DNA of 64,000 nt, taken from positions 124,001-188,000 of the forward strand of contig JAOABC010000001.1 in assembly GCA_026418535.1 (NCBI GenBank), given 5' to 3'. The notes under the pieces are model-generated. The model did not search any database, was not told the origin of the DNA, and saw nothing but the letters and a program-made list of their open reading frames with translations. This document shows positions 1 to 64,000 of this stretch, in pieces. The DNA is from Hydrogenothermaceae bacterium (GTDB lineage: Bacteria > Aquificota > Aquificia > Aquificales > Hydrogenothermaceae). The translations under genes and the position numbers were made by a program. Positions within the stretch are counted from its first letter, which is position 1. Each line of letters begins with the position of its first letter.

Positions 1-2
1 TT

Positions 3-464
3 GTAGGAAGCTGCATGACAAACATAGGACACTACAGAGCCCTCGGAGAAGTCTTAAGAGGAGAAGGGCAAGTCCCAACAAGACTCTGGATAGTTCCACC
101 TACGAAGATGGATGAAAGACAGTTAAGAGAAGAAGGATATTACGCAGTATACGGACAAGCAGGAGCAAGGTTAGAAGTTCCAGGCTGTAGTCTCTGTATG
201 GGCAATCAGGCAAGGGTGAAAGATGGAGCTGTGGTCTTCTCTACATCTACAAGGAACTTTGACAACAGAATGGGTAAAGACGCTAAAGTCTACCTTGGTT
301 CTGCAGAGCTCGCAGCAGTCTGTGCTATACTTGGAAGATTGCCAACAGTGGAAGAGTATATGAGTATAGTTCCTAAGAAACTTGCCGGAAAGGAAGATGA
401 GGTATACAGATACCTAAACTTCCATCAAGTAGGAAAAGAAGAACTTCTATACTTAACTGTATAA
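3..464 (+). CDS. acnB: Aconitate hydratase B, C-terminal part (5' end outside window)
   Basis: The reading frame is open from the window edge; only the last ~153 codons are present. Upstream of the first internal ATG (position 15) the frame already reads VGSC, matching the AcnB motif just before MTNIGHYRA, so the gene clearly begins outside the window. The [12 protein letters not shown] segment holds two of the three cysteines that ligate the [4Fe-4S] cluster in AcnB, and [13 protein letters not shown] is the swivel-domain signature. AcnB interconverts citrate and isocitrate; in autotrophic Aquificota it would serve the reductive TCA cycle (known for the group, inferred here). A hairpin terminator follows the stop directly. 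Confidence 0.95.
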
Positions 465-470
465 TGTACG

Positions 471-489
471 AAGCCCCCGTAGGGGGCTT
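471..489 (+). terminator. Hairpin terminator after acnB
   Basis: An eight-base stem AAGCCCCC / GGGGGCTT with a three-base loop starts seven bases after the acnB stop. No clean T-run follows, so it is a weaker intrinsic terminator than the near-identical stem at 17654-17674. Confidence 0.6.
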
Positions 490-556
490 AGATAGCTTAA
501 AAATTCTACGGTGCAGTTCTGACTTTGCTGAGATAAGAAACTGTTTTAAAATCTAA

Positions 557-700
557 GAAACAAGGACAGATGAAGTTGAATTTATTTTAGACCTAATCCA
601 AAAACTAACTAAGGCAGTACAGATCCAAACATAATAATCTACCAAAAAGAGAGGTAGATCACCTGTTTACAGTGACTAAATCATACTCCTAGTACTACGA
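557..700 (+). pseudogene. Decayed transposase N-terminus fragment
   Basis: Pieces in different frames read EVEFILDLIQKLTKAVQIQ (569-625), then KKRGRSPVYSD followed by a stop codon and IILLVLR (about 645-700). The block RGRxPxYSD followed by a hydrophobic IILLxLR-type helix is typical of N-terminal regions of DDE transposases (IS4/IS5-like), where the stop codon position normally holds Glu. No terminal inverted repeat or DDE catalytic part is visible, so this would be an old remnant. The assignment rests on motif memory only; chance similarity remains possible. Confidence 0.4.
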
Positions 701-765
701 TGATATTGGAATTAATATTTTTGGTATTTTTAGATATACTTATTATCTTTATGTATCAATGGTTT

Positions 766-835
766 CTATTTTTAAAAATAGTTTCTTTCGCATATTGATT
801 TTAACTTTAAATTAAAGTAGAATTTAAACTACTTT
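766..835. promoter_or_regulatory. Palindrome cluster upstream of the SCO gene
   Basis: Three dyads crowd into 70 bases: a perfect 16-base palindrome CTATTTTTAAAAATAG (766-781), ACTTTAA-A-TTAAAGT (804-818) and AAAGTAG-N8-CTACTTT (814-835). The last two overlap, so they could act as alternative operator or RNA structures. The SCO ribosome binding site follows at 843. Regulation by a copper or redox sensor is only a guess. Confidence 0.35.
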
Positions 836-855
836 CGTTATAGGAGGAAGTATAT

Positions 856-1464
856 ATGATTAGAGTTTTGTCTGCCCTTGTACTGTTGATGTCTTTTACT
901 TTTGCTGGTGCTGGGTTTGGTTTGGAGGGAAGTACTAAGGGGTTTCCAAAACCTCTAGTGGAAGTGGAGAATTTAGTTAATGAAGAAGGGAAACCAACAA
1001 AGCTATCAGACTTTAAAGGTAAGGTAGTTATACTTTATTTTGGGTTCACTTCCTGTAAGCATGTCTGTCCTACTGTTACAGCTGCATTAAAACAGGCATC
1101 CGAGAAGCTCAAGGAAAAGGGTTTAGCTGGGAAGTATCAGATAATACTAGTTACAGTTGATCCTAGCGATACTCCAGATAGACTTAAAGAGTACAAAAAA
1201 ACTAGAGTTTTAGATGAGTTTGTTTTTTTAACTGGAAAATTAGAAGATCTAAGGAAAGTCTGGGACGCTTACGGGATAGAGGTCAAAGAGAAGATAATGG
1301 AGATGGACCACGGTGGCCATATAATGAAACATAAGATGATTTCTCATACTCCTGTAAGAACTCTAATTATAGATAAAAATGGTGTTATGGTTGAGGAGTG
1401 GCTTGGTATATACCTTCCAGTTGACAAGATCGCAAAAGACATAGAAGAGCTGATCAAAGACTGA
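856..1464 (+). CDS. SCO1/SenC family copper chaperone
   Basis: 202 residues. A signal peptide or N-terminal anchor covers about 1-22, followed by a thioredoxin-like fold. The copper-binding CxxxC motif is SCKHVC (Cys67, Cys71), and the conserved distal His lies in ISHTPVRTLIID (His164). A Met/His-rich loop at 148-161 (MEMDHGGHIMKHKM) precedes that His and looks like an extra copper-binding patch. SCO proteins deliver copper to the CuA site of cytochrome c oxidase in the periplasm. The start is supported by AGGAGG about 8 bases upstream. No oxidase genes are adjacent in the window, so its partner is not seen here. Confidence 0.93.
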   Translation: MIRVLSALVLLMSFTFAGAGFGLEGSTKGFPKPLVEVENLVNEEGKPTKLSDFKGKVVILYFGFTSCKHVCPTVTAALKQASEKLKEKGLAGKYQIILVTVDPSDTPDRLKEYKKTRVLDEFVFLTGKLEDLRKVWDAYGIEVKEKIMEMDHGGHIMKHKMISHTPVRTLIIDKNGVMVEEWLGIYLPVDKIAKDIEELIKD

Positions 1465-1479
1465 TATATGCTGTTCAAA

Positions 1480-1499
1480 CTATCCCTCCCAGGGGGTAG
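1480..1499 (+). terminator. Possible weak terminator after the SCO gene
   Basis: CTATCCC and GGGGTAG arms flank a short loop shortly after the SCO stop and are followed by a partly T-rich stretch. The stem contains an extra G, so support is weak. Confidence 0.3.
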
Positions 1500-1569
1500 C
1501 GATTTCTTTACACAACCTCCGATTCTTTGTATAATTACCTTCTAACTATTCTAACGAGGAAGCAATACA

Positions 1570-2487
1570 GTGATAGATAATTTAGAACAACTAAAACGAG
1601 ATTATGAATTTAATCAAGATGATATTGAGAGAATAAAAAAACTTAGACCTCTGATGGAGAAGTATCAGGATGAGTTTATTGATAGATTTTACAGATTCAT
1701 ATTCAGATTTCCGGAAACCTATAGGTTTTTAAATGAAGAGTCTATAATGAAGAATCACAAACAAAAGTTGAGACAGTGGTTTTTGGAACTGTTTAGTGGT
1801 AATTATAATGTTGATTACTTTTTGCGTCTTATGAAGATGGGTCAAGTTCACGTTAGTATCGGACTACCCACTCACTATGTAAACGCAAGTTTTAACTTTG
1901 TCCGTAGGTTTATAATAGAGAAGATAGATCTAGAGTTGGGAGACAGAAGTGAGAGAAACAAGTACGTCGTTTCGATAGGAAAACTTTTGGATATAAACCT
2001 TGATATACTTACTACAGCTTACAGAGAAGAGGAACTTTCAAAGTATGCTGTTATGACACCACTTGAGAAGAAGCTACTCTTCTTTGCCAAGAAGTTCGCA
2101 GATATTATAGACCTTGCAATACTCTCTGCATTAGTTCTGGTAGCTTTATTCGTTATAGTCCTGTTTTTCTATGACGTGTACAAACTCATCTTTAATGTAG
2201 TGCCATTTGAAGAGGCTATAGTTCTAATTTTAGGTAGTTTACTTATACTCTGGGCAGTTGGAGAACTGATAAATGAGGAGTTAAGACACTTTAAGGGTGG
2301 AGGGTTTGCAATAGCAGCCTTTATAGGTATAGCTTTAGCAGCTATGATTAGAAAGCTACTTATAGCATCTCTTTCCATAGGTGAAAAAGATAAGGTCATA
2401 GAGATACTTTCAATAGGGGGAGTCATACTCATACTTGGTTTAGTTTATTGGCTTATCTCAAAAAAGAGGAATGAGGGTTACAGATGA
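1570..2487 (+). CDS. Protoglobin domain fused to a PsiE-like membrane domain
   Basis: 305 residues, GTG start with CGAGGAAG upstream. Residues ~5-155 match the protoglobin fold, with the heme-proximal His94 in GQVHVSIGLPTHYVNASF, a signature of protoglobins and globin-coupled sensors. Instead of a methyl-accepting or cyclase output, residues ~178-297 contain four hydrophobic helices (about 180-200, 214-233, 246-268, 280-297). The LRHFKGGGFAIAAFIGIALAAM-type region with its following RKLLI resembles the PsiE (phosphate-starvation-inducible E) family. A heme-based gas or redox sensor controlling a membrane module is plausible but inferred. It stands alone between the SCO gene and cysS. Confidence 0.8.
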   Translation: MIDNLEQLKRDYEFNQDDIERIKKLRPLMEKYQDEFIDRFYRFIFRFPETYRFLNEESIMKNHKQKLRQWFLELFSGNYNVDYFLRLMKMGQVHVSIGLPTHYVNASFNFVRRFIIEKIDLELGDRSERNKYVVSIGKLLDINLDILTTAYREEELSKYAVMTPLEKKLLFFAKKFADIIDLAILSALVLVALFVIVLFFYDVYKLIFNVVPFEEAIVLILGSLLILWAVGELINEELRHFKGGGFAIAAFIGIALAAMIRKLLIASLSIGEKDKVIEILSIGGVILILGLVYWLISKKRNEGYR

Positions 2488-2533
2488 GGTGTGGTAAAAT
2501 TTAGATATACTAAACCTAAAAGAGGGTTATAGG

Positions 2534-3997
2534 ATGAGCCTAAAAATATACAACACACTAACCGGAGAAAAAGAAGATTTTGCACCCATAAAACCAGGTG
2601 AGGTAAAGATATATACCTGTGGAGTTACTGTCTATGACTACAACCATGTAGGACATGGAAGAAGTTTGATAGTTTTTGACGTCATAAGGAGATATTTAAG
2701 ATATTTAGGATACAACGTCTTATTTGTAAGGAACTTTACCGATGTAGATGACAAGATCATCAACAGAGCAAAGAGTGAATGTGTTCCCGCTTCTGTTATT
2801 TCTGATAGATACATAAAGGAGTACTTTGATGATGCTGAAAAGTTTAGAATAGAACCTGCTGATGTAGAACCAAGGGTGACTACCCACATTCCAGATATCA
2901 TAAAGTTTATACAAGACTTGATAAAGAAAGAATATGCCTATGAAGTAGATGGAGATGTCTACTTCTCCGTAAGAAAGTTTAAAGAGTATGGAAAACTCTC
3001 TAAAAGAAGTGTTGATGAGTTATTAGTAGGGGCAAGAATAGAACCGGGGGAAAAGAAAAAAGACCCTTTAGACTTTGCTCTCTGGAAAGCTTCAAAGGCT
3101 GGTGAGCCTTACTGGGACTCTCCGTGGGGTAAAGGAAGACCAGGATGGCACACAGAATGCTGTGCGATGATATTCAAACATCTTGGAGAGACTATAGATA
3201 TCCATGGGGGAGGTCTAGATCTTACTTTTCCTCATCATGAGAACGAGATAGCCCAGGCGGAGGCTCTAAGTGGAAAACCGTTTGCAAGGTACTGGGTCCA
3301 CAACGGATTGGTCACAGTAAACGGCCAGAAGATGTCTAAATCTTTAGGAAACTATATTACTATGAAAGAGATCTACTCCAAGTATAAACCAGATATCCTC
3401 AGGCTTCTTGTGTTATCTGTTCATTATAGAAGCCCCCTTGACTTTTCCTGGGAGAAGATGGAAGAGACGAAGAAGGCTTACGAAAGACTAAAGAACGTCA
3501 TAGAAGGATATGAAGTTTTAAAGAGACTACCTATTACTGAAGATTTTGAAGGAGACTTATACAGTCAGGTTCAAAAAGCCCAGGGTAGTTTTTACTCAGC
3601 TATGAGTGATGATTTTAACACCCCTGAAGCCCTTGCCTCTCTCTTTGCTTTGGCTAGAGAAATGAACACTTTAAAAGATAGAGCTATAAGAAAAGGAGGT
3701 ATATCTGAGAAAGTCCTTGAATCCTATAAAGAGGCTGCTGACTCTCTACACAACATATGCAGGGACATTTTCGGTCTGTTTGACAGCTTACAGCCCTGTA
3801 TTAAGACAGAAGAAATAAATGTTGAGAAAAAGGAAGAGAGATTAAACGAAGATATTATCCAAGTACTCTTGGATGTGAGAGAAAAGGCAAGGAAGGAAAA
3901 ACAGTACTCTATTGCGGACTATATACGAGATAAGCTTAATGAAAAGGGCATAGTTATAGAGGATACACCAGTTGGTCCAAAATGGAAAAAAACATAG
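2534..3997 (+). CDS. cysS: Cysteine--tRNA ligase
   Basis: 487 residues, normal for the family. The class I signature HIGH appears as HVGH (38-41); Cys29 in YTCGVTVYD, with the later GWHTECCAM and [15 protein letters not shown] motifs, forms the zinc site that selects cysteine. The KMSKS loop is intact near residue 265 ([11 protein letters not shown]). AGAGGG precedes the ATG. The next gene starts inside the last 16 bases, so the two are translationally coupled. Confidence 0.97.
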
Positions 3998-4662
3998 CAG
4001 AAAAAGTATTTGACAGTGTACATAAAGTATACGATAAATTCCTGACTTTTGTCACATTAAGAAGGATAGACAGATGGCAACTGGAACTGATAGATAGTAC
4101 ACCTTTAGGGAATTTTATATTAGATGTAGGAACTGGAACTGGAGAGGTCTTAAAGAAGCTGCTGGAGAGAGGAGAGGGTTTTAAGCTCATAGGTTTGGAT
4201 GTATCCCTAAAGATGTTGAAGGTTGCTGAGGGTAAACTATCTGGAAGAAAAAGTGTCCTACTGATAAGGTCAGACGCTCTGCGGATACCTATAAAAGATG
4301 GAACTTTAGATAACCTTTTTTTTTCTTTAGTCTTTAGACATCTACCTCACGGTAAATCTATACCAGAGGTGAAAAGAGTTCTGAGGAAAGGAGGTTATGT
4401 ATCCATACTTGAGATAGGAAAACCAGAGAGTGATTTTTTGTATACTCTTATCCATCTCTTTATGGACAAGATTTTCAGACCTTTGGGAAGGTTGATCTTC
4501 TCAAAAGAGGAATGGGATTACTTCGTGAAATCTGTAGAGAATGCAAAGAGAGAGAAGGAGTTAGTGGAACTGTTTAGTAAGAGTGGTTTTAGGGTTTATT
4601 CATACTCAAAGAGATTTTTTGGGCTTATACATATAGCTATCTTCAAGAAGGAGGCCTCATGA
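3982..4662 (+). CDS. ubiE: UbiE/MenG-type quinone methyltransferase
   Basis: 226 residues. The SAM-binding motif [14 protein letters not shown] lies near residue 48, and the order of motifs ([40 protein letters not shown] as separate blocks) follows the UbiE/COQ5 family that methylates demethylmenaquinone or a related quinone. In Aquificota the quinone is often a methionaquinone or menathioquinone, so the true substrate may differ from E. coli. It overlaps cysS by 16 bases and argD by 3, so all three are likely co-transcribed. The C-terminal helix region ([14 protein letters not shown]) suggests membrane contact. Confidence 0.8.
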
Positions 4663-5831
4663 GTTATCTAATGGAAAACTACTCCAGGTTAGGCTACTAC
4701 TTTGAAAGAGGAGAAGGTTGTTACCTGTATGATAAAGAAGGGAAGAAATACCTGGATATGCTATCTGGGATAGCAGTAAACTGTCTTGGGTACAACCATC
4801 CGGCTTTAACACAGGCTATCTGTGAGCAAGCAAGTAAGATACTACATATATCAAACCTGTTTAGGATAGAACCTCAAGAAGAAGTTGCAGAGATCTTAGT
4901 TGAGAACTCTGTAAAAGATGGGAAAGTTTTTTTCTGTAATAGTGGAGCAGAGGCAAACGAAGCCCTTATAAAGTTGGTAAGGAAGTATTTCTATGATAGA
5001 GGAGAGGATAGATACGAGATAATAACCTTTGAGGGTAGTTTTCACGGCAGGACTCTTGCAGCTCTCACCGCTACAGCACAACCAAAGTATCACAAAGGTT
5101 TTTACCCATTGGTAGAAGGGTTCAAATATGCTAAGTTCAATGATATAGAGTCTGTTAGAGCTCTTCTGAACGATAGAACTGCAGCTGTTCTAATAGAGAT
5201 AATTCAGGGAGAGGGTGGTGTTAACCTTGTTGACAGAGCTTTCTTAGAGAAGTTGTACGGTCTGTGTAAAGAGAGGGGTATCCTGTTTACCATAGATGAG
5301 GTTCAGAGTGGTGTTGGAAGAACTGGTAGGTTATTTGCTTTTCAGCATTATGGGATCATTCCAGATATCTTCTCCCTCGCTAAAGGGCTCGGTGGCGGTG
5401 TTCCTATAGGCGCCATCGTAGCAAGGTCTGAGATTGCAAAGTCTTTTACCCCTGGAACTCATGCCTCTACATTCGGGGGAAACTACCTCTCTACAGTATC
5501 AGCCAAGGTAGTCCTACACGAGCTACTGGAAAGGGGACTACTTGAGCATGTTGAGAAAATCGGATCATATCTGATGGAAAAACTGAGAGAGACGGGATAC
5601 ACTCCCAAAGGAATGGGTCTTATGGTAGGTCTTGATTTGCCAGATGGTATCTCAGCCAGGAAGGTGATGGAAAGAGCCATTAGAAATGGTCTGATAGTGG
5701 GAACTGCTGGAATCAACACTCTACGGTTTGTTCCACCGTTGATAATAACTAAAGAGGATATAGATTTAGGAGCAACTATACTAAAAGATGTTTTAAAAGA
5801 TATTTTAAAAGAAGAGGAGACTAAAGGTTGA
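4659..5831 (+). CDS. argD: Acetylornithine aminotransferase
   Basis: 390 residues, class III PLP aminotransferase. Visible motifs are NSGAEANEALIKL (phosphate contact), FEGSFHGRTLAAL, the Asp of DEVQSGVGRTG that contacts the PLP ring nitrogen, and the Schiff-base Lys at about residue 243 in SLAKGLGGGVPIGA. It makes N-acetylornithine in arginine synthesis and may double as succinyl-DAP aminotransferase. The ATG overlaps the preceding TGA as ATGA, with GGAGG just upstream. Confidence 0.93.
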   Translation: MSYLMENYSRLGYYFERGEGCYLYDKEGKKYLDMLSGIAVNCLGYNHPALTQAICEQASKILHISNLFRIEPQEEVAEILVENSVKDGKVFFCNSGAEANEALIKLVRKYFYDRGEDRYEIITFEGSFHGRTLAALTATAQPKYHKGFYPLVEGFKYAKFNDIESVRALLNDRTAAVLIEIIQGEGGVNLVDRAFLEKLYGLCKERGILFTIDEVQSGVGRTGRLFAFQHYGIIPDIFSLAKGLGGGVPIGAIVARSEIAKSFTPGTHASTFGGNYLSTVSAKVVLHELLERGLLEHVEKIGSYLMEKLRETGYTPKGMGLMVGLDLPDGISARKVMERAIRNGLIVGTAGINTLRFVPPLIITKEDIDLGATILKDVLKDILKEEETKG

Positions 5832-5886
5832 AATTGGGCCTGTTTAAATATAACCTTATATAAAAGTTCGTAAAAAGAGGGGAAAA

Positions 5887-7980
5887 TTGGAGATAAACGA
5901 AGAGAAGGTAATAGAATTTATAAGGAAGAAGAAAGAAAATGTCTTCTTTAACACGATACTAAAGGGATTAAAGCTCACTAAGGAAGATAGAAAAGATCTG
6001 AAGAAAGTCCTTAAAAAACTTCAAAAGAAAGGAGTGATACGTTTCTACAAAGGTAAATACACGTTGATAAAAGAAAAGGAAAGAGAGAAAAAGTATATAA
6101 AAGGTAAGGTTGAAGCTCATGAAAGTGGATTTGGTTTTCTTATAAGGGAGGATGGAGAACCAGACCTGTTTATACCTCCTATAGAGATGGATTATTTATT
6201 TGATGGGGATACTGTCTTAGCTGAAGAGAGGGTATACAGAGGAAAGAAAGAGGCAAGGATCGTAAGGGTAGTTGAGAGGAGGCTAAAAACAGCAGTAGGC
6301 AAGTTAAAGAAAGAGGAGAACAGATACTTCGTCCATCTTCTAGATTTTGTAGTTCCTCATAAAATCTACGTTTCAAAGGCTGATGCTAAAAAATACGAAC
6401 TGGACAGCTATGTGGTTGTTGATATAATCCAGTATCCAGAGAGAAAGGTAGAGGCAAAAGGTAAGATTTTAAAATCTCTTGGGAAAGTTAAGAACACCCA
6501 GACCGTGGCTGAGATAGTCGCAAGGAAGTATGATCTACCTGTGCAACACTCACCGGAAGCTTTAGAGGAAGCAGAAAGACTACCAGCAACAGTAAGGATT
6601 ACGAAGAACAGAAGAGATTTGACCAAACAGGTATGCTTTACTATAGACCCGGAGAGTGCAAGGGATCACGATGATGCGGTAGCTATAGAGAAAGAAGAAG
6701 ATAAGTATAGGCTTTTCGTTCATATAGCTGATGTATCTTACTATGTGAAGGAAGGTTCCGCTATAGACAGGGAGGCCTTCAATAGAGGGAATACCTATTA
6801 CTTACCAGAGAGAGCATTACATATGCTTCCGGAGAGATTGGCAGCTAACCTGTGTAGTCTACGACCATTTGAGAAAAAGTATGCTTTTACCTGTGAGATG
6901 CTTATAGATAACAAAGGTAACGTATTAGACTACGATATATACGAGAGTGTGATAGAGAGCAAGACAAAGCTGACGTATGATCAGGCTCTGGGTATAATCT
7001 TAGGAGAGCCTCAATTGCTAGAGAAGTTTAGAGATCTGGTAGAACCCCTTCGATATATGGAGGAATTAGCCAAAATACTTATGAAGGCTAAAGAAGAGAG
7101 GGGAAGTATAGACTTTGACATGCCAGAGTCTAAGATACTCTTTACAGAAACGGGAGACCCTTACGACGTAGTTCCTTATGAGAGGCATCTCACTCACAAG
7201 ATAATAGAAGAGTTCATGATAATAGCTAATGAGACAGTAGCAAAGCACATGGAAAAAAACGGCCTTCCATTTATATACAGGATACACGAGAATCCGAAGC
7301 CAGAAAAGGTGGATAACTTCATAGACATAATGGCTGGACTTGGCTATAAGGTGGATTATCCAAAAGGTAAGATCACCTCTAAGTTTATACAGCAGATATT
7401 AAATATGGCTGTAGGTACTCCAGAAGAGTCGTTAGTAAGGTTCTTAGCCCTAAGGACTATGAAACAGGCCAGGTACTCTCCGGATAATATAGGACATTTT
7501 GGTTTGGCTTCAGAATGCTACACTCACTTTACCTCACCGATAAGAAGGTACGCTGACATATGGGTCCATAGACTTCTAAAGAAAGCTGTAAAGAAAAAGT
7601 TCACTAAAAAGGAATTGCAGGAGCTACCAGCCAAACTGAGTGTAATAGCTCAACACTGCTCATCGATGGAAAGGTTAGCTGACGACGTTGAGAGAGATGC
7701 TCTTGATATTCTAAAACTCCGAATACTGAAAGATAAAGTAGGAGAAGAGTTTGATGGTGTGGTTACAGGTGTTATGCAGTTCGGAATATTTGTAGAGGTA
7801 GAGAGATACATAATAGAGGGCCTAATTCCTGTGGCTTCTCTACCAAAAGATATGAAGTATGATGAAAAAAATCACTGTTTTAAATCTGATAAACTCAGAT
7901 ATAGACTTGGTGATAAACTAAAGGTAAGAATAGTCTCTGTTGATGAAGATAGTAAAAAGATAGACTTGGAGCTTGTGTAA
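5887..7980 (+). CDS. rnr: Ribonuclease R
   Basis: 697 residues with TTG start behind GAGGGG. Domain order: N-terminal winged helix (~1-60, very Lys-rich), cold-shock/OB domains (~65-230), RNB exonuclease domain with the metal-binding cluster DPESARDHDDA near 253, and a C-terminal S1 domain (~620-697). RNase R degrades structured RNA 3' to 5' and matures tmRNA, whose gene is elsewhere in this window. It ends 32 bases before a convergent gene and has no clear own terminator. Confidence 0.95.
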   Translation: MEINEEKVIEFIRKKKENVFFNTILKGLKLTKEDRKDLKKVLKKLQKKGVIRFYKGKYTLIKEKEREKKYIKGKVEAHESGFGFLIREDGEPDLFIPPIEMDYLFDGDTVLAEERVYRGKKEARIVRVVERRLKTAVGKLKKEENRYFVHLLDFVVPHKIYVSKADAKKYELDSYVVVDIIQYPERKVEAKGKILKSLGKVKNTQTVAEIVARKYDLPVQHSPEALEEAERLPATVRITKNRRDLTKQVCFTIDPESARDHDDAVAIEKEEDKYRLFVHIADVSYYVKEGSAIDREAFNRGNTYYLPERALHMLPERLAANLCSLRPFEKKYAFTCEMLIDNKGNVLDYDIYESVIESKTKLTYDQALGIILGEPQLLEKFRDLVEPLRYMEELAKILMKAKEERGSIDFDMPESKILFTETGDPYDVVPYERHLTHKIIEEFMIIANETVAKHMEKNGLPFIYRIHENPKPEKVDNFIDIMAGLGYKVDYPKGKITSKFIQQILNMAVGTPEESLVRFLALRTMKQARYSPDNIGHFGLASECYTHFTSPIRRYADIWVHRLLKKAVKKKFTKKELQELPAKLSVIAQHCSSMERLADDVERDALDILKLRILKDKVGEEFDGVVTGVMQFGIFVEVERYIIEGLIPVASLPKDMKYDEKNHCFKSDKLRYRLGDKLKVRIVSVDEDSKKIDLELV

Positions 7981-8012
7981 CACTTGCTTGTTTTTGTGGA
8001 TACTTCACAGGT

Positions 8013-9065
8013 TTATTTTATAAGTCTTCTCAGTTTTGGGTCTAACGCATCCCGGAGGGCATCCCCGAGGAGATTAAAAGCTAAGATCGTGATGAATATA
8101 GCTACTCCTGGAGCAAGTATCCACGGATAAGAAGAGACTGCTGTATAGCTTGTAGCCGATGCTAGCATGTTTCCCCAACTGGCATAAGGTTCTTGTATAC
8201 CCAATCCAAGGAGAGATAGAGCACTCTCACCAAGTATATATCCAGGTACAGAAAGAGTGGCAGCTATTAGTAAGTATGAATATGTGTTTGGTATTATATG
8301 CCTTGTTATTATCCTAAAAGAGCTTGCTCCATAACTCCTTGCAGCCAAGACGTAGTCCATCTCTCTTATAGATAGAACCATACCCCGTACAACCCGAGCA
8401 AGCCCAGCCCATCCAATAAAGGATAGTATAACCACTATCATAAAAAAGACCTGTGTAGAAGATAGATCTATAGGGAATACAGCTCTGAGAGCTAACATAA
8501 GGTAGAAAGAAGGAAAAGACATCAGTATCTCTGATACTCTCATTATGAAATTATCGATCCTCCCACCAAAGTATCCGGATATACCTCCAACAATTGTTCC
8601 TACAGTAAAAGACAGTAATACCCCTATAAGTCCAATAGATAGGGATATCCTGGCTCCATAGAGAATTCTTGAGAGTATATCCCTCCCCAGACTGTCTGCT
8701 CCCAGTAGGAATATCTTACCTTCCTTTACTCCAAAGAGATGTATCTCCGTCTTAAATAGACCTAGCAGATAGTGAGGTTCTCCATATGTGAAGAAGTAAA
8801 TGGGGTACTTCTTTGAGTAGTCTATCTCGTACAGTTTGTTTATAGGGTCTACCATCTTGTAACCGTATACAAAAGGTCTAAGGTGAAACTTACCTTCTTG
8901 GTCAAAGAAGTGTATCTGGGTAGGTGGATGGTACGGAGTGTCCCTGTGTTGAACATCGTAAGGGTAAGGTGATATGAAATCAGCGAATATGGTGAGAATA
9001 TACATCACAAGTAAGATATGTAAACTCAAAAAAGCCAGTCTGTTTTTCTTTATACTCTCTATCAT
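8013..9065 (-). CDS. ABC transporter permease, OppC/DppC type
   Basis: 350 residues. The inner-membrane permease signature EAA loop is AARSYGASSFRIITRHIIPN, followed by the membrane-spanning core. Relative to typical OppC (~300 residues) there is an insertion of about 70 residues after the first TM (residues ~35-115, rich in Tyr and Pro), which would be periplasmic. It is the last gene of a minus-strand operon and overlaps the OppB-type gene by 4 bases. No ATPase or binding protein is in this cluster, so the substrate (oligopeptide, nickel or other) is unknown. Confidence 0.88.
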   Translation of the reverse strand: MIESIKKNRLAFLSLHILLVMYILTIFADFISPYPYDVQHRDTPYHPPTQIHFFDQEGKFHLRPFVYGYKMVDPINKLYEIDYSKKYPIYFFTYGEPHYLLGLFKTEIHLFGVKEGKIFLLGADSLGRDILSRILYGARISLSIGLIGVLLSFTVGTIVGGISGYFGGRIDNFIMRVSEILMSFPSFYLMLALRAVFPIDLSSTQVFFMIVVILSFIGWAGLARVVRGMVLSIREMDYVLAARSYGASSFRIITRHIIPNTYSYLLIAATLSVPGYILGESALSLLGLGIQEPYASWGNMLASATSYTAVSSYPWILAPGVAIFITILAFNLLGDALRDALDPKLRRLIK

Positions 9066-10048
9066 CTCAGGACGCCTTCAACTTCCCTCTGTCTTATCCT
9101 TGGGTCTAATTTGGCAAGGAGAAGATCGGCTATGAGATTACCGACTATCAGCATTATCGCACCTATATACAACCCTCCCATAACTAAGTATAAGTCCTGG
9201 GAAAGAACTGCATCCAGCATCAACATACCCATCCCAGGCCAGTTTATTATTATCTCTATCAAAGCGGAGCCAGAGAGTAGTGAAGCTATCTCAAACCCCA
9301 GTATAGTTATAAAGGGGTTTAGGGTGTTCCGTAAAGCATGTTTTAGTATCACATCTCTCTCTGGTAGACCCTTTGCTCTTGCAAAAAGCACATAGTCAGA
9401 CTGTAGTTGCTCTATCATCGTGCTACGTACTAATCTCACTAATCCAGCTAAAGAACCCACTCCTATAACGATAGCTGGAAGACTCACATGCCACAGTCTG
9501 TCCAGTATCTTCTCATAGAGGGATAACTGTTCGTAGTCTGGACTGTAAGCCCCTCCTGTTGGAAACAGTCCGGTCTTTACGGCAAAAAATAGCATTAAGA
9601 AGGCAAAGAAAAACCCTGGCATAGACATGAAGGTGAAAGAGAATACCTGTATAAACCTATCTACTAAGCTGTTTGGCTTTAAAGCTGCTACTATCCCTAA
9701 GGGTATGGCTAATAGCCAGGCTATTAGCCCGGATACTACTGACAGAAAAAGAGTGTTGAATAGTCTATCCTTTATCAGTTCTAAAACGGGCATCTGATAG
9801 CTAAAGGAGTATCCAAGGTCAAACCTCAGAGCATTTAACAACCAATTGATATACTGGATTATAAGAGGTTTGTCTAAACCGTACACCTTTACCATATCAT
9901 TTATGGTCTTCTCTGAGATTTGAGGGTTCATCCTCAGCTGGTCCAAGTAATCTCCTGGAGCAAGTTGTACTATGATAAAAGAGAGGAAAGTTATACCTAC
10001 CACGAGAGGGATGAGTTGGTATAACCTTTTCAAGATGTAGAGAATCAT
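9062..10048 (-). CDS. ABC transporter permease, OppB/DppB type
   Basis: 328 residues. It starts with the typical MILYILKRLYQLIPLVVGI first helix, has about six TM helices and the coupling motif RAKGLPERDVILKHALRNTL. It pairs with the OppC-type permease downstream to form the channel of a peptide/nickel-class importer. Four-base overlaps on both sides (with the aminotransferase upstream and OppC downstream) show a tight operon. ATPases and solute-binding protein must be encoded elsewhere. Confidence 0.9.
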   Translation of the reverse strand: MILYILKRLYQLIPLVVGITFLSFIIVQLAPGDYLDQLRMNPQISEKTINDMVKVYGLDKPLIIQYINWLLNALRFDLGYSFSYQMPVLELIKDRLFNTLFLSVVSGLIAWLLAIPLGIVAALKPNSLVDRFIQVFSFTFMSMPGFFFAFLMLFFAVKTGLFPTGGAYSPDYEQLSLYEKILDRLWHVSLPAIVIGVGSLAGLVRLVRSTMIEQLQSDYVLFARAKGLPERDVILKHALRNTLNPFITILGFEIASLLSGSALIEIIINWPGMGMLMLDAVLSQDLYLVMGGLYIGAIMLIVGNLIADLLLAKLDPRIRQREVEGVLR

Positions 10049-11238
10049 CTCGCTAATCTTTTGATGTTTCTTATAGCCTGTCTTATCCTTTTCTCATTCT
10101 CAACTACCGCAAACCTAACATAACCTTCTCCATGCTCACCAAACCCAATCCCTGGAGCTACAGCTACCTTGGCTTCTCTCAGTAGCATCATACTGAAATC
10201 TATAGAGCCCATATGAGAGAACTTCTCAGGGATTTTTGCCCAGAGGAACATCGTAGCCCTCGGTTTACCTACTTTCCATCCTGCAGCGTTCAACCCTGCT
10301 ACAAGTATATCCAGTCTTTTACTGTACGTATCAGCTGCTTTTTGGACTATAGAGTAGTCGCTCTCTAGCGCTATTATACTTGCAACTTGTATAGGTGTAA
10401 ACATACCATAATCAAGATAACTCTTTAACCTTTTAAGGTTATAAACCAGAGTTTCGTTACCAAGTATAAAACCAACTCTCCATCCTGCCATGGAGAAACC
10501 TTTCGTCATAGAGTAAGTCTCTACAGCTACATCCTTAGCACCTTCTACCTGGAGTATACTTGGGGCTTTATAGCCGTCAAAGCATAAGTCTCCGTAAGCA
10601 AGGTCATGGATGATCCACAATCCTTTTTTCTTAGCAAACTTTACTACTTCCTTAAAGAAGTCTAAAGATACTGTCATAGTGGTTGGGTTGTTTGGGAAGT
10701 TTAGTATCAGGACTTTTGCCTCCGGATAGGAGTCTTCGTAGCTATCGTATATATTCTTCAAAAACAGCTCCTGTTTTTCCTCCTCTGAGCCCTCGAAAGG
10801 TAGAGGGACAGTCAGAACACTGGCACCAGCAATAACTGGAGCATAGTAATGGATAGGGTACCTTGGACTTGGAACCATAGCTATGTCTCCCGGTTCTAAC
10901 ATAGCAAGCATCAAGTGAGAAAGACCTTCTTTTGAACCTATCGTCATTATGGCTTCCTTGTCAGGATCCAACTCTACACCGTATCTGTTCCTGTAAAAAT
11001 CACAGATAGCCTTTCTTAGTCTCGGTATACCTTGAGACATAGAGTATCTGTGTGTTGTTTTCTTTTTAGCAGACTCACAGAGTTTCTCTATTATATGTTG
11101 GGCTGGTGGTAAGTCCGGATTGCCCATCCCAAAGTCTATTATATCTTCTCCCTCTTTTCTCATCTTAGCTTTCAGGTCATTTACCACAGCAAAAACATAC
11201 TGAGGAAGTCTCTTTATCCGTGGAAACTCTTCGGGCAT
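10045..11238 (-). CDS. Class I/II aminotransferase (AlaC-like)
   Basis: 397 residues, fold-type I PLP enzyme. Motifs: FGMGNPDLPP near the N-terminus, NFPNNPTT (180-187), the PLP contacts HDLAYGDL, the Schiff-base Lys246 in SMTKGFSMAGW, and an Arg-rich C-terminus. The pattern is closest to the AlaC glutamate-pyruvate aminotransferase and LL-diaminopimelate aminotransferase-like group; I cannot separate these by eye. AGAGGTG lies just upstream of the ATG. Being first in an operon with two peptide-type permeases is unusual and may only reflect co-regulation. Confidence 0.85.
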   Translation of the reverse strand: MPEEFPRIKRLPQYVFAVVNDLKAKMRKEGEDIIDFGMGNPDLPPAQHIIEKLCESAKKKTTHRYSMSQGIPRLRKAICDFYRNRYGVELDPDKEAIMTIGSKEGLSHLMLAMLEPGDIAMVPSPRYPIHYYAPVIAGASVLTVPLPFEGSEEEKQELFLKNIYDSYEDSYPEAKVLILNFPNNPTTMTVSLDFFKEVVKFAKKKGLWIIHDLAYGDLCFDGYKAPSILQVEGAKDVAVETYSMTKGFSMAGWRVGFILGNETLVYNLKRLKSYLDYGMFTPIQVASIIALESDYSIVQKAADTYSKRLDILVAGLNAAGWKVGKPRATMFLWAKIPEKFSHMGSIDFSMMLLREAKVAVAPGIGFGEHGEGYVRFAVVENEKRIRQAIRNIKRLAR

Positions 11239-11275
11239 TCTCTCACCTCTAAATTTTTAAGTGAAAATTATACCA

Positions 11276-12745
11276 TTACTCAAGGACTTTCAACGGGTCT
11301 ATAGGAGTAACATTCTTTCTAACCTCAAAGTAGATACCACAGCTATCAGAGTTTTTCAGTTTTCCTGCTCTTCCTATCTCGTCTCCCTTTGAAACCCTCA
11401 CTCCTTCAGAGACAGATATTTTGTCAAGATATCCATAAACTGTAGTAAGTCCATTATCATGCCTTATAACTACTAGGTTACCAAAAGCTTTTATGCTGTC
11501 TCCTGCATATATGACTTTCCCACTATCAGCTGCTAATACCCTATCACTACATAAGGAGGATATGTCTACCCCAAGATGTCTAGCATTATCATCGTTCTGA
11601 AAGTTAGCGACTATAGACCCTCTTACAGGCCAACCAAGTTTTATACCGTTTGTTGAAGGTATGATTTCTTCTACTTTCGGTTTTACCTCCCGTGGTAAGG
11701 TTACCTTCGCGGTCTGTTCTGGTTGCCTCTTTTCTTTAGGTTCCTCTTCTACCTGCCTTTTAACTTCACTGTCCGTTACAGGGATCTTTATACTCTGTCC
11801 TGCAATCAATTTGTTATTTTTTAAGTTGTTTAACTCTTCAAGAATACTCTTAGATGTTCCAAACTTTTCTGCTATTTTCTCTAAAGTATCTCCCCTATTT
11901 ACCTTGTAGTAAGTGTAGTTTGTATCTGTCTGAATACTCTTTTTGGGCATATCTTCCGGAGTTCTTAAGCACACTGTCTGGTTTTTATCTATATAATCCC
12001 TGGAGAGGTTGTTTAGCTGTTTTATTTTTTCTTTAGGGATGTTGAACTGTCTTGATACTTCTGAGAGAGATACCCTCTCCTTTGGTTTATAGAATAGCTC
12101 ACAGTTCTGTTTTTCTATATCCTGCTCTTTTCTCTCACCTAAGCACACTCTTGCTCCAGCTTCTAACCATACATTGGAGTCTACGTTGTTGAGTCTCTCT
12201 AAGGTTTTTACATCTACACCTGTTTTCTTAGATACATGCTTTAATGTTCCACCTCTACTAAGGGTGTACACTTCACACTTAGAAAAGTCTACCCTCTTAT
12301 TTGATTCTCCTCTTTTCCTCTTTAGAACTTGAGAGGATGGAGGTATCTTTAACTGGTCCCCTGCGAATATTTTCTCGTCCCTCATATCGTTGTATTCCAT
12401 GATTTCCTTAACTGGTATACCATATTTCTTTGCTATCTTCTCCAAGGTGTCTCCATGCCTAACCTCGTAAATCTCTTCTCTACTACCCTTTTTATAGGAT
12501 CTCTCTTTTAAGTTTTTACTTTCTAAAACTTTTGTGGTTGGTATCTTTATTTTTTGTCCTTCTCTTAGTTTTTTTGGGTCTTTTATGTTGTTTGCTTTTA
12601 TTATCTCCTCTTCTGAAACTTTAAATTTCTGAGATATCTTCTGAATCGTATCTCCTTTCTGAATTGTGTAACTCTCTGCAAATCCAAAGGAATAAGTAAC
12701 TAAAACCCAAAATAAAGCTGTCTTAATACTTAATTTTAAATTCAT
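11276..12745 (-). CDS. LysM-repeat protein with degenerate M23 peptidase domain
   Basis: 489 residues. Signal peptide ~1-24. Five LysM-like repeats follow between ~25 and 325; repeats 1, 2 and 5 are canonical (YTIQKGDTIQKIS, YEVRHGDTLEKIA, YKVNRGDTLEKIA), 3 and 4 are divergent and cysteine-bearing. The C-terminal ~110 residues are an M23/LytM domain, but the metal and catalytic residues are incomplete: HLGVD is kept, while the usual AHL reads GYL and the final HxHFEVR reads GIYFEVR. Such domains usually act as NlpD/EnvC-like amidase activators. It overlaps acyP by 23 bases. Confidence 0.88.
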   Translation of the reverse strand: MNLKLSIKTALFWVLVTYSFGFAESYTIQKGDTIQKISQKFKVSEEEIIKANNIKDPKKLREGQKIKIPTTKVLESKNLKERSYKKGSREEIYEVRHGDTLEKIAKKYGIPVKEIMEYNDMRDEKIFAGDQLKIPPSSQVLKRKRGESNKRVDFSKCEVYTLSRGGTLKHVSKKTGVDVKTLERLNNVDSNVWLEAGARVCLGERKEQDIEKQNCELFYKPKERVSLSEVSRQFNIPKEKIKQLNNLSRDYIDKNQTVCLRTPEDMPKKSIQTDTNYTYYKVNRGDTLEKIAEKFGTSKSILEELNNLKNNKLIAGQSIKIPVTDSEVKRQVEEEPKEKRQPEQTAKVTLPREVKPKVEEIIPSTNGIKLGWPVRGSIVANFQNDDNARHLGVDISSLCSDRVLAADSGKVIYAGDSIKAFGNLVVIRHDNGLTTVYGYLDKISVSEGVRVSKGDEIGRAGKLKNSDSCGIYFEVRKNVTPIDPLKVLE

Positions 12746-12989
12746 GATAATCTCCCTTTTCTATGTTTTTCTGCTGGAACTTCTCGACAATCGCCCTCTC
12801 TGGCCCGTCTTTTATCTCTTCTAGGAACCTCTTTAATATCTCTTCTTCCCCTTGAGCTATCACCTCAACAGTTCCATCCCGAAGGTTCTTAACATAACCA
12901 GTTATACAAAACTCTTCTGCCTTTTTCTTCACAAACTTCCTAAAACCTACACCTTGTACTTTCCCATAAAAGATTAGATGTATAGTCAT
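12723..12989 (-). CDS. acyP: Acylphosphatase
   Basis: 88 residues, exact family size. The catalytic Arg is in GKVQGVGFRKFV and the catalytic Asn in GYVKNLRDGTVE. It hydrolyses acyl phosphates such as carbamoyl or 1,3-bisphosphoglycerate; small stable acylphosphatases are common in thermophiles. The start overlaps the mobB stop by 4 bases, and its 3' end overlaps the LysM gene start by 23 bases. Confidence 0.95.
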   Translation of the reverse strand: MTIHLIFYGKVQGVGFRKFVKKKAEEFCITGYVKNLRDGTVEVIAQGEEEILKRFLEEIKDGPERAIVEKFQQKNIEKGDYHEFKIKY

Positions 12990-13486
12990 TTTTCACCCAT
13001 GATGTAGTTTTTCTCTAGAAACTCGGCAAACTCTGTAGGATCATTCAGATCAAAAGTTAACTTGAATGGATAATAATCTGTGATTACACCTTTTAGTAGA
13101 GTGTCAGCTATCAACATCAGTTCTCTGTTCTCTTCCTTCCGGATAACTTCGTATTTATCAAAACCACCAGAGTTCTTAAAACCCTCTACTAATATTATAT
13201 CTGGTTTGCTTACGTTTAACAGTCCCACAACACTCTCCAAGGTACAATCTCTCTGACTTATGAAGAGAGATAGCTTATCAGGAGATACTACAAGAACCTG
13301 CTGTGCTCCTGCTCTAAAAACTCTCCAGCTGTCTTTACCCTCTCTGTCTGTTATAGCCTTACCCTTTGGATCGTGTTTTATATACGCTACTTTATATCCC
13401 TTGGAGGATAGTATACCTATCACCTTCTCTATAAACGTGGTCTTTCCACTGTTGTGAGCTCCCGCTACTATTACTACTCTAGCCAT
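12986..13486 (-). CDS. mobB: Molybdopterin-guanine dinucleotide biosynthesis protein MobB
   Basis: 166 residues. P-loop GAHNSGKTTFIEKVI at the N-terminus, then the MobB-typical YIKHDPKGKAITDREGKDS and VSPDKLSLF blocks and the VEGFKNS motif. MobB is a GTP-binding helper of MobA in making bis-MGD for molybdoenzymes. No molybdoenzyme or other moa/mob gene is next to it. Overlaps accD by 8 bases. Confidence 0.93.
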   Translation of the reverse strand: MARVVIVAGAHNSGKTTFIEKVIGILSSKGYKVAYIKHDPKGKAITDREGKDSWRVFRAGAQQVLVVSPDKLSLFISQRDCTLESVVGLLNVSKPDIILVEGFKNSGGFDKYEVIRKEENRELMLIADTLLKGVITDYYPFKLTFDLNDPTEFAEFLEKNYIMGEK

Positions 13487-14318
13487 GGGTATGTTTTATA
13501 AGTGTGTAGATCGTCTTTTTTAGGTTCTTTCTGTCAACTACCATATCTATCTGACCTTTCTCCAACAGAAACTCAGACTTCTGAAAACCTTCCGGAAGTT
13601 GTTGTCTTATAGTCTGTTCTATCACTCTTGGTCCTGCAAAACCTATGAGACTATCTGGTTCAGCTATGATGATATCTCCCAAAAAGGCAAAACTGGCAGA
13701 CACCCCACCCATAGTAGGGTCTGTTAAAACAGAGATGTAGAGTATCTCCGCCTTATTCAGTCTATCTACTGCTATAGAGGTCTTTGCCATCTGCATCAGA
13801 GATACGATACTCTCCTGCATTCTAGCTCCTCCTGAGGAGGCAATGGAGACAAAAGGAATTCTCTTTTCTATAGCAAACTCCACTCCTCTGACAAACTTGG
13901 CTCCCACAACGCTACCCATACTACCACCCATAAAGTTGAAGTCCATACTTGCAATCACCACCTCTCTATCGAACATCATCCCGTGGGAGACTATCATTGC
14001 GTCATCTAGACCTGTTTTCTCTTGAGTTTCCTTAATCCTATCCTTGTATCTCTTTGTGTCCTTAAAGCCTAGGAAGTCTACAGGTTTTATCTTCTGGAAA
14101 AGGTCGTAAGTGTATACTTTGTCAAGCAGAGAGTCTACTCTTTCCTTTGCGGTCATCCGGAATGTGTATCCACAATGTGGACATATCTTAAGGTTTTTGA
14201 CTAACTCCTCACTGAACAGTAAGTTTTTACATCTATCACACTTTATCCAAGAACCCTTTTCTATCTTCAGCTTTCTCCCGGATTTAAGCTTGTCTATAAA
14301 ATCTCTGAGTCCCATCAT
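13479..14318 (-). CDS. accD: Acetyl-CoA carboxylase carboxyltransferase subunit beta
   Basis: 279 residues. The N-terminal four-cysteine zinc ribbon (CDRCKNLLF and ICPHCGYTF) is intact, followed by the carboxyltransferase crotonase-like core with IASSGGARMQESI and LTDPTMGGVSASFAFLGD, which form the oxyanion and acetyl-CoA binding parts. It transfers carboxyl from carboxybiotin to acetyl-CoA, making malonyl-CoA. The gene abuts pgeF with no gap. Confidence 0.96.
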   Translation of the reverse strand: MMGLRDFIDKLKSGRKLKIEKGSWIKCDRCKNLLFSEELVKNLKICPHCGYTFRMTAKERVDSLLDKVYTYDLFQKIKPVDFLGFKDTKRYKDRIKETQEKTGLDDAMIVSHGMMFDREVVIASMDFNFMGGSMGSVVGAKFVRGVEFAIEKRIPFVSIASSGGARMQESIVSLMQMAKTSIAVDRLNKAEILYISVLTDPTMGGVSASFAFLGDIIIAEPDSLIGFAGPRVIEQTIRQQLPEGFQKSEFLLEKGQIDMVVDRKNLKKTIYTLIKHTHG

Positions 14319-14927
14319 TCACTCCTTGATGTATGCGTAACTCAATATTCTATCATCAAAGTCTCCTTTCCTAAAAGAGAAGTACTTTCCACTACAAGCC
14401 GTGCACTGGTTCACATCTTGGATGTTATCTAACCCAAGGCTTCTTAGTTTTTCCTTGGCTATATCCTGTAGAGATAAGAAGTATCTTCCGTCTCTCTGGA
14501 TGTAGTATTTACTTTCAACCTCAAACTGTTCTAGAAAATCTTTTCCCACTTCATAGCAGCATACTCTTATAGAAGGACCTATAAAGCAGAAAGTTGGTTT
14601 TTTATAAAAGAAAGAAAAAGCTTTCTCTACTATACCTCTAAATAGACCTCTCCAGCCTGCATGAATTACAGACAACTCATCCTGGTTGAACAGAACGATT
14701 GGTATACAGTCTGCAGTCAAGACGCCTAAAACCAACCCTTTCTCTGAAGTGTAGAGACCATCTGCTTCTTGTAGTAGATCATTCTTTGCGCTTATTACTA
14801 GGTTAGTATGTTTCTGGTTAGGTATCAGTACGTTAAAAGATATTTTCCTATTTTCTAAGATTCTCTGGTTCCCATCTTCTTTCTCTGTAAAGCCTATGAC
14901 CACACTGCCAAAAGTTATCTCTTTCAT
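14319..14927 (-). CDS. pgeF: Peptidoglycan editing factor PgeF (YfiH, laccase-domain)
   Basis: About 202 residues from the start I prefer (14927, MKEITFGSVVIG). A longer frame reaches 14981 but adds a non-conserved N-terminus. Metal-site motifs of the family are present: VIHAGWRGL, GPSIRVCCYEVG and CTACSGKYFSFRKGD. PgeF removes L-Ser-containing muropeptide precursors; older names call it polyphenol oxidase. No Shine-Dalgarno sequence precedes either start, but TATAAT stands 7 bases before the ATG at 14927, which fits a leaderless mRNA. Confidence 0.9.
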   Translation of the reverse strand: MKEITFGSVVIGFTEKEDGNQRILENRKISFNVLIPNQKHTNLVISAKNDLLQEADGLYTSEKGLVLGVLTADCIPIVLFNQDELSVIHAGWRGLFRGIVEKAFSFFYKKPTFCFIGPSIRVCCYEVGKDFLEQFEVESKYYIQRDGRYFLSLQDIAKEKLRSLGLDNIQDVNQCTACSGKYFSFRKGDFDDRILSYAYIKE

Positions 14928-14934
14928 AGCGTAA

Positions 14935-14940
14935 ATTATA
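14935..14940 (-). promoter_or_regulatory. -10 box for a possible leaderless pgeF mRNA
   Basis: On the minus strand TATAAT is followed by TTACGCT and then the pgeF ATG. Transcription would begin at or within a base or two of the A of the start codon. No good -35 box is visible. Confidence 0.45.
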
Positions 14941-15022
14941 GCATAGAGAGGGTTTTTGTTATTTAAATGATAATTAAACATATAAAGTAAAATTTTTATA
15001 GGTGAAGGTTAGCAAGTTAGTA

Positions 15023-15051
15023 TTTACAAACTAAATAAAAAGTTGTATGAT
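15023..15051 (+). promoter_or_regulatory. Sigma-70-type promoter of petABC
   Basis: TTTACA (15023-15028) and TATGAT (15046-15051) are separated by 17 bases, giving transcription start near 15058, some 28 bases before petA and upstream of its AGGAGG. A small A/T hairpin (TTTTTAT-CA-ATAAAAA) lies in the leader. Confidence 0.55.
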
Positions 15052-15085
15052 TTTTATCAATAAAAACCATTTAGGAGGTTAAAGT

Positions 15086-15592
15086 ATGGCAGAAGAGAGA
15101 TTATCAAGAAGAGACTTCCTGCTGTACGCTATGGGTGGATGGGCAGTAGTTGGAGTTGGTGGAGTGCTGTACGCAATGTATAAAACTTGGGAGCCTCTTC
15201 CGGAGGTAAAAGCTCAAGCCACTACAAAATTTGATCTATCTACTGTCCAGCCTGGTGAGATAAAAGTGGTAAGTTGGAGAGGAAAACCCATTTTCATCCT
15301 CAGAAAGTCTCCAGATATGGTCCAGTGTAAAGATAGGTCTGTTAAGGATGAGTACACAGTGGTAGCTGGGATATGCACTCATCTTGGTTGTATCCCTAAC
15401 TGGGAGCCGGAGAAGAAAACGTGGCACTGCCCTTGCCACGGTGGAGAGTACGACGCCTGTGGTAAAAACATATTCGGACCACCACCAAGACCCCTTGATG
15501 TTCCTCCTTTCAAGATAGAAGGAAACAGTATAGTCCTTGGAGAGGAAGGGCAAGAGTACAAACAGATGAAAGAAAAAGGTTTAACAGTATAA
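15086..15592 (+). CDS. petA: Rieske iron-sulfur subunit of a bc1-type complex
   Basis: 168 residues. N-terminus MAEERLSRRDFLLYAMGGWA has a twin-arginine-like RR motif before a single TM helix that anchors the protein. The [2Fe-2S] ligands are in CTHLGC and CPCHGG, with the conserved GPPPRPLD loop after them. It takes electrons from quinol and passes them to cytochrome c. First gene of petABC, with strong AGGAGG and a promoter just upstream. Confidence 0.96.
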   Translation: MAEERLSRRDFLLYAMGGWAVVGVGGVLYAMYKTWEPLPEVKAQATTKFDLSTVQPGEIKVVSWRGKPIFILRKSPDMVQCKDRSVKDEYTVVAGICTHLGCIPNWEPEKKTWHCPCHGGEYDACGKNIFGPPPRPLDVPPFKIEGNSIVLGEEGQEYKQMKEKGLTV

Positions 15593-15605
15593 AGGAGGTT
15601 AGATT

Positions 15606-16790
15606 ATGAAGTTTATGGATTGGCTTGATGAAAGGCTAGCCGTCAGACAGCTGGTCAAAGTGATGCTGACGGAGTATTACGTTCCAAAGAATATCAACTT
15701 CCTTTGGAGTTTTGGTGTTCTCATTATGCTGGTTATGGCTATCCTCTTTGTAAGTGGTATATTCCTACTTATGTATTACAAACCAGATGCAAACCTTGCT
15801 TTTGACAGTGTAAACAAGACGATAATGATGGACGTTGAGTATGGATGGCTCTTCAGACATACCCATGCAGTTGGTGCATCTATCATGTTCCTTGTTCTGT
15901 TTATCCATATGGCAAGGGGTATTTACTACGGTTCCTACAAGGCACCTAGAGAGATAGTTTGGATAACCGGATATATACTCTTTATTCTCATGTCAGCTAC
16001 TGCATTTACAGGGTACCTACTTCCTTGGGGACAGATGTCCTACTGGGCAGCCCAGACTATAACAACTCTCTTTGAAAAGATTCCTTTCATAGGACCAGAC
16101 TTGGTTATATGGATCAGAGGTAACTACATCGTTGAAGACGCAACCCTCACAAGGTTTTTCGCCCTCCACGTAATGCTACTTCCTCTACTACTGGCTATAT
16201 TCACGGCTATACACCTTTACGCTGTAAGAATAGTAGGCTCAAATAATGAAGACGGAGGAGAACTTACAAAAGAAGACAAGAAGAAAGGTAAAGGTATATC
16301 CTTCTGGCCTGTATTTATGGCAAAGGAATTCTTCGTCATGTCTGTATTTCTTGTATTCTTCTTCTACCTCGTTTTCTACCAGTACAAGTTCGCCATGGAC
16401 CAAATTAACTTCATACCTGCTGACTACTTACAGACACCTCATCATATATATCCTGAGTGGTATTTCTTAGCATTCTATGAAGTTTTGAGAGGTTTCTTCT
16501 TCAGTCAAAATCTCGGTCTGATAGCATTCCTTTTTAGCATGTTTATAGTAGCATTTTTACCGTGGCTTGACACATCACCAATAAAGAGTGGAAAACACAG
16601 ACCTCTATATAGAATTATGTTCTGGATATTTGTAGCTGATTTCTTATTCCTTACAATCTTGGGAAAACTGCCTGCTACTGGTCTGTATGCATGGCTTGGG
16701 TTTGTAGGAAGTATAGTCTTTTTCATATTCTTCTTGGCTCTTCCTATAATATCTAGAATAGAGAAAAAAAGGTTGGCAGGAGGTATGTAA
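15606..16790 (+). CDS. petB: Cytochrome b subunit of a bc1-type complex
   Basis: 394 residues. Heme-ligating histidines lie in FRHTHAVGASIMFLVLFIH-type helix B and in the ALHVMLLPLLLA/HLYAV helix D region; the Qo-site motif appears as PEWYF in HHIYPEWYFLAFYEVLRG. Both b6-like and C-terminal subunit IV-like parts are in one chain, as in bc1 complexes. A charged loop with many Lys/Asp (near residues 212-235) is cytoplasmic. Spacing to petA is 13 bases with AGGAGG in the gap. Confidence 0.96.
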   Translation: MKFMDWLDERLAVRQLVKVMLTEYYVPKNINFLWSFGVLIMLVMAILFVSGIFLLMYYKPDANLAFDSVNKTIMMDVEYGWLFRHTHAVGASIMFLVLFIHMARGIYYGSYKAPREIVWITGYILFILMSATAFTGYLLPWGQMSYWAAQTITTLFEKIPFIGPDLVIWIRGNYIVEDATLTRFFALHVMLLPLLLAIFTAIHLYAVRIVGSNNEDGGELTKEDKKKGKGISFWPVFMAKEFFVMSVFLVFFFYLVFYQYKFAMDQINFIPADYLQTPHHIYPEWYFLAFYEVLRGFFFSQNLGLIAFLFSMFIVAFLPWLDTSPIKSGKHRPLYRIMFWIFVADFLFLTILGKLPATGLYAWLGFVGSIVFFIFFLALPIISRIEKKRLAGGM

Positions 16791-16791
16791 G

Positions 16792-17628
16792 ATGAAAGAG
16801 CTTAAAATACTTCTCATACTGATAGTCTTAGTACTTATAGGATACTGGGGGATAGAGCCGTATGCCCACTCCGTTATGCACGGTGAGGTGAAGCAACCAG
16901 ACCATACATATAAAGATGTCCCTAAAAATATACCAACAACTGGAGATCCTGTAAAGGGTAAAGAGCTGTTTACTACAAACTGTGCTTCCTGTCACGGACT
17001 TAAGAATGATGGTGTAAACCCAGGGATGGATATCCAAACTTCTATAACCTCCTTTAAAGTAGTCCCTCCGGACCTTTCAAACATAGGGGCGATTCTGGAC
17101 GAGCACTTCTTGGCCTATTTTATAAAGAACCCTCAAGATGCAACAAAGAACCCAAAGTTTGCAATGCCACCTATGGCTCAACTGTCTGATGAGGATATAG
17201 GGCATGTAGTTGCATATCTGAAATCTGTTACCAAGAAAGACCTAACCGGAAAAGAGATAACTGTAGAAGCCTGTGGAAGATGTCACAGCATAAAGTACCA
17301 GAAAGTACTCTCAGATACACCTAAAGAACCACTAAAGGAATATCTTGGAAAAGTTCCTCCAGACCTATCTGTAATAGGTAAAGCAAAGAATGTGGAATAT
17401 TTAGAGACATTTATAAATAACCCTCAGAATACGCTACCTGGAACCTCCATGCCAAGGCTAGGATTGACGAAAGAGTCCACAGAGAAAGTAGTGACTTACT
17501 TAGACCAGATAGCAGACCCTCACAGAGACCAGAGAAATACACTGGGTATATGGGTTATTGGCTACTTATTATTTATGGCCGGTATAACCTTCGCTTGGAA
17601 AAAAAAGATCTGGAAAAATATCCACTAA
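16792..17628 (+). CDS. petC: Diheme cytochrome c subunit of the bc complex
   Basis: 278 residues. N-terminal anchor (~5-20), two heme c motifs CASCH (64-68) and CGRCH (161-165), candidate axial Met residues in MPPMAQ and TSMPRLG, and a C-terminal TM helix (~255-272). It therefore replaces classical single-heme cytochrome c1 by a tandem diheme cytochrome, as known in Epsilonproteobacteria and Aquificota. It begins one base after the petB stop codon and is followed by a clear terminator. Confidence 0.93.
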   Translation: MKELKILLILIVLVLIGYWGIEPYAHSVMHGEVKQPDHTYKDVPKNIPTTGDPVKGKELFTTNCASCHGLKNDGVNPGMDIQTSITSFKVVPPDLSNIGAILDEHFLAYFIKNPQDATKNPKFAMPPMAQLSDEDIGHVVAYLKSVTKKDLTGKEITVEACGRCHSIKYQKVLSDTPKEPLKEYLGKVPPDLSVIGKAKNVEYLETFINNPQNTLPGTSMPRLGLTKESTEKVVTYLDQIADPHRDQRNTLGIWVIGYLLFMAGITFAWKKKIWKNIH

Positions 17629-17653
17629 TAGGTCAATAGTTTTCTTATAGATG

Positions 17654-17682
17654 AAGCCCCCTTAAAGGGGGCTTTTTATTTT
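17654..17682 (+). terminator. Rho-independent terminator after petABC
   Basis: AAGCCCCC-TTAAA-GGGGGCTT stem followed by TTTATTTTG. It closes the petABC operon and has nearly the same stem as the terminator at 471-489. Confidence 0.85.
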
Positions 17683-17750
17683 GTGTCTATCTTCATAGAA
17701 CAGACTCTACTCTACCTTTAAGATTATCAAAAACTTTTAAAGGTGGAGCT

Positions 17751-19805
17751 ATGGAAAGAAAACCAAACAGACTTGTATACGAAAAAAGCCCATACCTACT
17801 AGCCCATGCTTACAATCCGGTAGAGTGGTATCCTTGGTGTGATGAGGCTTTTGAGAAAGCAAAGAGAGATGATAAACCAGTCTTCCTTTCTATAGGATAC
17901 TCATCTTGTCATTGGTGTCACGTAATGGAAAAGGAGTCTTTTGAGGACGAGGCAGTAGCTGATATATTAAACAGACATTTCATCTCGATAAAGGTAGACA
18001 GAGAAGAGAGGCCGGATATAGATGCTGTCTATATGGAAGTATGTCTACTGTTCAATGGAAATGGAGGCTGGCCACTAACGGTGATCATGACTCCAGATAA
18101 GAAACCTTTTTTTGCGGGAACTTACTTCCCAAAAGAAACAAGAGGTTCACGGATAGGTTTAAAAGAAATACTCTTATCTGTAGCAAAGTACTGGCAAGAG
18201 AACAGAGAAGACCTGCTTAGCAGAGGTCAAAAGGTAGTAGAGTATCTAAAAACCCAGAGTAGCCCAGAACTGGAGAATATAGAACCATCTGTTATAGATA
18301 GAGCTTTCTTTGAGTTTAAGTCCAGGTTTGATAGTCAGTATGGAGGATTCTCTATCAGACCAAAGTTTCCCTCCTCTCAGAATCTACTCTTTCTTATGAG
18401 ATATTTCTATTTGAAGAAAGATAGGGAAGCACTGAACATGGTGGAAAAAACCCTCCAGGCTATTAAACTTGGAGGTATGTACGATCATGTAGGCTTTGGT
18501 TTCCATAGATACTCTACAGACAGGCAGTGGCTCCTTCCACACTTTGAGAAGATGATCTACGACCAAGCAACCTTAATGATGGCTTATGCTGAGTGTTATC
18601 AGATAACGAAAGATCAATTTTACAAAGAAGCTGTAGAGGAGACTTTCCAGTATCTTATGAGGGATATGCTAAGTAAAGAAGGAGGTTTCTACTCCAGTGA
18701 AGATGCCGATAGTGAAGGAGATGAGGGAAAATTCTATACTTGGGAGTATAAAGAGATAGAGAATATACTGGGAGAAGATATATCTCTCTTTACAAAAGTG
18801 TTTAATATAAAACCAGAAGGAAACTATTTTGAAGAAGCTACCGGTGAGCTGACTGGAAGGAATATCCTCTACCTAAAGTCAGACTTGCAGACTCTATCAA
18901 AAGATCTAAAGGTAGACTTCCAAGAGTTAAACTCAAAGGTTACTCTCTGGAAGAAAGAACTGTTTGAACATAGGAAAAAGAGAGTACACCCTCTGAAAGA
19001 TGACAAAATCCTGACAGATTGGAACAGCTTCATGATGGTTGCTCTCTCAAAAGCAGGGAAATCCTTGAAAGATAGTAAGTTTACAGATACAGCTTACAAC
19101 CTGTTCAACTTCTTGAAAAGTAGACTCTTTAATGGGGAGAAGTTGTACCACCTTTACAAAGATGGTGAGACTAAGATAGAGGGAATGTTAGACGACTACG
19201 CTTTTCTGATATGGGGTTGTATAGAACTCTATGAAGCCACAGGTAATCCTACTATTCTTGAATTTGCAATCACACTGCAGAATCTAGCAAACAGTCTACT
19301 CTACGACTCTGAAGAAGGAGGCTATTACCTATCTCATCACGATAAAGACCTTATAGTTAAACTAAAGCCTATCTTTGATGGTGCTTACCCTTCAGGAAAC
19401 TCTGTGATGATAAACAACCTAATCAAACTTTACCATATAACCTCAAATGACTCTTACTATGATAGAGCTCTAAAGTGTATCCGCTTCTTCTCCTCAGACT
19501 TAAAGAGAATGCCATCTTACCACTCTATGTCTATCATAGGTTTGATGCTATACTTCTACCCTGTGGCGGAGGTAGTCCTTACAGGAGATTGTAAAGACAG
19601 ACTACAGAGTTTAAATGAAAAGTTCTTACCCCAGAAGGTAGTGCTTTACAAAGATCCCCAAAGTAGCTGTATCCTTTCAAAGATAGCTCCATACACAGAG
19701 TCTATACATATCGGGGAAGACTGTAGTATATCTGTGTGTAAAAACTTCTCTTGCAATCTATCTACAGATAACTTAAACTATGCTATAAGACTGATAGAGG
19801 AGTAA
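17751..19805 (+). CDS. YyaL/DUF255 thioredoxin-domain protein
   Basis: 684 residues. N-terminal thioredoxin-like domain (~1-165) with [21 protein letters not shown] and the CxxC motif [14 protein letters not shown], then a large alpha/alpha-barrel like N-acylglucosamine epimerases and glycoside hydrolases (~180-600), including [24 protein letters not shown] and [14 protein letters not shown]. This is the SSP411/SPATA20/YyaL family, highly conserved yet without an established function. Own ribosome binding site AAAGGTGGAG, and it forms a run with the following dehydrogenase (4-base gap). Confidence 0.93.
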
Positions 19806-19809
19806 AAAC

Positions 19810-20532
19810 TTGAAGTTAAATGGAAAGACAGCTCTTATAACAGGTGGTGCTAGGAGGATAGGAAGAGAGTTAGCTATTAACCTCTCTAAGGACGGTGTAA
19901 ACGTGGTGATACACTATAACTCCTCAAAACAGGAAGCAAGTAGACTAAAGAAAGAGTTAGAGTCCTTTGGAGTAAAGGCCTATACATTTAAGGCAGACCT
20001 GCTGTCAGAGTCCCAGATCGTCCGGCTAGCCGAAGAAGTTATGAGTATAGTTGATGTGGATATACTTATCAACAACGCCTCTTTATACTACAAGACAAAG
20101 CTTGATAGTGCAACCTTTGAAGATTTAGATAGGTTTTACACTATACATGTTAAAGCCCCTTTCTACCTTTCCAAGGTTTTTGGTAAGAAGATGTTTGAAA
20201 AAAGAGAGGGTAGGATAATAAACATCGTAGACTACTCAGCTATTACCCCCTATCCGAATTACACACCTTACACAGTTTCTAAGGGAGCACTCCTGACTCT
20301 CACTAAAGCTTTTGCTAAAGAGTTTGCTCCCTATGTCTTAGTTAATGCAGTTCTACCTGGTCCTATCATCCCTCCTGAGAATTTAGAGGATACAGAAAAG
20401 CCTTTAAATAAGACCCTTCTAAAAAGGTGGTCAGGTGGTATAGAGGTTTATAAAGCTGTAAAATATCTAATAGAGACAGACTTTACTACTGGTAGTTTTA
20501 TCCCTGTAGAAGGAGGAAGACTGATATTTTAG
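19810..20532 (+). CDS. Short-chain dehydrogenase, pteridine reductase-like
   Basis: 240 residues, TTG start. The NADP-binding motif is TGGARRIG; the Arg after GGA and HYNSSKQEA resemble the pteridine reductase/FolM branch. NNASLYY, a Ser in DYSAITPYPN and the catalytic YTPYTVSK (Tyr-x3-Lys) are in place, as is the PGPI loop. The likely substrate is a dihydropterin or a related carbonyl, not proven. The end carries AGGAGGA at 20511-20517, which serves the next gene. Confidence 0.85.
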   Translation: MKLNGKTALITGGARRIGRELAINLSKDGVNVVIHYNSSKQEASRLKKELESFGVKAYTFKADLLSESQIVRLAEEVMSIVDVDILINNASLYYKTKLDSATFEDLDRFYTIHVKAPFYLSKVFGKKMFEKREGRIINIVDYSAITPYPNYTPYTVSKGALLTLTKAFAKEFAPYVLVNAVLPGPIIPPENLEDTEKPLNKTLLKRWSGGIEVYKAVKYLIETDFTTGSFIPVEGGRLIF

Positions 20533-21290
20533 ACCATATCCTGTTTTTAGGAACTGCTGGTGGAAGGACCGTTGTATTCAGACAGCTAAGATACTCCGGA
20601 GGTATCTGGCTTAACCTTAATGGTAAGAATATCCTTCTAGACCCAGGACCAGGTAGCCTAATAAGGATATTTGAGTTTAGAAGGGATCCAAGAGAGTTAG
20701 ATGCTATAGTCCTATCCCATAGACATCTGGACCATGTGGCGGACGTTGGGTCAGTTGTGGAGTCTGGGACTGAGAGTAATAAAAAGAAGTTCTCTTTCCT
20801 TCTTGCTCCGGAAGACGCTATAGGGGGAGATGACCCTGTAGTCCTAAAGTATACTATGAAAGGATTTAAGCAGATTTGGCAGACAGAGATATATAGAAAC
20901 TACTACTACGAAGGAATAACTATAAGGCCTGTTGTGGAGCATATTCACCAAGGAGCAAAGACCTACAGTATAGAGTTCTCTACTGATAAGAAAAGGTTTA
21001 TATTTGTTCCTTGTGGAAAGTTCTACAAAGGTATGATAGCTGGATATAAGAAAAACCCTGATATAATGGTGTTCAACACAACTTTTTTAAGACCAAACAA
21101 TAACTTTTTTCATCTTTCAGCTGAAGATGTTGAAAAGATAATAAGAAAAGTTAACCCGAAGAAAGCTGTAATTACACATTATAGTTTACAGATGTTGAGG
21201 GAGAACCCAACTAAGGTTGCAAAAGCTCTTTCAGACAGGACAGGTGTAGAAGTGATAGCTGCAGAAGATGGATTAAAGGTGGAGTTTTAG
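20526..21290 (+). CDS. Metallo-beta-lactamase-fold hydrolase with a non-standard start codon
   Basis: The protein is about 254 residues if it starts at ATT 20526. Conserved sequence FLGTAGGRTVVFRQLRYSGG, the LLDPGPGSL turn and the metal motif HRHLDH (His65, His67, Asp69, His70) all lie before the first ATG/GTG/TTG of the frame (GTG 20736), so initiation must be further upstream. ATT at 20526 is 8-9 bases after AGGAGGA and overlaps the dehydrogenase stop; ATC 20538 and CTG 20541 are alternatives. Later motifs are VEHIHQGAKTYSIEF and AVITHYSL. RNase Z/lactonase-like fold; substrate unknown. Confidence 0.82.
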   Translation: MLDHILFLGTAGGRTVVFRQLRYSGGIWLNLNGKNILLDPGPGSLIRIFEFRRDPRELDAIVLSHRHLDHVADVGSVVESGTESNKKKFSFLLAPEDAIGGDDPVVLKYTMKGFKQIWQTEIYRNYYYEGITIRPVVEHIHQGAKTYSIEFSTDKKRFIFVPCGKFYKGMIAGYKKNPDIMVFNTTFLRPNNNFFHLSAEDVEKIIRKVNPKKAVITHYSLQMLRENPTKVAKALSDRTGVEVIAAEDGLKVEF

Positions 21291-22403
21291 ATGAGAGGAG
21301 TGATAGTTGGTGGTGGAGTGATAGGCCTCTCACTAGCAAGGGCCTTCTCAAAGCTTGGTTATGAGGTTGTCTTGATAGAAAAAGGTTTTCTTGGGAGAGG
21401 GGCATCCTGGGCAGCTGGAGGTATGCTCGCTCCTCAGGCTGAGGGACTATCTGGAGCCTTCTTAGACTTTTGCTTAGAAAGTAGGAATATGTACAGAGAG
21501 TTTGCCCAAGAGGTGATGGTGGATACAGGTGATGATATAGGTTTTTGGGAGTGTGGTATTATCTCCCCTGCTTTTTCTGAGGAAGATGCAGAGATGCTAA
21601 AGAGGAGAGTTTTTAACTACAACAAGATGGGGTTAAGAGCTCAGTGGTTGAGTAGAGATGAGTTGGAGACAGCAGGTTATATACTGGGTAAACAGATAGT
21701 TGGAGGAGCTTACTATCCGGATGATAAACAGGTTGACAACAGGCTTCTTACAAATTCCCTGATAAAGTTTGTAAAGAGCACGAAAGTAAATGTAATGGAG
21801 AGAACTATAGCTGTAATGATAAACACAGACAAGGGAAGGTTTGTGAGTGTTAAAACGGACAAGGGAGATGTCTCCGGAGATTTCTGTATAATCTCTGCAG
21901 GGGCATGGACGGGGGAGATATACAATATAAAAGTCTTTCCAGTTAAAGGTCAGATGATCTCCTTTAGACAGAATAAAAGAGATTTAGATAAGATATTCTA
22001 CAGTAAAAAGGCTTACATAATACCAAGGAAGAACAGTAACATGGTTCTTGTTGGTGCAACTGAAGAGAACGTATCGTTTAAAGCTGAGAATACAGTTGGA
22101 GGAGTCTGTGTTCTAATTAAAGGTCTTCTTGAGACCTTTCCTAATATGAAGAACAGGGAGTTCACAGACAAGTGGTATGGCTTTAGACCTACAACTCCGG
22201 ATGGATTGCCTATAATCGGGAAGACAGATACGGAGAATCTCTATGTAGCAACTGGACACTACAGGAATGGAATACTGCTCACACCAATAACAGTAAAACT
22301 TTTAGTAGACCTAATCCATAAAAAAGAAGAGAGCCCTTATTTGAATATATTCAATTTCTTTAGATTTAATCAAATAGAGGGGACTAGGAATAAAAGTCAG
22401 TGA
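21291..22403 (+). CDS. thiO: Glycine oxidase ThiO-like FAD oxidoreductase
   Basis: 370 residues. FAD dinucleotide motif GGGVIGLSLARAFSKLGYEV near the N-terminus, GRGASWAAGGMLAPQAE typical of ThiO/DadA-type oxidases, then ATGHYRNGILLTPIT at the C-terminal FAD-binding end. ThiO oxidises glycine to the imine used to make the thiazole of thiamine. It begins immediately after the MBL gene stop and overlaps the next small gene. No other thi gene lies here, so a related D-amino-acid oxidase role remains possible. Confidence 0.88.
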   Translation: MRGVIVGGGVIGLSLARAFSKLGYEVVLIEKGFLGRGASWAAGGMLAPQAEGLSGAFLDFCLESRNMYREFAQEVMVDTGDDIGFWECGIISPAFSEEDAEMLKRRVFNYNKMGLRAQWLSRDELETAGYILGKQIVGGAYYPDDKQVDNRLLTNSLIKFVKSTKVNVMERTIAVMINTDKGRFVSVKTDKGDVSGDFCIISAGAWTGEIYNIKVFPVKGQMISFRQNKRDLDKIFYSKKAYIIPRKNSNMVLVGATEENVSFKAENTVGGVCVLIKGLLETFPNMKNREFTDKWYGFRPTTPDGLPIIGKTDTENLYVATGHYRNGILLTPITVKLLVDLIHKKEESPYLNIFNFFRFNQIEGTRNKSQ

Positions 22404-22714
22404 GTATGTTAAAAAACATAGTCAAAGAAGAGCTGAAAGATTATGAAGAAGTAGGTAAAGGGAAGTCTGGCTGCCATACAGTATCTGTTTATGTAAAAAG
22501 GAGTGGAGACAGGATTGAGGATGTAAAGATAAAAGCCACCAACAGATGTAAAAAGTTGTTAACTATATCAGATTATGTTGCAGAGAAGATGAAACAGACT
22601 GGTAAGTTAGAGTTTGAAGAGCAAGAGCTGTTAGAGTTCTTTAAAGAGGAGAAAGAGAAAGAAAAGATGATAGATAGAATAAGCTTACTTAAAACTGCTC
22701 TTGGAAAGGGATAG
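22400..22714 (+). CDS. Conserved hypothetical, possibly NifU-N-like
   Basis: 104 residues, GTG start overlapping the thiO stop (GTGA); ATG at 22406 is an alternative. I do not recognise the family with certainty. The segment SGCHTVSVYVKRSGDRIEDVKIKATNRCKKLLTISDYVAEKM (read in parts) has the layout of NifU/IscU N-terminal scaffolds: a Cys before a beta strand, a KA-x-GC-like turn with a second Cys, then a helix. The third scaffold Cys is missing and the C-terminus is a charged helix. Its end overlaps the end of the convergent EVE gene. Confidence 0.6.
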   Translation: MSMLKNIVKEELKDYEEVGKGKSGCHTVSVYVKRSGDRIEDVKIKATNRCKKLLTISDYVAEKMKQTGKLEFEEQELLEFFKEEKEKEKMIDRISLLKTALGKG

Positions 22715-23089
22715 TATCACTTTAGCTTCTTCTTGGCTTATAGGGACAACAGACAACCTTGGTATCTTGAGCAAAGGAGACTCTCCGAAGATATCCAAGC
22801 TCTTCAACTCTCTCAGTTTTACTGATTTTTCCAGCCTGTCTACAGGTTTAACATCTACTACGTAGTATCCATCACTGTAGAGGTAGGCCTCTGAGATAAC
22901 CTCTCCTGTTCCTATTATCTGTCTCTCCTTTCCAGTGTGGTAGATAAAGATTATGTCCCCTATCTTAGTTGACCTTAAGAATCTCTGGGCAAGTGGGTTC
23001 TTTACACCATTCCATACTGTCTTTCCTTCCCGAAAAAGGTCTTCAAAGGAAAACTTTTCAGGTTCAGTTTTAAATAAAAAGTAGGCCAT
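22685..23089 (-). CDS. EVE domain protein
   Basis: 134 residues from the start at 23089, chosen because AAGGAG stands five bases before that ATG and MAYFLFKTEPEKFSF is the canonical EVE N-terminus; a longer frame from 23125 lacks support. WNGVKNPLAQRFLR and GDIIFIYHTGKERQIIGTGEV match the PUA-like modified-base binding fold. EVE proteins read modified bases in DNA or RNA; the target here is unknown. Convergent with the 104-residue gene (30-base overlap) and divergent from lptB. Confidence 0.9.
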   Translation of the reverse strand: MAYFLFKTEPEKFSFEDLFREGKTVWNGVKNPLAQRFLRSTKIGDIIFIYHTGKERQIIGTGEVISEAYLYSDGYYVVDVKPVDRLEKSVKLRELKSLDIFGESPLLKIPRLSVVPISQEEAKVILSLSKSSFK

Positions 23090-23105
23090 CTCTACTCCTT
23101 TTTGA

Positions 23106-23111
23106 TATAAT
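23106..23111 (+). promoter_or_regulatory. -10 box for a possible leaderless lptB mRNA
   Basis: TATAAT stands 6 bases before the lptB ATG, and no Shine-Dalgarno sequence precedes that ATG. The spacing fits transcription starting at the start codon. Confidence 0.45.
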
Positions 23112-23117
23112 TTTAAC

Positions 23118-23849
23118 ATGAACATAGCTTTCTTAAAGTTAGAGAATATATCTAAAATCTATAAGGGAAGAGCCGTCTTAAACTCAATCTCTCTATATGT
23201 CCAAGAGGGAGAGATAGTGGGTCTACTTGGGCCCAACGGAGCTGGAAAGACTACCACATTCAAGTGTCTTCTTGGCTTTGTTAAGCCAGATGGTGGAAGA
23301 GTATTACTTAACGATGAGGATATAACGAACCTTCCAGTGTATGAGAGGTCGAAGAAAGGTATATCTTTCTTGCCCCAGGAGTCTTCTATCTTTAGGGACA
23401 TGACTGTCTGGGAAAATTTGATGATGTTCTTGGAGTTCCAAGATATCTCTAAAGCTGAAATGGAGAGAATATGTGAAGAACTTTTGAAGGAGTTTGGAAT
23501 AGACTACCTTAAAGACCGGAGAGCTTCTACACTATCTGGAGGAGAAAGGAGAAGACTTGAGATAGCAAGGAGTTTGATAATAAACCCTTCTTTTCTACTG
23601 CTGGATGAGCCATTTGCAGGGGTAGACCCTATTTCTGTTAAAGAGGTTAACTCCCTGATAAAGAGACTTGTCTTGAGGAATATAGGAGTTATAATAACAG
23701 ACCATAATGTAAGGGAAACACTAAAGATTACAGATAGAGCCTACATCATAGCCCATGGGACTGTGATAGCCCATGGAAAACCATCTGAGATTGTTGAAAA
23801 CCAGGAAGTTAGAAAGATATTCTTGGGAGAGGACTTCAGTCTCTCTTAA
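23118..23849 (+). CDS. lptB: LPS export ABC transporter ATPase
   Basis: 243 residues. Walker A GPNGAGKTT, Q-loop LPQESSIFRDMTVWENL, signature LSGGERRRLEIAR, Walker B FLLLDEPFAGVDP and the switch His in ITDHNVRE are complete. FAGVDPISV and SSIFRDMTV resemble LptB, which powers LPS extraction to the outer membrane; the LivF branch is less likely. It stands apart from lptA/lptC/lptFG, at least within this window. Its upstream region holds a -10 box but no ribosome binding site. Confidence 0.9.
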   Translation: MNIAFLKLENISKIYKGRAVLNSISLYVQEGEIVGLLGPNGAGKTTTFKCLLGFVKPDGGRVLLNDEDITNLPVYERSKKGISFLPQESSIFRDMTVWENLMMFLEFQDISKAEMERICEELLKEFGIDYLKDRRASTLSGGERRRLEIARSLIINPSFLLLDEPFAGVDPISVKEVNSLIKRLVLRNIGVIITDHNVRETLKITDRAYIIAHGTVIAHGKPSEIVENQEVRKIFLGEDFSLS

Positions 23850-24202
23850 GAGTTCTCCTCTTCCTGTTTTATATACTCGAATATTACCTCTACTATGAGT
23901 AGTATTATGGATATGATGTTCGCTACAGCAGCTCCTATTGCTAGACCTATAGCAAGCTCAACATGAAAGTTAGAGAAGTAGAATATAGCAGCAGGGATTA
24001 GATGCAAGTCTGCAACAAAAGCTGTTGCAAGTAACTCAGCTGCAAGTATCTTCTTAACTCCAAACTTTAGGACAGTTGCTATCAGGTTTACACCTATGGC
24101 TACTACAAGTTGGTAAGGGTCATGACTGAATATAAAACCTATATTTGAAGTGAGGGCTAAGAATATGAAAAAGTCCGACCAGACTTTTCCCCAGTTTATC
24201 AT
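23846..24202 (-). CDS. Small membrane protein coupled to a K+ channel gene
   Basis: 118 residues with four likely TM segments (about 8-26, 32-50, 58-76, 83-112), a few polar residues inside (HDPYQL, ADLHLIP) and a charged C-terminus (EYIKQEEENS). I do not recognise a characterised family. Its start lies one base after the stop of the preceding channel gene, and its GGAGG sits inside that gene's last codons, so the two are translationally coupled. A role as accessory subunit of the channel is inference from position. Confidence 0.7.
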   Translation of the reverse strand: MINWGKVWSDFFIFLALTSNIGFIFSHDPYQLVVAIGVNLIATVLKFGVKKILAAELLATAFVADLHLIPAAIFYFSNFHVELAIGLAIGAAVANIISIILLIVEVIFEYIKQEEENS

Positions 24203-24203
24203 G

Positions 24204-25325
24204 TCAAACCTCCTCTGGATTTGTTAGATACTTTTTGGCCTTTTCTATGTTCTCTGGTTTTCCTAGTAGTAGAAGGGTGTCTCCCTCTTTTATAACATAA
24301 TCCCCACTAGGGGCTATATCCATCTTGCCTCCAGATTTTACTATTGCAACTACAGTTGTAAGGGTGTTCTTCCTAAGGTGTATATCCTTCAAGGCTTTTC
24401 CTACTATCCAGGATTCTGCTGAGATATGTATCTCAGTTATGTCTATATCTGTCCGTTCTCCAAAGGCTATCTTGTTTAAGAAGTTTGAAACAAGGGGGGA
24501 TGGAGGATGAAGAACCATAGAGACAATCCTCTTACCTATCGTACTCTGAGGTATTATCACCTCATTAGCTCCAAGGAGTTTCATTTTCTCTGCAGAACCT
24601 TCCGTAGTTGCTGTAGCAAAGATGTAAAAGTTATCTTTGTCTGGTCTTATGAGTCTTGCAGTTACTATTACTGACAGGTCTTGGGTGTTTTCCTCATGGG
24701 CTGTAATAAGACCCCTCGCCCTCTCTATAAATGCTCCCAGTAAAACAGCTCTTTTATGAGGTTCATCTATTATGAAGTAGTTATAACCCTCCTCCGCTAT
24801 CTTGCTTCTTTTAGATTCATCCTGCTCTATGAGGATGAAGGGTATCTTCCTTTTCCTAAAGTCTGCCATTATCTCTCTTGTTATCTGATTGTAAGGGGTG
24901 ATTATGTAGTGATTCTGTACGTTTTCCATCAGTTTATACATCCTCCAGTATTTGTATATTTCTCCCATATTGCTCTGGGTTAAAACTTGTAAGACCTTTA
25001 CTAAACCGTATAGATATCCAAGGGGGAAAGCAAACATTACGAATATAGAAGATATGAACCTATTTAGAGCCACATTTTCGCTGTATCCTTCTGTGTACCC
25101 AATAGTGGATATAGTTATCACCGTATGGAATAAACCGTTTACAGCATTCTCTGGACCATTTACTATCATAAACAGTAATGTTCCAAACATTGTTACGAAT
25201 ATGACCATCATGAGAGGTAGTTTTAACTGTCCTAAAATGTCGTAGAACTTCTCTTCGTATATAGCTCGGTAGTTTATCGCTTTTACATTTCCATAATGGG
25301 GTATGTTCTTCTTTTTTTTTCTCAT
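24204..25325 (-). CDS. Two-TM potassium channel with RCK domain and altered filter
   Basis: About 373 residues. TM1 ~33-55, pore helix and filter at ~70-78, TM2 ~85-110, then RCK/TrkA-N (~135-260) and TrkA-C (~285-370, with GDTLLLLGKPENI). The selectivity filter reads STIGYTEGYS instead of TVGYGD, so the TxGY core is kept while the following Gly-Asp is Thr-Glu. Start: ATG 25325 overlaps the ribE stop as TAATG; TTG 25331 is possible. Polybasic N-terminus MRKKKKN. Likely Ca2+- or nucleotide-gated K+ flux. Confidence 0.87.
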   Translation of the reverse strand: MRKKKKNIPHYGNVKAINYRAIYEEKFYDILGQLKLPLMMVIFVTMFGTLLFMIVNGPENAVNGLFHTVITISTIGYTEGYSENVALNRFISSIFVMFAFPLGYLYGLVKVLQVLTQSNMGEIYKYWRMYKLMENVQNHYIITPYNQITREIMADFRKRKIPFILIEQDESKRSKIAEEGYNYFIIDEPHKRAVLLGAFIERARGLITAHEENTQDLSVIVTARLIRPDKDNFYIFATATTEGSAEKMKLLGANEVIIPQSTIGKRIVSMVLHPPSPLVSNFLNKIAFGERTDIDITEIHISAESWIVGKALKDIHLRKNTLTTVVAIVKSGGKMDIAPSGDYVIKEGDTLLLLGKPENIEKAKKYLTNPEEV

Positions 25326-25957
25326 TACCAATTCTCTAAAAGGTTTTTCAGCTTCTCATCCCGTGAGAATCCATACTTCTTCATAGTCTCTACTACATAC
25401 TTTCCAAGTATATCAAACTCAAGGTTTACAACATCTCCAGTTTTTTTAAACTTTAGATTAGTGTTTTCCATGGTGTGGGGGATGATGTTAAGCTTTACTG
25501 TTGAGTTCTTAATGTAATTTACAGTCAGGCTTATCCCATCTATGGCTATCGAACCTTTCTCTATCACGTAATCAGAGTACTGGGGCGGTATCTCTACTTC
25601 CAGTTCTGTATGTTTTCCTAAAGGTGTTATGGATGTTATGTATCCCACACAGTCAACATGTCCTTGAACTATATGTCCTCCAAACCTACCTCCGGCGACC
25701 ATAGCCCTCTCCAGATTTACAGCATCTCCTATTTTTAGCCTCGAGATGTTACTTCTCTTTACCGTTTCTTCTGATACTTCAAAAGAAAGCCCATCAGATA
25801 CTACAGAAACTACTGTTAGGCAAATACCGTTTACGGCTATACTATCTCCTATCTGAGTATCTTCTGCTATCTTGTCAGAGGTTACATACAATGTCAAGCT
25901 ACCTTTCAGCTTTATCTCGGACACTTTTCCTACTTCTTCTATCAGGCCTGTAAACAT
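25325..25957 (-). CDS. ribE: Riboflavin synthase, alpha subunit
   Basis: 210 residues. Two tandem lumazine-binding domains: MFTGLIEEVGKV opens the first with NGICLTV, and GGRFGGHIVQGHVDCVG bridges to the second with DGISLTV, as in all trimeric riboflavin synthases. It dismutates two dimethylribityllumazines to riboflavin. It is three bases downstream of the transglycosylase start region in the same operon and its stop overlaps the channel start. Confidence 0.96.
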   Translation of the reverse strand: MFTGLIEEVGKVSEIKLKGSLTLYVTSDKIAEDTQIGDSIAVNGICLTVVSVVSDGLSFEVSEETVKRSNISRLKIGDAVNLERAMVAGGRFGGHIVQGHVDCVGYITSITPLGKHTELEVEIPPQYSDYVIEKGSIAIDGISLTVNYIKNSTVKLNIIPHTMENTNLKFKKTGDVVNLEFDILGKYVVETMKKYGFSRDEKLKNLLENW

Positions 25958-25960
25958 CTC

Positions 25961-27616
25961 TCACTCCAAGCTTTTGTAGATTACGTAGTTTTTTATCACC
26001 TTCTTCACGTAGTCCCTTGTTTCTTTGTATGGGAAAAACTCTATAAACTCAGCAGGGTCTTCTATTTTATTGTTCTCAAGAAACTTCCTTACTGCATTTT
26101 CTCCAGTATTGTAGGAGGCTATCATGTAGATTTTGTTTCCTTTCCAGAGTTTGTCTAAGTATAATAGATACTCAACGCAGAACTTTATAGCAAGCTCTGG
26201 GTTAAATAGGTGGGTTATGTTAAAGTCATGCAAGTTTAGCTTTTTTGCAAATTGGGCTGCTGTTTTTGGTATAAACTGTGTTATACCAACTGCGTTTGAG
26301 GGGGATATGGCGAATGGATCAAAGAAGCTCTCTTGTCTTATAATACTGTATACTAAATTTTCATCGATCTCTCCAACTTTTCCAAACGGTTTCACATAAG
26401 TGTATAGAGAGTTTCTGTCAAAGCATTTAACACCTACTTCCATCAAAGTGTTGTATACTTCAGCACACATTCCGTTCTTTGTAAGATAAACACCCTCTAA
26501 GTATGCCATTTTGTAATTGTACTTCTTCAGCGTGGAGAGTGTTTTTACTACATCTTCTTCTGTGTATTCTAATTTACTTTTTTGAAATTTGTAAAATCTA
26601 CCTTCTTTAAAATCTTGTAGGGCTCTGTAGTGTGTCAACTGGGATGGGTTTTCTGGTTGATAGCTATTTATAAGGGAGAGGTGTTCTTGGGCTTTTGATT
26701 CGTCTCCAATTTTCGTATAAACCAGGTAAAACCAGTAGTTTGCGGTGTCTCTCTCAAATTTATCACTGTATTTTAGTAGTATCTCTAAGGCTTTAGAGTA
26801 GTTTCCAGTTCTGTACTGTGAGAGAAACTCTAACCATCTTAAAGCTGGAGAGTAAGGTGAACTGTTCGGTATTAGGGATGTATACTTCGAGATATCCTCC
26901 CCTCTGTAGAAGCTTTTTGTGGCAAAGTTCAGCACACTTTTCTCATACTCATCCGAGGTTTGGGAGAGAGCTTTTAAAAAGTTGTCTTCGTAATTTCTAT
27001 CTGTTTCAGCCATCTGTCTTAAGGCTTTTAAGTAGTATTTTGACTCCGGAGGTATGCTTTCAAAGATAATTTTTTTCTCTGTAGGTGAGGTAGAGAGAAG
27101 TAGTCTTATATACAGTATAGCCTCTTGGTCTGATAGTGTAAAGAGTAAGAATGTGGCTCTTTCTCTCATCTTCTTTCTTGTGAGAGACTCTAAAATCTCT
27201 ACCTTTTCTTCTTCTTTGAAAATATCAATGTTCTCTAGGAACACTTTGTAACCGTAGTAACTCTCCGGATAATTAAGTACCAACTTCTTTAAGTTATCTC
27301 TGTTCTCTTTATAACCTTCAAGTAGGTGTTTGAGATACAGGAAAAAAGGTATATCTTCCTTTCCGAGGGCCTTTTCATCAACAAACTGTATAAACTTCTT
27401 TCCTTCTTCAATACTCCCGGAGAAGTAGAGATGAGATGCGGACTTTAAAGCTAAGTAGCTGGAGATAGCAAATCTTCTGTTTTTTTCTATAGTTTGAATA
27501 GTTTTCTTTGAGTCAAAACTATCAACAAAGTCTGACCTAAATAAGGCCAAGGCATCCTGATAAGTATTTCCAAAAGACAGTTTGTAAAATATTAGTATTA
27601 CTAAAACGAGCCTCAA
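25961..27616 (-). CDS. Soluble lytic murein transglycosylase (SLT family)
   Basis: 551 residues. Signal peptide ~1-16, then a long alpha-helical superhelix with TPR-like helices (~20-390), and a C-terminal lysozyme-like SLT domain (~405-550) with the catalytic Glu in IIRQESFFDPFAIS, followed by GITQFIPKTAAQFAKKL and ASYNTGENAVRKFL. It cleaves peptidoglycan glycan strands with 1,6-anhydro product formation. The domain order matches Slt70, though the superhelix sequence is highly diverged. Its start overlaps the RluD-family stop by 4 bases. Confidence 0.92.
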   Translation of the reverse strand: MRLVLVILIFYKLSFGNTYQDALALFRSDFVDSFDSKKTIQTIEKNRRFAISSYLALKSASHLYFSGSIEEGKKFIQFVDEKALGKEDIPFFLYLKHLLEGYKENRDNLKKLVLNYPESYYGYKVFLENIDIFKEEEKVEILESLTRKKMRERATFLLFTLSDQEAILYIRLLLSTSPTEKKIIFESIPPESKYYLKALRQMAETDRNYEDNFLKALSQTSDEYEKSVLNFATKSFYRGEDISKYTSLIPNSSPYSPALRWLEFLSQYRTGNYSKALEILLKYSDKFERDTANYWFYLVYTKIGDESKAQEHLSLINSYQPENPSQLTHYRALQDFKEGRFYKFQKSKLEYTEEDVVKTLSTLKKYNYKMAYLEGVYLTKNGMCAEVYNTLMEVGVKCFDRNSLYTYVKPFGKVGEIDENLVYSIIRQESFFDPFAISPSNAVGITQFIPKTAAQFAKKLNLHDFNITHLFNPELAIKFCVEYLLYLDKLWKGNKIYMIASYNTGENAVRKFLENNKIEDPAEFIEFFPYKETRDYVKKVIKNYVIYKSLE

Positions 27617-28572
27617 CCTATAAGCTCCTCCAACTTCTTTATCTGAGGTGGCATATCCTCTACATGAAAATCTAAAGTTTCTCCTGTCCTTGGATGCTTA
27701 AAAGATAACCTATAAGCAACCAGGGATTGATATTTTAACCTATATGCAACCTCTTTTAAAGATCTATCAACGTTAGACAGTTTAAACCCATAGACATAGT
27801 CGTTAAACAGGGGATATCCTAACGTGGAGAAGTGAACTCTTATCTGATGTGTTCTACCTGTGTGTAGTTTTATGTCAACTAATGTTATGTTTAGCTGTTG
27901 ACTTCTTTTTTCCACCCAGAACTCCGTTAGAGCATCCCGGAGATTATTGGAAACTGTCCCTATCTTCTGTCTATCGAAAGATGAGCGACCTATGGGTATG
28001 TCTATCAGTCCGTAATCCTTCTTTACTATCCCAACTACCACAGCCTTGTATCTTTTATCCACTAACCTTTCTGCAAACATCTTCTGTAGTTCTTTATGAG
28101 CAAATTCAGTCTTTGCAACTACGATTATACCTTCTGTGTCTTTGTCTAACCTGTGGACTATACCTGCCCTCTCTATTCCTTGGTAGAGAGAGACATTCTT
28201 AAAGTGGTGCAAAAGGGCGTTTACTAAAGTTCCGGATGTGTGTCCTACAGATGGATGGACTACCATACCAGCCGGTTTGTGAACTACAGCTAGATCTTCA
28301 TCCTCGTAGTAAACCTTTATAGGTATACTCTCGGGAGTAACTTTCATTGGCTCCGGAGGAGGGATGTTTACAGTTACAGTCTGTCCTACATTTATCTTGT
28401 AAGAAGCTTTTAAGATAGGAATACCATCTACAAGGACATTTCCAGATTTAAGAAGACTCTGGTAATAACTCCGAGAGTATTCCGGGTATACCAAGGCCAA
28501 AAACTGGTCTAACCTCTTCTCTCTGAACTCCTCTTTTACATCGAAATTTAGAACTTCAAAATTTTCCATCAT
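27613..28572 (-). CDS. RluD-family 23S rRNA pseudouridine synthase
   Basis: 319 residues. N-terminal S4 domain (KRLDQFLALVYPEYSRSYYQ type, ~15-75), then the RluA-type catalytic domain with the active Asp in HRLDKDTEGIIVVAKT and the HTGRTHQIRVH motif. RluD makes pseudouridines 1911/1915/1917 in helix 69; the exact paralogue is not certain. Two tandem ATGs start the gene (28572, 28569) with no Shine-Dalgarno sequence; TAAAAT stands 5 and 8 bases before them, another possible leaderless start. Confidence 0.9.
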   Translation of the reverse strand: MMENFEVLNFDVKEEFREKRLDQFLALVYPEYSRSYYQSLLKSGNVLVDGIPILKASYKINVGQTVTVNIPPPEPMKVTPESIPIKVYYEDEDLAVVHKPAGMVVHPSVGHTSGTLVNALLHHFKNVSLYQGIERAGIVHRLDKDTEGIIVVAKTEFAHKELQKMFAERLVDKRYKAVVVGIVKKDYGLIDIPIGRSSFDRQKIGTVSNNLRDALTEFWVEKRSQQLNITLVDIKLHTGRTHQIRVHFSTLGYPLFNDYVYGFKLSNVDRSLKEVAYRLKYQSLVAYRLSFKHPRTGETLDFHVEDMPPQIKKLEELIG

Positions 28573-28622
28573 TTACTATTTTAACTGTCCTATCATATAT
28601 TTTCATATATTTTGTTTTCCTT

Positions 28623-28727
28623 ATGGAATATTATATGATAATAGCAGGTTATATAGCTGTAACTTTATATACTACATGGTTTATATGTGGACTTATTCTA
28701 AGTGATGTCAGATTTATATCTACATAG
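28623..28727 (+). CDS. Possible 34-residue membrane microprotein
   Basis: A short frame starting with ATG encodes a very hydrophobic peptide (MEYYMIIAGYIAVTLYTTWF, then ICGLILSDVRFIST), i.e. one TM helix with a short polar tail. It lacks a ribosome binding site, and AT-rich DNA easily gives hydrophobic frames by chance, so support is low. If real it would be a small accessory to the membrane transport genes downstream. Confidence 0.2.
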   Translation: MEYYMIIAGYIAVTLYTTWFICGLILSDVRFIST

Positions 28728-28820
28728 AAAGGAATGATCCAATAAAATTCTCTATCTAATATAAAAATATTTATTTATCACTAGCTTTGTTTACAAAAAT
28801 AGTTTTTGTTAAAAAAGTTT

Positions 28821-28863
28821 AATAGTGTATCTATTTTGATTTTTATTAAAATCAAACACTATT
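28821..28863. repeat. Two-tier inverted repeat upstream of acs
   Basis: Inner perfect stem TTGATTTT-TATT-AAAATCAA (28836-28855) enclosed by outer arms AATAGTGT (28821-28828) and ACACTATT (28856-28863), with a seven-base bulge on the left side only. It could be an operator or an RNA hairpin; the right arm overlaps one of the 8-3-8 dyads. Confidence 0.6.
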
Positions 28864-28868
28864 TTATT
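28850..28868. promoter_or_regulatory. 8-3-8 dyad, weak copy A
   Basis: AATCAAAC-ACT-ATTTTATT; six of eight positions are symmetric and the core AAACACT agrees with the stronger copies. Confidence 0.35.
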
Positions 28869-28927
28869 TTTAAATCTCTTTAACTAAGAGATCTAAATGG
28901 AAAGTAACCTTTTCTTTTAAAAGAGAA

Positions 28928-28946
28928 AATAAAACACTGTTATATT
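28928..28946. promoter_or_regulatory. 8-3-8 dyad, copy B (upstream of acs -35)
   Basis: AATAAAAC-ACT-GTTATATT; seven of eight positions pair. Its AACACTGTTATA core matches AACGCTGTTATA before the porin gene. It lies 12 bases before the acs -35 box, a common activator position. Confidence 0.55.
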
Positions 28947-28958
28947 TTTGCCATAGAT

Positions 28959-28986
28959 TTGACAGTTAAATCATTTTTGCTAAAAT
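28959..28986 (+). promoter_or_regulatory. Sigma-70 promoter of acs
   Basis: Consensus TTGACA (28959-28964) and TAAAAT (28981-28986) with 16 bases between, giving a start near 28993. It precedes the ribosome binding site AAGGAGGT at 29021-29028. Confidence 0.65.
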
Positions 28987-28997
28987 GCTGTTTTATT
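28979..28997. promoter_or_regulatory. 8-3-8 dyad, weak copy C (over the -10 box)
   Basis: GCTAAAAT-GCT-GTTTTATT; five of eight positions pair, with the right half and GCT centre matching the porin site. It overlaps the -10 box, a position suited to repression. Confidence 0.3.
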
Positions 28998-29003
28998 TTT
29001 TCA

Positions 29004-29022
29004 AATAAAACTGTGTTTTATA
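29004..29022. promoter_or_regulatory. 8-3-8 dyad, copy D (between start site and RBS)
   Basis: AATAAAAC-TGT-GTTTTATA; seven of eight positions pair. The left half is identical to copy B. It touches the acs ribosome binding site. Confidence 0.5.
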
Positions 29023-29034
29023 AGGAGGTAAGAG

Positions 29035-30914
29035 ATGGAGAAGTCAGACTTACTACTGAAGGTAGAGGAGAAGTTTTTTCCTCCATAGTGGAGCAAGCAT
29101 GGGTTAAAGATTATGAGACTCTCTATAAGCAGTCTATACAAAACAGGGAGGAGTTTTACGCCCAGATAGCTCAGGAGCTTGTATGGTTTGAAAAGTTTGA
29201 AAAAGTTTTAGAGTGGAACTATCCTTATGCTAAGTGGTTCATAGGTAGTAAAACTAACATAAGCTACAACTGTATAGACAGACACGTGAATCATGGAAAG
29301 AGAAATAAAGTTGCCTTTATATCTGTAGATGAAGAGGGAAACGAGAAGAAGATTACATACGGAGAGCTACTTGACTTAGTGAGTAGACTTACAAATGGTT
29401 TGAAATCTCTGGGTATAAAGAAAGGAGATAGAGTTTCCATCTATATGCCTAACACTGTAGAGGCTGCTGTTGCTATACTTGCTTGTGCAAGGATAGGTGC
29501 TATTCATAGTGTAGTTTTTGCAGGTTTTAGTGAGGGGGCTTTGAAGATAAGGATAGATGACGCTAAGGCTAAAGCTGTTATAACAGCTACTTACACAAAG
29601 AGGAGAGGGAAGAAGAAGATCCCTCTATTTCCTACACTAAAGGAAGCTGTTAGAGATCTGGATTTTGTTGAGAAGATAGTTTTATAGGACAGAGATAGCG
29701 AGCTGTCTGATGAATATGAAGAGCATAACGTCGTAGACTTCTATAAACTGATCGCTAATTCTCCAAGGGAATGTCCTCCGGAGGTTCAGGACGCGGAAGA
29801 CCCATTGTTTATCCTGTACACATCCGGAACAACAGGAAAACCTAAAGGTGTTCTACACACCACAGGTGGTTATATGGTAAACACGTACACGACCTCGAAG
29901 TATGTGTTTGATCTGAAGGAAAACGATATATACTGGTGTACTGCCGATGTGGGTTGGATTACAGGACATAGTTACATAGTTTACGGACCTCTACTGAATG
30001 GAGTTACATCCGTTATGATGGAGGGTGTTCCTGTTTACCCTCATCCGGACATCTGGTGGGAATACGTCCAGAAGTATGGAGTAAACGTCTTCTATACAGC
30101 ACCTACAGCCATTAGGATGTTGATGAGGTTCGGGGAAGAGGTCCCTGCGAAGTACGACCTTTCTTCTCTGAAAGTCCTTGGTTCTGTTGGAGAACCTATA
30201 AATCCCGAAGCATGGCTCTGGTACTACAAGATATAGGAAGGGAAAAAGCTGTTATAGTGGATACCTGGTGGCAAACAGAGACAGGTGCTCACATGATAAC
30301 TACTCTTCCATCATACACTGCTAAACCTGGAAAAGCAGGAAAACCAATGTTCGGAATCGAAGTTGCGATGGTGGACAAACAGGGGAATCCTATGCCATCA
30401 AATCAAGTAGGACATCTGGTTATAAAGAATCCATGGCCTTCAATGCTTAGAACTTGCTGGGGAGAGCCAGAAAGGTATGAGAAGTACTGGAATGAAATTG
30501 CTGGCTTCTACTCAGCAAGAGACTTGGCTGCGATAGACGAAGAGGGATACATTATGGTAGTTGGTAGGGCGGATGACGTCCTCTCTGTGGCTGGACATAG
30601 GATAGGAACTGCTGAAGTAGAGTCTGCTATACCATGCAGTGGCAGAAGCGGCAGTGATCGGAAAACCAAACGACATAAAGGGAGAGTCTATAAAAGCCTT
30701 TGTAATTTTAAAAGAAGGGTACAAACCCTCTGATGAACTAAAAGAGAGAATAAAAGACACAGTTAGGGAAGTCCTTGGCCCTATAGCAGTTCCTGACGAG
30801 ATAGAGTTTGTCGACAAACTACCAAAAACTAGAAGTGGAAAGATAATGATGAGGCTCTTAAAGGCAAGAGAACTTGGACTTGAGATAGGAGACACATCTA
30901 CCTTAGAAGAATAA
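29035..30914 (+). pseudogene. acs: Acetyl-CoA synthetase, disrupted by three frameshifts and one stop
   Basis: Pieces of one Acs (~625 residues) run in order through three frames. The N-terminus MEKSDLLLKVEEKFFPP starts at ATG 29035 after AAGGAGGT, then hits a stop at 29086; the next frame continues with VEQAWVKDYETLYKQS. A TAG at 29685 interrupts this frame, which then reads [19 protein letters not shown] (AMP motif). Around 30230 the frame shifts after [10 protein letters not shown] to [18 protein letters not shown], and near 30635 after [10 protein letters not shown] to [14 protein letters not shown]. The catalytic-loop Lys ([11 protein letters not shown]) is present. No full product is possible without errors in the read; lesions are scattered, which argues for real decay. 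Confidence 0.85.
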
Positions 30915-30925
30915 GAAGACTGATG

Positions 30926-30959
30926 AAACCCCCCCCTCTACATAAAGGGAGGTTTTTTT
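30926..30959 (+). terminator. Rho-independent terminator after acs
   Basis: AAACC followed by a C-run and CTCT pairs, with one mismatch, to AGGGAGGTTT, followed by seven T. It separates acs from the porin gene. Confidence 0.8.
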
Positions 30960-30976
30960 CTGCTTGATGTGCCAAA

Positions 30977-30993
30977 TTATAACGCTGTTATAA
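30977..30993. promoter_or_regulatory. Perfect dyad operator upstream of the porin gene
   Basis: TTATAAC-GCT-GTTATAA is a perfect 7-3-7 palindrome. A further half site TATAAC follows at 31003-31008. It shares half-site sequence and centre spacing with the dyads around the acs promoter, so one regulator may control both. Confidence 0.6.
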
Positions 30994-31045
30994 ACATTAG
31001 AATATAACAAATTTTTAATAACTACTAAAAGCTGGAGGTTAGAAG

Positions 31046-32389
31046 ATGAAAAAGTTCTTAGCAACGTCAGCTTTCATGGCAGTAAGCTTTAACTCAGTCA
31101 TGGCTGCCTCAGACTTGGAGTCTGCCTTTAAAGAGTCAAAAGTGATGGGTCAGTTCAGAGCATTTTACATTAATAGAGACTATAACCAGGCTCACTCAAA
31201 GAGCGATAGGTCTGCTTTTGCTATCGGGGGTAAATTTGGGTTTGAGACTGCTGCTGTGAATGGTCTAAAGTTTGGTATAATGGCTTACTCTACAAATGCT
31301 ATCAACCCAAACAGATATAACGATGATGGAACTCCAAACACACACATGGATCCAACTCTGTTTGGAAAGGATAGAAAAAGGGTAACTTACATAGGTCAGC
31401 TCTACCTAAACTACTCTTACAAGAACACTAATATTAAAGTAGGAAGACAGGAGATAAACACACCTATGGTAGGTATGGACGATGCCAGAATGCTCCCCAA
31501 CCTCTTTGAGGGTGCTATACTAACTAACAAAGATTTAAACAAAACTACTCTCATAGTAGGCCATCTGTGGTCTATGGCTTATGGAACTTTTGCGAACTCT
31601 TACGGTGCCTGCACAAAACTTGCCCTACAGGCAGGTTATGGATGTGGAGGATACACAACAGCCCAGTCAGTGGCAAAGTATGACACCGGAAATTTTATGA
31701 ATATGGGTAAACAGGCAACCGGAGAAAATACACCGGGAGTTACGGTTTTAGCTGTTATGTACGATGGTATACCTAACTTAAAGCTTCAGGCTTGGGACTA
31801 CGTAGCCTGGGATATAGCAAACATACTATATCTACAGGGTGATTACACTACAAAGTTAGGAGAGGTAAAGACAACTTTGTCCGCTCAGTATATAAATGAG
31901 ACTAACATCGGAGATAATGTTAAAAAGCGTCTTGGTAAGGATGTTGGTGCTAACCTCTTTGGTTTAAGGTTGAGTGTTAGTCCTGTTGGGAGTGTGAACA
32001 TATACGCTGCTTACTCTATCACTGATAGCGATAAGGACAAGGCTCTTAATGGAGGTCTTATAACTCCATGGGGTGGAACTCCTGGATTCGTCCAAGGGAC
32101 AGTTACAAGGCTTGGTTATGTTGCAGATACATCCGCTTACAAGATAGGGTTCAACGTTGAGCCTCTGAAGGGCCTAAATCTACATATAGCATACTCTTAT
32201 TTTGATGTTGGCTCTAAAGCGGACTACGCGGCAAAAACAAAAGATGCAAAAGAGTACAACTGGGACTTAACCTGGAAGTGTAGAGTTGTTAAGAATTTGG
32301 AGTTAAGGGCTAGGGGTATATACGCGAGAGACTTTATTCCAGGTCAGAACTTTGACGAGTATAGACTTATAGCAAACTACAACTTCTAA
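31046..32389 (+). CDS. Outer-membrane porin
   Basis: 447 residues. Signal peptide MKKFLATSAFMAVSFNSVMAA (cleavage after ~21), then alternating amphipathic beta strands (for example NTNIKVGRQEINTPMVGMDD, VNIYAAYSITD, LNLHIAYSYFDVG) ending in an aromatic C-terminus YRLIANYNF, the outer-membrane insertion signal. VGRQEINTP and the MDDARMLPN loop recall the OprD-type porins of Epsilonproteobacteria and Aquificota. Two Cys at about residues 192 and 200 could form a disulfide. Its position before DUF485/actP suggests uptake of acetate or other short acids. Confidence 0.88.
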   Translation: MKKFLATSAFMAVSFNSVMAASDLESAFKESKVMGQFRAFYINRDYNQAHSKSDRSAFAIGGKFGFETAAVNGLKFGIMAYSTNAINPNRYNDDGTPNTHMDPTLFGKDRKRVTYIGQLYLNYSYKNTNIKVGRQEINTPMVGMDDARMLPNLFEGAILTNKDLNKTTLIVGHLWSMAYGTFANSYGACTKLALQAGYGCGGYTTAQSVAKYDTGNFMNMGKQATGENTPGVTVLAVMYDGIPNLKLQAWDYVAWDIANILYLQGDYTTKLGEVKTTLSAQYINETNIGDNVKKRLGKDVGANLFGLRLSVSPVGSVNIYAAYSITDSDKDKALNGGLITPWGGTPGFVQGTVTRLGYVADTSAYKIGFNVEPLKGLNLHIAYSYFDVGSKADYAAKTKDAKEYNWDLTWKCRVVKNLELRARGIYARDFIPGQNFDEYRLIANYNF

Positions 32390-32401
32390 ATAACGTAGGA
32401 G

Positions 32402-32725
32402 GTGATAGATATGGACAAGAAGATGATTGAGAAAATCAAGTCAGACCCAGACTTCCAAAAACTGGTTTCTGAGAGGAGTAGGGTTATGGTTGTACTAACC
32501 CTGATAGAGTTGTTTGTCTACTTTGGATTTATTTTGATGGTTGCTTTTAACAAAGAGTTTTTGGCTTCTAAGTTAGGGGAAGGTGTTGTGACGGTAGGTA
32601 TTCCTATAGGAATAGGTGTTATAGTGATATCTTTTCTACTTACAGGTATATACGTTTACATTGCCAATAAAGACTACGACGAGCTTTCTGAAAAAATAAA
32701 GAATAAGTACATTAAGGAGGTGTAA
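32402..32725 (+). CDS. DUF485 (YjcH-like) membrane protein
   Basis: 107 residues with two TM helices (~32-50 and ~65-86) flanked by charged ends; [15 protein letters not shown] is the family's N-terminal signature. DUF485 proteins are nearly always encoded just before ActP-type symporters, and here one base separates them. Its role, probably in transporter assembly or stability, is not established. AGGAGGTG precedes the ATG. Confidence 0.9.
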
Positions 32726-32726
32726 G

Positions 32727-34442
32727 ATGATCTCAAGGTTCAGTTTGATAATGTGGCTTGTCTCTGCTGGTGTTATAGGGCTTGCTTTTGCTGCAGAAGG
32801 AAAAACTGTAAACTTTGTAGCTATAGCCATGTTCTTTCTCTTTGTGATAGCTACCCTTGGAATAACCTACTGGGCAGCGAAAAAGACAAGGACAGCTAAA
32901 GACTTTTATACAGCAGGAGGTGGTATAACTGGATTTCAAAACGGTCTTGCCTTGGCTGGAGACTTCATGTCTGCTGCTTCTTTCTTAGGAATTGCTGGTC
33001 TTGTGTATACTTCTGGATACGACGGACTTCTTTACTCTATAGGTTTCTTAGTTGGCTGGCCTATAGTTATGTTCCTTCTATCTGAGCCACTAAGAAATCT
33101 TGGTAAGTATACGTTTGCAGATGTGACATCTTTTAGGTTGGAACAAACAAGGATAAGGCTCCTTGCTGCTATCGGTTCTCTCTCTGTGATTACTTTCTAC
33201 CTTATAGCTCAGATGGTTGGTGCGGGAAAACTAATACAGCTTCTATTCGGCATTCCTTATCTCTACTCTGTAATCATAGTAGGAGCTCTTATGATAACTT
33301 ATGTTGCTTTTGGTGGGATGCTTGCTACTACTTGGATACAGATAATAAAGGCTATTCTGCTTCTAGGTGGTGCTACATTTATGGCTATAATGGTTCTTAT
33401 CCACTTTGGTTTTAGTTTTGGCGACCTTTTCCAGACTGCAGTCCAAAACCATTCAAAGGGTGAATCCATAATGGCTCCGGGAGGCTTAGTCTCCGACCCA
33501 CTTAATGCTATCTCACTTGGACTTGCTCTTATGTTCGGAACAGCAGGATTGCCCCACATACTTATGAGGTTCTTTACAGTTCCTAACGCAAAGGAGGCAA
33601 GAAAATCTGTCTTCTTCGCCACAGGATTTATAGGATACTTCTATATACTAACTTTCATCATAGGTTTTGGTGCTATAGCCTTATTTGTCCAACATCCGGA
33701 GTTCTTCGTAAATGCAAAACAGATAATAGTGGACAACGTTCCAAAGATAGTTGATGCTGCCGATGAGTCAAAGAACTTGATAGGTGATAAGAAGGCTCTT
33801 CAAGGTGGAGAGAACATGGCAGCAGTCCTACTTGCCAACGCTGTTGGTGGTCCTGCGTTTATGGGGTTTATCTCAGCTGTTGCCTTTGCAACTATACTAG
33901 CTGTTGTTGCAGGGCTTACCCTGGCAGGAGCCTCTACTCTATCTCACGACTTGTATGCCAACGTGATAGCTAAAACAAAAGATGAGCAGAAGGAGATACA
34001 GGTATCTAAAATTGCTACCTTTGTGATAGGAATCCTTGCTATAATCCTTGGCATAGTCTTTGAGAAGCAGAATGTTGCATTCATGGTTGGGCTTGCCTTC
34101 GCTATCGCTGCATCTGTAAACTTCCCAATACTCCTTTTGTCTATCTACTGGAGAAATCTGACTACAACAGGAGCATTCTGGGGTGCTCTTGCTGGTCTTA
34201 TAGTGGCCTTAGTTTTAATAGTCATATCTCCAACTGTCTGGGTAGATGTGTTTAAGAATCCAGAGCCTATAATAAAGCTCAAAAACCCTGCTATTTTCTC
34301 CATGGCAACTACGTTCATCCTTACCATACTTATATCTAAAATTGACAACTCTAAAAGAGCTCAAGAGGATAGAGAAGGATTTGAGACCCAGTATTTCAGA
34401 TCTCAGACTGGTATAGGTGCTGAAGGAGCTGTTAAACATTAA
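32727..34442 (+). CDS. actP: ActP-type acetate/sodium symporter
   Basis: 571 residues, about 13 TM helices, solute:sodium symporter fold. [30 protein letters not shown] holds the SSS signature of ActP, and [36 protein letters not shown] (a hallmark of ActP) and [17 protein letters not shown] follow. An N-terminal signal-like helix ends in AEG, as in ActP. It is followed by a hairpin terminator. It would import acetate, propionate or similar acids; the neighbouring acs is broken. Confidence 0.93.
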
Positions 34443-34448
34443 ACCAGG

Positions 34449-34472
34449 AAAAGGGGTATATCCCCTTTTTTT
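34449..34472 (+). terminator. Hairpin terminator after actP
   Basis: AAAAGGGG-TATAT-CCCCTTTT followed by more T. As the next gene begins 18 bases later on the same strand, it may only attenuate transcription. Confidence 0.75.
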
Positions 34473-34489
34473 ACTATAGGTGAGAGGCT

Positions 34490-36280
34490 ATGAGTATAGC
34501 TGATATAACTCTGTTTTTAAAGAGCATCTACCCTTTTGAGTTATTGAGTGAGCATCAGATCAATCAGATAGTAGAAAACATAGAAGTGGTATATCATAGA
34601 GAAAATCAGAAGGTAGAAGATACTGATACCTATCTCTACGTAGTGCTCAAGGGGGTGGTGATAGAGAAAGATCCAGAGGGTAGAGATGTAAACTACCTAG
34701 GAGAAAAGGATATTTTTGATTACAGAAAGATAATGAACTCTTCTCAAAACGAGTTCTTCACTGCTGATGAGACAGTTTTTTACAGGGTCCCTCTAGCCAT
34801 TGTTAGGAGTATAAAGGAAGAGAATCAAGAGTTCAGCAGGTATATAGAAAAAAGTACAAGAGAAAAACTCTCATCTTTGGCTTCTGAGAGTCCCTATCTT
34901 TTTGCCCGGATTAAGGATATTCCTCTTCAGAAACCTTTGATAGTCTCTGGAGAGATTTCTATCTGGATAGCTGTCAAAAGGATGACAGAAGAGATGGCCA
35001 AGAGTATAGTTGTTAGGTTTGAAGATGGCTACGGAATAGTTACAGATACAGACCTAAGAAAAAAAGTTATCCTAGCTAGGAAAAGCGTTGATGACCCTAT
35101 AGGTGAGATTGCAAACAGGAATATTGTTTCTGTGAAGAATTCTGACTTTCTATTTGACGGGATAATAACGATGATGAAGTATGGTATAAAAAGGGTTATC
35201 GTAAAGGACGATGAGGACAATTTAGTAGGCATACTGAACGAACTAGACATACTTACTCAGCATTCTAATCAGCCACAGTTTCTGGCTCTCCGAGTGGAGA
35301 AGTCTAAGAGCTTAGAAGATATAAAACTGATTTCCGAGTCTATGGTAAACACTGTAAGAATTCTCCATAGAGAAGGAATAAGAACCAGGCATATAATGAA
35401 GTTCGTTTCTGAGATAAACCAGAAGATCTTTAGAAAACTTTTTGAGATACTTGCTCCGGAGGATATAAGGGAAAATACATGTTTAATTATAATGGGAAGT
35501 GAAGGAAGAGAAGAACAGATACTAAAGACAGACCAGGATAACGGCTTACTCCTTAAAGATGGATTCAATAGCCCTCTTCTAGAGGATTTTAGTAGAGAGT
35601 TTAAAGAAGCTCTAAAAAAACTCGGTTACCCAGAATGTAAGGGAGATGTTATGATAACAAACCCTTACTGGAGGAAATCTCTCTCAGACTATAAGCGTTC
35701 TATTTTTGATTATGTTAACCATATAAATCCAGACAATATGCTAAAGTTGGCTATCCTTGTAGATTTAAAGTCGGTTGCTGGAGAGTCTGAGTTAGCTCAG
35801 GAGTTAAAGGAGTTCATATTTGAACAGATTTCAGATAACAGAACTTTTCTCTCTTGGTTTGCTTTGCCTACTATCCAGTTCAAGACACCCCTTAACATCT
35901 TTGGAGGGTTTGAGGCAGTAAAAGGGGAGATAGACCTGAAAAAAGGAGGTATTTTCCCTATTATCCATGGGGTAAGAGCCCTTTCTGTAGAGTATAAATT
36001 AAGAGAAACTAACACATTCAGTAGGATAAAAGAGTTATCTAAACTCCAGATTTTCAGACAGGAATTTGCAGGAGAGTTGATAGAGTCGCTTGAGTTTATG
36101 CTAACATTACGGCTTAGAGAGAGTTTGAGAAAGATAGAGGCAAAGAAGATACCCGATGACCATGTGGGCATAAATAAGCTTTCAAATCTTGAAAAAGACC
36201 TACTTAAAGAATCTTTTAGGGTAGTAAACAGGTTTAAAGACTTTATAGTAAACCACTACAAGCTAAACTACATAACCTAA
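34490..36280 (+). CDS. DUF294 nucleotidyltransferase-like protein with cNMP-like and CBS domains
   Basis: 596 residues. Order: cyclic-nucleotide-binding-like domain (~8-120), two CBS motifs (~140-265, with VTDTDLRKKV and GILNELDILTQ), then the DUF294 nucleotidyltransferase core with MGSEGREEQILKTDQDNGLL (G-S-x-x-R and the DxDN metal site) and a helical C-terminal part (~430-596). In many bacteria this gene sits with actP and a DnaQ-like exonuclease, exactly as here, and has been proposed to sense cellular state for acetate metabolism. Function otherwise unknown. Confidence 0.88.
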   Translation: MSIADITLFLKSIYPFELLSEHQINQIVENIEVVYHRENQKVEDTDTYLYVVLKGVVIEKDPEGRDVNYLGEKDIFDYRKIMNSSQNEFFTADETVFYRVPLAIVRSIKEENQEFSRYIEKSTREKLSSLASESPYLFARIKDIPLQKPLIVSGEISIWIAVKRMTEEMAKSIVVRFEDGYGIVTDTDLRKKVILARKSVDDPIGEIANRNIVSVKNSDFLFDGIITMMKYGIKRVIVKDDEDNLVGILNELDILTQHSNQPQFLALRVEKSKSLEDIKLISESMVNTVRILHREGIRTRHIMKFVSEINQKIFRKLFEILAPEDIRENTCLIIMGSEGREEQILKTDQDNGLLLKDGFNSPLLEDFSREFKEALKKLGYPECKGDVMITNPYWRKSLSDYKRSIFDYVNHINPDNMLKLAILVDLKSVAGESELAQELKEFIFEQISDNRTFLSWFALPTIQFKTPLNIFGGFEAVKGEIDLKKGGIFPIIHGVRALSVEYKLRETNTFSRIKELSKLQIFRQEFAGELIESLEFMLTLRLRESLRKIEAKKIPDDHVGINKLSNLEKDLLKESFRVVNRFKDFIVNHYKLNYIT

Positions 36281-36888
36281 TGGGTGTAATAAGAAATTTA
36301 AAGCTTTGGTATATGAAAAGAAGATTAAAAGATGAAAGCTTTTCCTTTCTCTTCGACGAGACCCCGGAAGATGAGTTTGTAGCTTTTGACACAGAGACAA
36401 CAGGTTTAGACTCTAAAAAAGACCATATACTTTCCATAGGTGCAGTAAGAATAGTCGGTAATAAGATAATGTTAAAAGATAGATTAAGTGCAGTAGTTAA
36501 ACCATCCTTCCATATAAATGAAGAGACTATAAGAATACATCATTTAAGAAGAAAAGATCTAGAAAGTGGAATGCCTATAGAAGAAGCTATACATAAATTC
36601 CTAGAGTTTTTAGGAAGTAGACCAGTAGTGGGATACTACTTAGAGTTTGATGTAGCTATGGTAAATAAATATACAAAGGATTTAATAGGCATACCTCTAC
36701 CGAACAAGAAGATAGAAGTCTCCGGAATGTACTACGATTACAAAGTTGGGAAAATACCACAAAGGTTTGTAGATTTGAGGTTTGACAGTATAGTAAAAGA
36801 GCTAAACATCCCCTCCTTCGGCAAGCACGACGCCTTAAATGATGCAATTACTACAGCTTTAATTTTCATAAAGCTAAAGAATTTGTAG
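36280..36888 (+). CDS. DnaQ-like 3'-5' exonuclease (DEDDh)
   Basis: 202 residues. ExoI motif FVAFDTETTGLDSKKDHILS with Asp and Glu, a GYYLEFDVAMVNKY block (exoII) and HDALNDAITTALIF (exoIII, with the catalytic His). Its start codon overlaps the preceding stop as TAATG, which ties it to the DUF294 gene. It is more likely a partner in the actP-DUF294 module than the replicative proofreading subunit. Confidence 0.9.
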   Translation: MGVIRNLKLWYMKRRLKDESFSFLFDETPEDEFVAFDTETTGLDSKKDHILSIGAVRIVGNKIMLKDRLSAVVKPSFHINEETIRIHHLRRKDLESGMPIEEAIHKFLEFLGSRPVVGYYLEFDVAMVNKYTKDLIGIPLPNKKIEVSGMYYDYKVGKIPQRFVDLRFDSIVKELNIPSFGKHDALNDAITTALIFIKLKNL

Positions 36889-37043
36889 ATAGGAATCTCT
36901 ACTCTATCTGTCCTTGTTTCTTGGATTTTTAAACAGCCTAAGGATAGAGATTTGACATTTACACTCTGTTTATTTGAATTTTCTGGGAAAGTTATATAAT
37001 ATTTAAAATGTAAATTAAAAATTAAAGTGTCTGAGGAGAAAGT

Positions 37044-37931
37044 ATGAAGTTAAAAAGTTTATTGGCTAGTTTGTTAATCTGCGGTGTATCTGCTTCTTTT
37101 GCTACGGAAAGTTGTTTGGGTGGCAACACTAAAGTTAGCAGTTCTCAAGTGGAGAAGATTCTTGCCCCTGTTATAGGCAATGCAAAAGTAGTTAATGTCT
37201 CTGACTCACCTATCTCCGGAGTGTACGAGGTGATAGTTGATTTCGGTGGAAAAAAGGTCCCTGTATATGTGGACTGTAACCTTAAGTATCTCATAAGCGG
37301 AGAGATTATAGACCTAAACAAAAAAGTTAGTCTGACGAGGGAAAAAGTTCAGGCACTCCAAAGTCAGGCAAACAGTGAGAAGGAGGCTAAACTTGCTAAG
37401 TTGATAGGGAAAGATAAAGCAGAGATGTTAAAAAAAGAGGGTCTAATAGAGTATATTAACTTTGTAAATGTATCTAATCTACCTCAGTCTAACATCACCT
37501 ATGGTAGTGGTAAAACAAAGGTGTATGTAGTTACAGACCCTCAGTGTCCATTCTGTGCAAAACTACACAAAGAGATAGAAAAAGTCATCTCTGAAAGGAA
37601 AGATGTTGTCTTTGAGATGCTTCTTTATCCACTGCCTTTCCACAAGGAGGCTCAAGGGATATCAGAGAATATAGCTTGCCAAAAGGAAAACAATCAGAAA
37701 CAACAGCTACTAAACAAGTCTTTTGATGCTATCACGAAAGGAGACCAGAACCTCCTTAAATCCCTTGAGAAGAGCTGTGAAACAGCTAAATCCATTATAA
37801 GTAATAATATAAACTTTGCCAAATCTGCTGGCATAAACGGAACACCAACAATGATTTTCCCTAAAGGTGTGATGGTATCTGGAGCTATTCCAGCTGAAAC
37901 CTTAAATAAACTGATAGATACTTTGAGATAG
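37044..37931 (+). CDS. DsbC-like periplasmic thiol:disulfide isomerase
   Basis: 295 residues. Signal peptide ~1-21, N-terminal domain with Cys24 and Cys77 in a DsbC-like dimerisation region (~25-130), a helical linker, and a thioredoxin fold with CxxC motif DPQCPFCAKLHKEIE and the cis-Pro in NGTPTMIF. GAGGAG precedes the ATG. It would reduce or isomerise periplasmic disulfides, possibly for c-type cytochromes. A short dyad AATCTCTA...TAGAGATT (36892-36951) lies in its leader. Confidence 0.88.
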   Translation: MKLKSLLASLLICGVSASFATESCLGGNTKVSSSQVEKILAPVIGNAKVVNVSDSPISGVYEVIVDFGGKKVPVYVDCNLKYLISGEIIDLNKKVSLTREKVQALQSQANSEKEAKLAKLIGKDKAEMLKKEGLIEYINFVNVSNLPQSNITYGSGKTKVYVVTDPQCPFCAKLHKEIEKVISERKDVVFEMLLYPLPFHKEAQGISENIACQKENNQKQQLLNKSFDAITKGDQNLLKSLEKSCETAKSIISNNINFAKSAGINGTPTMIFPKGVMVSGAIPAETLNKLIDTLR

Positions 37932-37942
37932 AGCTGTGTGTG

Positions 37943-37959
37943 GGGTGGCTACTCCACCC
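37943..37959. terminator. Hairpin between convergent dsbC-like and channel genes
   Basis: GGGTGG-CTACT-CCACCC, with outer ATAGAG/CTCTAT pairing possible (37927-37964). It lies exactly between the two stop codons, so it could end transcription both ways; no T-run is seen on either strand. Confidence 0.5.
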
Positions 37960-37960
37960 T

Positions 37961-39460
37961 CTATAGAATAAACACGTTATCTTTTTCTTCCAATGTAAAG
38001 TTATCTGCAGGGTTTAGTATAACTTCTCTGTTCCTCTCTAACCCTACCGGAAGCAGATTCCTTTCCCTTGCAACTTTAAGTAGCTCTCCAAATGTCTTTA
38101 TCTCTCCAAATTCCCTCAATTTAACTTTTTTTATTCCAATTTCATTGTCTATTATAGTCTCTATAAACTGTGTTGCTCCAGGGTTTAATATACTTGAGAA
38201 CATTATCTTACCTATAAGTTGACCGTGTACTAGTATATCCTTTGCCCTTATTCGGTTTTTAAAGACCTCTACGTCCTCATCTACTAATACTTCTATGTAG
38301 AGTCTTGCATTTGGGTTTAAACTCTTTATAAGCATACCAGCTAACACTGTCCGAGCATCTATATTTCTATCGTTAAGGTTTTCAACTTTTTCTCCTACTA
38401 TAACGATGTCAGAGGCTTTGTCTATAGCAATATCCATAAGGTTCTTCTCCATAATAAAGTCACCTTTTTTATAGATGATGAAGTTAGATAGTTCTATGCC
38501 TAAATCTTTATTGTCTATATTCGTAAGCAAAACTACTCCTCTCTCTCTGTCTATCTTGGCTTTCATTATATTCTCGAGTATCTCCTCAGCAGTTTCATTA
38601 TAACCGCATATCACTATATGGTTCTCTAAGTCTCTTATCATAATATTACCCTCCTTTAACTCGATTAATCTATTTACAAAGGACGCAGAAAATGTTGCTG
38701 TCAAGGCTGAGATTAAAATAACTGTTGTAATAGACAAAAGAGAGGCAAAAAACTTCCCAACAGGAGTTGTTGGAGTTATATCTCCATATCCTACGGTCAT
38801 TGCTGTAATTACACCCCAGTAAACTGCACTCCACAGGCTATTGAAATTCTGGTTGTTAGCATTATGCTCATATACGTAAACTATAGCTGAAGAAAGAAAG
38901 ATAATGAAAGAAATAAAGATTATTATAACTACATATATATAGCTGTTTTCTTTAAAGGCTGCAAAGATACCATTTAAGTGAGATAGATATCTGTATAGTT
39001 TAAAAATCCGCACCAGCATTAGTATCCGGAAAGCCCTTAAAGGTCTAAAAAGAGGAATTATACTGATAAGATCTATTAAAGAAGTTGGCTTTAACATCCA
39101 TCTTATCTTCGTTAGTATTGGTCTTTTTATGGCTCCTATAAAACTCTTCTTCTCTAACTCTTCCTTATACTCCTTTAAAAAATCTGAAGACACCCAAAAT
39201 CTTAAGAGATACTCTATCCCAAAAAAGATAATTGTGAACTCTTCATACCATACGAGAAAACTGTGTAAGTCTGAAGGTATTCTTTCTGCAGCTGGAGTAA
39301 GTAAAAAGATAACCGTAATAGAGGAAGTAATAACTAAAAATAGCCCTATAACGTTGTATATAACATTCAGATAGTACCTTTCATTCTCTAGTATATTGTA
39401 TACAAACAGTTTTACGAGCTTGTATCTTGAGTATAAGACGTTCCTCTTTTTTAGATTCAT
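37961..39460 (-). CDS. Voltage-gated-like K+ channel with TrkA-N domain
   Basis: 499 residues. Six TM segments (~35-245) including an S4-like helix with regularly spaced Arg (RPLRAFRILMLVRIFKLYRY), a pore loop with the canonical filter TAMTVGYGDITP and a turret. The cytoplasmic part starts with HIVICGYNETAEEILENIM (RCK Rossmann motif) and ends in a TrkA-C-like domain (DNFTLEEKDNVFIL). It resembles prokaryotic Kv/KvAP-RCK hybrids. It is a second, unlinked K+ channel after the one at 24204. Confidence 0.92.
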   Translation of the reverse strand: MNLKKRNVLYSRYKLVKLFVYNILENERYYLNVIYNVIGLFLVITSSITVIFLLTPAAERIPSDLHSFLVWYEEFTIIFFGIEYLLRFWVSSDFLKEYKEELEKKSFIGAIKRPILTKIRWMLKPTSLIDLISIIPLFRPLRAFRILMLVRIFKLYRYLSHLNGIFAAFKENSYIYVVIIIFISFIIFLSSAIVYVYEHNANNQNFNSLWSAVYWGVITAMTVGYGDITPTTPVGKFFASLLSITTVILISALTATFSASFVNRLIELKEGNIMIRDLENHIVICGYNETAEEILENIMKAKIDRERGVVLLTNIDNKDLGIELSNFIIYKKGDFIMEKNLMDIAIDKASDIVIVGEKVENLNDRNIDARTVLAGMLIKSLNPNARLYIEVLVDEDVEVFKNRIRAKDILVHGQLIGKIMFSSILNPGATQFIETIIDNEIGIKKVKLREFGEIKTFGELLKVARERNLLPVGLERNREVILNPADNFTLEEKDNVFIL

Positions 39461-39496
39461 AAAAAAATGATATCATAAAAATATGATAGAGATATG

Positions 39497-39519
39497 AAGG
39501 CTCCCTGTAAGGGAGCTTT
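39497..39519 (-). terminator. Hairpin terminator after the Nfu gene
   Basis: On the minus strand AAGCTCCC-TTACA-GGGAGCC follows the nfu stop by 8 bases. The loop is small and the stem G/C-rich; no long T-run. Confidence 0.65.
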
Positions 39520-39527
39520 GTGATCGT

Positions 39528-39776
39528 TTAGAAAGAAGGTTGTCCTAAATTAACTGCTACTACCTCTTTTACTTCCGGAATAGCCTGTTTTAATCTTGCC
39601 TCTACGCCGCCTTTTAGAGTCCATAAGGACATGGAACATCCGGAGCATGAACCCACCAGTCTAACATAAACAGTTCCATCATCAGATATATCTACAAGCT
39701 CAACGTCTCCACCGTCAAACCTCAAGTAGGGTCTAACCTGCTCTAAAACTTCCTCTACCTTTTCTCTCTCTATCAT
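39528..39776 (-). CDS. NifU C-terminal domain (Nfu) Fe-S scaffold
   Basis: 82 residues consisting only of the Nfu domain: VEEVLEQVRPYLRFDGGDVELVD, then GSCSGCSMSLWTLKGGVE with the CxxC that carries a [4Fe-4S] cluster between two subunits. It hands clusters to client enzymes. AGGAGGT precedes the ATG. The standalone gene lies divergent from tmk. Confidence 0.93.
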   Translation of the reverse strand: MIEREKVEEVLEQVRPYLRFDGGDVELVDISDDGTVYVRLVGSCSGCSMSLWTLKGGVEARLKQAIPEVKEVVAVNLGQPSF

Positions 39777-39858
39777 TATTTAAGACCTCCTGCTTGATTT
39801 ATGATAAGATTATATACTACCAACAAAGATTTTTTATGATTTTTATGGTAAAGGATAG

Positions 39859-40479
39859 ATGAAGGAAGGGATATTCATCACATTTGAGGGAATAGAGGCA
39901 AGTGGAAAGACAACGCAAGCTAAGATGTTGTATAGCTATCTAAAAGAGAAAGGATACAGGACTGTTCTAACCAGAGAACCTGGAGGAACAGAACTTGGGA
40001 AGAGAATAAGAGATATACTCCTTTCCCACTGTGAAGAAAATTTTCCCCAGATTGCCGAGCTCTTTCTCTATGAAGCAGATAGAAACATCCACGTTCATAA
40101 CGTTATAAAACTAGGTCTTCAAAAAGGTAAAGTAGTAGTATCAGACAGGTTTTATCACTCTACTTTAGCCTACCAACACTATGCTAGAGGGATAGACTTT
40201 CGTCTTGTCAATTATCTGAATGAAGTTGCATCGGAAGGATTAAAGCCAGATATAACATTTCTATTGGACCTAGATGTTGATCTAGCTTTTAGCAGGTTAA
40301 AAAAACTTGATAGAATCGAAAGTGAAGGGATAGAATTTCATAAGAAGGTTAGGGAAGGATTCTTACAGATAGCTGAGTTAGAGCCGGATAGAGTTGTGGT
40401 TATAAGAGCTGATGGTAGCCCAGAAGAGATATTCAGTGAAGTCTTACAGACCCTCAAGAGTAAAAAGATTATTGCATGA
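39859..40479 (+). CDS. tmk: Thymidylate kinase
   Basis: 206 residues. P-loop FEGIEASGKTTQAKML, the DRF motif in VVSDRFYHSTLAYQ and LTREPGGTELG are canonical; the LID region contains DRIESEGIEFHKKVREGF. It phosphorylates dTMP to dTDP. Its end overlaps holB by 4 bases (ATGA), an arrangement common in bacteria. Confidence 0.96.
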   Translation: MKEGIFITFEGIEASGKTTQAKMLYSYLKEKGYRTVLTREPGGTELGKRIRDILLSHCEENFPQIAELFLYEADRNIHVHNVIKLGLQKGKVVVSDRFYHSTLAYQHYARGIDFRLVNYLNEVASEGLKPDITFLLDLDVDLAFSRLKKLDRIESEGIEFHKKVREGFLQIAELEPDRVVVIRADGSPEEIFSEVLQTLKSKKIIA

Positions 40480-41399
40480 AGTTGATAGGACACGAAAGGG
40501 AGAAAGTTCTAGTAAGAAGACTGTTAGAGAAGGGTTATGACTCCCTTTCCCTACTTTTTGAAGGTGTGAACTGTATAGGTAAAAAGATGTTAGCTCTCTA
40601 TGCAGCAAGAGCTTACCTCTGTGATAAGAGAGAGGGCTTTGGCTGTGGTGAGTGTAAAGACTGTAGGCTGATAGACAACACAATAATGAATGTTTACGAG
40701 AAAAGTAACCTTACGCCTCACCACGACCTTATGTTGATCCAATCAGACAACTCAGAGATAAAGATAGACCAAATAAGAGAGATAGGAGAGTTTTTAAAAC
40801 TGAAGGGTGATAAAGGAAAGGTGGTGATAGTAGAGAAAGCTGAGAATATGAACACAGAGAGTAGTAATGCCTTTTTGAAAACTTTGGAAGAGCCTCCAGA
40901 AGGAACTCTAATAATCCTTACCACTTCTAACCAGGCAAAATTAATACCAACCATCCTCTCGAGACTAAAGAAAGTAAAATTTAGGAAATTAGGTCAAGAA
41001 GAAGTTGAGAGTATACTCCTATTGAAAGGGATACAGGAGAAGAAAGCTAAGATGCTGTCAGAGATGGCAGATGGTAGTATGTGTCTACCTGTTTATTTTT
41101 TAGAAAACGAGGTTATATACAACTACAGTAAAGACCTTTATAGGTTGATACTAAACCCTGAGCACAGAGAAGGGCTACTCTCGTTATCATCAAACTTGGA
41201 GAATCTACAGCCACAACAGATTATAAAAGTATTTGATATAATTTATACTTTGCTCGGAAAGGATGTAGCCTCTGGGAAAGTAAGGACTGAGTTATTTGAG
41301 AAGTTTATTAGAGAGTATGAAATTTTGATTAAGGCCATCTCAAATGGGGTTAAGAAAAAATTAGTGATAGAAGGTTTTTTTCTTAGATTAATTCAGTGA
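40476..41399 (+). CDS. holB: DNA polymerase III subunit delta'
   Basis: 307 residues. The clamp-loader zinc site uses CDKREGFGCGECKDC, DQIREIGEFLKLKGDKGK and EKAENMNTESSNAFLKTLEEPPE match the family, followed by LTTSNQAKLIPTILSR. Walker A is degenerate (EGVNCIGKKML), as expected for delta', which does not need ATP hydrolysis. Coupled to tmk and followed by the PSP1 gene 8 bases later. Confidence 0.93.
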   Translation: MKLIGHEREKVLVRRLLEKGYDSLSLLFEGVNCIGKKMLALYAARAYLCDKREGFGCGECKDCRLIDNTIMNVYEKSNLTPHHDLMLIQSDNSEIKIDQIREIGEFLKLKGDKGKVVIVEKAENMNTESSNAFLKTLEEPPEGTLIILTTSNQAKLIPTILSRLKKVKFRKLGQEEVESILLLKGIQEKKAKMLSEMADGSMCLPVYFLENEVIYNYSKDLYRLILNPEHREGLLSLSSNLENLQPQQIIKVFDIIYTLLGKDVASGKVRTELFEKFIREYEILIKAISNGVKKKLVIEGFFLRLIQ

Positions 41400-41407
41400 G
41401 GTGAAAA

Positions 41408-42271
41408 ATGGGTATTTTAGATACAGATGTAGGACAGGATATTAAAGTTGTAAAGATAAGGTTTCCGGATACAAATAAATTTTCTCAGCTTAAAGCTCCT
41501 ACTTTCATAAAGAAAGATGACTTTATATTGATTGAATCTGAAAAAGGGCAGGAGCTTGTAAAGGTTGTGGAGAGTAATGAAGATTTTGAGGAGATGGAAG
41601 GTCTTGTTTTCCTTAGAAAGGCAAACAGGGATGACTTTAAAACCTTTGATAAGCACCTCAAAGAGGCCGAGAAATATTTAATTCTCTGTAAAGAAGAAAT
41701 AAAGACTCTTGGGTTGAAGATGAACCTTCTAAAGGTCTACATACCATTAAACAGGTCGAAAGTGATCTTCTACTATACAGCAGAGAGTAGAGTAGACTTT
41801 AGAGAACTTGTTAAGATCCTTGCAAAGAAGATAAGGATGAGAATAGAGATGAGACAGATAGGTGTTAGGGATGGTGTCCAGATGATAGGAGCTGTAGGGG
41901 TGTGTGGTCAGCAGTGTTGTTGTGCTACATTTTTGGATAAGTTTGATACGGTTGGTGTAGAGATGATTCAGAGACAGAACTTACCTCCTACACCTGCAAA
42001 GTTTACCGGAATATGCGGTAGGTTGATGTGCTGTCTTTCTTACGAGAGTGAAACTTACAGTATGAGGGACTTCCTTCCGGAGATAGACTCAACAGTCGAG
42101 ATAGACTCAGTCGTTTATACTGTTAAAGGATACGACTTTATAAGAGAGTGTGTAGAGTTCTCATCCTCAGAGGGAGATCATGTTAGCTTTACATTTGATG
42201 AACTTGAAGGAAAAGGGATAGTTAGAAAGTCAGGATGTGGGAGTTGTAGTGGGTGCGGTTGTGGAAAGTAG
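41408..42271 (+). CDS. PSP1-domain protein (RicT-like)
   Basis: 287 residues. Core PSP1 domain ~90-220 with the signature RIEMRQIGVRDGVQMIGAVG, CGQQCCCATFL and GICGRLMCCLSYE. Several Cys pairs (CGQQCCC, MCC) suggest a cluster or zinc; in Bacillus, RicT (YaaT) with RicA/RicF binds Fe-S clusters and controls RNase Y. The C-terminus ends in a Cys/Gly tail SGCGSCSGCGCGK, which increases the metal-binding potential. It sits right after holB, as it does in Firmicutes. Confidence 0.9.
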   Translation: MGILDTDVGQDIKVVKIRFPDTNKFSQLKAPTFIKKDDFILIESEKGQELVKVVESNEDFEEMEGLVFLRKANRDDFKTFDKHLKEAEKYLILCKEEIKTLGLKMNLLKVYIPLNRSKVIFYYTAESRVDFRELVKILAKKIRMRIEMRQIGVRDGVQMIGAVGVCGQQCCCATFLDKFDTVGVEMIQRQNLPPTPAKFTGICGRLMCCLSYESETYSMRDFLPEIDSTVEIDSVVYTVKGYDFIRECVEFSSSEGDHVSFTFDELEGKGIVRKSGCGSCSGCGCGK

Positions 42272-43217
42272 GGATATAATCCAGATAGGGAAGAAGGTCT
42301 TAGAAGAAGAGATAAATGCTCTTTCCAATCTGAAGAACAACCTCTGTGAAAGTTTCTCTAAGGCGGTGGAGATCGTACTGAACTCCAGGGGTAAAGTAAT
42401 TCTGACTGGGATAGGGAAATCCGGAATAATTGCTCAAAAGATAGCTTCAACTTTATCATCTACGGGAACACCCTCCATATTCCTACACCCTGCAGAAGCG
42501 ATCCACGGAGATCTGGGAGTGGTTGAAAAGGAGGATGTAGTGATAGCTATATCTAATAGTGGAGAAACTCCAGAGCTGATAGCTATAGTCCCTATTCTAA
42601 AAAGATGGGGAAATAAGATCATACTTATTACTAACAAAGAGAATTCTACATTATCAAGGTATGGGGATGTTGTGGTAAATATACATGTCGAGAGAGAGGC
42701 ATGTCCACTGAATTTGGCTCCTACCTCTTCATCAACTAACACTCTTGCTCTCGGAGATGCTATAGCAATAGCCCTTCTGACTTTGAAGGAGTTTAAAGAA
42801 GAGGATTTTGCAAGATTTCATCCTGGAGGTTCTCTGGGTAAAAGGTTAATGAGGGTGTCTCAGATAATGAAGACAGAGCTACCAGTAGTAAATCCAGAAA
42901 TTCCCCTAAAAGAGGCGATCATAGAGATATCTGAAAAAAGATACGGAGCTACTTTGGTTATACAGGATAGTAAAATGTTAGGGATAATAACAGATGGGGA
43001 TATAAGGAGAGCTGTGAAGAAGGGTTTTAGCTTAGATAGAAGTTTAGCGAGGGATGTTATGACTGTAAATCCGAAGTATACTACTCCAGACTCCTACGTA
43101 TTACAAGCACTTGAGCTAATGGAGAGATATAACATCACAGTTCTACCTGTGGTGGAGAAAGATGTACCTGTCGGAATAGTGCACATTCACGATATACTAA
43201 AGAGTGGTGTAGTTTAG
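42261..43217 (+). CDS. kdsD: Arabinose-5-phosphate isomerase (KdsD/KpsF)
   Basis: About 318 residues from GTG 42261; GTG 42237 is an upstream alternative that would overlap the PSP1 gene by 35 bases. Domain order: SIS (~25-185) with GIGKSGIIAQKIASTLSSTGTP and ISNSGETPEL, then two CBS domains (~195-318) with MGIITDGDIRR and PVGIVHIHDIL. It converts ribulose-5-phosphate to arabinose-5-phosphate, the first step to KDO for LPS, consistent with lptB and an outer membrane. Confidence 0.92.
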   Translation: MESRDIIQIGKKVLEEEINALSNLKNNLCESFSKAVEIVLNSRGKVILTGIGKSGIIAQKIASTLSSTGTPSIFLHPAEAIHGDLGVVEKEDVVIAISNSGETPELIAIVPILKRWGNKIILITNKENSTLSRYGDVVVNIHVEREACPLNLAPTSSSTNTLALGDAIAIALLTLKEFKEEDFARFHPGGSLGKRLMRVSQIMKTELPVVNPEIPLKEAIIEISEKRYGATLVIQDSKMLGIITDGDIRRAVKKGFSLDRSLARDVMTVNPKYTTPDSYVLQALELMERYNITVLPVVEKDVPVGIVHIHDILKSGVV

Positions 43218-44015
43218 TCTGTTTATCATAAGTGTTCCGCAGCCGCCTATTTTTCTTGTCCTGTATCTATTTGAAAGAGTTGTTTTTATATCACACTCTC
43301 TGAGTTTTAGGAAAATAGCTTCATACTCTTTATCTGGAGTTGTTTTGTAAGGTATTCCTTCTACTTCGTTATACTTAAGCAGGGATACAGACAGACTAAG
43401 CCTCTTTGATATTCTTATGAGCTCTTCTATCTCTTTCTCTGAATCGTTTATATCCTTTATCAACAGATATCCTAAACTGTAGAGTTTCTTTTTTCTTGAT
43501 GATAAGTTTTTTATGTGTTCTTCTAAAATCTCTAAAAGCTCCTCTACTTTCTGACTGTTTGGTATTATTGACTTCCTTTTTTCATCGTACACACTGTGTA
43601 TAGATAAAGTTACTCCATTGTGGTTTATGTCTAGTAGCTGTCTGAAGTATAGAATAGGAAATCCTGTAGTGTAGAAAGACACTTTTAAACCTAGAGACTT
43701 GAAGTATTCAAAGGATGTTTTTACATTCTGCCAGTTAAGTAGAGGTTCTCCTATGCCGGCAAATGTTATATTCTTTACCTCATAACCACTCTCTACCACT
43801 AATCTGTACTGGTCTACTATCTCCTGAAATGAGAGGTTCCGGATAAATCCATTCATTCCAGATGCACAGAAGGTACACCTTATGGAACATCCAACCTGAG
43901 AGGAAACACAGAGGGTGTTTCCTCTGTAGTGAACCGCCTCTACTGTATAACCGTCCTCTGTCTTTATCTCTAAAAGGTTGTTAAGTTCATCTTGTATGAC
44001 TTTTATCACTTCCAT
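43197..44015 (-). CDS. RlmN-like radical SAM methyltransferase lacking the N-terminal domain
   Basis: 272 residues, against ~340-390 for RlmN. The radical SAM motif is GCSIRCTFC (Cys43, 47, 50), the Cys equivalent to RlmN Cys118 is present in LCVSSQVGC (Cys36), and the second catalytic Cys is near residue 262 in KIGGCGTLM. FAGIGEPLLN and LSIHSVYDEKRKSIIP follow RlmN. About 70-80 residues of the usual N-terminal RNA-binding domain are missing. It may methylate a different RNA. Its 3' end overlaps kdsD by 21 bases on the other strand. Confidence 0.8.
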   Translation of the reverse strand: MEVIKVIQDELNNLLEIKTEDGYTVEAVHYRGNTLCVSSQVGCSIRCTFCASGMNGFIRNLSFQEIVDQYRLVVESGYEVKNITFAGIGEPLLNWQNVKTSFEYFKSLGLKVSFYTTGFPILYFRQLLDINHNGVTLSIHSVYDEKRKSIIPNSQKVEELLEILEEHIKNLSSRKKKLYSLGYLLIKDINDSEKEIEELIRISKRLSLSVSLLKYNEVEGIPYKTTPDKEYEAIFLKLRECDIKTTLSNRYRTRKIGGCGTLMINRLNYTTL

Positions 44016-44068
44016 AAATTATCACCCGGTATATAGTTTAATTATTATACCAATATAGGAGGATAGCT

Positions 44069-44320
44069 ATGAACATCAAGGAGATAAAAGAGCTTTCCAT
44101 AAAGTTCTCTCTCCAACAGATAGAAAAGTGCATAGACGAAGCTCTTAAAAACGGTAGACCCCTTACAGAAGGCTGTAACCCATCCGGAGATATTATAGAG
44201 ATCCTAAATACTCTTGCGAAAGCTCAAACTGTGAGAGAACTGATGGAACAAGGTATGAGCCAAGTAGAAGCTATCAGAGAGATTGCGAAAAAGATAAGAG
44301 AGTTCCAGAGCGTAACTTAA
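44069..44320 (+). CDS. Conserved hypothetical, 83 residues
   Basis: AGGAGGATAG precedes the ATG, so translation is well supported. The product is almost entirely helical (MNIKEIKELSIKFSLQQIEK, then a loop TEGCNPSGDIIE with a single Cys, then a helix ending MSQVEAIREIAKKIREF). The C-terminal half looks like a helix-turn-helix-like bundle but no DNA-binding signature is clear. I do not recognise the family. It is divergent from the RlmN-like gene. Confidence 0.7.
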   Translation: MNIKEIKELSIKFSLQQIEKCIDEALKNGRPLTEGCNPSGDIIEILNTLAKAQTVRELMEQGMSQVEAIREIAKKIREFQSVT

Positions 44321-44372
44321 ACTATTTAAAACCTAAATATACCTATTTAAAAATCAAAACACAGTATAGAAT

Positions 44373-44410
44373 AGACCTCCATATAATATAAGCAAAAGTC
44401 CCGGAGGTCT
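44373..44410 (+). promoter_or_regulatory. Dyad enclosing the -10 box and ribosome binding site of the YeiH gene
   Basis: AGACCTCC (44373-44380) is perfectly complementary to GGAGGTCT (44403-44410), which contains the ribosome binding site of the next gene. TATAAT lies in the 22-base loop (44382-44387). If transcription starts before the left arm, the RNA hairpin would hide the ribosome binding site; if it starts from that -10 box, the dyad acts only as DNA. Confidence 0.4.
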
Positions 44411-44413
44411 TGT

Positions 44414-45421
44414 ATGAAGTTATTGTTGGGAGTTGTATTCTCTGGATTCATAGCTCTTATCTCAATATACATATCCTCTTTAGAGATTGTAAAGTCTACT
44501 GTAAACTTTAGTCCATTGATAGTAGCAATAATCATAGGATTGATTGTAGGGAATGTTCTAAAAATTCCGGAGATCCTAAAACCAGGTATAAACTTTTCCC
44601 TGAAAAAAATACTAAGGTTTGCTATCATCTTACTTGGATTTAGACTTACATTCCAAAATATATTAGAGGTGGGTATAGAGGGGCTATTAGTAGATGCTGT
44701 AGTCCTTGTGTCTTCCTTTATCTTTGGTGTCTGGATTTCCCAGAGATTTTTTAATTTGAGTCCTCAGATGAGTTATCTTATAGCTTCAGGTAGTTCAATC
44801 TGCGGAGCTTCAGCTGTCCTGGCAACTGTTCCGGTTGTAAAGGCTCAGATGCATCAGGCAGCTATGGCTGTTGCTACGGTAACAGTGTTTGGCACTATTG
44901 CCATGTTTCTTTATCCTTTTCTTTACAAATTAGGTCTTTTTTTCGGTTTGGACGAAATAGGTTATGGGATATTCGTTGGGGGAACTATTCACGAAGTGGC
45001 ACAGGTAGTAGCTGCTGGGTTTTCTATATCTGAACTAGCTGGAAATACTGCAACCATAACGAAACTTACAAGAGTGATGATGTTAGCCCCTCTTCTCATA
45101 GTTTTGAGTATCTATCTTGCAAAGAAACAATCTACCCACGGTATAAACCTTTGGGAGATACCCATTCCATGGTTTGTTTTTGGCTTCGTGGGAATCGTAG
45201 GAGTGAACTCATTAAGTATAATTCCAGCTGATATAGTATCTAAGATAAACATCTTTGACACTTTCCTACTTACAGTCTCTATGGGAGCCCTCGGTTTAGA
45301 GACAAATATAGAGAAGATGAAAAAGGCCGGGATGAAACCGATCTATGCAGCCTTTGTTATATTTGTATACCTAGTAGTATGCGGACTACTCTTAACCGTT
45401 CTCTTCCACAACATATTCTAA
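44414..45421 (+). CDS. YeiH/UPF0324 family membrane protein
   Basis: 335 residues, ~10 TM helices. Typical blocks: FSPLIVAIIIGLIVGNVL near the N-terminus, LRFAIILLGFRLTFQNI, ASGSSICGASAVLATVPVVKA and GGTIHEVAQVVAAGFS. The family is named putative sulfate exporter; a proven substrate is lacking. Export of sulfate or sulfonates would fit a sulfur-oxidising or sulfur-reducing lifestyle (inference). The gene starts right after a dyad that includes its ribosome binding site. Confidence 0.9.
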   Translation: MKLLLGVVFSGFIALISIYISSLEIVKSTVNFSPLIVAIIIGLIVGNVLKIPEILKPGINFSLKKILRFAIILLGFRLTFQNILEVGIEGLLVDAVVLVSSFIFGVWISQRFFNLSPQMSYLIASGSSICGASAVLATVPVVKAQMHQAAMAVATVTVFGTIAMFLYPFLYKLGLFFGLDEIGYGIFVGGTIHEVAQVVAAGFSISELAGNTATITKLTRVMMLAPLLIVLSIYLAKKQSTHGINLWEIPIPWFVFGFVGIVGVNSLSIIPADIVSKINIFDTFLLTVSMGALGLETNIEKMKKAGMKPIYAAFVIFVYLVVCGLLLTVLFHNIF

Positions 45422-45568
45422 TCCTCAGAGAGTGATATTTTTCTAGAGAAAACAGATAAAATTTATGGTAATAATCTAGAAATTGACTATGTTTCGAAAA
45501 ATTTTAACAGCCTATATTTTCTATTGAAACTTTTAAGTTTTGATATAATGTATAATTCAGTTGAATAT

Positions 45569-45915
45569 GGGGGCGATAAGGGTTCGACGGCAGATGTAGA
45601 CAACGGGAAGCATGCCGCAGAAGGACACTGCGTAAAAAACCAAAACACAACAGATCCCGAACGCGAACTCGCTCTCGCTGCCTAATTAGCGCAGTGACGT
45701 CCTTCCGGACTTTGCCTGTAGGTTAGGAAAGGGCGAAAGAGATACAGGCTAGGTAACTTCCAACCTCCCCTGAGGAAGTTGCTGAGATTGTACGGGGATA
45801 GCTTTCTGACCCATGCCTGTGTGGGAAGGAAAGTGAAAATCAAACACAGGCTAAGCATGTAGATGTCTGTCGGTCGGACGTCTGTCGGACGGGGGTTCGA
45901 TTCCCCCCGCCTCCA
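45569..45915 (+). ncRNA. ssrA: tmRNA
   Basis: The tRNA-like ends are clear: 5' GGGGGCG (45569-45575) pairs with CGCCTCC (45908-45914), and GGGTTCGAT-type T-loop sequence stands near 45893-45905; the CCA end is not encoded (A then CTTTT). The 5' part has GATAAGGGTTCGACGG, a tmRNA hallmark. The tag frame ends in ERELALAA then TAA (about 45687), preceded by NQNTTDP; the resume codon may be GUA, AAA or AAC. Two overlapping TATAAT boxes (45544-45549, 45551-45556) precede it. It rescues stalled ribosomes with SmpB. Confidence 0.95.
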
Positions 45916-45989
45916 CTTTTAGTTCTATCAAATCTAGTCTAAGATTATAGTATAATCTGTCTGTTCTAATTTTTCCTTAGAGGTGAATA

Positions 45990-46763
45990 TTGGAAAAACT
46001 TTCTGTCATCATTCTCACAAAGAATGAAGAGAGGAATATAGAGAGAGTTGTAAAGAGTATAAAAGATATAGCAGATGAGATTATTGTAGTTGATAGTGGT
46101 TCTACAGATAGAACTGTTGAAATAGCAGAGTCTCTCGGTGCAAAGGTCTTCTATAATAGATGGGTAAGTTTTGCAGTTCAGCGGAATTTTGGAGAGAGTG
46201 TTGCATCGCATAAGTGGATCTTGATGTTGGATGCAGATGAGGAAGTAAGTGAAGAACTTTTCCAGAGTATAAAAAGAGAGCTTGGGAATCCAAGGTATCA
46301 AGCTTATGAGGTCCCTCGGAGAACATACTACTTAGGAAAGTTTCTGAAGTACACGTGGTATCCAGAGTGGAGGCTTAGGCTGTTTAAAAAAGGTGTTCTG
46401 AAGTACGAAGGGGATTTACACGAAGATGTACTCTTTTTAGAGAAGATATCTACAGGTCGCTTAAAGGGTGACCTCTACCACTACTCTTATAGAAGCCTCT
46501 ATCATCAGTATACAAAGACGGTGGACTATGCAAAGGGTATGGCGAAGGTTTACTACAAAAATGGTAAAAAATTCAGGTTCTATAAACTTATCTTCAATCC
46601 CTTCTTTACATTCTTTAAAAACTACTTTCTTAAGTTTGGTTTTATGGATGGTTGGAGGGGTTTCTTGGTTGCTATATCCTCTTTTTTCTACACTTTTCTA
46701 AAGTATATATTTTTATATGAACTTACCCTTAAGGATAGATTTAAAGATGAACTTTGGAAGTGA
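45990..46763 (+). CDS. Family 2 glycosyltransferase (WaaE/KdtX-like)
   Basis: 257 residues, TTG start after GAGGTG. GT-A fold with LSVIILTKNEERNIERVV at the N-terminus, DXD-type VDSGSTDRT and MLDADEEVS, and an extended W/Y-rich acceptor part (KYTWYPEWRLRLFKKGV). The C-terminal helices (~190-245) are hydrophobic and may attach to the membrane. The family includes LPS core beta-1,4-glucosyltransferases; the acceptor is inferred, not shown. It follows the tmRNA gene. Confidence 0.88.
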   Translation: MEKLSVIILTKNEERNIERVVKSIKDIADEIIVVDSGSTDRTVEIAESLGAKVFYNRWVSFAVQRNFGESVASHKWILMLDADEEVSEELFQSIKRELGNPRYQAYEVPRRTYYLGKFLKYTWYPEWRLRLFKKGVLKYEGDLHEDVLFLEKISTGRLKGDLYHYSYRSLYHQYTKTVDYAKGMAKVYYKNGKKFRFYKLIFNPFFTFFKNYFLKFGFMDGWRGFLVAISSFFYTFLKYIFLYELTLKDRFKDELWK

Positions 46764-46818
46764 AGGCTGCTTCTAAGTTATAATAATTTTCCAAAAACTT
46801 ACTAAAGGAGTTTAATTT

Positions 46819-47118
46819 ATGCTTGGAGATTTCCTGCTTAGATACTGGAAGATCATCTTAGGATTGGGTTTAGTTATGGCCGTAGGAGGACTGTTTTTAC
46901 AGACTAGCTCACCTATACTGGGAAAGATAGTGGAGTTCTTTGGTTTTGCGTTTGTTGCGGTAGTGGCTTATGTCCTTGGCTACAAGAATGCGTCTGATGA
47001 AGCTGAAAAACAGATAAAGGCTGAGATAGAGAAGTTAGTTAAGCAAGATATTAGGTTTAAGTTTGCCGGAGACAGAGCTATAAAGAACCTAAAGGCACCA
47101 CTCACCGGAAAAAAATAG
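46819..47118 (+). CDS. Small membrane protein, unknown
   Basis: 99 residues. Two TM helices (~11-30 and ~38-58) and a soluble charged tail (EAEKQIKAEIEKLVKQDIRF) likely to be coiled coil. I do not recognise a family. AGGAGTTT lies before the ATG and gatB starts 9 bases after the stop, so it is probably in the gatB-purB operon. Confidence 0.65.
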   Translation: MLGDFLLRYWKIILGLGLVMAVGGLFLQTSSPILGKIVEFFGFAFVAVVAYVLGYKNASDEAEKQIKAEIEKLVKQDIRFKFAGDRAIKNLKAPLTGKK

Positions 47119-47127
47119 GAAAGGGGT

Positions 47128-48582
47128 ATGAGTATGGAATTTGCTTTGTCCTTAGAGAGAGAGTTTGATGTTGTTATAGGGTTAGAGACCCATGTTCAGA
47201 TGTCTACAAATACAAAACTTTTCTGTAGTTGTAAGGTGGAGTTTGCATCATCACCTAATACGAACGTGTGTCCTGTATGTCTTGCCCATCCAGGTAGTTT
47301 ACCAGTTATGAACCGGAAGGCAGTTGAGTACGCCGTCAAAACTGCAATAGCTCTGAACTGTAAGGTTCATAATCTAGCTATAATGGCAAGAAAGAACTAC
47401 TTCTATCCGGATTTACCAAAAGGATATCAGATATCTCAGTATGATAGACCCCTTGCTACAGATGGCTGGATAAAGATAAAAACTCAGGATGATTACAAGA
47501 AGGTAAGGATACACAGGCTCCATATAGAGGAGGATGCAGGTAAAACCATACATGAAGGAAGTTATTCTTACGTTGACTTAAACAGAGCCGGAACACCTCT
47601 TATGGAGATAGTAACAGAACCGGATATATCCTCTCCAGAGGAGGCAAGACAGTATCTTGAGAAACTAAGGCTAATTATGAGGTACATAGGTGTATCTGAC
47701 GCAGACATGGAAAAGGGGCAGCTAAGATGTGATGTAAACATATCATTAAAACCAAAGGGAACTAGTCAACTTGGAACAAAAGTAGAACTGAAAAACATAA
47801 ACTCCTTCAGATTTATAGTAAAAGCTATAGAGTACGAGATTGAAAGACAGTCAAAACTTCTAATGAAAGGTGAGAAAATCATCCAAGAGACAAGACTTTT
47901 CGACCACAACACCGGAAAAACTTACACAATGAGGACAAAAGAGGAAGCCCACGACTACAGGTACTTCCCAGACCCAGACCTTTTACCAATAGTCATAAAA
48001 GAAGAAATAATAGAAGAGATAAAGAAAGAGTTACCGGAGCTTCCAGACAGAAAAGTGGAGAGATACATCACGGACCTTGGACTTCCGGAGTACGACGCTA
48101 CTGTCTTAGTCTCTGACAGAGACCTTGCTCTTTTCTTTGAAGAAAGTTTAAAGTTCTATCCAGAGGCTCCAAAACAAACAGCGAACTGGATTCTGAACGA
48201 ACTCCTAGGTAAACTCAACGATAGAGGTATCGAGATAAACCGATCTCCAGTAAAGCCAAGTCAGTTGGCACAGCTTGTAAGGCTCGTACAGGAGGGAACT
48301 ATATCCGGAAAGATAGGTAAAGAGGTTTTCGATCAGATATTCGAGACATCAAAAGACCCTGCTGATATAGTGGAGGAGAAAGGGCTAAAACAGATATCTG
48401 ATGAAGAACAGATAAGGCAGATAGTCAAGGTAGTTCTGGAAAAATATCCTGCGGAAGTACAGAAGTACAGAGAAGGAAATAGTAAACTCATTGGTTTCTT
48501 TGTAGGACAGATAATGAAAGAGACCAAAGGTAAAGCAAACCCAGCTGTGGTAAATAAAATACTGCAAGAGGAGCTTAGATGA
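47128..48582 (+). CDS. gatB: Asp-tRNA(Asn)/Glu-tRNA(Gln) amidotransferase subunit B
   Basis: 484 residues. VVIGLETHVQMSTNTKLFCSC, CPVCLAHPGSLPVMN (zinc Cys pairs), GYQISQYDRPLA, RLHIEEDAGKTIHEG and HDYRYFPDPDLLP are all GatB signatures; the C-terminal YqeY-like helical domain is complete. GatB carries the kinase/tRNA-binding role in GatCAB. gatA and gatC are not in the window. purB begins 4 bases before its stop. Confidence 0.96.
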   Translation: MSMEFALSLEREFDVVIGLETHVQMSTNTKLFCSCKVEFASSPNTNVCPVCLAHPGSLPVMNRKAVEYAVKTAIALNCKVHNLAIMARKNYFYPDLPKGYQISQYDRPLATDGWIKIKTQDDYKKVRIHRLHIEEDAGKTIHEGSYSYVDLNRAGTPLMEIVTEPDISSPEEARQYLEKLRLIMRYIGVSDADMEKGQLRCDVNISLKPKGTSQLGTKVELKNINSFRFIVKAIEYEIERQSKLLMKGEKIIQETRLFDHNTGKTYTMRTKEEAHDYRYFPDPDLLPIVIKEEIIEEIKKELPELPDRKVERYITDLGLPEYDATVLVSDRDLALFFEESLKFYPEAPKQTANWILNELLGKLNDRGIEINRSPVKPSQLAQLVRLVQEGTISGKIGKEVFDQIFETSKDPADIVEEKGLKQISDEEQIRQIVKVVLEKYPAEVQKYREGNSKLIGFFVGQIMKETKGKANPAVVNKILQEELR

Positions 48583-49889
48583 TAAAGAGATACACATTAC
48601 AGAAGATGGGAGATATCTGGAGTGAGAAGAACAAGTTCCAGAAGTGGCTTAATGTTGAGATAGCTGTATGTAAAGCCTGGAACAAACTGGGGAAAATCCC
48701 AGATAGTGCACTGGTAGATATAATAGAAAAAGTCCAAATAGATGACAGAACTATAGAGAGGATAAACCAACTTGACAGAGTCTACAATCACGATGTGTTG
48801 GCATTTGTAACAGCAGTAGCGGAGCAGGTAGGAGAGAATGGAAGGTTTATCCACCTTGGACTTACATCCTCAGATGTTATAGATACAGCTCTTGGACTGG
48901 TATTAAAGGAGTCTGTAGAGGTATTAGAGAGTGATATAGAAGAACTTCTGGAGATATTGAAAGAGAATGCCTTTAAGTATAAGGATACAGTGATGATGGG
49001 GAGGACTCATGGGGTCCATGCAGAACCGATGGTTTTTGGTCTAAAATTTGCCATTTGGTATGAAGAGTTCAAGAGGCATCTAGAGAGACTTAGGGATGTT
49101 AAGGATGTAGTCTCTGTCGGAGCTATATCTGGAGCTGTTGGAACATTCTCAAATATCCCTCCAGAGCTTGAGGAATTAACACTTCAGGAACTCGGTCTTA
49201 AACCAGAACCAGTCTCAAACCAGGTAATCCAAAGGGATAGACACGCTCAGTACATGGCAACCCTCGGCCTGATAGCTTCATCCCTGGAAAAAATTGCAGT
49301 GGAGATAAGGCATCTTCAGAGGACAGAAGTTCTTGAAGCCATGGAGCCCTTCAAAAAAGGTCAGAGAGGCTCTTCTGCTATGCCACACAAAAAGAACCCT
49401 ATAACCTGTGAAAGAATAACAGGTCTTGCAAGACTCATCCGGTCCAACGTGATTCCTGCCATGGAGAACATAGCTCTGTGGCATGAGAGGGATATATCCC
49501 ACTCCTCGGTAGAGAGGGTCATACTTCCAGATAGCTCAATAGCTCTAAACTACATCTTAGAGCTTACAAAGAGTGTATTAAAAGATCTAGTGGTATATCC
49601 GGGGAACATGAAGAAGAACATGGATAAGTCCAAAGGGCTTTACTTCTCTTCAAAGGTATTAGTAGCTTTAGTAGAAAAGGGACTTTCCCGGGATGAGGCC
49701 TACGATATAGTTCAGAGAAATGCTATGAGAGCTTGGGATACAGATGGACTTATGTTTAAAGATGCTTTACTAGCAGACAGTGATGTCACCTCAAGGCTAT
49801 CTAAGGAAGAGATAGACTCCATATTCAAGGTAGATGAGTTTTTAAAGAATGTACCTTACATCTATAAGAGAGTGTTTGGGGAAAGTTGA
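48579..49889 (+). CDS. purB: Adenylosuccinate lyase
   Basis: 436 residues. The fumarase-superfamily signature is GSSAMPHKKNPITCERI, with the catalytic His in GRTHGVHAEP and HLGLTSSDVIDTALG near the substrate site. It works twice in purine synthesis, on SAICAR and adenylosuccinate. Overlap ATGA with gatB. Confidence 0.96.
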   Translation: MIKRYTLQKMGDIWSEKNKFQKWLNVEIAVCKAWNKLGKIPDSALVDIIEKVQIDDRTIERINQLDRVYNHDVLAFVTAVAEQVGENGRFIHLGLTSSDVIDTALGLVLKESVEVLESDIEELLEILKENAFKYKDTVMMGRTHGVHAEPMVFGLKFAIWYEEFKRHLERLRDVKDVVSVGAISGAVGTFSNIPPELEELTLQELGLKPEPVSNQVIQRDRHAQYMATLGLIASSLEKIAVEIRHLQRTEVLEAMEPFKKGQRGSSAMPHKKNPITCERITGLARLIRSNVIPAMENIALWHERDISHSSVERVILPDSSIALNYILELTKSVLKDLVVYPGNMKKNMDKSKGLYFSSKVLVALVEKGLSRDEAYDIVQRNAMRAWDTDGLMFKDALLADSDVTSRLSKEEIDSIFKVDEFLKNVPYIYKRVFGES

Positions 49890-49954
49890 AATAAGTGTAA
49901 GCTTGGAATAATTTAAAATCATAAACACTTGGTAGGAGGAAGTAAAGAAGGGGG

Positions 49955-49987
49955 ATGAATTATCTATTTAAAGGGGTAAGTGTATGA
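49955..49987 (+). CDS. Possible 10-codon upstream frame of miaB
   Basis: ATG 49955 opens MNYLFKGVSV and its TGA overlaps the miaB start (ATGA). AGGAGG stands about 15 bases before it and a G-run directly before it. It would couple ribosome flow into miaB, but such short frames are common by chance. Confidence 0.2.
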   Translation: MNYLFKGVSV

Positions 49988-51294
49988 AGTATTACATAAG
50001 GACGTTTGGGTGTCAGATGAATGTAAACGATTCTGAGAAGATGGCAGGGATTCTACAGTCTTTAGGTTACAAACCTGCGGAAGATTGGTCTGAGGCAGAT
50101 GTTATACTGGTAAACACCTGCTCTGTTAGAGAAAAGCCTGATCAAAAAGTCCTGTCAGCTCTTGGGGAGTTCAAAAAAGTAAAGAAAAACAATCCTTCAG
50201 CTGTGATAGGAGTGTGTGGCTGTCTAGCCCAAAGAGCTGGATACGAAATACTCCAAAAAGCTCCATTTATAGATATGGTATTTGGAACCACGAATATCCA
50301 CAATCTACCAAAACTCCTCCAACAGGCTAAACTTGGAAATAAGGCTATAGAAATACTTGAAGAGATAGATGAGAACGAGAACCTCCTAAATCAGTATCCA
50401 ACTGTCCGGGAAAATAAGTATACAGCTTACGTAACTGTTATAAGAGGTTGCGATAAGAAGTGTACCTACTGTATAGTTCCATATACGAGGGGTAAAGAGA
50501 GGAGCAGAAGAATAGGAGATATACTCCGGGAAGTTCAGTTTCTGGTTGAGGATGGAGTAAAAGAGGTTCATCTAATAGGTCAGAATGTGACTGCCTATGG
50601 GAAAGACCTTGGAGATGTGAAGTTCTGGGAGCTCTTAGTGGCTGTTGCTAACGTTAAAGGAGTAGAGAGGATAAGATTTACAACAGGTCATCCCAAAGAC
50701 CTGGATGAAGACACTATAAAAGCTATGGCTGATATCCCTCAGGTTTGTGAAGCTCTTCACCTTCCAATTCAAGCAGGCTCAGACAGAATCTTAAAGGCTA
50801 TGGACAGAGGATACACCCAGAGAGATTATCTTCAAAAGATTGAACTTCTGAAAAAGTACATTCCGGATATAGCCTTATCTACGGATATAATAGTAGGTTT
50901 TCCGGGAGAGACATACGATGACTATTTAGAGACTGTAAGAGTGTTAAAGGAGGTCAGATACGACCAGGTCTTTGCTTTCAAGTACTCTCCAAGACCAGGA
51001 ACCCCTGCCGCTCTGCTAACATCCATCGCTCCGGAAGAAAAGGCTTCAAGGTGGTTATCAGACCTGATAAACATGCAGAAAGAGATCACCTTCGAGAATA
51101 ACCTGAAATACCAGGACAGAGTAGTTGAAGTCCTATTTGAGGAGAAGAAGGAAGATGGACAGCTTGTTGGCAGAACAAGGACAAACAAGCTTGTATATTC
51201 TTACGGAAGGGATAATTTATTAGGAGAGTTAGTAGAGGTTAAAATAAATACTGTTAATAGGTTCTCGATGGAAGGAATAATCTTGGAGGCATAG
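49984..51294 (+). CDS. miaB: tRNA-2-methylthio-N6-dimethylallyladenosine synthase MiaB
   Basis: 436 residues. N-terminal UPF0004 domain with three cluster Cys (TFGCQMN, NTCSVRE, GVCGCLAQR), radical SAM domain with RGCDKKCTYCIVPYTRG, and C-terminal TRAM domain (~375-436). It adds the methylthio group to the ms2i6A37 of tRNA. The AAAGGGGT at 49970-49977 gives proper spacing to the ATG. Confidence 0.95.
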   Translation: MKYYIRTFGCQMNVNDSEKMAGILQSLGYKPAEDWSEADVILVNTCSVREKPDQKVLSALGEFKKVKKNNPSAVIGVCGCLAQRAGYEILQKAPFIDMVFGTTNIHNLPKLLQQAKLGNKAIEILEEIDENENLLNQYPTVRENKYTAYVTVIRGCDKKCTYCIVPYTRGKERSRRIGDILREVQFLVEDGVKEVHLIGQNVTAYGKDLGDVKFWELLVAVANVKGVERIRFTTGHPKDLDEDTIKAMADIPQVCEALHLPIQAGSDRILKAMDRGYTQRDYLQKIELLKKYIPDIALSTDIIVGFPGETYDDYLETVRVLKEVRYDQVFAFKYSPRPGTPAALLTSIAPEEKASRWLSDLINMQKEITFENNLKYQDRVVEVLFEEKKEDGQLVGRTRTNKLVYSYGRDNLLGELVEVKINTVNRFSMEGIILEA

Positions 51295-51297
51295 ATT

Positions 51298-51777
51298 ATG
51301 GTTGAGATGGAAGTTCAAGGAATAACCTTAGACCCTTTATCAAACGTGCCTGTTGTTATACTGAGGGGTAAAGAAAGTGATGATATCCTAACCGTTTGGA
51401 TAGGGGTCTTTGAAGCGAACAGTATAGCTATGAAGTTAGAGTGTTTAACTTATCCAAGACCACTAACCTACGAGCTTCTGGTAAACATAATAGAAAATCT
51501 CTCTGCAACAGTAGAGAACATAAAGATACACTCTCTGATAGACAACACTTACCACGCTTGGATTACCTTAAGACTATCCGACGGTAAATCTGTTGAGATA
51601 GACTCAAGACCAAGTGATGCTATAAACGTTGCCCTAAGAACAGGGTCTCCTATACTTGTAGCAGAGGAGGTTTTATCTAAAGCAAAACAGACAGAGAAAG
51701 AGGAGATTTCAGAAGACCTGAGAGACTGGATAGAGTCTATAAAACCGGAAGATTTTGAGAAGAATATAGAGTTCTAA
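51298..51777 (+). CDS. Bifunctional nuclease family protein (BFN, DUF151)
   Basis: 159 residues. The core [38 protein letters not shown] and [23 protein letters not shown] are standard BFN blocks; the C-terminal acidic tail ([14 protein letters not shown]) follows. Plant and bacterial members have been linked to DNase/RNase activity, but a bacterial role is not settled. It follows miaB by three bases and converges on fabH with a 4-base overlap. Confidence 0.88.
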
Positions 51778-52706
51778 AATTTTATAACTATAGAGCCCCA
51801 GGTTAGACCACCACCGAAAGCTGTTAGGAGGAGATAGTCTCCTCTCTTAAATTTACCTTCCCTGTATGCCTCGTACATAGCTATAGGTATAGAGGCTGCA
51901 GAGGTGTTTCCATACCTGTGTATATTAGAGTAGACCTTTTCAGAGGGGATCTCTAACTTCTCAGCTAAAGCTTCTATTATCCTTATATTTGCCTGGTGAG
52001 GGATTACCAGTTTTACATCTTCTTTAGTTATACCTGCCTTCTGTAGAGATTTGATGGATGTAGACTCCATGGATTTTATAGCCTGCTTGAAAGTCTCTCT
52101 ACCATGCATCTTCAACTTTTCTCCAACTTGACAGTGGAGTAGGTTTCCGTATGAACCGTCTGACTTCATCACGGTCGATAAGATATCTGAATTATCCTCA
52201 GAGTTAGACAACACAACAGCACCTGCCCCATCCCCAAATAAGACAGCAGTGGTCCTGTCTGTCCAGTCTATCAACTTAGAGAAAACTTCACTACCAACCA
52301 CTAAGACGTTTCTTGCTTTCCTGCTCTTTATAAAGGAGTCTGCTATCGTTAGTCCATAGATAAAACCACTGCAAGCAGCAGAAAAATCAAAAGCCATAGG
52401 ATTCCTAAGCCCAAGTTTATCCGCCAGTATACAGGCTGTAGATGGAAATATGTTATCCGGCGTAGAAGTGGCTACTATTACTAAGTCTATCTCTCTCTCA
52501 GAGATACCAGCTTCCCTTAAAGCGACCTTTGAAGCTTCAAAGGCTAAATCACTAGTTTTTATCCATTCATCAGCTATCCTTCTCTCTTTTATACCTGTCC
52601 TTGTGGTGATCCACTCATCAGAAGTCTCGAATATTTTCTCTAAGTCAAAGTTTGTAACCACCCTCTCAGGAACGTACATTCCTATACCACTTATCTTACT
52701 ACCCAT
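51774..52706 (-). CDS. fabH: 3-oxoacyl-ACP synthase III
   Basis: 310 residues. Catalytic triad in place: Cys in [14 protein letters not shown] (~112), His in [10 protein letters not shown] (~237), Asn in [11 protein letters not shown] (~267). TGIKERRIA at the N-terminus matches. FabH starts fatty acid elongation by joining acetyl-CoA and malonyl-ACP. Last gene in the yceD-rpmF-plsX-fabH operon, read on the minus strand. Confidence 0.96.
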
Positions 52707-52709
52707 AGA

Positions 52710-53756
52710 TTACTCCTGTATCTCTTCTTCTTTTGCTCTTATCAGTTCCATAGGTATCAGGGTGTTTAGATTTTGGAGAAGCTTATTGTTAAAGTCATGG
52801 TTAACAAACTCTGAAGCGAATTTAAGGGCATTCTTTATAGCTTTTCCATCCGCTCTACCGTGAGTTATGATACATGTCCCCTTAGTACCAAGGAGAGGAG
52901 CACCACCATACTCAGTAAAATCTGCTTTCTTCTTAAAACTTTTTAGGGCTGGAAGCATTAAAACTGCTCCAACCTTCGATATAAAACTCTTTTCAACTTC
53001 TTCTTTTATCATCTCCAGTATAATAGTCCCCAAGCTCTCTGCAGTTTTAAGAACTACATTCCCTACGAAGCCATCACAAACGATAACATCAAAGTCTCCG
53101 GTGAATATGTCTCTTCCTTCTGCGTTTCCTATGAAGTTCAGTTTTGTCATCTTCAGCAGGGGGTAGGTGTCTTTTACCAGCTCGTTTCCCTTGCCTTCCT
53201 CTTCTCCAATGCTCAGTATACCTATCTTTGGTGTATCTGAGGTTCCAAGTATCTCCTTTACGTAAGTATGTCCCATTACGGCAAAGTATAGGAGGTGTCT
53301 TGGTCTACTGTCTACATTAGCCCCAACATCTATCAGAACAGTTCTTGAGCCTTTTTTGTTCGGGAAGGCTACAGCTATTCCCGGCCTTTCTATGCCCTCT
53401 GCTGCTCCTATAACGAACTTACCTATACTCATAGCAGCTCCAGTGTTTCCTGCAGAGACAAATGCTTGGGCTTTACCTTCCCTCACTAGCTTCCCAGCGA
53501 TGTGCATAGAGGAGTTCCTCTTTTTCCTTAGGGCTATGGATGGAGACTCATCCATCCCGATCGTTTCTTCAGCATGGACTATTTCTATTGGTAGTTTAGA
53601 TATGTCTAAATTTTGCCTTTTTATATGCTCCTCTAGTATGGACTTATTACCAACCAGATAGACACTTGTCTTATACTCAGATGCGAACTTAACTGCACCC
53701 TCTATATTACAGGTAGGAGCGTAGTCCCCTCCCATTGCGTCAAGAGCTATATACAC
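52710..53756 (-). CDS. plsX: Phosphate acyltransferase PlsX
   Basis: 348 residues, GTG start overlapping the rpmF stop (TAGTG). MYIALDAMGGDYAP, HAEETIGMDESPSIALR, FVSAGNTGAAM and CDGFVGNVVLKTAESLG identify PlsX, which makes acyl-phosphate from acyl-ACP for phospholipid synthesis. Three bases separate it from fabH. Confidence 0.96.
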   Translation of the reverse strand: MYIALDAMGGDYAPTCNIEGAVKFASEYKTSVYLVGNKSILEEHIKRQNLDISKLPIEIVHAEETIGMDESPSIALRKKRNSSMHIAGKLVREGKAQAFVSAGNTGAAMSIGKFVIGAAEGIERPGIAVAFPNKKGSRTVLIDVGANVDSRPRHLLYFAVMGHTYVKEILGTSDTPKIGILSIGEEEGKGNELVKDTYPLLKMTKLNFIGNAEGRDIFTGDFDVIVCDGFVGNVVLKTAESLGTIILEMIKEEVEKSFISKVGAVLMLPALKSFKKKADFTEYGGAPLLGTKGTCIITHGRADGKAIKNALKFASEFVNHDFNNKLLQNLNTLIPMELIRAKEEEIQE

Positions 53757-53935
53757 TATATGACCTCAACTACCTCTTTGTTTTTATAGTATCCACAGTG
53801 AGGACACACTCTATGGGGTGCTTTTGGTTGGTTACATTCCGGACATATGGATAGTTCAGGTAAGGGCATCCTCAACCACTGAGCTCTTCTCATAGCCGTT
53901 TTCGCTTTAGACTTTTTCCTCTTTGGAACTGCCAT
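53756..53935 (-). CDS. rpmF: 50S ribosomal protein L32
   Basis: 59 residues. The N-terminus MAVPKRKKSKAKTAMRRAQW is the strongly basic L32 start, followed by a zinc ribbon made of CPEC and CPHC. Start at 53935 has AGGAGG upstream (at 53940-53945). L32 lies near the peptidyl transferase region and links ribosome and lipid operon here. Stop TAG overlaps the plsX GTG. Confidence 0.96.
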   Translation of the reverse strand: MAVPKRKKSKAKTAMRRAQWLRMPLPELSICPECNQPKAPHRVCPHCGYYKNKEVVEVI

Positions 53936-53983
53936 ACCTATACCTCCTAATTAAAAAATCAAAGAAAATATTATATCAGAAAT

Positions 53984-54511
53984 CTATTTAATTAACCTTT
54001 GGAGTTTTGAGAAAGGTGAAGCTTCTTTCCATATTCTTCTTTCACAGTCACACTCTTTTATATTCTTATCTACTCCACAGAAAGGACAGAGTCCTCTACA
54101 GTCTGTTCTACAAAGAAGCTTCATAGGAGTGTTTACGATTATCTCTTCCCTTACAAACTGATTAAGGTTGAAATCTTCTTCGTCCTCCAAATACTCTGTA
54201 TGGAGTTCTTCTTCAGATAACTCATTATGTTTTGCTACCTTTTTAGTAAATATAACACTTTCGGAGAAAGAGATCCTTTGAGGATACTCTGCTAGGCACC
54301 TATCACATCTCATCTTTATGTGAGTATCTACAGATATAGTGATGATGTATTCGTCTTTGTTTTTCAACAGGTGAAGGTTCACCTTTACCTCTTCACCGTC
54401 CACCACTATATAGTCTTCCGGAAGCTCTAACTGTGAGAGAGGTATATGGAAGACGAGCTCTCTATAAGGATCTATTCTTAACTCTTCTTTAAGGTTTAGG
54501 TATATGTTCAA
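53984..54511 (-). CDS. YceD/DUF177 protein with a C-terminal zinc ribbon
   Basis: 175 residues. The DUF177 fold (~15-135) with RCDRCLAEYPQRISFSESV is followed by CRTDCRGLCPFCGVDKNIKECDCE, a five- to six-Cys block seen in many YceD homologues. YceD is needed for 23S rRNA accumulation in E. coli and plants and is nearly always next to rpmF, as here. Start ATG 54511 (MNIYLNLKEELRID). Confidence 0.92.
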   Translation of the reverse strand: MNIYLNLKEELRIDPYRELVFHIPLSQLELPEDYIVVDGEEVKVNLHLLKNKDEYIITISVDTHIKMRCDRCLAEYPQRISFSESVIFTKKVAKHNELSEEELHTEYLEDEEDFNLNQFVREEIIVNTPMKLLCRTDCRGLCPFCGVDKNIKECDCERRIWKEASPFSKLQRLIK

Positions 54512-54539
54512 TCTCTACTCTCCTCTGAAAGTTTTGGTG

Positions 54540-54545
54540 TATAAT
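54540..54545 (+). promoter_or_regulatory. -10 box for a possible leaderless dcd mRNA
   Basis: TATAAT, preceded by TG, stands 8 bases before the dcd ATG, which has no Shine-Dalgarno sequence. Confidence 0.45.
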
Positions 54546-54553
54546 ATATTACT

Positions 54554-55096
54554 ATGATTTTGAATGACAACACAATTAAAAGGTACTTAGAAAATGACAT
54601 AATTCAAATAGAGCCTTTAAAAGACTCTCAGATTCAGCCATCTTCCGTAGATCTGAGACTTGGACATGACTTTTTAGTTTATCCGGATAGTATAGATGTC
54701 TTAGATGTTAGAGACCCTTACTTCAGTAACCTCTTAGTCAGGGAGGAGGTTACAGAAGAAGGTTTGATTATAAAGCCTAAACAGTTTATCCTTGCCACAA
54801 CCCTTGAGTACGTTAAGCTTCCGGACTTTATCACTGCTTTTGTGGAAGGTAGATCTTCCCTTGGTAGACTTGGACTGTTTATAGAGAACGCAGGTTGGGT
54901 TGATGCAGGTTTTGAAGGTAATATAACCCTTGAGTTTTACAATGCAAACTCTATACCCATAAAGATATATCCAGGAATGAGGATATGTCAACTTGTATTT
55001 GCCCAGATGATAAAACCTTCAGAGAGGCCTTATAGAGGAAAGTATCAAGGTCAAAGAGGAACTACCCCTTCAAAAATACACATGGACAGGGATTAA
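54554..55096 (+). CDS. dcd: dCTP deaminase
   Basis: 180 residues. QPSSVDLRLG near the N-terminus, EGRSSLGRLGLFIENAGWVD with the catalytic Ser/Arg, and GFEGNITLEFYN with the catalytic Glu. It makes dUTP for dTTP synthesis; a bifunctional dCTP deaminase/dUTPase is possible since some thermophiles have these. Converges with the NtrC-type gene with a 4-base overlap. Confidence 0.94.
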   Translation: MILNDNTIKRYLENDIIQIEPLKDSQIQPSSVDLRLGHDFLVYPDSIDVLDVRDPYFSNLLVREEVTEEGLIIKPKQFILATTLEYVKLPDFITAFVEGRSSLGRLGLFIENAGWVDAGFEGNITLEFYNANSIPIKIYPGMRICQLVFAQMIKPSERPYRGKYQGQRGTTPSKIHMDRD

Positions 55097-56493
55097 GTCC
55101 TAAACTCAGAAGCATCTATACCGTACTTTTTTAGTATCTTCTGCAGAGACTGTCTTTCTATGTTTGCAATTTTTGCTGCTTTAGATATATTACCTCTAGT
55201 CACGGTTAGTAGATTTTTTAGATACTTCTTGGTAAATACTTCGTCGTTTATCTTCTTGGCTATGTTGTAGTCAAATACCATAAACTCTCTGTTATCAATT
55301 CCGGATATGTACCTTGGGAGGTGTTTTGGCTCTATAAGTTCATCTGTTATAGCTAAGATACAAGCTTCATTTATTACATTCTGTAGTTGTCTAACATTTC
55401 CTTCCCATTGGTAGGCAACCAATAGTTCCATTGCAGATAAAGATATCCCTTTTATGTTTGTGTTATACTTGCTGTTAAAATCTTCTAAGAAACCGTAAAC
55501 AAGTAAAGGTATATCTTCTCTTCTCTCTCTTAGGGGAGGTATAGTTATCTTTATACCTTCAAGTCTGAAGTAAAGGTCTTCCCTGAACTTCCCTTCCTTT
55601 ACAAGTGTGTACAAGTCTTTATTTGTAGCACATATGACCCTTACATCTACCTTCTTTGTAGACACATCTCCTATCTTCCTTACCTCTTTTTCCTGGATAA
55701 ACCTTAAGAATTTAGCTTGTATATCTAATGGCAACTCCGATATCTCATCTAAGAACAATGTTCCACCGTCTGCCTGCTCTATTATTCCTACTCTGTCTGT
55801 ATCAGCACCTGTATAGACCCCTTTCTTTGCTCCGAAAAATTCTGCTTCCATTATATCTTTCGGTATAGTAGCACAGTTTATAGGTAAAAATGCTCTGTTT
55901 GACCTATAACTTATCTGATGGATATACTTAGCTATAAGCTCTTTACCTACTCCACTCTCCCCGTACACCAGAACTGTAAAGTCAAAGTTAGCTATTTTCT
56001 GACAGTACTCTATTATCTGCTCCATTGTCTCGTTGTTTATGATAATATTAGGTTCATGAGTGCTTTTGCGGGCAGTGCTAAGTAGACTCTTGTAGAATTG
56101 AGAGTTCTTTAGAGCCTTAGCCTTCTCTATGGAATTCTCAATAGTTTCCCATACTTTCCGTTCGTTGAAGTTCAGGGGTTTTGAGAGATACTCAAAAGCC
56201 CCGTTCTTCACACATTTAACAGCACTCTCTATGGTGCCATAAGCTGTTAGCATTATGAATCCTACTACAGAGTTAAACTTCCTTGCCTCTTCTAATAGCT
56301 CTTCTCCAGTCATATTTGGCATCTTTAAATCCGATATAACTAAATCGTAGTCGTTCTCTTTTATTTTTTTTAAGGCCTTCTTTGGGTCTAACTCTGTATC
56401 CACTCTATAACCTTCGTCCTCAAGTATATCTTTCAGAGTGACTAAAATATCCTCTTCATCATCAACTAGTAGTATAAAACCTCTGTTATTCAT
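55093..56493 (-). CDS. NtrC-type sigma-54-dependent response regulator
   Basis: 466 residues. Receiver domain (~1-120) with phospho-acceptor Asp in LVISDLKMPNM, sigma-54 AAA+ domain (~145-385) with Walker A YGESGVGKELIA, Walker B GGTLFLDEIS and the Arg finger region, and a Fis-type HTH at the C-terminus (ISKAAKIANIERQSLQKIL). The sigma-54 contact loop reads GVYTGA rather than GAFTGA. It overlaps the kinase gene upstream by 8 bases. No sigma-54 promoter was recognised in the window. Confidence 0.95.
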   Translation of the reverse strand: MNNRGFILLVDDEEDILVTLKDILEDEGYRVDTELDPKKALKKIKENDYDLVISDLKMPNMTGEELLEEARKFNSVVGFIMLTAYGTIESAVKCVKNGAFEYLSKPLNFNERKVWETIENSIEKAKALKNSQFYKSLLSTARKSTHEPNIIINNETMEQIIEYCQKIANFDFTVLVYGESGVGKELIAKYIHQISYRSNRAFLPINCATIPKDIMEAEFFGAKKGVYTGADTDRVGIIEQADGGTLFLDEISELPLDIQAKFLRFIQEKEVRKIGDVSTKKVDVRVICATNKDLYTLVKEGKFREDLYFRLEGIKITIPPLRERREDIPLLVYGFLEDFNSKYNTNIKGISLSAMELLVAYQWEGNVRQLQNVINEACILAITDELIEPKHLPRYISGIDNREFMVFDYNIAKKINDEVFTKKYLKNLLTVTRGNISKAAKIANIERQSLQKILKKYGIDASEFRT

Positions 56494-58501
56494 GATCTTC
56501 CTCTAATAATGGGAGTTTTACTATAAATTCTGTTCCTTTACCTTCTTTACTCACTACCGATATCTCTCCTCTGTGCTCCTTCACTATTCTATAACTGACA
56601 GCCAGTCCAAGACCGGTTCCCTTATCCTTTGTTGTGAAAAACGGTTCAAATATTTTATCCAAGAGGTCCTGAGGTATACCAGATCCTGTATCCCTTATAC
56701 TGACCTTTGCAACCTTGCTCTTCTTGTCTTCATGCATCCTTATGGTGACCTTTCCAGTTGAGTTTATCGCTTCTATACCGTTTACAATGATGTTTATAAA
56801 GAGCTGTATCAAAGAGTTCCTGTCTCCCTTTATCTGTATGTCTTTTAGATGCGAACTTACATTTACGTTATTTTTTTGTGTTTGGAGTATTGATAAATTT
56901 ATAGCCTCTTGCAATACCTCCTTTAAGTTGACACTCTCTATTTTGCTATAGTAAGGTTTAGAGAAGTTTAGCAGTCTGTCTATTATATCCTTAGCTCTAT
57001 TTGTGCTTCTCTCTATTCTCTCTAAAACTTCTACTAAACTGTCTTGATGCTCTTTGTCACAACTTCTGATGATCTTTCTCTTTAAGGAGAAGGCAGACTG
57101 GGATATGATAGCGAGAGGATTTTTGATCTCGTGAGATATACTGGCAGTTAACCTTCCTATAACTGCCAGTTTTTCTGAGTGTAGAATTTGCTTCTCCATC
57201 TCCTTCCTCTCTGTTATATCTTCTATTATAAAGACCATACTCTCAGGTTTATTCTCTGACAAAACAGGGTAGACACGAACATCGTAGATGTACTCCTTTC
57301 TATTTCTTGTTATTGTTATGATTTCCTCTATGGGTATTTTAGCGTTATTTATATTTCTCTTTAGAGTTGTTAGTTCTGGATTAAGGTTAAGTATGTTTTC
57401 TCGTTTAACCGACTCTCTCCCTACAAACTTTAAGAAGGCTCTGTTAGCAATCTCTATGTTAAGGTTTGCATCTGTTATAACAAGAGGAATATTGATAGAT
57501 TCTATTGCTGCGTATATTAACTCCCTAAGCTTTATGATCTGCATAAAGTAGTCTATTTTTGCTATAGATGTTCCTATAGACATTGCGTAGGTAATGAGAT
57601 ACTCTGCCTCTTCTTTAGTTACCTCACTTTTAGAGTAGACAGATAGAGTCCCAAGTCTCTCATCTTCTACAAAGATTGGTATTATGAAAAGTCTTTTATT
57701 CTCAAGCTCTGTCACAGTCTCTATGTTTGGGAATAGATCTAAATAGTTTTTTAGGTTTGGGAAAAACCCCTCTTTCTTTACGATCTCGTACTTTTGAATT
57801 TCCAACACAGAACCTGTATAACCCAAGTCTGATAAGCCTTTAACAACTCTATCCGCCATCTCATCTATTGTTATCTCCTTTATGGTATAAGTGTTCAGCT
57901 TGAAAATCTCTTTAAGTTTTCTTTGTATAAGCTGTAGTTTTATATCTAACTTCTCTATCTCCCTCTCAATCTCTGACTCTATGCTCTTTCTGACTTTTAG
58001 TTTAAAGTTTTCTAACTCCTCTTCTTTTTTATGGATAATAGAGTTGATAGAGTTCATCAGTATATAAACCGGAATAGCCAAACTGAGTAGCTCAAAAAGA
58101 GCTATTTCTAAAAGTGAAGCTCCCATAAGGACGATACAGTATGTGAAGATATATATGTTAGGTAGTAAGAAGCTCTGTTTTATCGCTAGATACAACAAGG
58201 GTACAGTGGAAAGTGAAGTTATGACTTTTTGAACCGTATTCTCGTGAAGATATAGTATGGATACAGTTAGTAATGTATAAAAGATAAGTAGACACAGCTT
58301 TATAAATTTTTTATCTTGAATGTTTGCAAGCACTATCCCTGCAAAATATAAAGGATAAGGATTATAAGCTTTATTAAAGTAGGGTAGAGTGTAATGTAAA
58401 CACAGAGAAATGACAGGAAGGAGGTAGTATAGATTCTCTCTACGGAGGTTTTTTAGATAAAGTAAAACTGCAAAGTATGTAAACCAAGGAACTAAGAGCA
58501 T
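56486..58501 (-). CDS. Membrane sensor histidine kinase
   Basis: 671 residues. Five to six TM helices (~1-165), a coiled coil (~170-210), a GAF-like domain (~215-330), a PAS domain (~340-430), then HisKA with SHEIKNPLAIISQS (phospho-His) and HATPase with NIIVNGIEAINS (N box), DTGSGIP and GTGLGLA. The signal is unknown; the membrane part has no periplasmic sensor domain and resembles intramembrane-sensing kinases. It partners the NtrC-type regulator downstream. Confidence 0.92.
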   Translation of the reverse strand: MLLVPWFTYFAVLLYLKNLRRENLYYLLPVISLCLHYTLPYFNKAYNPYPLYFAGIVLANIQDKKFIKLCLLIFYTLLTVSILYLHENTVQKVITSLSTVPLLYLAIKQSFLLPNIYIFTYCIVLMGASLLEIALFELLSLAIPVYILMNSINSIIHKKEEELENFKLKVRKSIESEIEREIEKLDIKLQLIQRKLKEIFKLNTYTIKEITIDEMADRVVKGLSDLGYTGSVLEIQKYEIVKKEGFFPNLKNYLDLFPNIETVTELENKRLFIIPIFVEDERLGTLSVYSKSEVTKEEAEYLITYAMSIGTSIAKIDYFMQIIKLRELIYAAIESINIPLVITDANLNIEIANRAFLKFVGRESVKRENILNLNPELTTLKRNINNAKIPIEEIITITRNRKEYIYDVRVYPVLSENKPESMVFIIEDITERKEMEKQILHSEKLAVIGRLTASISHEIKNPLAIISQSAFSLKRKIIRSCDKEHQDSLVEVLERIERSTNRAKDIIDRLLNFSKPYYSKIESVNLKEVLQEAINLSILQTQKNNVNVSSHLKDIQIKGDRNSLIQLFINIIVNGIEAINSTGKVTIRMHEDKKSKVAKVSIRDTGSGIPQDLLDKIFEPFFTTKDKGTGLGLAVSYRIVKEHRGEISVVSKEGKGTEFIVKLPLLEEDHE

Positions 58502-58504
58502 AAT

Positions 58505-59632
58505 TTAGACTGTAATCAAACTTTTCTCTTCTTCCTGACCAGATGGAATACCCTCTACTAACTCTCTGATAAGGTCTCTAACATGCACTAACCTCTTTAT
58601 CCTATAGCCGTTCGATCCGGAGAAAAACAGTCCTGTCTCTAACCTTCCAAGGTAAGCATCTCCAAGCCTGTCAGCTATACAGTATCCCACCTTTTTAGCT
58701 TCCTCTCCATGGTTACAAGGAACTACACAGTTAGAAGTACACTTGACTTCCGGAGCTTTTCCCTCCTCTATGTCCTTTATAAGTTTTGTTACTATTCCCC
58801 TGGCAGGGTATCCAACAGGGGACTTTAGCAGTACTATATCCTCTTTTTTCGCATTTATTATGACTCTCTTAAACTCTGGAGAGGCGTCACACTCAAAAGT
58901 TCCTACAAATCTTGTCCCCATCTGGACACCTGCTGCACCTTGAGATATATACCATTCTATATCTTCTTTACTCCATACTCCTCCTGCTACTATTACAGGA
59001 AAGTCTCCCCAGTGGTCTCTCTCTTTTAAAACTTCCGGTAGGAGGTTTTCAAGTTGATACTCGGGTTTAAAACAGTCTTCATATGGTATCCCTTGGTGTC
59101 CTCCGGATAGGGGGCCTTCTAATACCACTGCATCTGGAAGCTTGTTATACTTTTTTGTCCAGTGTTTACATATAACTCTTAAAGCTCTTGCTGAGGAGAC
59201 TATCGGAACTAGAGCCACATCACTTCTAGCTGCATACTCAGGAAGTCTTAATGGTAGTCCAGCTCCTGAGATGATTATATTTGCTCCAGCTTCTATAGAG
59301 TCTTTAACAACTCTGTCATAATCGGTTATTGCACAGAGGATATTAACCCCTATTACAGCTTTTTGACTACCAGCAATCTCCTTGGCATCCTTTATTATCC
59401 TCGTGAGAGCCTCTTTGTTGTGAATATACTTACTACCGATAGGTCTTCCGTCCTTCAGTTTTACATAGTTAGGATGTCTGTATCCCGTTCCAACTGAAGA
59501 GACAACACCAAGACAACCGTGCTTAGAGACATTCCCAGCTAAATTCTCCCAGGATATTCCTACACCCATCCCCCCTTGGATTATAGGATACTCTATCTCA
59601 TACTTTCCTATTCTCAACGTTGGTAGTGCCAT
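58505..59632 (-). CDS. Nitronate monooxygenase-like FMN enzyme
   Basis: 375 residues. TIM-barrel FMN fold: YPIIQGGMGVGISWENLAGNV at the N-terminus, VVEGPLSGGHQG-like block (VVLEGPLSGGHQGIPYED), VIVAGGVWSKEDIEWYI and GAAGVQMGTRFVGTFEC at the flavin phosphate site. Cys-rich region CTSNCVVPCNHGEEAKKVGYC near 300-325 is not part of the classic enzyme and could bind a metal or cluster. Its real substrate (nitronate or an enoyl-ACP) is open. It ends three bases before the histidine kinase start codon. Confidence 0.82.
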   Translation of the reverse strand: MALPTLRIGKYEIEYPIIQGGMGVGISWENLAGNVSKHGCLGVVSSVGTGYRHPNYVKLKDGRPIGSKYIHNKEALTRIIKDAKEIAGSQKAVIGVNILCAITDYDRVVKDSIEAGANIIISGAGLPLRLPEYAARSDVALVPIVSSARALRVICKHWTKKYNKLPDAVVLEGPLSGGHQGIPYEDCFKPEYQLENLLPEVLKERDHWGDFPVIVAGGVWSKEDIEWYISQGAAGVQMGTRFVGTFECDASPEFKRVIINAKKEDIVLLKSPVGYPARGIVTKLIKDIEEGKAPEVKCTSNCVVPCNHGEEAKKVGYCIADRLGDAYLGRLETGLFFSGSNGYRIKRLVHVRDLIRELVEGIPSGQEEEKSLITV

Positions 59633-59661
59633 TTTTTTCTCCTATAGTTTAATCTGATATA

Positions 59662-60090
59662 TTATAAACGAGGTAAAGCCTTCTTTGCTTTTAAAATCTT
59701 AACTATATCCCTGTAAAGTTCCGGTTCTCCTGCTTCAAAGGCTAACGTATCTATAAAGAAACCTTCTTTTCTTTTCCCACCTTTTGCAATAAAGTCTGCT
59801 ATAAATAGACCTTCTCTCCTTTTGTGTTCGTAGGCCACCTTACCGATCACTCCTAGATCTGTTTTGCTCAGTTTGTAGATTATATCCATACCTAAGATGT
59901 TTCTAACTGCAAAGTTTGACAGTATATGATCTTCTACAGCCTTCTTTACGAGTACCTCTTCATCCTCGCCCACTAACTTATCTTCCTTTACTTCTAATAT
60001 CTTTAAAACCTTTGAACTTTCAGTGGACTGACCTTTAACTTCATCTAAATCAGCTTTATTCTCAACATTGAACTTTACTATCTTTGCCAT
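59662..60090 (-). CDS. Hypothetical protein, 142 residues
   Basis: GGAGGAAGT precedes the ATG, so it is likely translated. Two parts: a charged N-terminus (~1-50) with many Lys/Glu, and a compact C-terminal domain (~55-142) with an alternating strand-helix pattern (DLGVIGKVAYEHKRREGLF, KEGFFIDTLAFEAGE). No motif is recognised and no Cys is present. It lies between the MFS gene and the nitronate monooxygenase gene. Confidence 0.65.
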   Translation of the reverse strand: MAKIVKFNVENKADLDEVKGQSTESSKVLKILEVKEDKLVGEDEEVLVKKAVEDHILSNFAVRNILGMDIIYKLSKTDLGVIGKVAYEHKRREGLFIADFIAKGGKRKEGFFIDTLAFEAGEPELYRDIVKILKAKKALPRL

Positions 60091-60098
60091 ACTTCCTC

Positions 60099-61361
60099 CT
60101 ATAGGTTCTTTCTATAACTCTCTTTAATAAAGAATGTAGTCAGGAAGACTACAAAGGCAACTCCCATAAGGTAGAAAGCAGGGGAGATCAAAATGTTAGT
60201 CTTGTATATCAAATATGTGGCAACCATGGGAACAGTCCCGCCAAATATACCCAGTGAGATGTTGTATCCTAAAGAAAAGGCTGTATTCCTTACATCTGCC
60301 GGGAAGATCTCAATCAATACAGTTGGAAGGATACTCATAAACATAGAAGACACTAAGGCAAATGTACCATGAGATAGGACTATCTTTTCAGTTTCTCCAG
60401 AGGTTATCAGGTAGAACAGAAAAGGCGTTAGTAAAGTATATAGGAGTGTTGATGTAAGTAGTAGAGGTTTTCTACCTATTCTGTCAGATACCCAAGCCAT
60501 AACCGGAATAAACATCACCAAGATAAACATAGCAAAGGTGTTTATAAAAAGAGCCTTTGACATCTCCATCCCTAAACTTTTTGAGTAGAAGGTTGGCATA
60601 TACATAAACAGCAGAAAAAAAGCCACACCTTGAAGACTGCTGAGTATGATGGCTATGAACAACTCTCTGTAGTGTTCTCTTACTGTTTTTACCAGAGGGT
60701 TATATTCTCTCTTATCAGGCTCAATCTGTAGGAAAACTGGAGTTTCATGGGTCTTCTTCCTTATGTATACTCCCACTAAAGCCAAAACTATACCGACGAG
60801 AAAACCGACTCTCCAACCCCATGACATGAGGTCATCTTTAGTCAGTGTGAACGTTAAGAAAGCCCCAACGAGGGAGCCAAACATGATACCTATAACCGCT
60901 CCAAGCAAATTGATACTTCCAAAAAAACCTCTTCTGCTTGCAGGTGCATGTTCCACCACAAAGGATACGGAAGTAGTATACTCCCCACCTGTGGAAAGCC
61001 CCTGGAGTATCCTTAGTATGACTAGTAGTACTGGAGCTAATATGCCAATCTGAGCGTAAGTTGGTAGTAAACCGATGAAGAAAGTTGGGAAGGCCATCAG
61101 CATTATAGATACAACTAAAGCTTTTTTCCTTCCAAACTTATCTCCTATGTAGCCAAACATCAGAGAACCTAAAGGTCTGAAAAAGAAACCAACTGCAAAG
61201 GCACCAAAGGATACGAGCATAGATGCTATCTGGTTCTCAGAAGGGAAGAAAAGGGTAGCCATAATTACTGCCAGATAACCGTACAGAGTAAAGTCGTACC
61301 ACTCTAGGATGTTTCCGACCATCCCAGAAGCTGCTATCTTAAAGTAAGATTTCTCCTCCAA
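60099..61361 (-). CDS. MFS transporter of the metabolite:H+ symporter type
   Basis: 420 residues, 12 TM helices. ILEWYDFTLYGYLAVIMATLFFP opens the protein and GYIGDKFGRKKALVVS and WVSDRIGRKPLL are the two MFS signature loops; SVSFVVEHAPASRRGFFGS is typical for the MHS branch (ProP, KgtP, ShiA). Substrates of that branch are organic acids or osmolytes, so the cargo is not defined. Gene starts near the CcdA stop. Confidence 0.88.
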   Translation of the reverse strand: MEEKSYFKIAASGMVGNILEWYDFTLYGYLAVIMATLFFPSENQIASMLVSFGAFAVGFFFRPLGSLMFGYIGDKFGRKKALVVSIMLMAFPTFFIGLLPTYAQIGILAPVLLVILRILQGLSTGGEYTTSVSFVVEHAPASRRGFFGSINLLGAVIGIMFGSLVGAFLTFTLTKDDLMSWGWRVGFLVGIVLALVGVYIRKKTHETPVFLQIEPDKREYNPLVKTVREHYRELFIAIILSSLQGVAFFLLFMYMPTFYSKSLGMEMSKALFINTFAMFILVMFIPVMAWVSDRIGRKPLLLTSTLLYTLLTPFLFYLITSGETEKIVLSHGTFALVSSMFMSILPTVLIEIFPADVRNTAFSLGYNISLGIFGGTVPMVATYLIYKTNILISPAFYLMGVAFVVFLTTFFIKESYRKNL

Positions 61362-61396
61362 CGGATACCTCCAATCTTGCTATAAAATTATAGCAT

Positions 61397-62245
61397 TCAG
61401 AAGGATATCATGGAGGATAGTCTTTCTAGCTCTCCGGTCATTATAAGTATACCTATCAGGATGAGCAGAATACCACCTACTATCTCTATTACTAAGAAGT
61501 ACCTTCTGATGAAGTTGAAAAACTTAAAGAAGATGTTTATAGCTGCTGCTGTGATGATGAACGGTATACCCAAACCAAGGGAGAAGGAGAATAAGAGTAA
61601 GGTTCCCTGTATCACAGTTTCCTGTTGTGAAGCCATAAGTAGAATTGCTCCCAATATTGGACCTATACAAGGTGTCCATCCAAGTGCAAAGGCAGTACCT
61701 ACAAAAAAGGCTCCTACAATACCAGGAGGTTTTTTCTGTATCTCTGTATTCTTTTGAACATACAGGAGTTTATATAATCCAGAAAAGTAGAATATGTCAA
61801 GGATAATAGAGAGGATGAAGATAAAGAATCCATTACCGAAGATCTCCTTCGAAGTAAAAAAAACTATCCCATAGAGTGTAAGAGCTAAAGTCGTGAAACC
61901 TATCAGTATCTTTTTAGCTTTATCAGACTGGAGTATGCCAGTGAAGTGTACACCGAGGATGATAACGATGATTGCAGCTATCTTTGATATTATCCATCTG
62001 TATTCCTGTAGAAATGAACCAACTGCTGTAGATGCTGCTCCCATCAATGTAAAGATGAGGGAAAAACCCAAGACAAAAGCTATAGCAGACATCACAACCT
62101 TCCAGTCTATACCTTTTCTGTCTGAGGCTACAGATACGCCGGATATGTAAGCTATATAGCCTGGGATTATAGGTAGAACACATGGGGATAGAAAAGCAAT
62201 TATTCCACCTAGAAAAGCTGCTAGTAAGGTTACATTTTCCATCAA
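61397..62245 (-). CDS. ccdA: Cytochrome c biogenesis CcdA/DsbD-type membrane protein
   Basis: 282 residues with about eight TM helices. PCVLPIIPGYIAYISGVS holds the first redox Cys (in LSPCVLP) and ALGWTPCIGPILGAIL the second, as in CcdA/DsbD. It carries electrons from cytoplasmic thioredoxin to periplasmic thiol carriers. It overlaps the TlpA-like gene by 4 bases and so forms one transcript with its likely partner. Confidence 0.93.
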   Translation of the reverse strand: MMENVTLLAAFLGGIIAFLSPCVLPIIPGYIAYISGVSVASDRKGIDWKVVMSAIAFVLGFSLIFTLMGAASTAVGSFLQEYRWIISKIAAIIVIILGVHFTGILQSDKAKKILIGFTTLALTLYGIVFFTSKEIFGNGFFIFILSIILDIFYFSGLYKLLYVQKNTEIQKKPPGIVGAFFVGTAFALGWTPCIGPILGAILLMASQQETVIQGTLLLFSFSLGLGIPFIITAAAINIFFKFFNFIRRYFLVIEIVGGILLILIGILIMTGELERLSSMISF

Positions 62246-62715
62246 CCTTCTCCTAATCCTTTCTTTATAGCCTGTTCAAACTTCTCCATACTCTGGGGAC
62301 CTATAAATATCTTTACTATGTTATTATTTTTACCTATTATGTATGTTATAGGTGTCCCTATTATTCTGTACTTTTCCATAACATCACTGTTTCCGAACAA
62401 AACTGGAAGATTAAAACTCCACTCTTGCTTTATAGATGGAATATACTTTGGATTGTCAGTATCTATTACAACAGCATAGAACTTAACTCTATCTTTGTAC
62501 TTTGGATATATAGAGCTACTAATCTGTGGTAGCTCATCTTTACACGAATGACAAGTGGTAGCCCAGAATGTCAAGAATACCACCTCACTTTTTAGTTTAG
62601 AAAGCTCTACCACCTTCCCACTTTCATCCTTTAGAGCAAAATTAGGTGCCTGTATGGCAAAACTGTCTAATACTACTGTTAGATTTAAGATTAGAGTTAG
62701 AAAAAGTTTTTTCAA
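62242..62715 (-). CDS. TlpA/ResA-like periplasmic thioredoxin
   Basis: 157 residues. Signal peptide ~1-21, then a thioredoxin-like redoxin fold with active site FWATTCHSCKDELPQ (CHSC) and the cis-Pro in IIGTPITYII. It would reduce apocytochrome c or copper-site thiols in the periplasm. AAAGGAGG precedes the ATG. Operon with ccdA; probably linked functionally to petC and the SCO protein. Confidence 0.92.
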   Translation of the reverse strand: MKKLFLTLILNLTVVLDSFAIQAPNFALKDESGKVVELSKLKSEVVFLTFWATTCHSCKDELPQISSSIYPKYKDRVKFYAVVIDTDNPKYIPSIKQEWSFNLPVLFGNSDVMEKYRIIGTPITYIIGKNNNIVKIFIGPQSMEKFEQAIKKGLGEG

Positions 62716-62789
62716 TAGAAAACCTCCTTTTTAGTTTGTAATATAATAATATAACTGGCTTTAAACTCCCTTATGATGGAGAGCAGGAA

Positions 62790-63641
62790 TTGGAAAGAAA
62801 CTTTTTTGTTAAATCTCACGGTCTTGGAAATGGTTATATAGTTATAGATTCTGATTATATAACCTTCCAGATAAAGCCCGACCTGGTCAAAAAAATGTGC
62901 GATGTTCACTATGGTATAGGAAGTGATGGTCTGCTTGTTAAGTATCCATCGGATGTTGCGGATTTTAAACTTAGGATATTCAATCCGGATGGCTCTGAAG
63001 CAGAGAAGAGTGGAAACGGACTGAGGATATTCTGTAAGTTTCTCTACGATTATAAATACACAACAGAGGATGAATTCACTGTAGAGACAAAGGGAGGTAT
63101 TGTAAAGGCCAAGATAGAGGAGAAGGAAAAAGGTAAAGCACGAGTTATAACTGTAGATATGGGAAAAGCGACCTTTAAACCTGAGGAAGTACCTGTAAAC
63201 ATAGAGAAGGATGAATGTTTAGACATGGATTTAGAGGTTGGTGGTAGGTCTTTCAAGGTAAACTGTGTGTCCGTTGGTAATCCTCACTGTGTGGTGATAG
63301 TGGATGAGTTAAATGAAGAGGATATAAAAAGGTTCGGTCCATTAATAGAAAACCATCCACTATTTCCTAACAGAACTAATGTCCAATTTGTAAAACTTCT
63401 CTCAAAGGAAGAGGTTAGTATACTCATATGGGAAAGGGGAGCAGGGTTTACCCTCGCCTCTGGAAGTTCTTCCTGTGGTGTTGCTTCTGTGATGGTGAAA
63501 AAAGGTCTTACAGATAGACGGATAAAGGTTAATATGCCCGGGGGTACCCTTACTATAGAGGTAGATCCTAACTTTAACATCCGGATGACGGGAGAGGTTA
63601 GGGAGGTCTGTAGAGGTGTCCTGAGTGATGAGTTCTTCTAA
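62790..63641 (+). CDS. dapF: DapF-like epimerase with both catalytic Cys replaced by Ser
   Basis: 283 residues, TTG start. Substrate-contact motifs of diaminopimelate epimerase are kept: HGLGNG, NPDGSE, GNPHCVVIV, NRTNVQF and ERGAGFT. The two catalytic motifs differ: CGNG is SGNG (AEKSGNGLR) and ACGSGAC is ASGSSSC, so both acid/base cysteines are serine, each a single base change from Cys. A normal two-thiol racemisation mechanism is therefore unlikely. It may act on another substrate, use another mechanism, or bind only. AGAGCAGGA lies upstream of the TTG. Confidence 0.8.
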   Translation: MERNFFVKSHGLGNGYIVIDSDYITFQIKPDLVKKMCDVHYGIGSDGLLVKYPSDVADFKLRIFNPDGSEAEKSGNGLRIFCKFLYDYKYTTEDEFTVETKGGIVKAKIEEKEKGKARVITVDMGKATFKPEEVPVNIEKDECLDMDLEVGGRSFKVNCVSVGNPHCVVIVDELNEEDIKRFGPLIENHPLFPNRTNVQFVKLLSKEEVSILIWERGAGFTLASGSSSCGVASVMVKKGLTDRRIKVNMPGGTLTIEVDPNFNIRMTGEVREVCRGVLSDEFF

Positions 63642-64000
63642 GAGGATATTCATTGGGACTTTTATAGAGATAGAGGACATAGATATACACCTCACACACA
63701 TAAAGAAAGACTTTGGAGGAGTCATTTCCGGAAGATGGGTAAAAAGAGAGAATCTACACCTGACTTTTAAATTTATCGGGAATGTTCCATTAGAGAATGT
63801 TTGGATTATAAAGGAGAAACTGTCTAACCTTCTAGATATAGAGATTCCAGTAGTTATGGTTTTAAAAGGGGTAGGGACATTTCCAAACCCCAGAGAGCCA
63901 AAGGTTCTATACATAAAAGTAGAACCAAATCAGGTTTTGATCCGTATAAAGGAAGAAGTAGAGAATGTCCTATTCAGTCTAGGTTTTAGCAAGGACATAA
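63628..64000 (+). CDS. thpR: RNA 2',3'-cyclic phosphodiesterase, N-terminal part (runs off window)
   Basis: The start ATG 63628 lies in the last 14 bases of the DapF-like gene; the frame is open to the window end (~124 codons). KRIFIGTFIEIED and the first HxTx motif in NLHLTFKFIGNV identify the 2H phosphoesterase family (LigT/ThpR). The second HxTx motif lies outside the window. GFSKDI at the end fits the usual core. Confidence 0.88.
   Translation, partial: MSSSKRIFIGTFIEIEDIDIHLTHIKKDFGGVISGRWVKRENLHLTFKFIGNVPLENVWIIKEKLSNLLDIEIPVVMVLKGVGTFPNPREPKVLYIKVEPNQVLIRIKEEVENVLFSLGFSKDI

Follow-up and report, generated by a model that had tools for sequence, protein, structure and literature searches.

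Escherichia coli pcnB reportedly starts at AUU, a codon said by Binns and Masters in 2002 to limit its expression; it shares its start codon with the gene studied here, but encodes a different enzyme and was reportedly described in a single species. Our gene encodes a metallo-β-lactamase-fold hydrolase in a bacterium of the heat-loving family Hydrogenothermaceae and probably starts at AUU as well. Experimental work has characterized hardly any non-canonical starts in bacteria (PMC5472188). One known case is infC, which starts at AUU in E. coli and ATC in Streptomyces (PMC5472188) and at AUA in Staphylococcus aureus (PMC13009471). Like the hydrolase gene, infC has its non-canonical start behind a Shine-Dalgarno (SD) sequence, and the infC of the same genome also has ATT; however, infC encodes the discriminating factor (IF3) itself, whereas the hydrolase gene has no such feedback loop. 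The S. aureus genes cvfC1 (AUU) and ccpN (AUA) likewise combine a conserved non-canonical start with a strong SD, although they are different genes of a different phylum, and their initiation was measured while that of the hydrolase gene is deduced (PMC13009471). Non-canonical starts with an extended SD in S. aureus reached about 10% of the AUG level in poor medium; in rich medium, one gene reached as much as 30% (PMC13009471). Streptomyces sigR (GTC) resembles the hydrolase gene in belonging to a gene pair that is coupled (presumably so for the hydrolase) and in keeping a weak start across a genus (32 of 34 genomes), but it is the first gene of its pair, its codon is GTC or GTT, and its repression by IF3 was shown by experiment (PMC5472188). 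Non-canonical starts are inhibited by IF3 in excess, and reinitiation is inhibited by it less strongly if there is an SD (PMC2268962).

The hydrolase gene (20526 to 21290, plus strand, 254 amino acids) lies in a window of 64,000 nucleotides, to which all coordinates refer unless a contig is named. It is preceded by a gene for an SDR-family oxidoreductase (19810 to 20532, plus strand; TTG start in the open reading frame [ORF] list; adh_short, 1.8e-37) and followed by the glycine oxidase gene thiO (21291 to 22403, plus strand; ATG start; TIGR02352, 3.4e-91, above the cut-off), which abuts its stop. The hydrolase frame is open after a stop at 20493 to 20495 and runs through to the stop ending at 21290, but between the upstream stop and GTG 20736 it has no ATG, GTG, or TTG. 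This GTG (20736 to 20738, codon 71) directly follows the H70 codon of the HRHLDH metal motif (residues 65 to 70; 20718 to 20735) and appears to be a false start. An ORF beginning there encodes 184 amino acids; its Pfam Lactamase_B match is gone, and just the second half of the Lactamase_B_2 match is left, without the HxHxDH half. A sequence-only reading of this DNA had claimed that a conserved N-terminus and the metal motif precede the first ordinary start codon, and both were indeed found there. Its further claim that automatic gene calling would start at 20736 and lose the active site agrees with the mechanical ORF list, on which it is based.

The same reading had placed the start at ATT 20526 (20526 to 20528), with AGGAGGA at a proper distance and an overlap with the upstream stop, and this arrangement was confirmed. 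The SD AGGAGGA occupies 20511 to 20517, the spacing from AGGAGG (20511 to 20516) to ATT is 9 nt, and the overlap with the SDR gene, whose stop TAG is at 20530 to 20532, amounts to 7 nt. In-frame codons around the start read ..AAG ACT GAT ATT TTA GAC CAT ATC CTG TTT TTA GGA... We put the probability that the gene starts at AUU 20526 at roughly 0.9, on comparative grounds set out below.

An orthologue of the hydrolase was found in 115 of 136 genomes of the phylum, our own included (E ≤ 1e-20), with a single copy in our own genome (E ≤ 0.001). Start regions were read in 109 of the 115; those omitted were G017 and G075, where the match lacks the N-terminus, and G128, G133, G134, and G135, and one of two matches was read in G119. 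Labeled by position, the starts were TTG in 76, ATG in 13, ATT in 10, GTG in 5, and ATA in 5. As the sequence-only reading had proposed, we compared start codons among the orthologues. All 10 genomes of three Hydrogenothermaceae genera (g1, two genomes; g9, seven; g10, one; our own genome included) proved to have ATT TTA at the corresponding position, preceded at 9 nt by AGGAGG. In nine of the ten, the stretch from the upstream stop to the conserved FLGT motif is free of ATG, GTG, and TTG; five of the ten have an in-frame stop three codons ahead of ATT. The conserved N-terminus lies upstream of every ordinary start codon except in two genomes: in G098 an in-frame GTG falls within the conserved part at codon 5, four codons past ATT, and in G078 a TTG does so at codon 8, seven codons past ATT, where it encodes the L of FLGT. 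The assemblies of two of the ten genomes (G097 and G099) are single contigs, making an assembly error unlikely. The other genera of the family start at ATG (five genomes of g2), TTG, or GTG. In g2, g3, g6, and g7, TTG or ATG is as far from the corresponding stretch as ATT is in the ten, but in g4 and g5 the spacing deviates. In G077 (g5), ATA occupies the 9-nt place and the next codon is TTG; this start is ambiguous and was counted as TTG.

The protein upstream of GTG 20736 is the better-conserved part. In every comparison with the other nine ATT genomes, amino acid identity was higher for codons 2 to 70 (71 to 80%) than for codons 71 to 254 (52 to 65%), and nucleotide differences in codons 2 to 70 fell mainly at third positions (from G078, 12, 3, and 36 at positions 1, 2, and 3). 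In an alignment of ten homologues, three of them archaeal (A1), 16 of the 33 invariant residues were within residues 1 to 70, opposite to the outcome that the sequence-only reading had named as speaking against it, namely conservation beginning only after 20736. All 109 orthologues have H65, H67, D69, and H70.

A quick tree of the 109 hydrolase proteins, built with the start region left out, placed the ATT orthologues in one group (SH-aLRT 98), giving the AUU start one origin, and the ATA orthologues of g14 in a separate group (SH-aLRT 100), so that non-canonical hydrolase starts require two changes in all. In the five g14 orthologues (L090, L140, L143, L144, and L145), the first ordinary start comes no earlier than codon +51. 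All five share ATA as a start-like codon at the place where g22 has ATG, although its spacing to an SD-like stretch varies; we infer that it is the g14 start. Comparison thus supports the hydrolase frame, its need for a start other than ATG, GTG, or TTG, the conservation of ATT and SD, a single origin of ATT, and an AUU-started infC in the same genome. As far as comparison shows, the ATT start is conserved and real, and it is of a known but rare kind.

Part of this conservation may belong to the SDR gene itself, because the letters overlap its codons. The final SDR codons, GAA GGA GGA .. ATA TTT TAG, contain both the hydrolase SD and the ATT, which lies inside ATA TTT just before TAG; AGGAGG and ATA TTT double as SDR codons (EGG and IF), and ATA makes up 69% of Ile codons (3,751 of 5,431 in sampled long ORFs). 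The weak start belongs to the hydrolase gene and not to its neighbors: in the same 30 family loci, ATG starts thiO in 21 of 24 and the SDR gene in 11 of 14 readable cases (both motif-based), but the hydrolase gene in 5 of 30. The hydrolase gene is poor in ATG by the standard of its genome as well, since ATG dominates the 286 own-genome ORFs of at least 100 codons (213, versus 45 TTG and 28 GTG, by a crude start assignment). The SD letters read GGA in the ten ATT genomes and GGT in five ATG genomes of g2. We rejected the idea that a strong SD compensates for the weak codon, as it rests on this one clade contrast and G070 (g2, TTG) has GGT too. The RNA around the start (20486 to 20566) folds better than its shuffles (z = -2.58; one sequence, 37°C).

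Membership of the hydrolase in the metallo-β-lactamase superfamily is indicated by its match to Lactamase_B_2 (PF12706; 69.3 bits, gathering threshold 27; 4.5e-19) and by HxHxDH in all 109 orthologues. It scored 59 bits against the RNase Z model TIGR02651, far from the equivalog cut-off of 292.95, and was below every NCBIfam cut-off among those listed. An AlphaFold2 model made with 10 sequences had a mean pLDDT of 87.1 and a first strand at residues 4 to 7. Its nearest Foldseek matches were BA1088 (1zkp), YhfI, a PhnP-family diphosphatase, and RNase Z (TM about 0.7 to 0.8; 16 to 18% identity for the best), a placement with which the sequence profiles agree. The predicted fold is thus RNase Z/YhfI/PhnP-like. 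PhnP/YhfI-type phosphodiesterases have a bridging Asp in motif 4. The position that we take to correspond to it, residue 163, is Cys in 91 and Asp in 18 of the 109 orthologues, as judged from the sequence alignment without structural superposition. The hydrolase shares its fold and HxHxDH with these proteins, but differs in its low identity, its scores below the NCBIfam cut-offs, and its Cys at the presumed bridging-Asp place. A phosphodiesterase or a nucleotide- or RNA-processing hydrolase is the likeliest function.

The hydrolase gene is probably one case of a lineage habit, given the non-canonical starts of three other genes. Codon usage was scanned over 510,086 bases of our own genome; of 389 ORFs of at least 150 codons, 24 lacked an ordinary start over at least 14 codons of coding-like sequence; six of these have a strong SD ahead of ATT, ATC, ATA, or CTG, and four of the six, namely the hydrolase gene, infC, tgt, and a heptosyltransferase gene, were supported by comparison. 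The same scan gave 2 of 172 such ORFs in G122 and 0 of 151 in G033, but these numbers come without homologue checks and do not show our own genome to be richer in such starts than its phylum. The infC of our own genome (L123 and L297:6802-7320, minus strand) has ATT behind GGAGG, and the 31 family loci read (30 from 36 matching genomes, plus our own) have ATT in 28 and ATC in 3, in keeping with a remark of the sequence-only reading on ATT-started infC; one locus (L110) also has ordinary codons further upstream.

The own-genome tgt (L183:11253-12386, minus strand, outside the window; Pfam TGT, 3e-161) has no ATG, GTG, or TTG before its FMPVG motif and likely starts at a CTG with GGGAG 7 nt upstream. 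By position, tgt starts in 29 readable of 30 family loci were CTG in 21, ATA in 2, ATT in 1, TTG in 1, and ATG in 4. Six CTG rows have an in-frame stop directly before CTG, while in 4 of the 24 non-canonical rows (L214, L218, L220, and L226) an upstream ordinary codon could serve instead. Of 28 loci outside the family, 23 could be read, giving ATG in 22 and GTG in 1. The heptosyltransferase gene (L187:11907-12875, plus strand, outside the window; PF01075) overlaps its upstream neighbor at the latter's end and likely starts at ATT. ATT without an ordinary start occurs in all eight loci read of g1 and g9 and in G074; elsewhere in the family there is ATG in G104 and two genomes of g4, and TTG or GTG in most others, four of 30 loci (L256, L260, L261, and L262) being unreadable and left uncounted. 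Since tgt and the heptosyltransferase gene have ATG in some species, weak starts are not always kept there. A re-annotation pipeline for Aquificales accepted ATT and CTG starts, and its account names no genes with such starts in the passages that describe it (PMC4227106). Among open-access titles, the terms we used retrieved no report of such starts in the Hydrogenothermaceae.

The simplest account of initiation at this AUU would be SD-led placement of the 30S subunit, aided by ribosomes terminating on the SDR gene. A 30S subunit recruited at the strong AGGAGG inside the last SDR codons, or left by ribosomes ending at the SDR stop, would put fMet-tRNA on AUU. As this is a two-of-three codon match, initiation would be weak and probably IF3-sensitive, holding the hydrolase low relative to the flanking SDR and ThiO, and hydrolase translation may be coupled to that of the SDR. 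Such low-level, IF3-sensitive control is a tentative proposal, to which we give somewhat less than an even chance. A changed initiator tRNA was considered as the cause and set aside, because the usual anticodon arm, GGGCTCATAACCC, was found in our own genome. By exact-match search it was found in 27 of 41 family genomes (20 of the 23 better ones), with no exact match in 14. By eye, one family IF3 looked unremarkable when aligned with solved structures.

AUU may, however, be the start and carry no regulatory meaning. With its strong SD and with ribosomes arriving from the overlapping SDR gene, the site could tolerate any weak codon, so that the start drifted from TTG or ATG without consequence, and we hold this to be true with a probability not quite reaching one half. 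It is favored by the overlap of starts with upstream stops, seen by eye in the hydrolase gene and in the own-genome tgt and heptosyltransferase genes, and by the tgt starts of the family, which wander among CTG, ATA, ATT, TTG, and ATG in a way that looks like tolerance. Against drift, the hydrolase codon stays ATT throughout the 10 genomes of the three genera. Broader still, and rather unlikely in our estimation, is the proposal that weak, IF3-sensitive starts in the Hydrogenothermaceae (AUU in infC, the hydrolase gene, and the heptosyltransferase gene; CUG, AUA, or AUU in tgt) form a shared layer of translational control, commoner than in any characterized bacterium, with the hydrolase gene repeatedly drawn to weak starts (AUU in g1, g9, and g10, AUA in g14, and UUG in most of the remaining phylum).

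The start could also lie at another near-cognate codon, ATC 20538 or CTG 20541. Translation table 11 includes the two among its starts, and tgt of the family appears to use CTG, but a start at either is very improbable: the two positions vary in the nine other ATT genomes (ATA/GTG/GTT and TTT/ATT/ATA/CAT, respectively), their distances downstream of AGGAGG are 21 and 24 nt, and initiation there would cut the first predicted strand. The preference of the sequence-only reading for ATT over these two codons therefore stands. Scarcely credible is a -1 frameshift near the SDR stop producing an SDR-hydrolase fusion. In its favor, the hydrolase frame is -1 relative to the SDR frame, with an SD upstream; however, by eye ATA TTT TAG offers no X XXY YYZ slippery site, and in relatives with ATG or TTG at the start place the two look like separate genes. 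In five of the ten relatives an in-frame stop separates SD and ATT; it also speaks against a fusion, if weakly, for it precedes the slip site. That the gene starts at GTG 20736, as the mechanical ORF list gives it, or is a decayed or mis-sequenced copy can practically be dismissed, as the orthologue alignment contradicts it, codons 2 to 70 are the better conserved and hold the metal-motif residues throughout, and ATT is common to 10 genomes, two of them single-contig.

Whatever its regulatory meaning, the AUU start of the hydrolase gene bears on annotation: gene finders limited to ATG, GTG, and TTG cannot see such starts and would cut the hydrolase active site, and the hydrolase, tgt, and heptosyltransferase genes of Sulfurihydrogenibium and relatives are at risk of being annotated without their true N-termini. 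The family-wide pattern of weak starts is a more interesting lead than the single ATT. In the Hydrogenothermaceae, four cases are conserved, of which one has a single origin on the tree and a parallel in another genus; together they offer a ready-made series in which to ask when a weak start codon is kept by selection and whether IF3 levels set more than infC output.

The remaining two scan candidates (on L291 and L184) lie among fragmentary ORFs. At L184:13207-14538 (minus strand) and its neighbors, starts are missing from ORFs of nitrogenase-like appearance (by eye), which may represent frameshifts or decayed genes in this assembly. Within the window, coding-like sequence precedes the first ordinary start at 29688 to 30236 and 62745 to 63641 (both plus strand), where the codon-usage scan found no SD-led near-cognate codon. 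One of the two ORFs that the scan gave in G122, which appears pdxA-like by eye (L315:7697-8707, minus strand; RAIGITLGDPAGIGSEILL), has ATA with AGGAGG 7 nt before it and no ordinary start before the motif.

Follow-up and report, generated by a model that had tools for sequence, protein, structure and literature searches.

To our knowledge, the accepted view is that diaminopimelate (DAP) epimerase (DapF) needs a thiol–thiolate pair, and all relatives studied so far use sulfur. As an acid, the hydroxyl group of serine is much weaker than a thiol. In the closed form of Anabaena DapF, DAP is contacted by Asn13, Asn66, Asn164, Asn197, Glu215, Arg216, Gly225, and Thr226; Asn13 contacts the reacting amino group, and the backbone amide of Gly227 contacts the catalytic sulfur (PMC12039745). 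No basic residue is reported to lie within 4 Å of the cysteines in the Cys-type DapF (PMC12039745). The activity of Chlamydia DapF depends on its cysteines (PMC5885031), and most of the turnover of histidine racemase (HisR) was lost in its C67S and C209S mutants (PMC11602996). In the proline racemase superfamily, the 4-hydroxyproline 2-epimerase B9JQV3 (Avi_0518), which has the pair Ser93/Cys236, is a working two-base epimerase, and a Ser/Thr member is a dehydratase (PMC4113996).

A DapF homologue with two serines at the catalytic positions

The window, i.e., the whole stretch of 64,000 nucleotides that was analysed, comes from a genome of the Hydrogenothermaceae, a family of hot-spring bacteria, and contains an open reading frame for a DapF homologue (Table 1). 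The encoded protein scored 260.1 bits with TIGR00652, the DapF equivalog model (cut-off 114.65). Its scores were below the cut-offs of the PhzF isomerase model TIGR00654 (22.3 bits, cut-off 76.2), the bifunctional DAP epimerase/glutamate racemase model NF038284 (92.9 bits, cut-off 350), and the hydroxyproline dehydratase model (19.8 bits, cut-off 550). Instead of the two catalytic cysteines of DapF, the protein has Ser74 and Ser224. The first-pass annotation had read serine at both catalytic positions from the motifs SGNG and ASGSS, and this reading was correct; of the two codon positions that it gave with the motifs, however, 63010–63012 lies one base late and 63472–63474 corresponds to Ser228, which is not a catalytic residue.

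Table 1 Positions of the features discussed in the window
Feature	Position	Strand	Remarks
Aminotransferase gene, LL-DAP aminotransferase / alanine transaminase group	10057..11220	-	TIGR03540, 422 bits (cut-off 593)
dapF homologue, Ser/Ser diaminopimelate epimerase type	62790..63641	+	ORF, TTG start, 283 aa
Asn14	62829..62831	+	Corresponds to Anabaena Asn13; invariant in the clade
Asn65	62982..62984	+	Corresponds to Anabaena Asn66, distal DAP contact; invariant in the clade
Lys73	63006..63008	+	Adjoins Ser74; clade-specific; Met in nearly all Cys/Cys DapFs
Ser74	63009..63011	+	Codon AGT, in EKSGNG; site of the first catalytic Cys (Cys75, Anabaena DapF)
GNPHC motif with Asn164	63276..63290	+	Distal carboxylate contact; Asn164 invariant in the clade
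Asn197	63378..63380	+	Distal carboxylate contact; invariant in the clade
Glu215-Arg216	63432..63437	+	Distal amino and carboxylate binding; invariant in the clade
Phe220	63447..63449	+	Aromatic site of the clade
Ser224	63459..63461	+	Codon TCT, in TLASGSSSC; site of the second catalytic Cys (Cys224, Anabaena DapF)
Ser227	63468..63470	+	Takes the place of Gly of Cys/Cys DapFs
ThpR-like RNA cyclic phosphodiesterase gene	63628..64000	+	ORF; start overlaps the dapF stop; truncated by the window end

The downstream gene, whose product we take to be ThpR-like from reading the sequence by eye, adjoins dapF in 8 of 29 Hydrogenothermaceae loci (tblastn). The genes at 62242–62715 and 61397–62245 are divergent from dapF and, also named by eye, presumably encode a TlpA-like protein with a thioredoxin domain and a CcdA-like membrane protein. 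Residue 15 of the window protein (62832–62834) is Gly; at this position, the other Ser/Ser rows without a gap (135) all have Asp or Glu (HGLGND/E), and the residue of a genus mate of the window organism is Asp.

Structure and active-site residues

The AlphaFold2 model of the window protein (pLDDT 95.3, pTM 0.89) was composed of the two pseudo-symmetric domains of the DapF fold, and its best Foldseek matches were DapF structures with TM-scores of about 0.8–0.9. Among solved structures, DapF enzymes were the closest and cyanobacterial 9mro was the best; the fold and length of the window protein are common to DapF from Anabaena (9mro), H. influenzae (1gqz/1bwz), E. coli (4ijz), and Arabidopsis (3ejx). 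The structural matches included H. influenzae DapF C73S (2q9h) and C217S (2q9j), in which serine was engineered at the same positions. The identity of proline racemase superfamily structures to the model was about 12–16% (Foldseek). In the model, Ser74 and Ser224 are helix N-caps, located directly before helices 75–87 and 225–237, and the catalytic cysteines of DapF occupy these same helix-dipole positions.

All eight DAP-contact positions are kept in the window protein (Asn14, Asn65, Asn164, Asn197, Glu215, Arg216, Gly225, and Ser226), and these residues are invariant across the clade of Ser/Ser proteins described below, except for Ser/Thr at position 226. This confirmed that the substrate-binding Asn, Glu-Arg, and GNPHC motifs are retained, as first annotated. 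The protein resembles DapF in its DAP-contact residues and in the N-cap placement of the active pair, as well as in its pathway context, whereas it differs from the sampled Cys/Cys enzymes in the pair itself and at several surrounding positions. In a comparison with Cys/Cys sequences mostly from Aquificota and Bacteroidota, position 73 was Lys in 135 of 137 Ser/Ser rows and Met in 116 of 120 Cys/Cys rows, and position 227 was Ser in 137/137 and Gly in 119/120, respectively. Position 220 was aromatic (Tyr/Phe/Trp) in all Ser/Ser sequences and Glu in most of the Cys/Cys sequences sampled, and Pro66 was a further clade-specific change. Given this sampling, the clade, not the serines, may account for some of the differences.

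Lys73 deserves attention, given that the sulfurs of the Cys-type site have no basic residue nearby. The protein might still be a DAP epimerase in which the two serines do not both act as bases; Lys73, water, or another residue would deprotonate the substrate by a one-base or water-relayed mechanism, with the serines mainly binding or positioning the substrate. The occurrence of Lys in nearly all Ser/Ser rows against Met in Cys/Cys rows agrees with this explanation, as do the lack of a basic residue within 4 Å of the cysteines in Cys-type DapF (PMC12039745) and the absence of Lys73 from a natural Cys/Ser gene. However, two Ser/Ser rows, which represent one gene counted twice (L148/L231), have Ile73. 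Lys73 is unlikely to be essential, since Asn is found in the Cys/Ser gene and Ile in one Ser/Ser gene, and we consider a Lys73- or water-based mechanism to be quite unlikely.

Distribution of the Ser/Ser clade

Serine occupied both sites in all 32 typed Hydrogenothermaceae genomes, which answered the question of whether the pair is conserved among homologues of this family. The DapF homologues read in other Aquificota families (f2–f5) were Cys/Cys. The window-type protein showed 33–39% identity to the other Aquificota DapFs compared and was placed in a different part of the tree; an origin from the Cys/Cys DapF of Aquificota was therefore rejected.

The Hydrogenothermaceae alignment, used as the query against 84,980 species genomes, yielded at least 80 loci, although the scan pattern WERGAG[YF]T favours the Ser/Ser clade and the counts do not measure prevalence. 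Among the matches listed, all but one (L151) were Ser/Ser, the motifs PDGSEAEKSGNGLRIF and WERGAGxTxASGSSSC were near-invariant, and the hosts belonged to Aquificota, Bacteroidota, Bacillota, Ignavibacteriota, Dadabacteria, Methylomirabilota, Rokubacteria, Dictyoglomota (Dictyoglomus), Chloroflexota, and FCPU426. In the combined set, which includes some loci twice, 137 of 139 clade rows were Ser/Ser and the other two (L151 and L196) were one Cys/Ser gene present twice. This gene (L151:5-850, from the Bacteroidales MAG G143) is a natural Cys/Ser member within the Ser/Ser clade, with the motifs ENCGNG and ASGSSSC; it is the sole DapF of its genome and has Asn, not Lys, at position 73.

When 248 genomes were sampled evenly from the phylum to which one Ignavibacteriota carrier belongs, only two matches had high scores and one of these was the query genome, indicating that the clade is scattered outside Hydrogenothermaceae. 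A tree of 110 sequences, constructed by a quick method without bootstrap after removal of the two catalytic columns, placed all 66 Ser/Ser rows and the Cys/Ser row on one branch (SH-aLRT 100). The Ser/Ser pattern is consistent with a single origin and subsequent horizontal transfer.

Another DapF domain, L226 (G141:C53:16523-17344), has Phe at the first catalytic site and Cys at the second (EMFGNALRC and ACGTGAC); the open frame that contains it spans 1354 codons. Its host is a Clostridiales MAG that also has one Cys/Cys and one Ser/Ser DapF.

Ser/Ser and Cys/Cys genes in Flavobacterium

A DapF match was detected in 78 of 81 Flavobacterium genomes. In two of the 78, including that of F. panacis, the only DapF is encoded by a Ser/Ser gene, which replaces the Cys/Cys DapF; these two genes share 93.5% identity. 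All 18 further Flavobacterium DapFs that were read were Cys/Cys and showed 23–29% identity to the Ser/Ser gene, and the remaining 58 genomes were told apart from the two by lower model scores and shorter matches.

Serine codons and selection

A single base change can convert a codon of the type AGY or TCY into a Cys codon, and two base changes are needed from AGY to TCN. In the clade, the codons for Ser74 were mostly AGY and those for Ser224 were all TCN. Three Rokubacteria loci (L162, L172, and L179) have TCC or TCG for Ser74, not AGY; serine was retained across this switch of codon family. Between genus mates, dN was 0.13 and dS was 2.2, values that are qualitative only because dS is saturated. 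The Ser/Ser dapF gene is under strong purifying selection.

The use of two different serine codon families at the two sites also argues against a sequencing or assembly error, whose probability we regard as negligible. The first-pass annotation had named cysteines in close relatives, together with a read error, as the outcome that would overturn its reading. The family was entirely Ser/Ser, and an error was rejected since every family genome that was typed, as well as unrelated isolates and MAGs, carries the same pair.

Context of the lysine and meso-DAP pathways

The source genome, which is 99.94% complete, has only one DAP_epimerase gene, and the suggested second true DapF was not found there. 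In 29 of 38 non-Aquificota carriers, the clade member is likewise the sole DapF, and the other nine have another DapF too, mostly Cys/Cys. DAP dehydrogenase was not detected over the cut-off in 42 genomes (the 29 sole-DapF carriers and 13 family genomes); weak matches of 18–31 bits to its model, mainly in N-terminal stretches, look like other dehydrogenases. LysA was present in 40 of these 42 genomes and MurE was over the cut-off in 40, the exceptions being the same two genomes, both MAGs. The source genome has LysA and a MurE with the motif DNPR, neither of which adjoins dapF, and DNPR was found in MurE of every Hydrogenothermaceae genome read. The substrate of LysA is meso-DAP, and we take DNPR to be the motif of the meso-DAP-adding MurE. 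Each of the eight Hydrogenothermaceae genomes tested had one MurI-type and one Alr-type racemase, so that no spare known racemase was evident in them; the source genome has just one racemase of each type. The lack of a DAP dehydrogenase and of further racemases disfavours the earlier idea that meso-DAP is made in another way, as far as known routes are concerned.

It is also conceivable that the peptidoglycan contains LL-DAP or another diamino acid, that no epimerase is needed, and that the gene is drifting. While the literature searched contained no analysis of Hydrogenothermaceae peptidoglycan, this is very improbable in view of the DNPR motif in MurE of the source genome and every family genome read, the presence of LysA, which acts on meso-DAP, and the strong purifying selection on the gene.

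With regard to gene neighbourhoods, dapL (TIGR03542 type) and/or lysA was located no more than three genes away in 29 of 75 placeable loci, all 29 of them in Bacteroidota. In the two Ignavibacteriota loci, an aminotransferase from the same cluster was encoded directly downstream; it fell below the identity filter of the 75-locus count. In Hydrogenothermaceae, dapF does not adjoin lysine genes, and the neighbourhoods in Clostridium, Neobacillus, and Eubacterium carriers were without lysine-pathway context. The aminotransferase encoded in the window, for which the best model was alanine transaminase, likewise below the cut-off, is a possible upstream pathway enzyme of uncertain assignment. Overall, the lysine/meso-DAP pathway context consists of the dapL and lysA neighbours in Bacteroidota and of LysA and the DNPR-type MurE in the source genome.

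These data bear on the proposal in the first-pass annotation that the serines signify a new activity or a dehydratase/isomerase-type change. The protein would then have lost its epimerase activity and acquired another role, either with a different substrate, as a dehydratase or isomerase, or as a non-catalytic protein, and meso-DAP would be supplied by an unrecognised enzyme. Two cysteines are needed in known DapFs, same-fold relatives with other residue pairs, such as PhzF and 3-hydroxyproline dehydratase, differ in activity, and some carriers keep another, mostly Cys/Cys, DapF, all of which is in line with such a loss. On the other hand, most carriers have no other DapF, the gene stands alone in two Flavobacterium genomes, no DAP dehydrogenase was detected, only one MurI-type and one Alr-type racemase were present in the eight family genomes, dapL and lysA adjoin the gene in many Bacteroidota, and all DAP contacts are kept. 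We therefore judge the loss of epimerase activity to be unlikely, and a new activity to be less likely than a true DAP epimerase.

Discussion

It is likely, on the evidence of sequence and genome context, that the window protein is the DAP epimerase of the organism, with a Ser/Ser acid/base pair replacing the two cysteines. This reading is favoured because the protein is the sole DapF in a genome with LysA and a DNPR-type MurE, DAP dehydrogenase was not detected, dapL and/or lysA lies close to related genes in many Bacteroidota, the DAP contacts are kept, and the Ser/Ser gene is the only copy in two Flavobacterium genomes. Purifying selection, the codon switch in Rokubacteria, the helix N-caps, and the precedent of B9JQV3 point in the same direction. 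Somewhat more cautiously, we think it fairly probable that the whole group is a widespread clade of thiol-free, cofactor-independent epimerases, in which the Ser/Ser pair would abstract and return the alpha proton of DAP.

In the proposed mechanism, the window protein would convert LL-DAP to meso-DAP for lysine and peptidoglycan. Two facing helices would each present one of the serine hydroxyls at the N-terminus, and the two hydroxyls would act as the acid/base pair of a two-base mechanism. The helix dipoles, Lys73, and Ser227 are possible helpers that may lower the pKa of the serines or stabilise the alkoxide and carbanion.

The following points count against a Ser/Ser epimerase: the HisR mutants, the Chlamydia DapF, the low acidity of serine, the Ser/Thr dehydratase, and the second DapF in 9 of 38 carriers. 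The HisR mutants sit in Cys-adapted sites, and a natural clade with further changes may differ from them. Similarly, 2q9h and 2q9j carry single changes in a Cys-adapted site, whereas the natural clade has both serines and the surrounding differences. The hydroxyproline dehydratase has the same fold and likewise lacks a Cys pair (Cys/Thr in others) (PMC4113996), but it dehydrates hydroxyproline, whereas the window protein retains the DAP-binding residues and the lysine-pathway context. B9JQV3 shares the two-domain racemase fold and uses Ser as one of two bases in a 1,1-proton transfer; unlike the window protein, it has only one Ser, with Cys as the partner, and it acts on another substrate in another subfamily. 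The first-pass annotation was probably too strict in requiring two thiols for the mechanism, since this Ser/Cys member of the proline racemase superfamily works as a two-base epimerase (PMC4113996).

In the open-access literature searched, which omits most subscription papers, no earlier description of a Ser/Ser DapF was found. The fold, the binding site, and the pathway are those already known for DapF, and the new element is the catalytic pair. The substitution is easily overlooked because Ser/Ser proteins pass the automatic DapF model. A natural comparison set is provided by Flavobacterium, which has genes of both types, and by the one clade member with Cys/Ser. For drug design, Cys-reactive inhibitors of DapF would be expected to miss Ser/Ser enzymes. 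The Ser/Ser protein probably functions as an enzyme in which oxygen takes the role that sulfur has in the studied relatives. If this is true, a thiol would not be required for the epimerisation of DAP, and the rest of the active site would supply most of the catalytic power.
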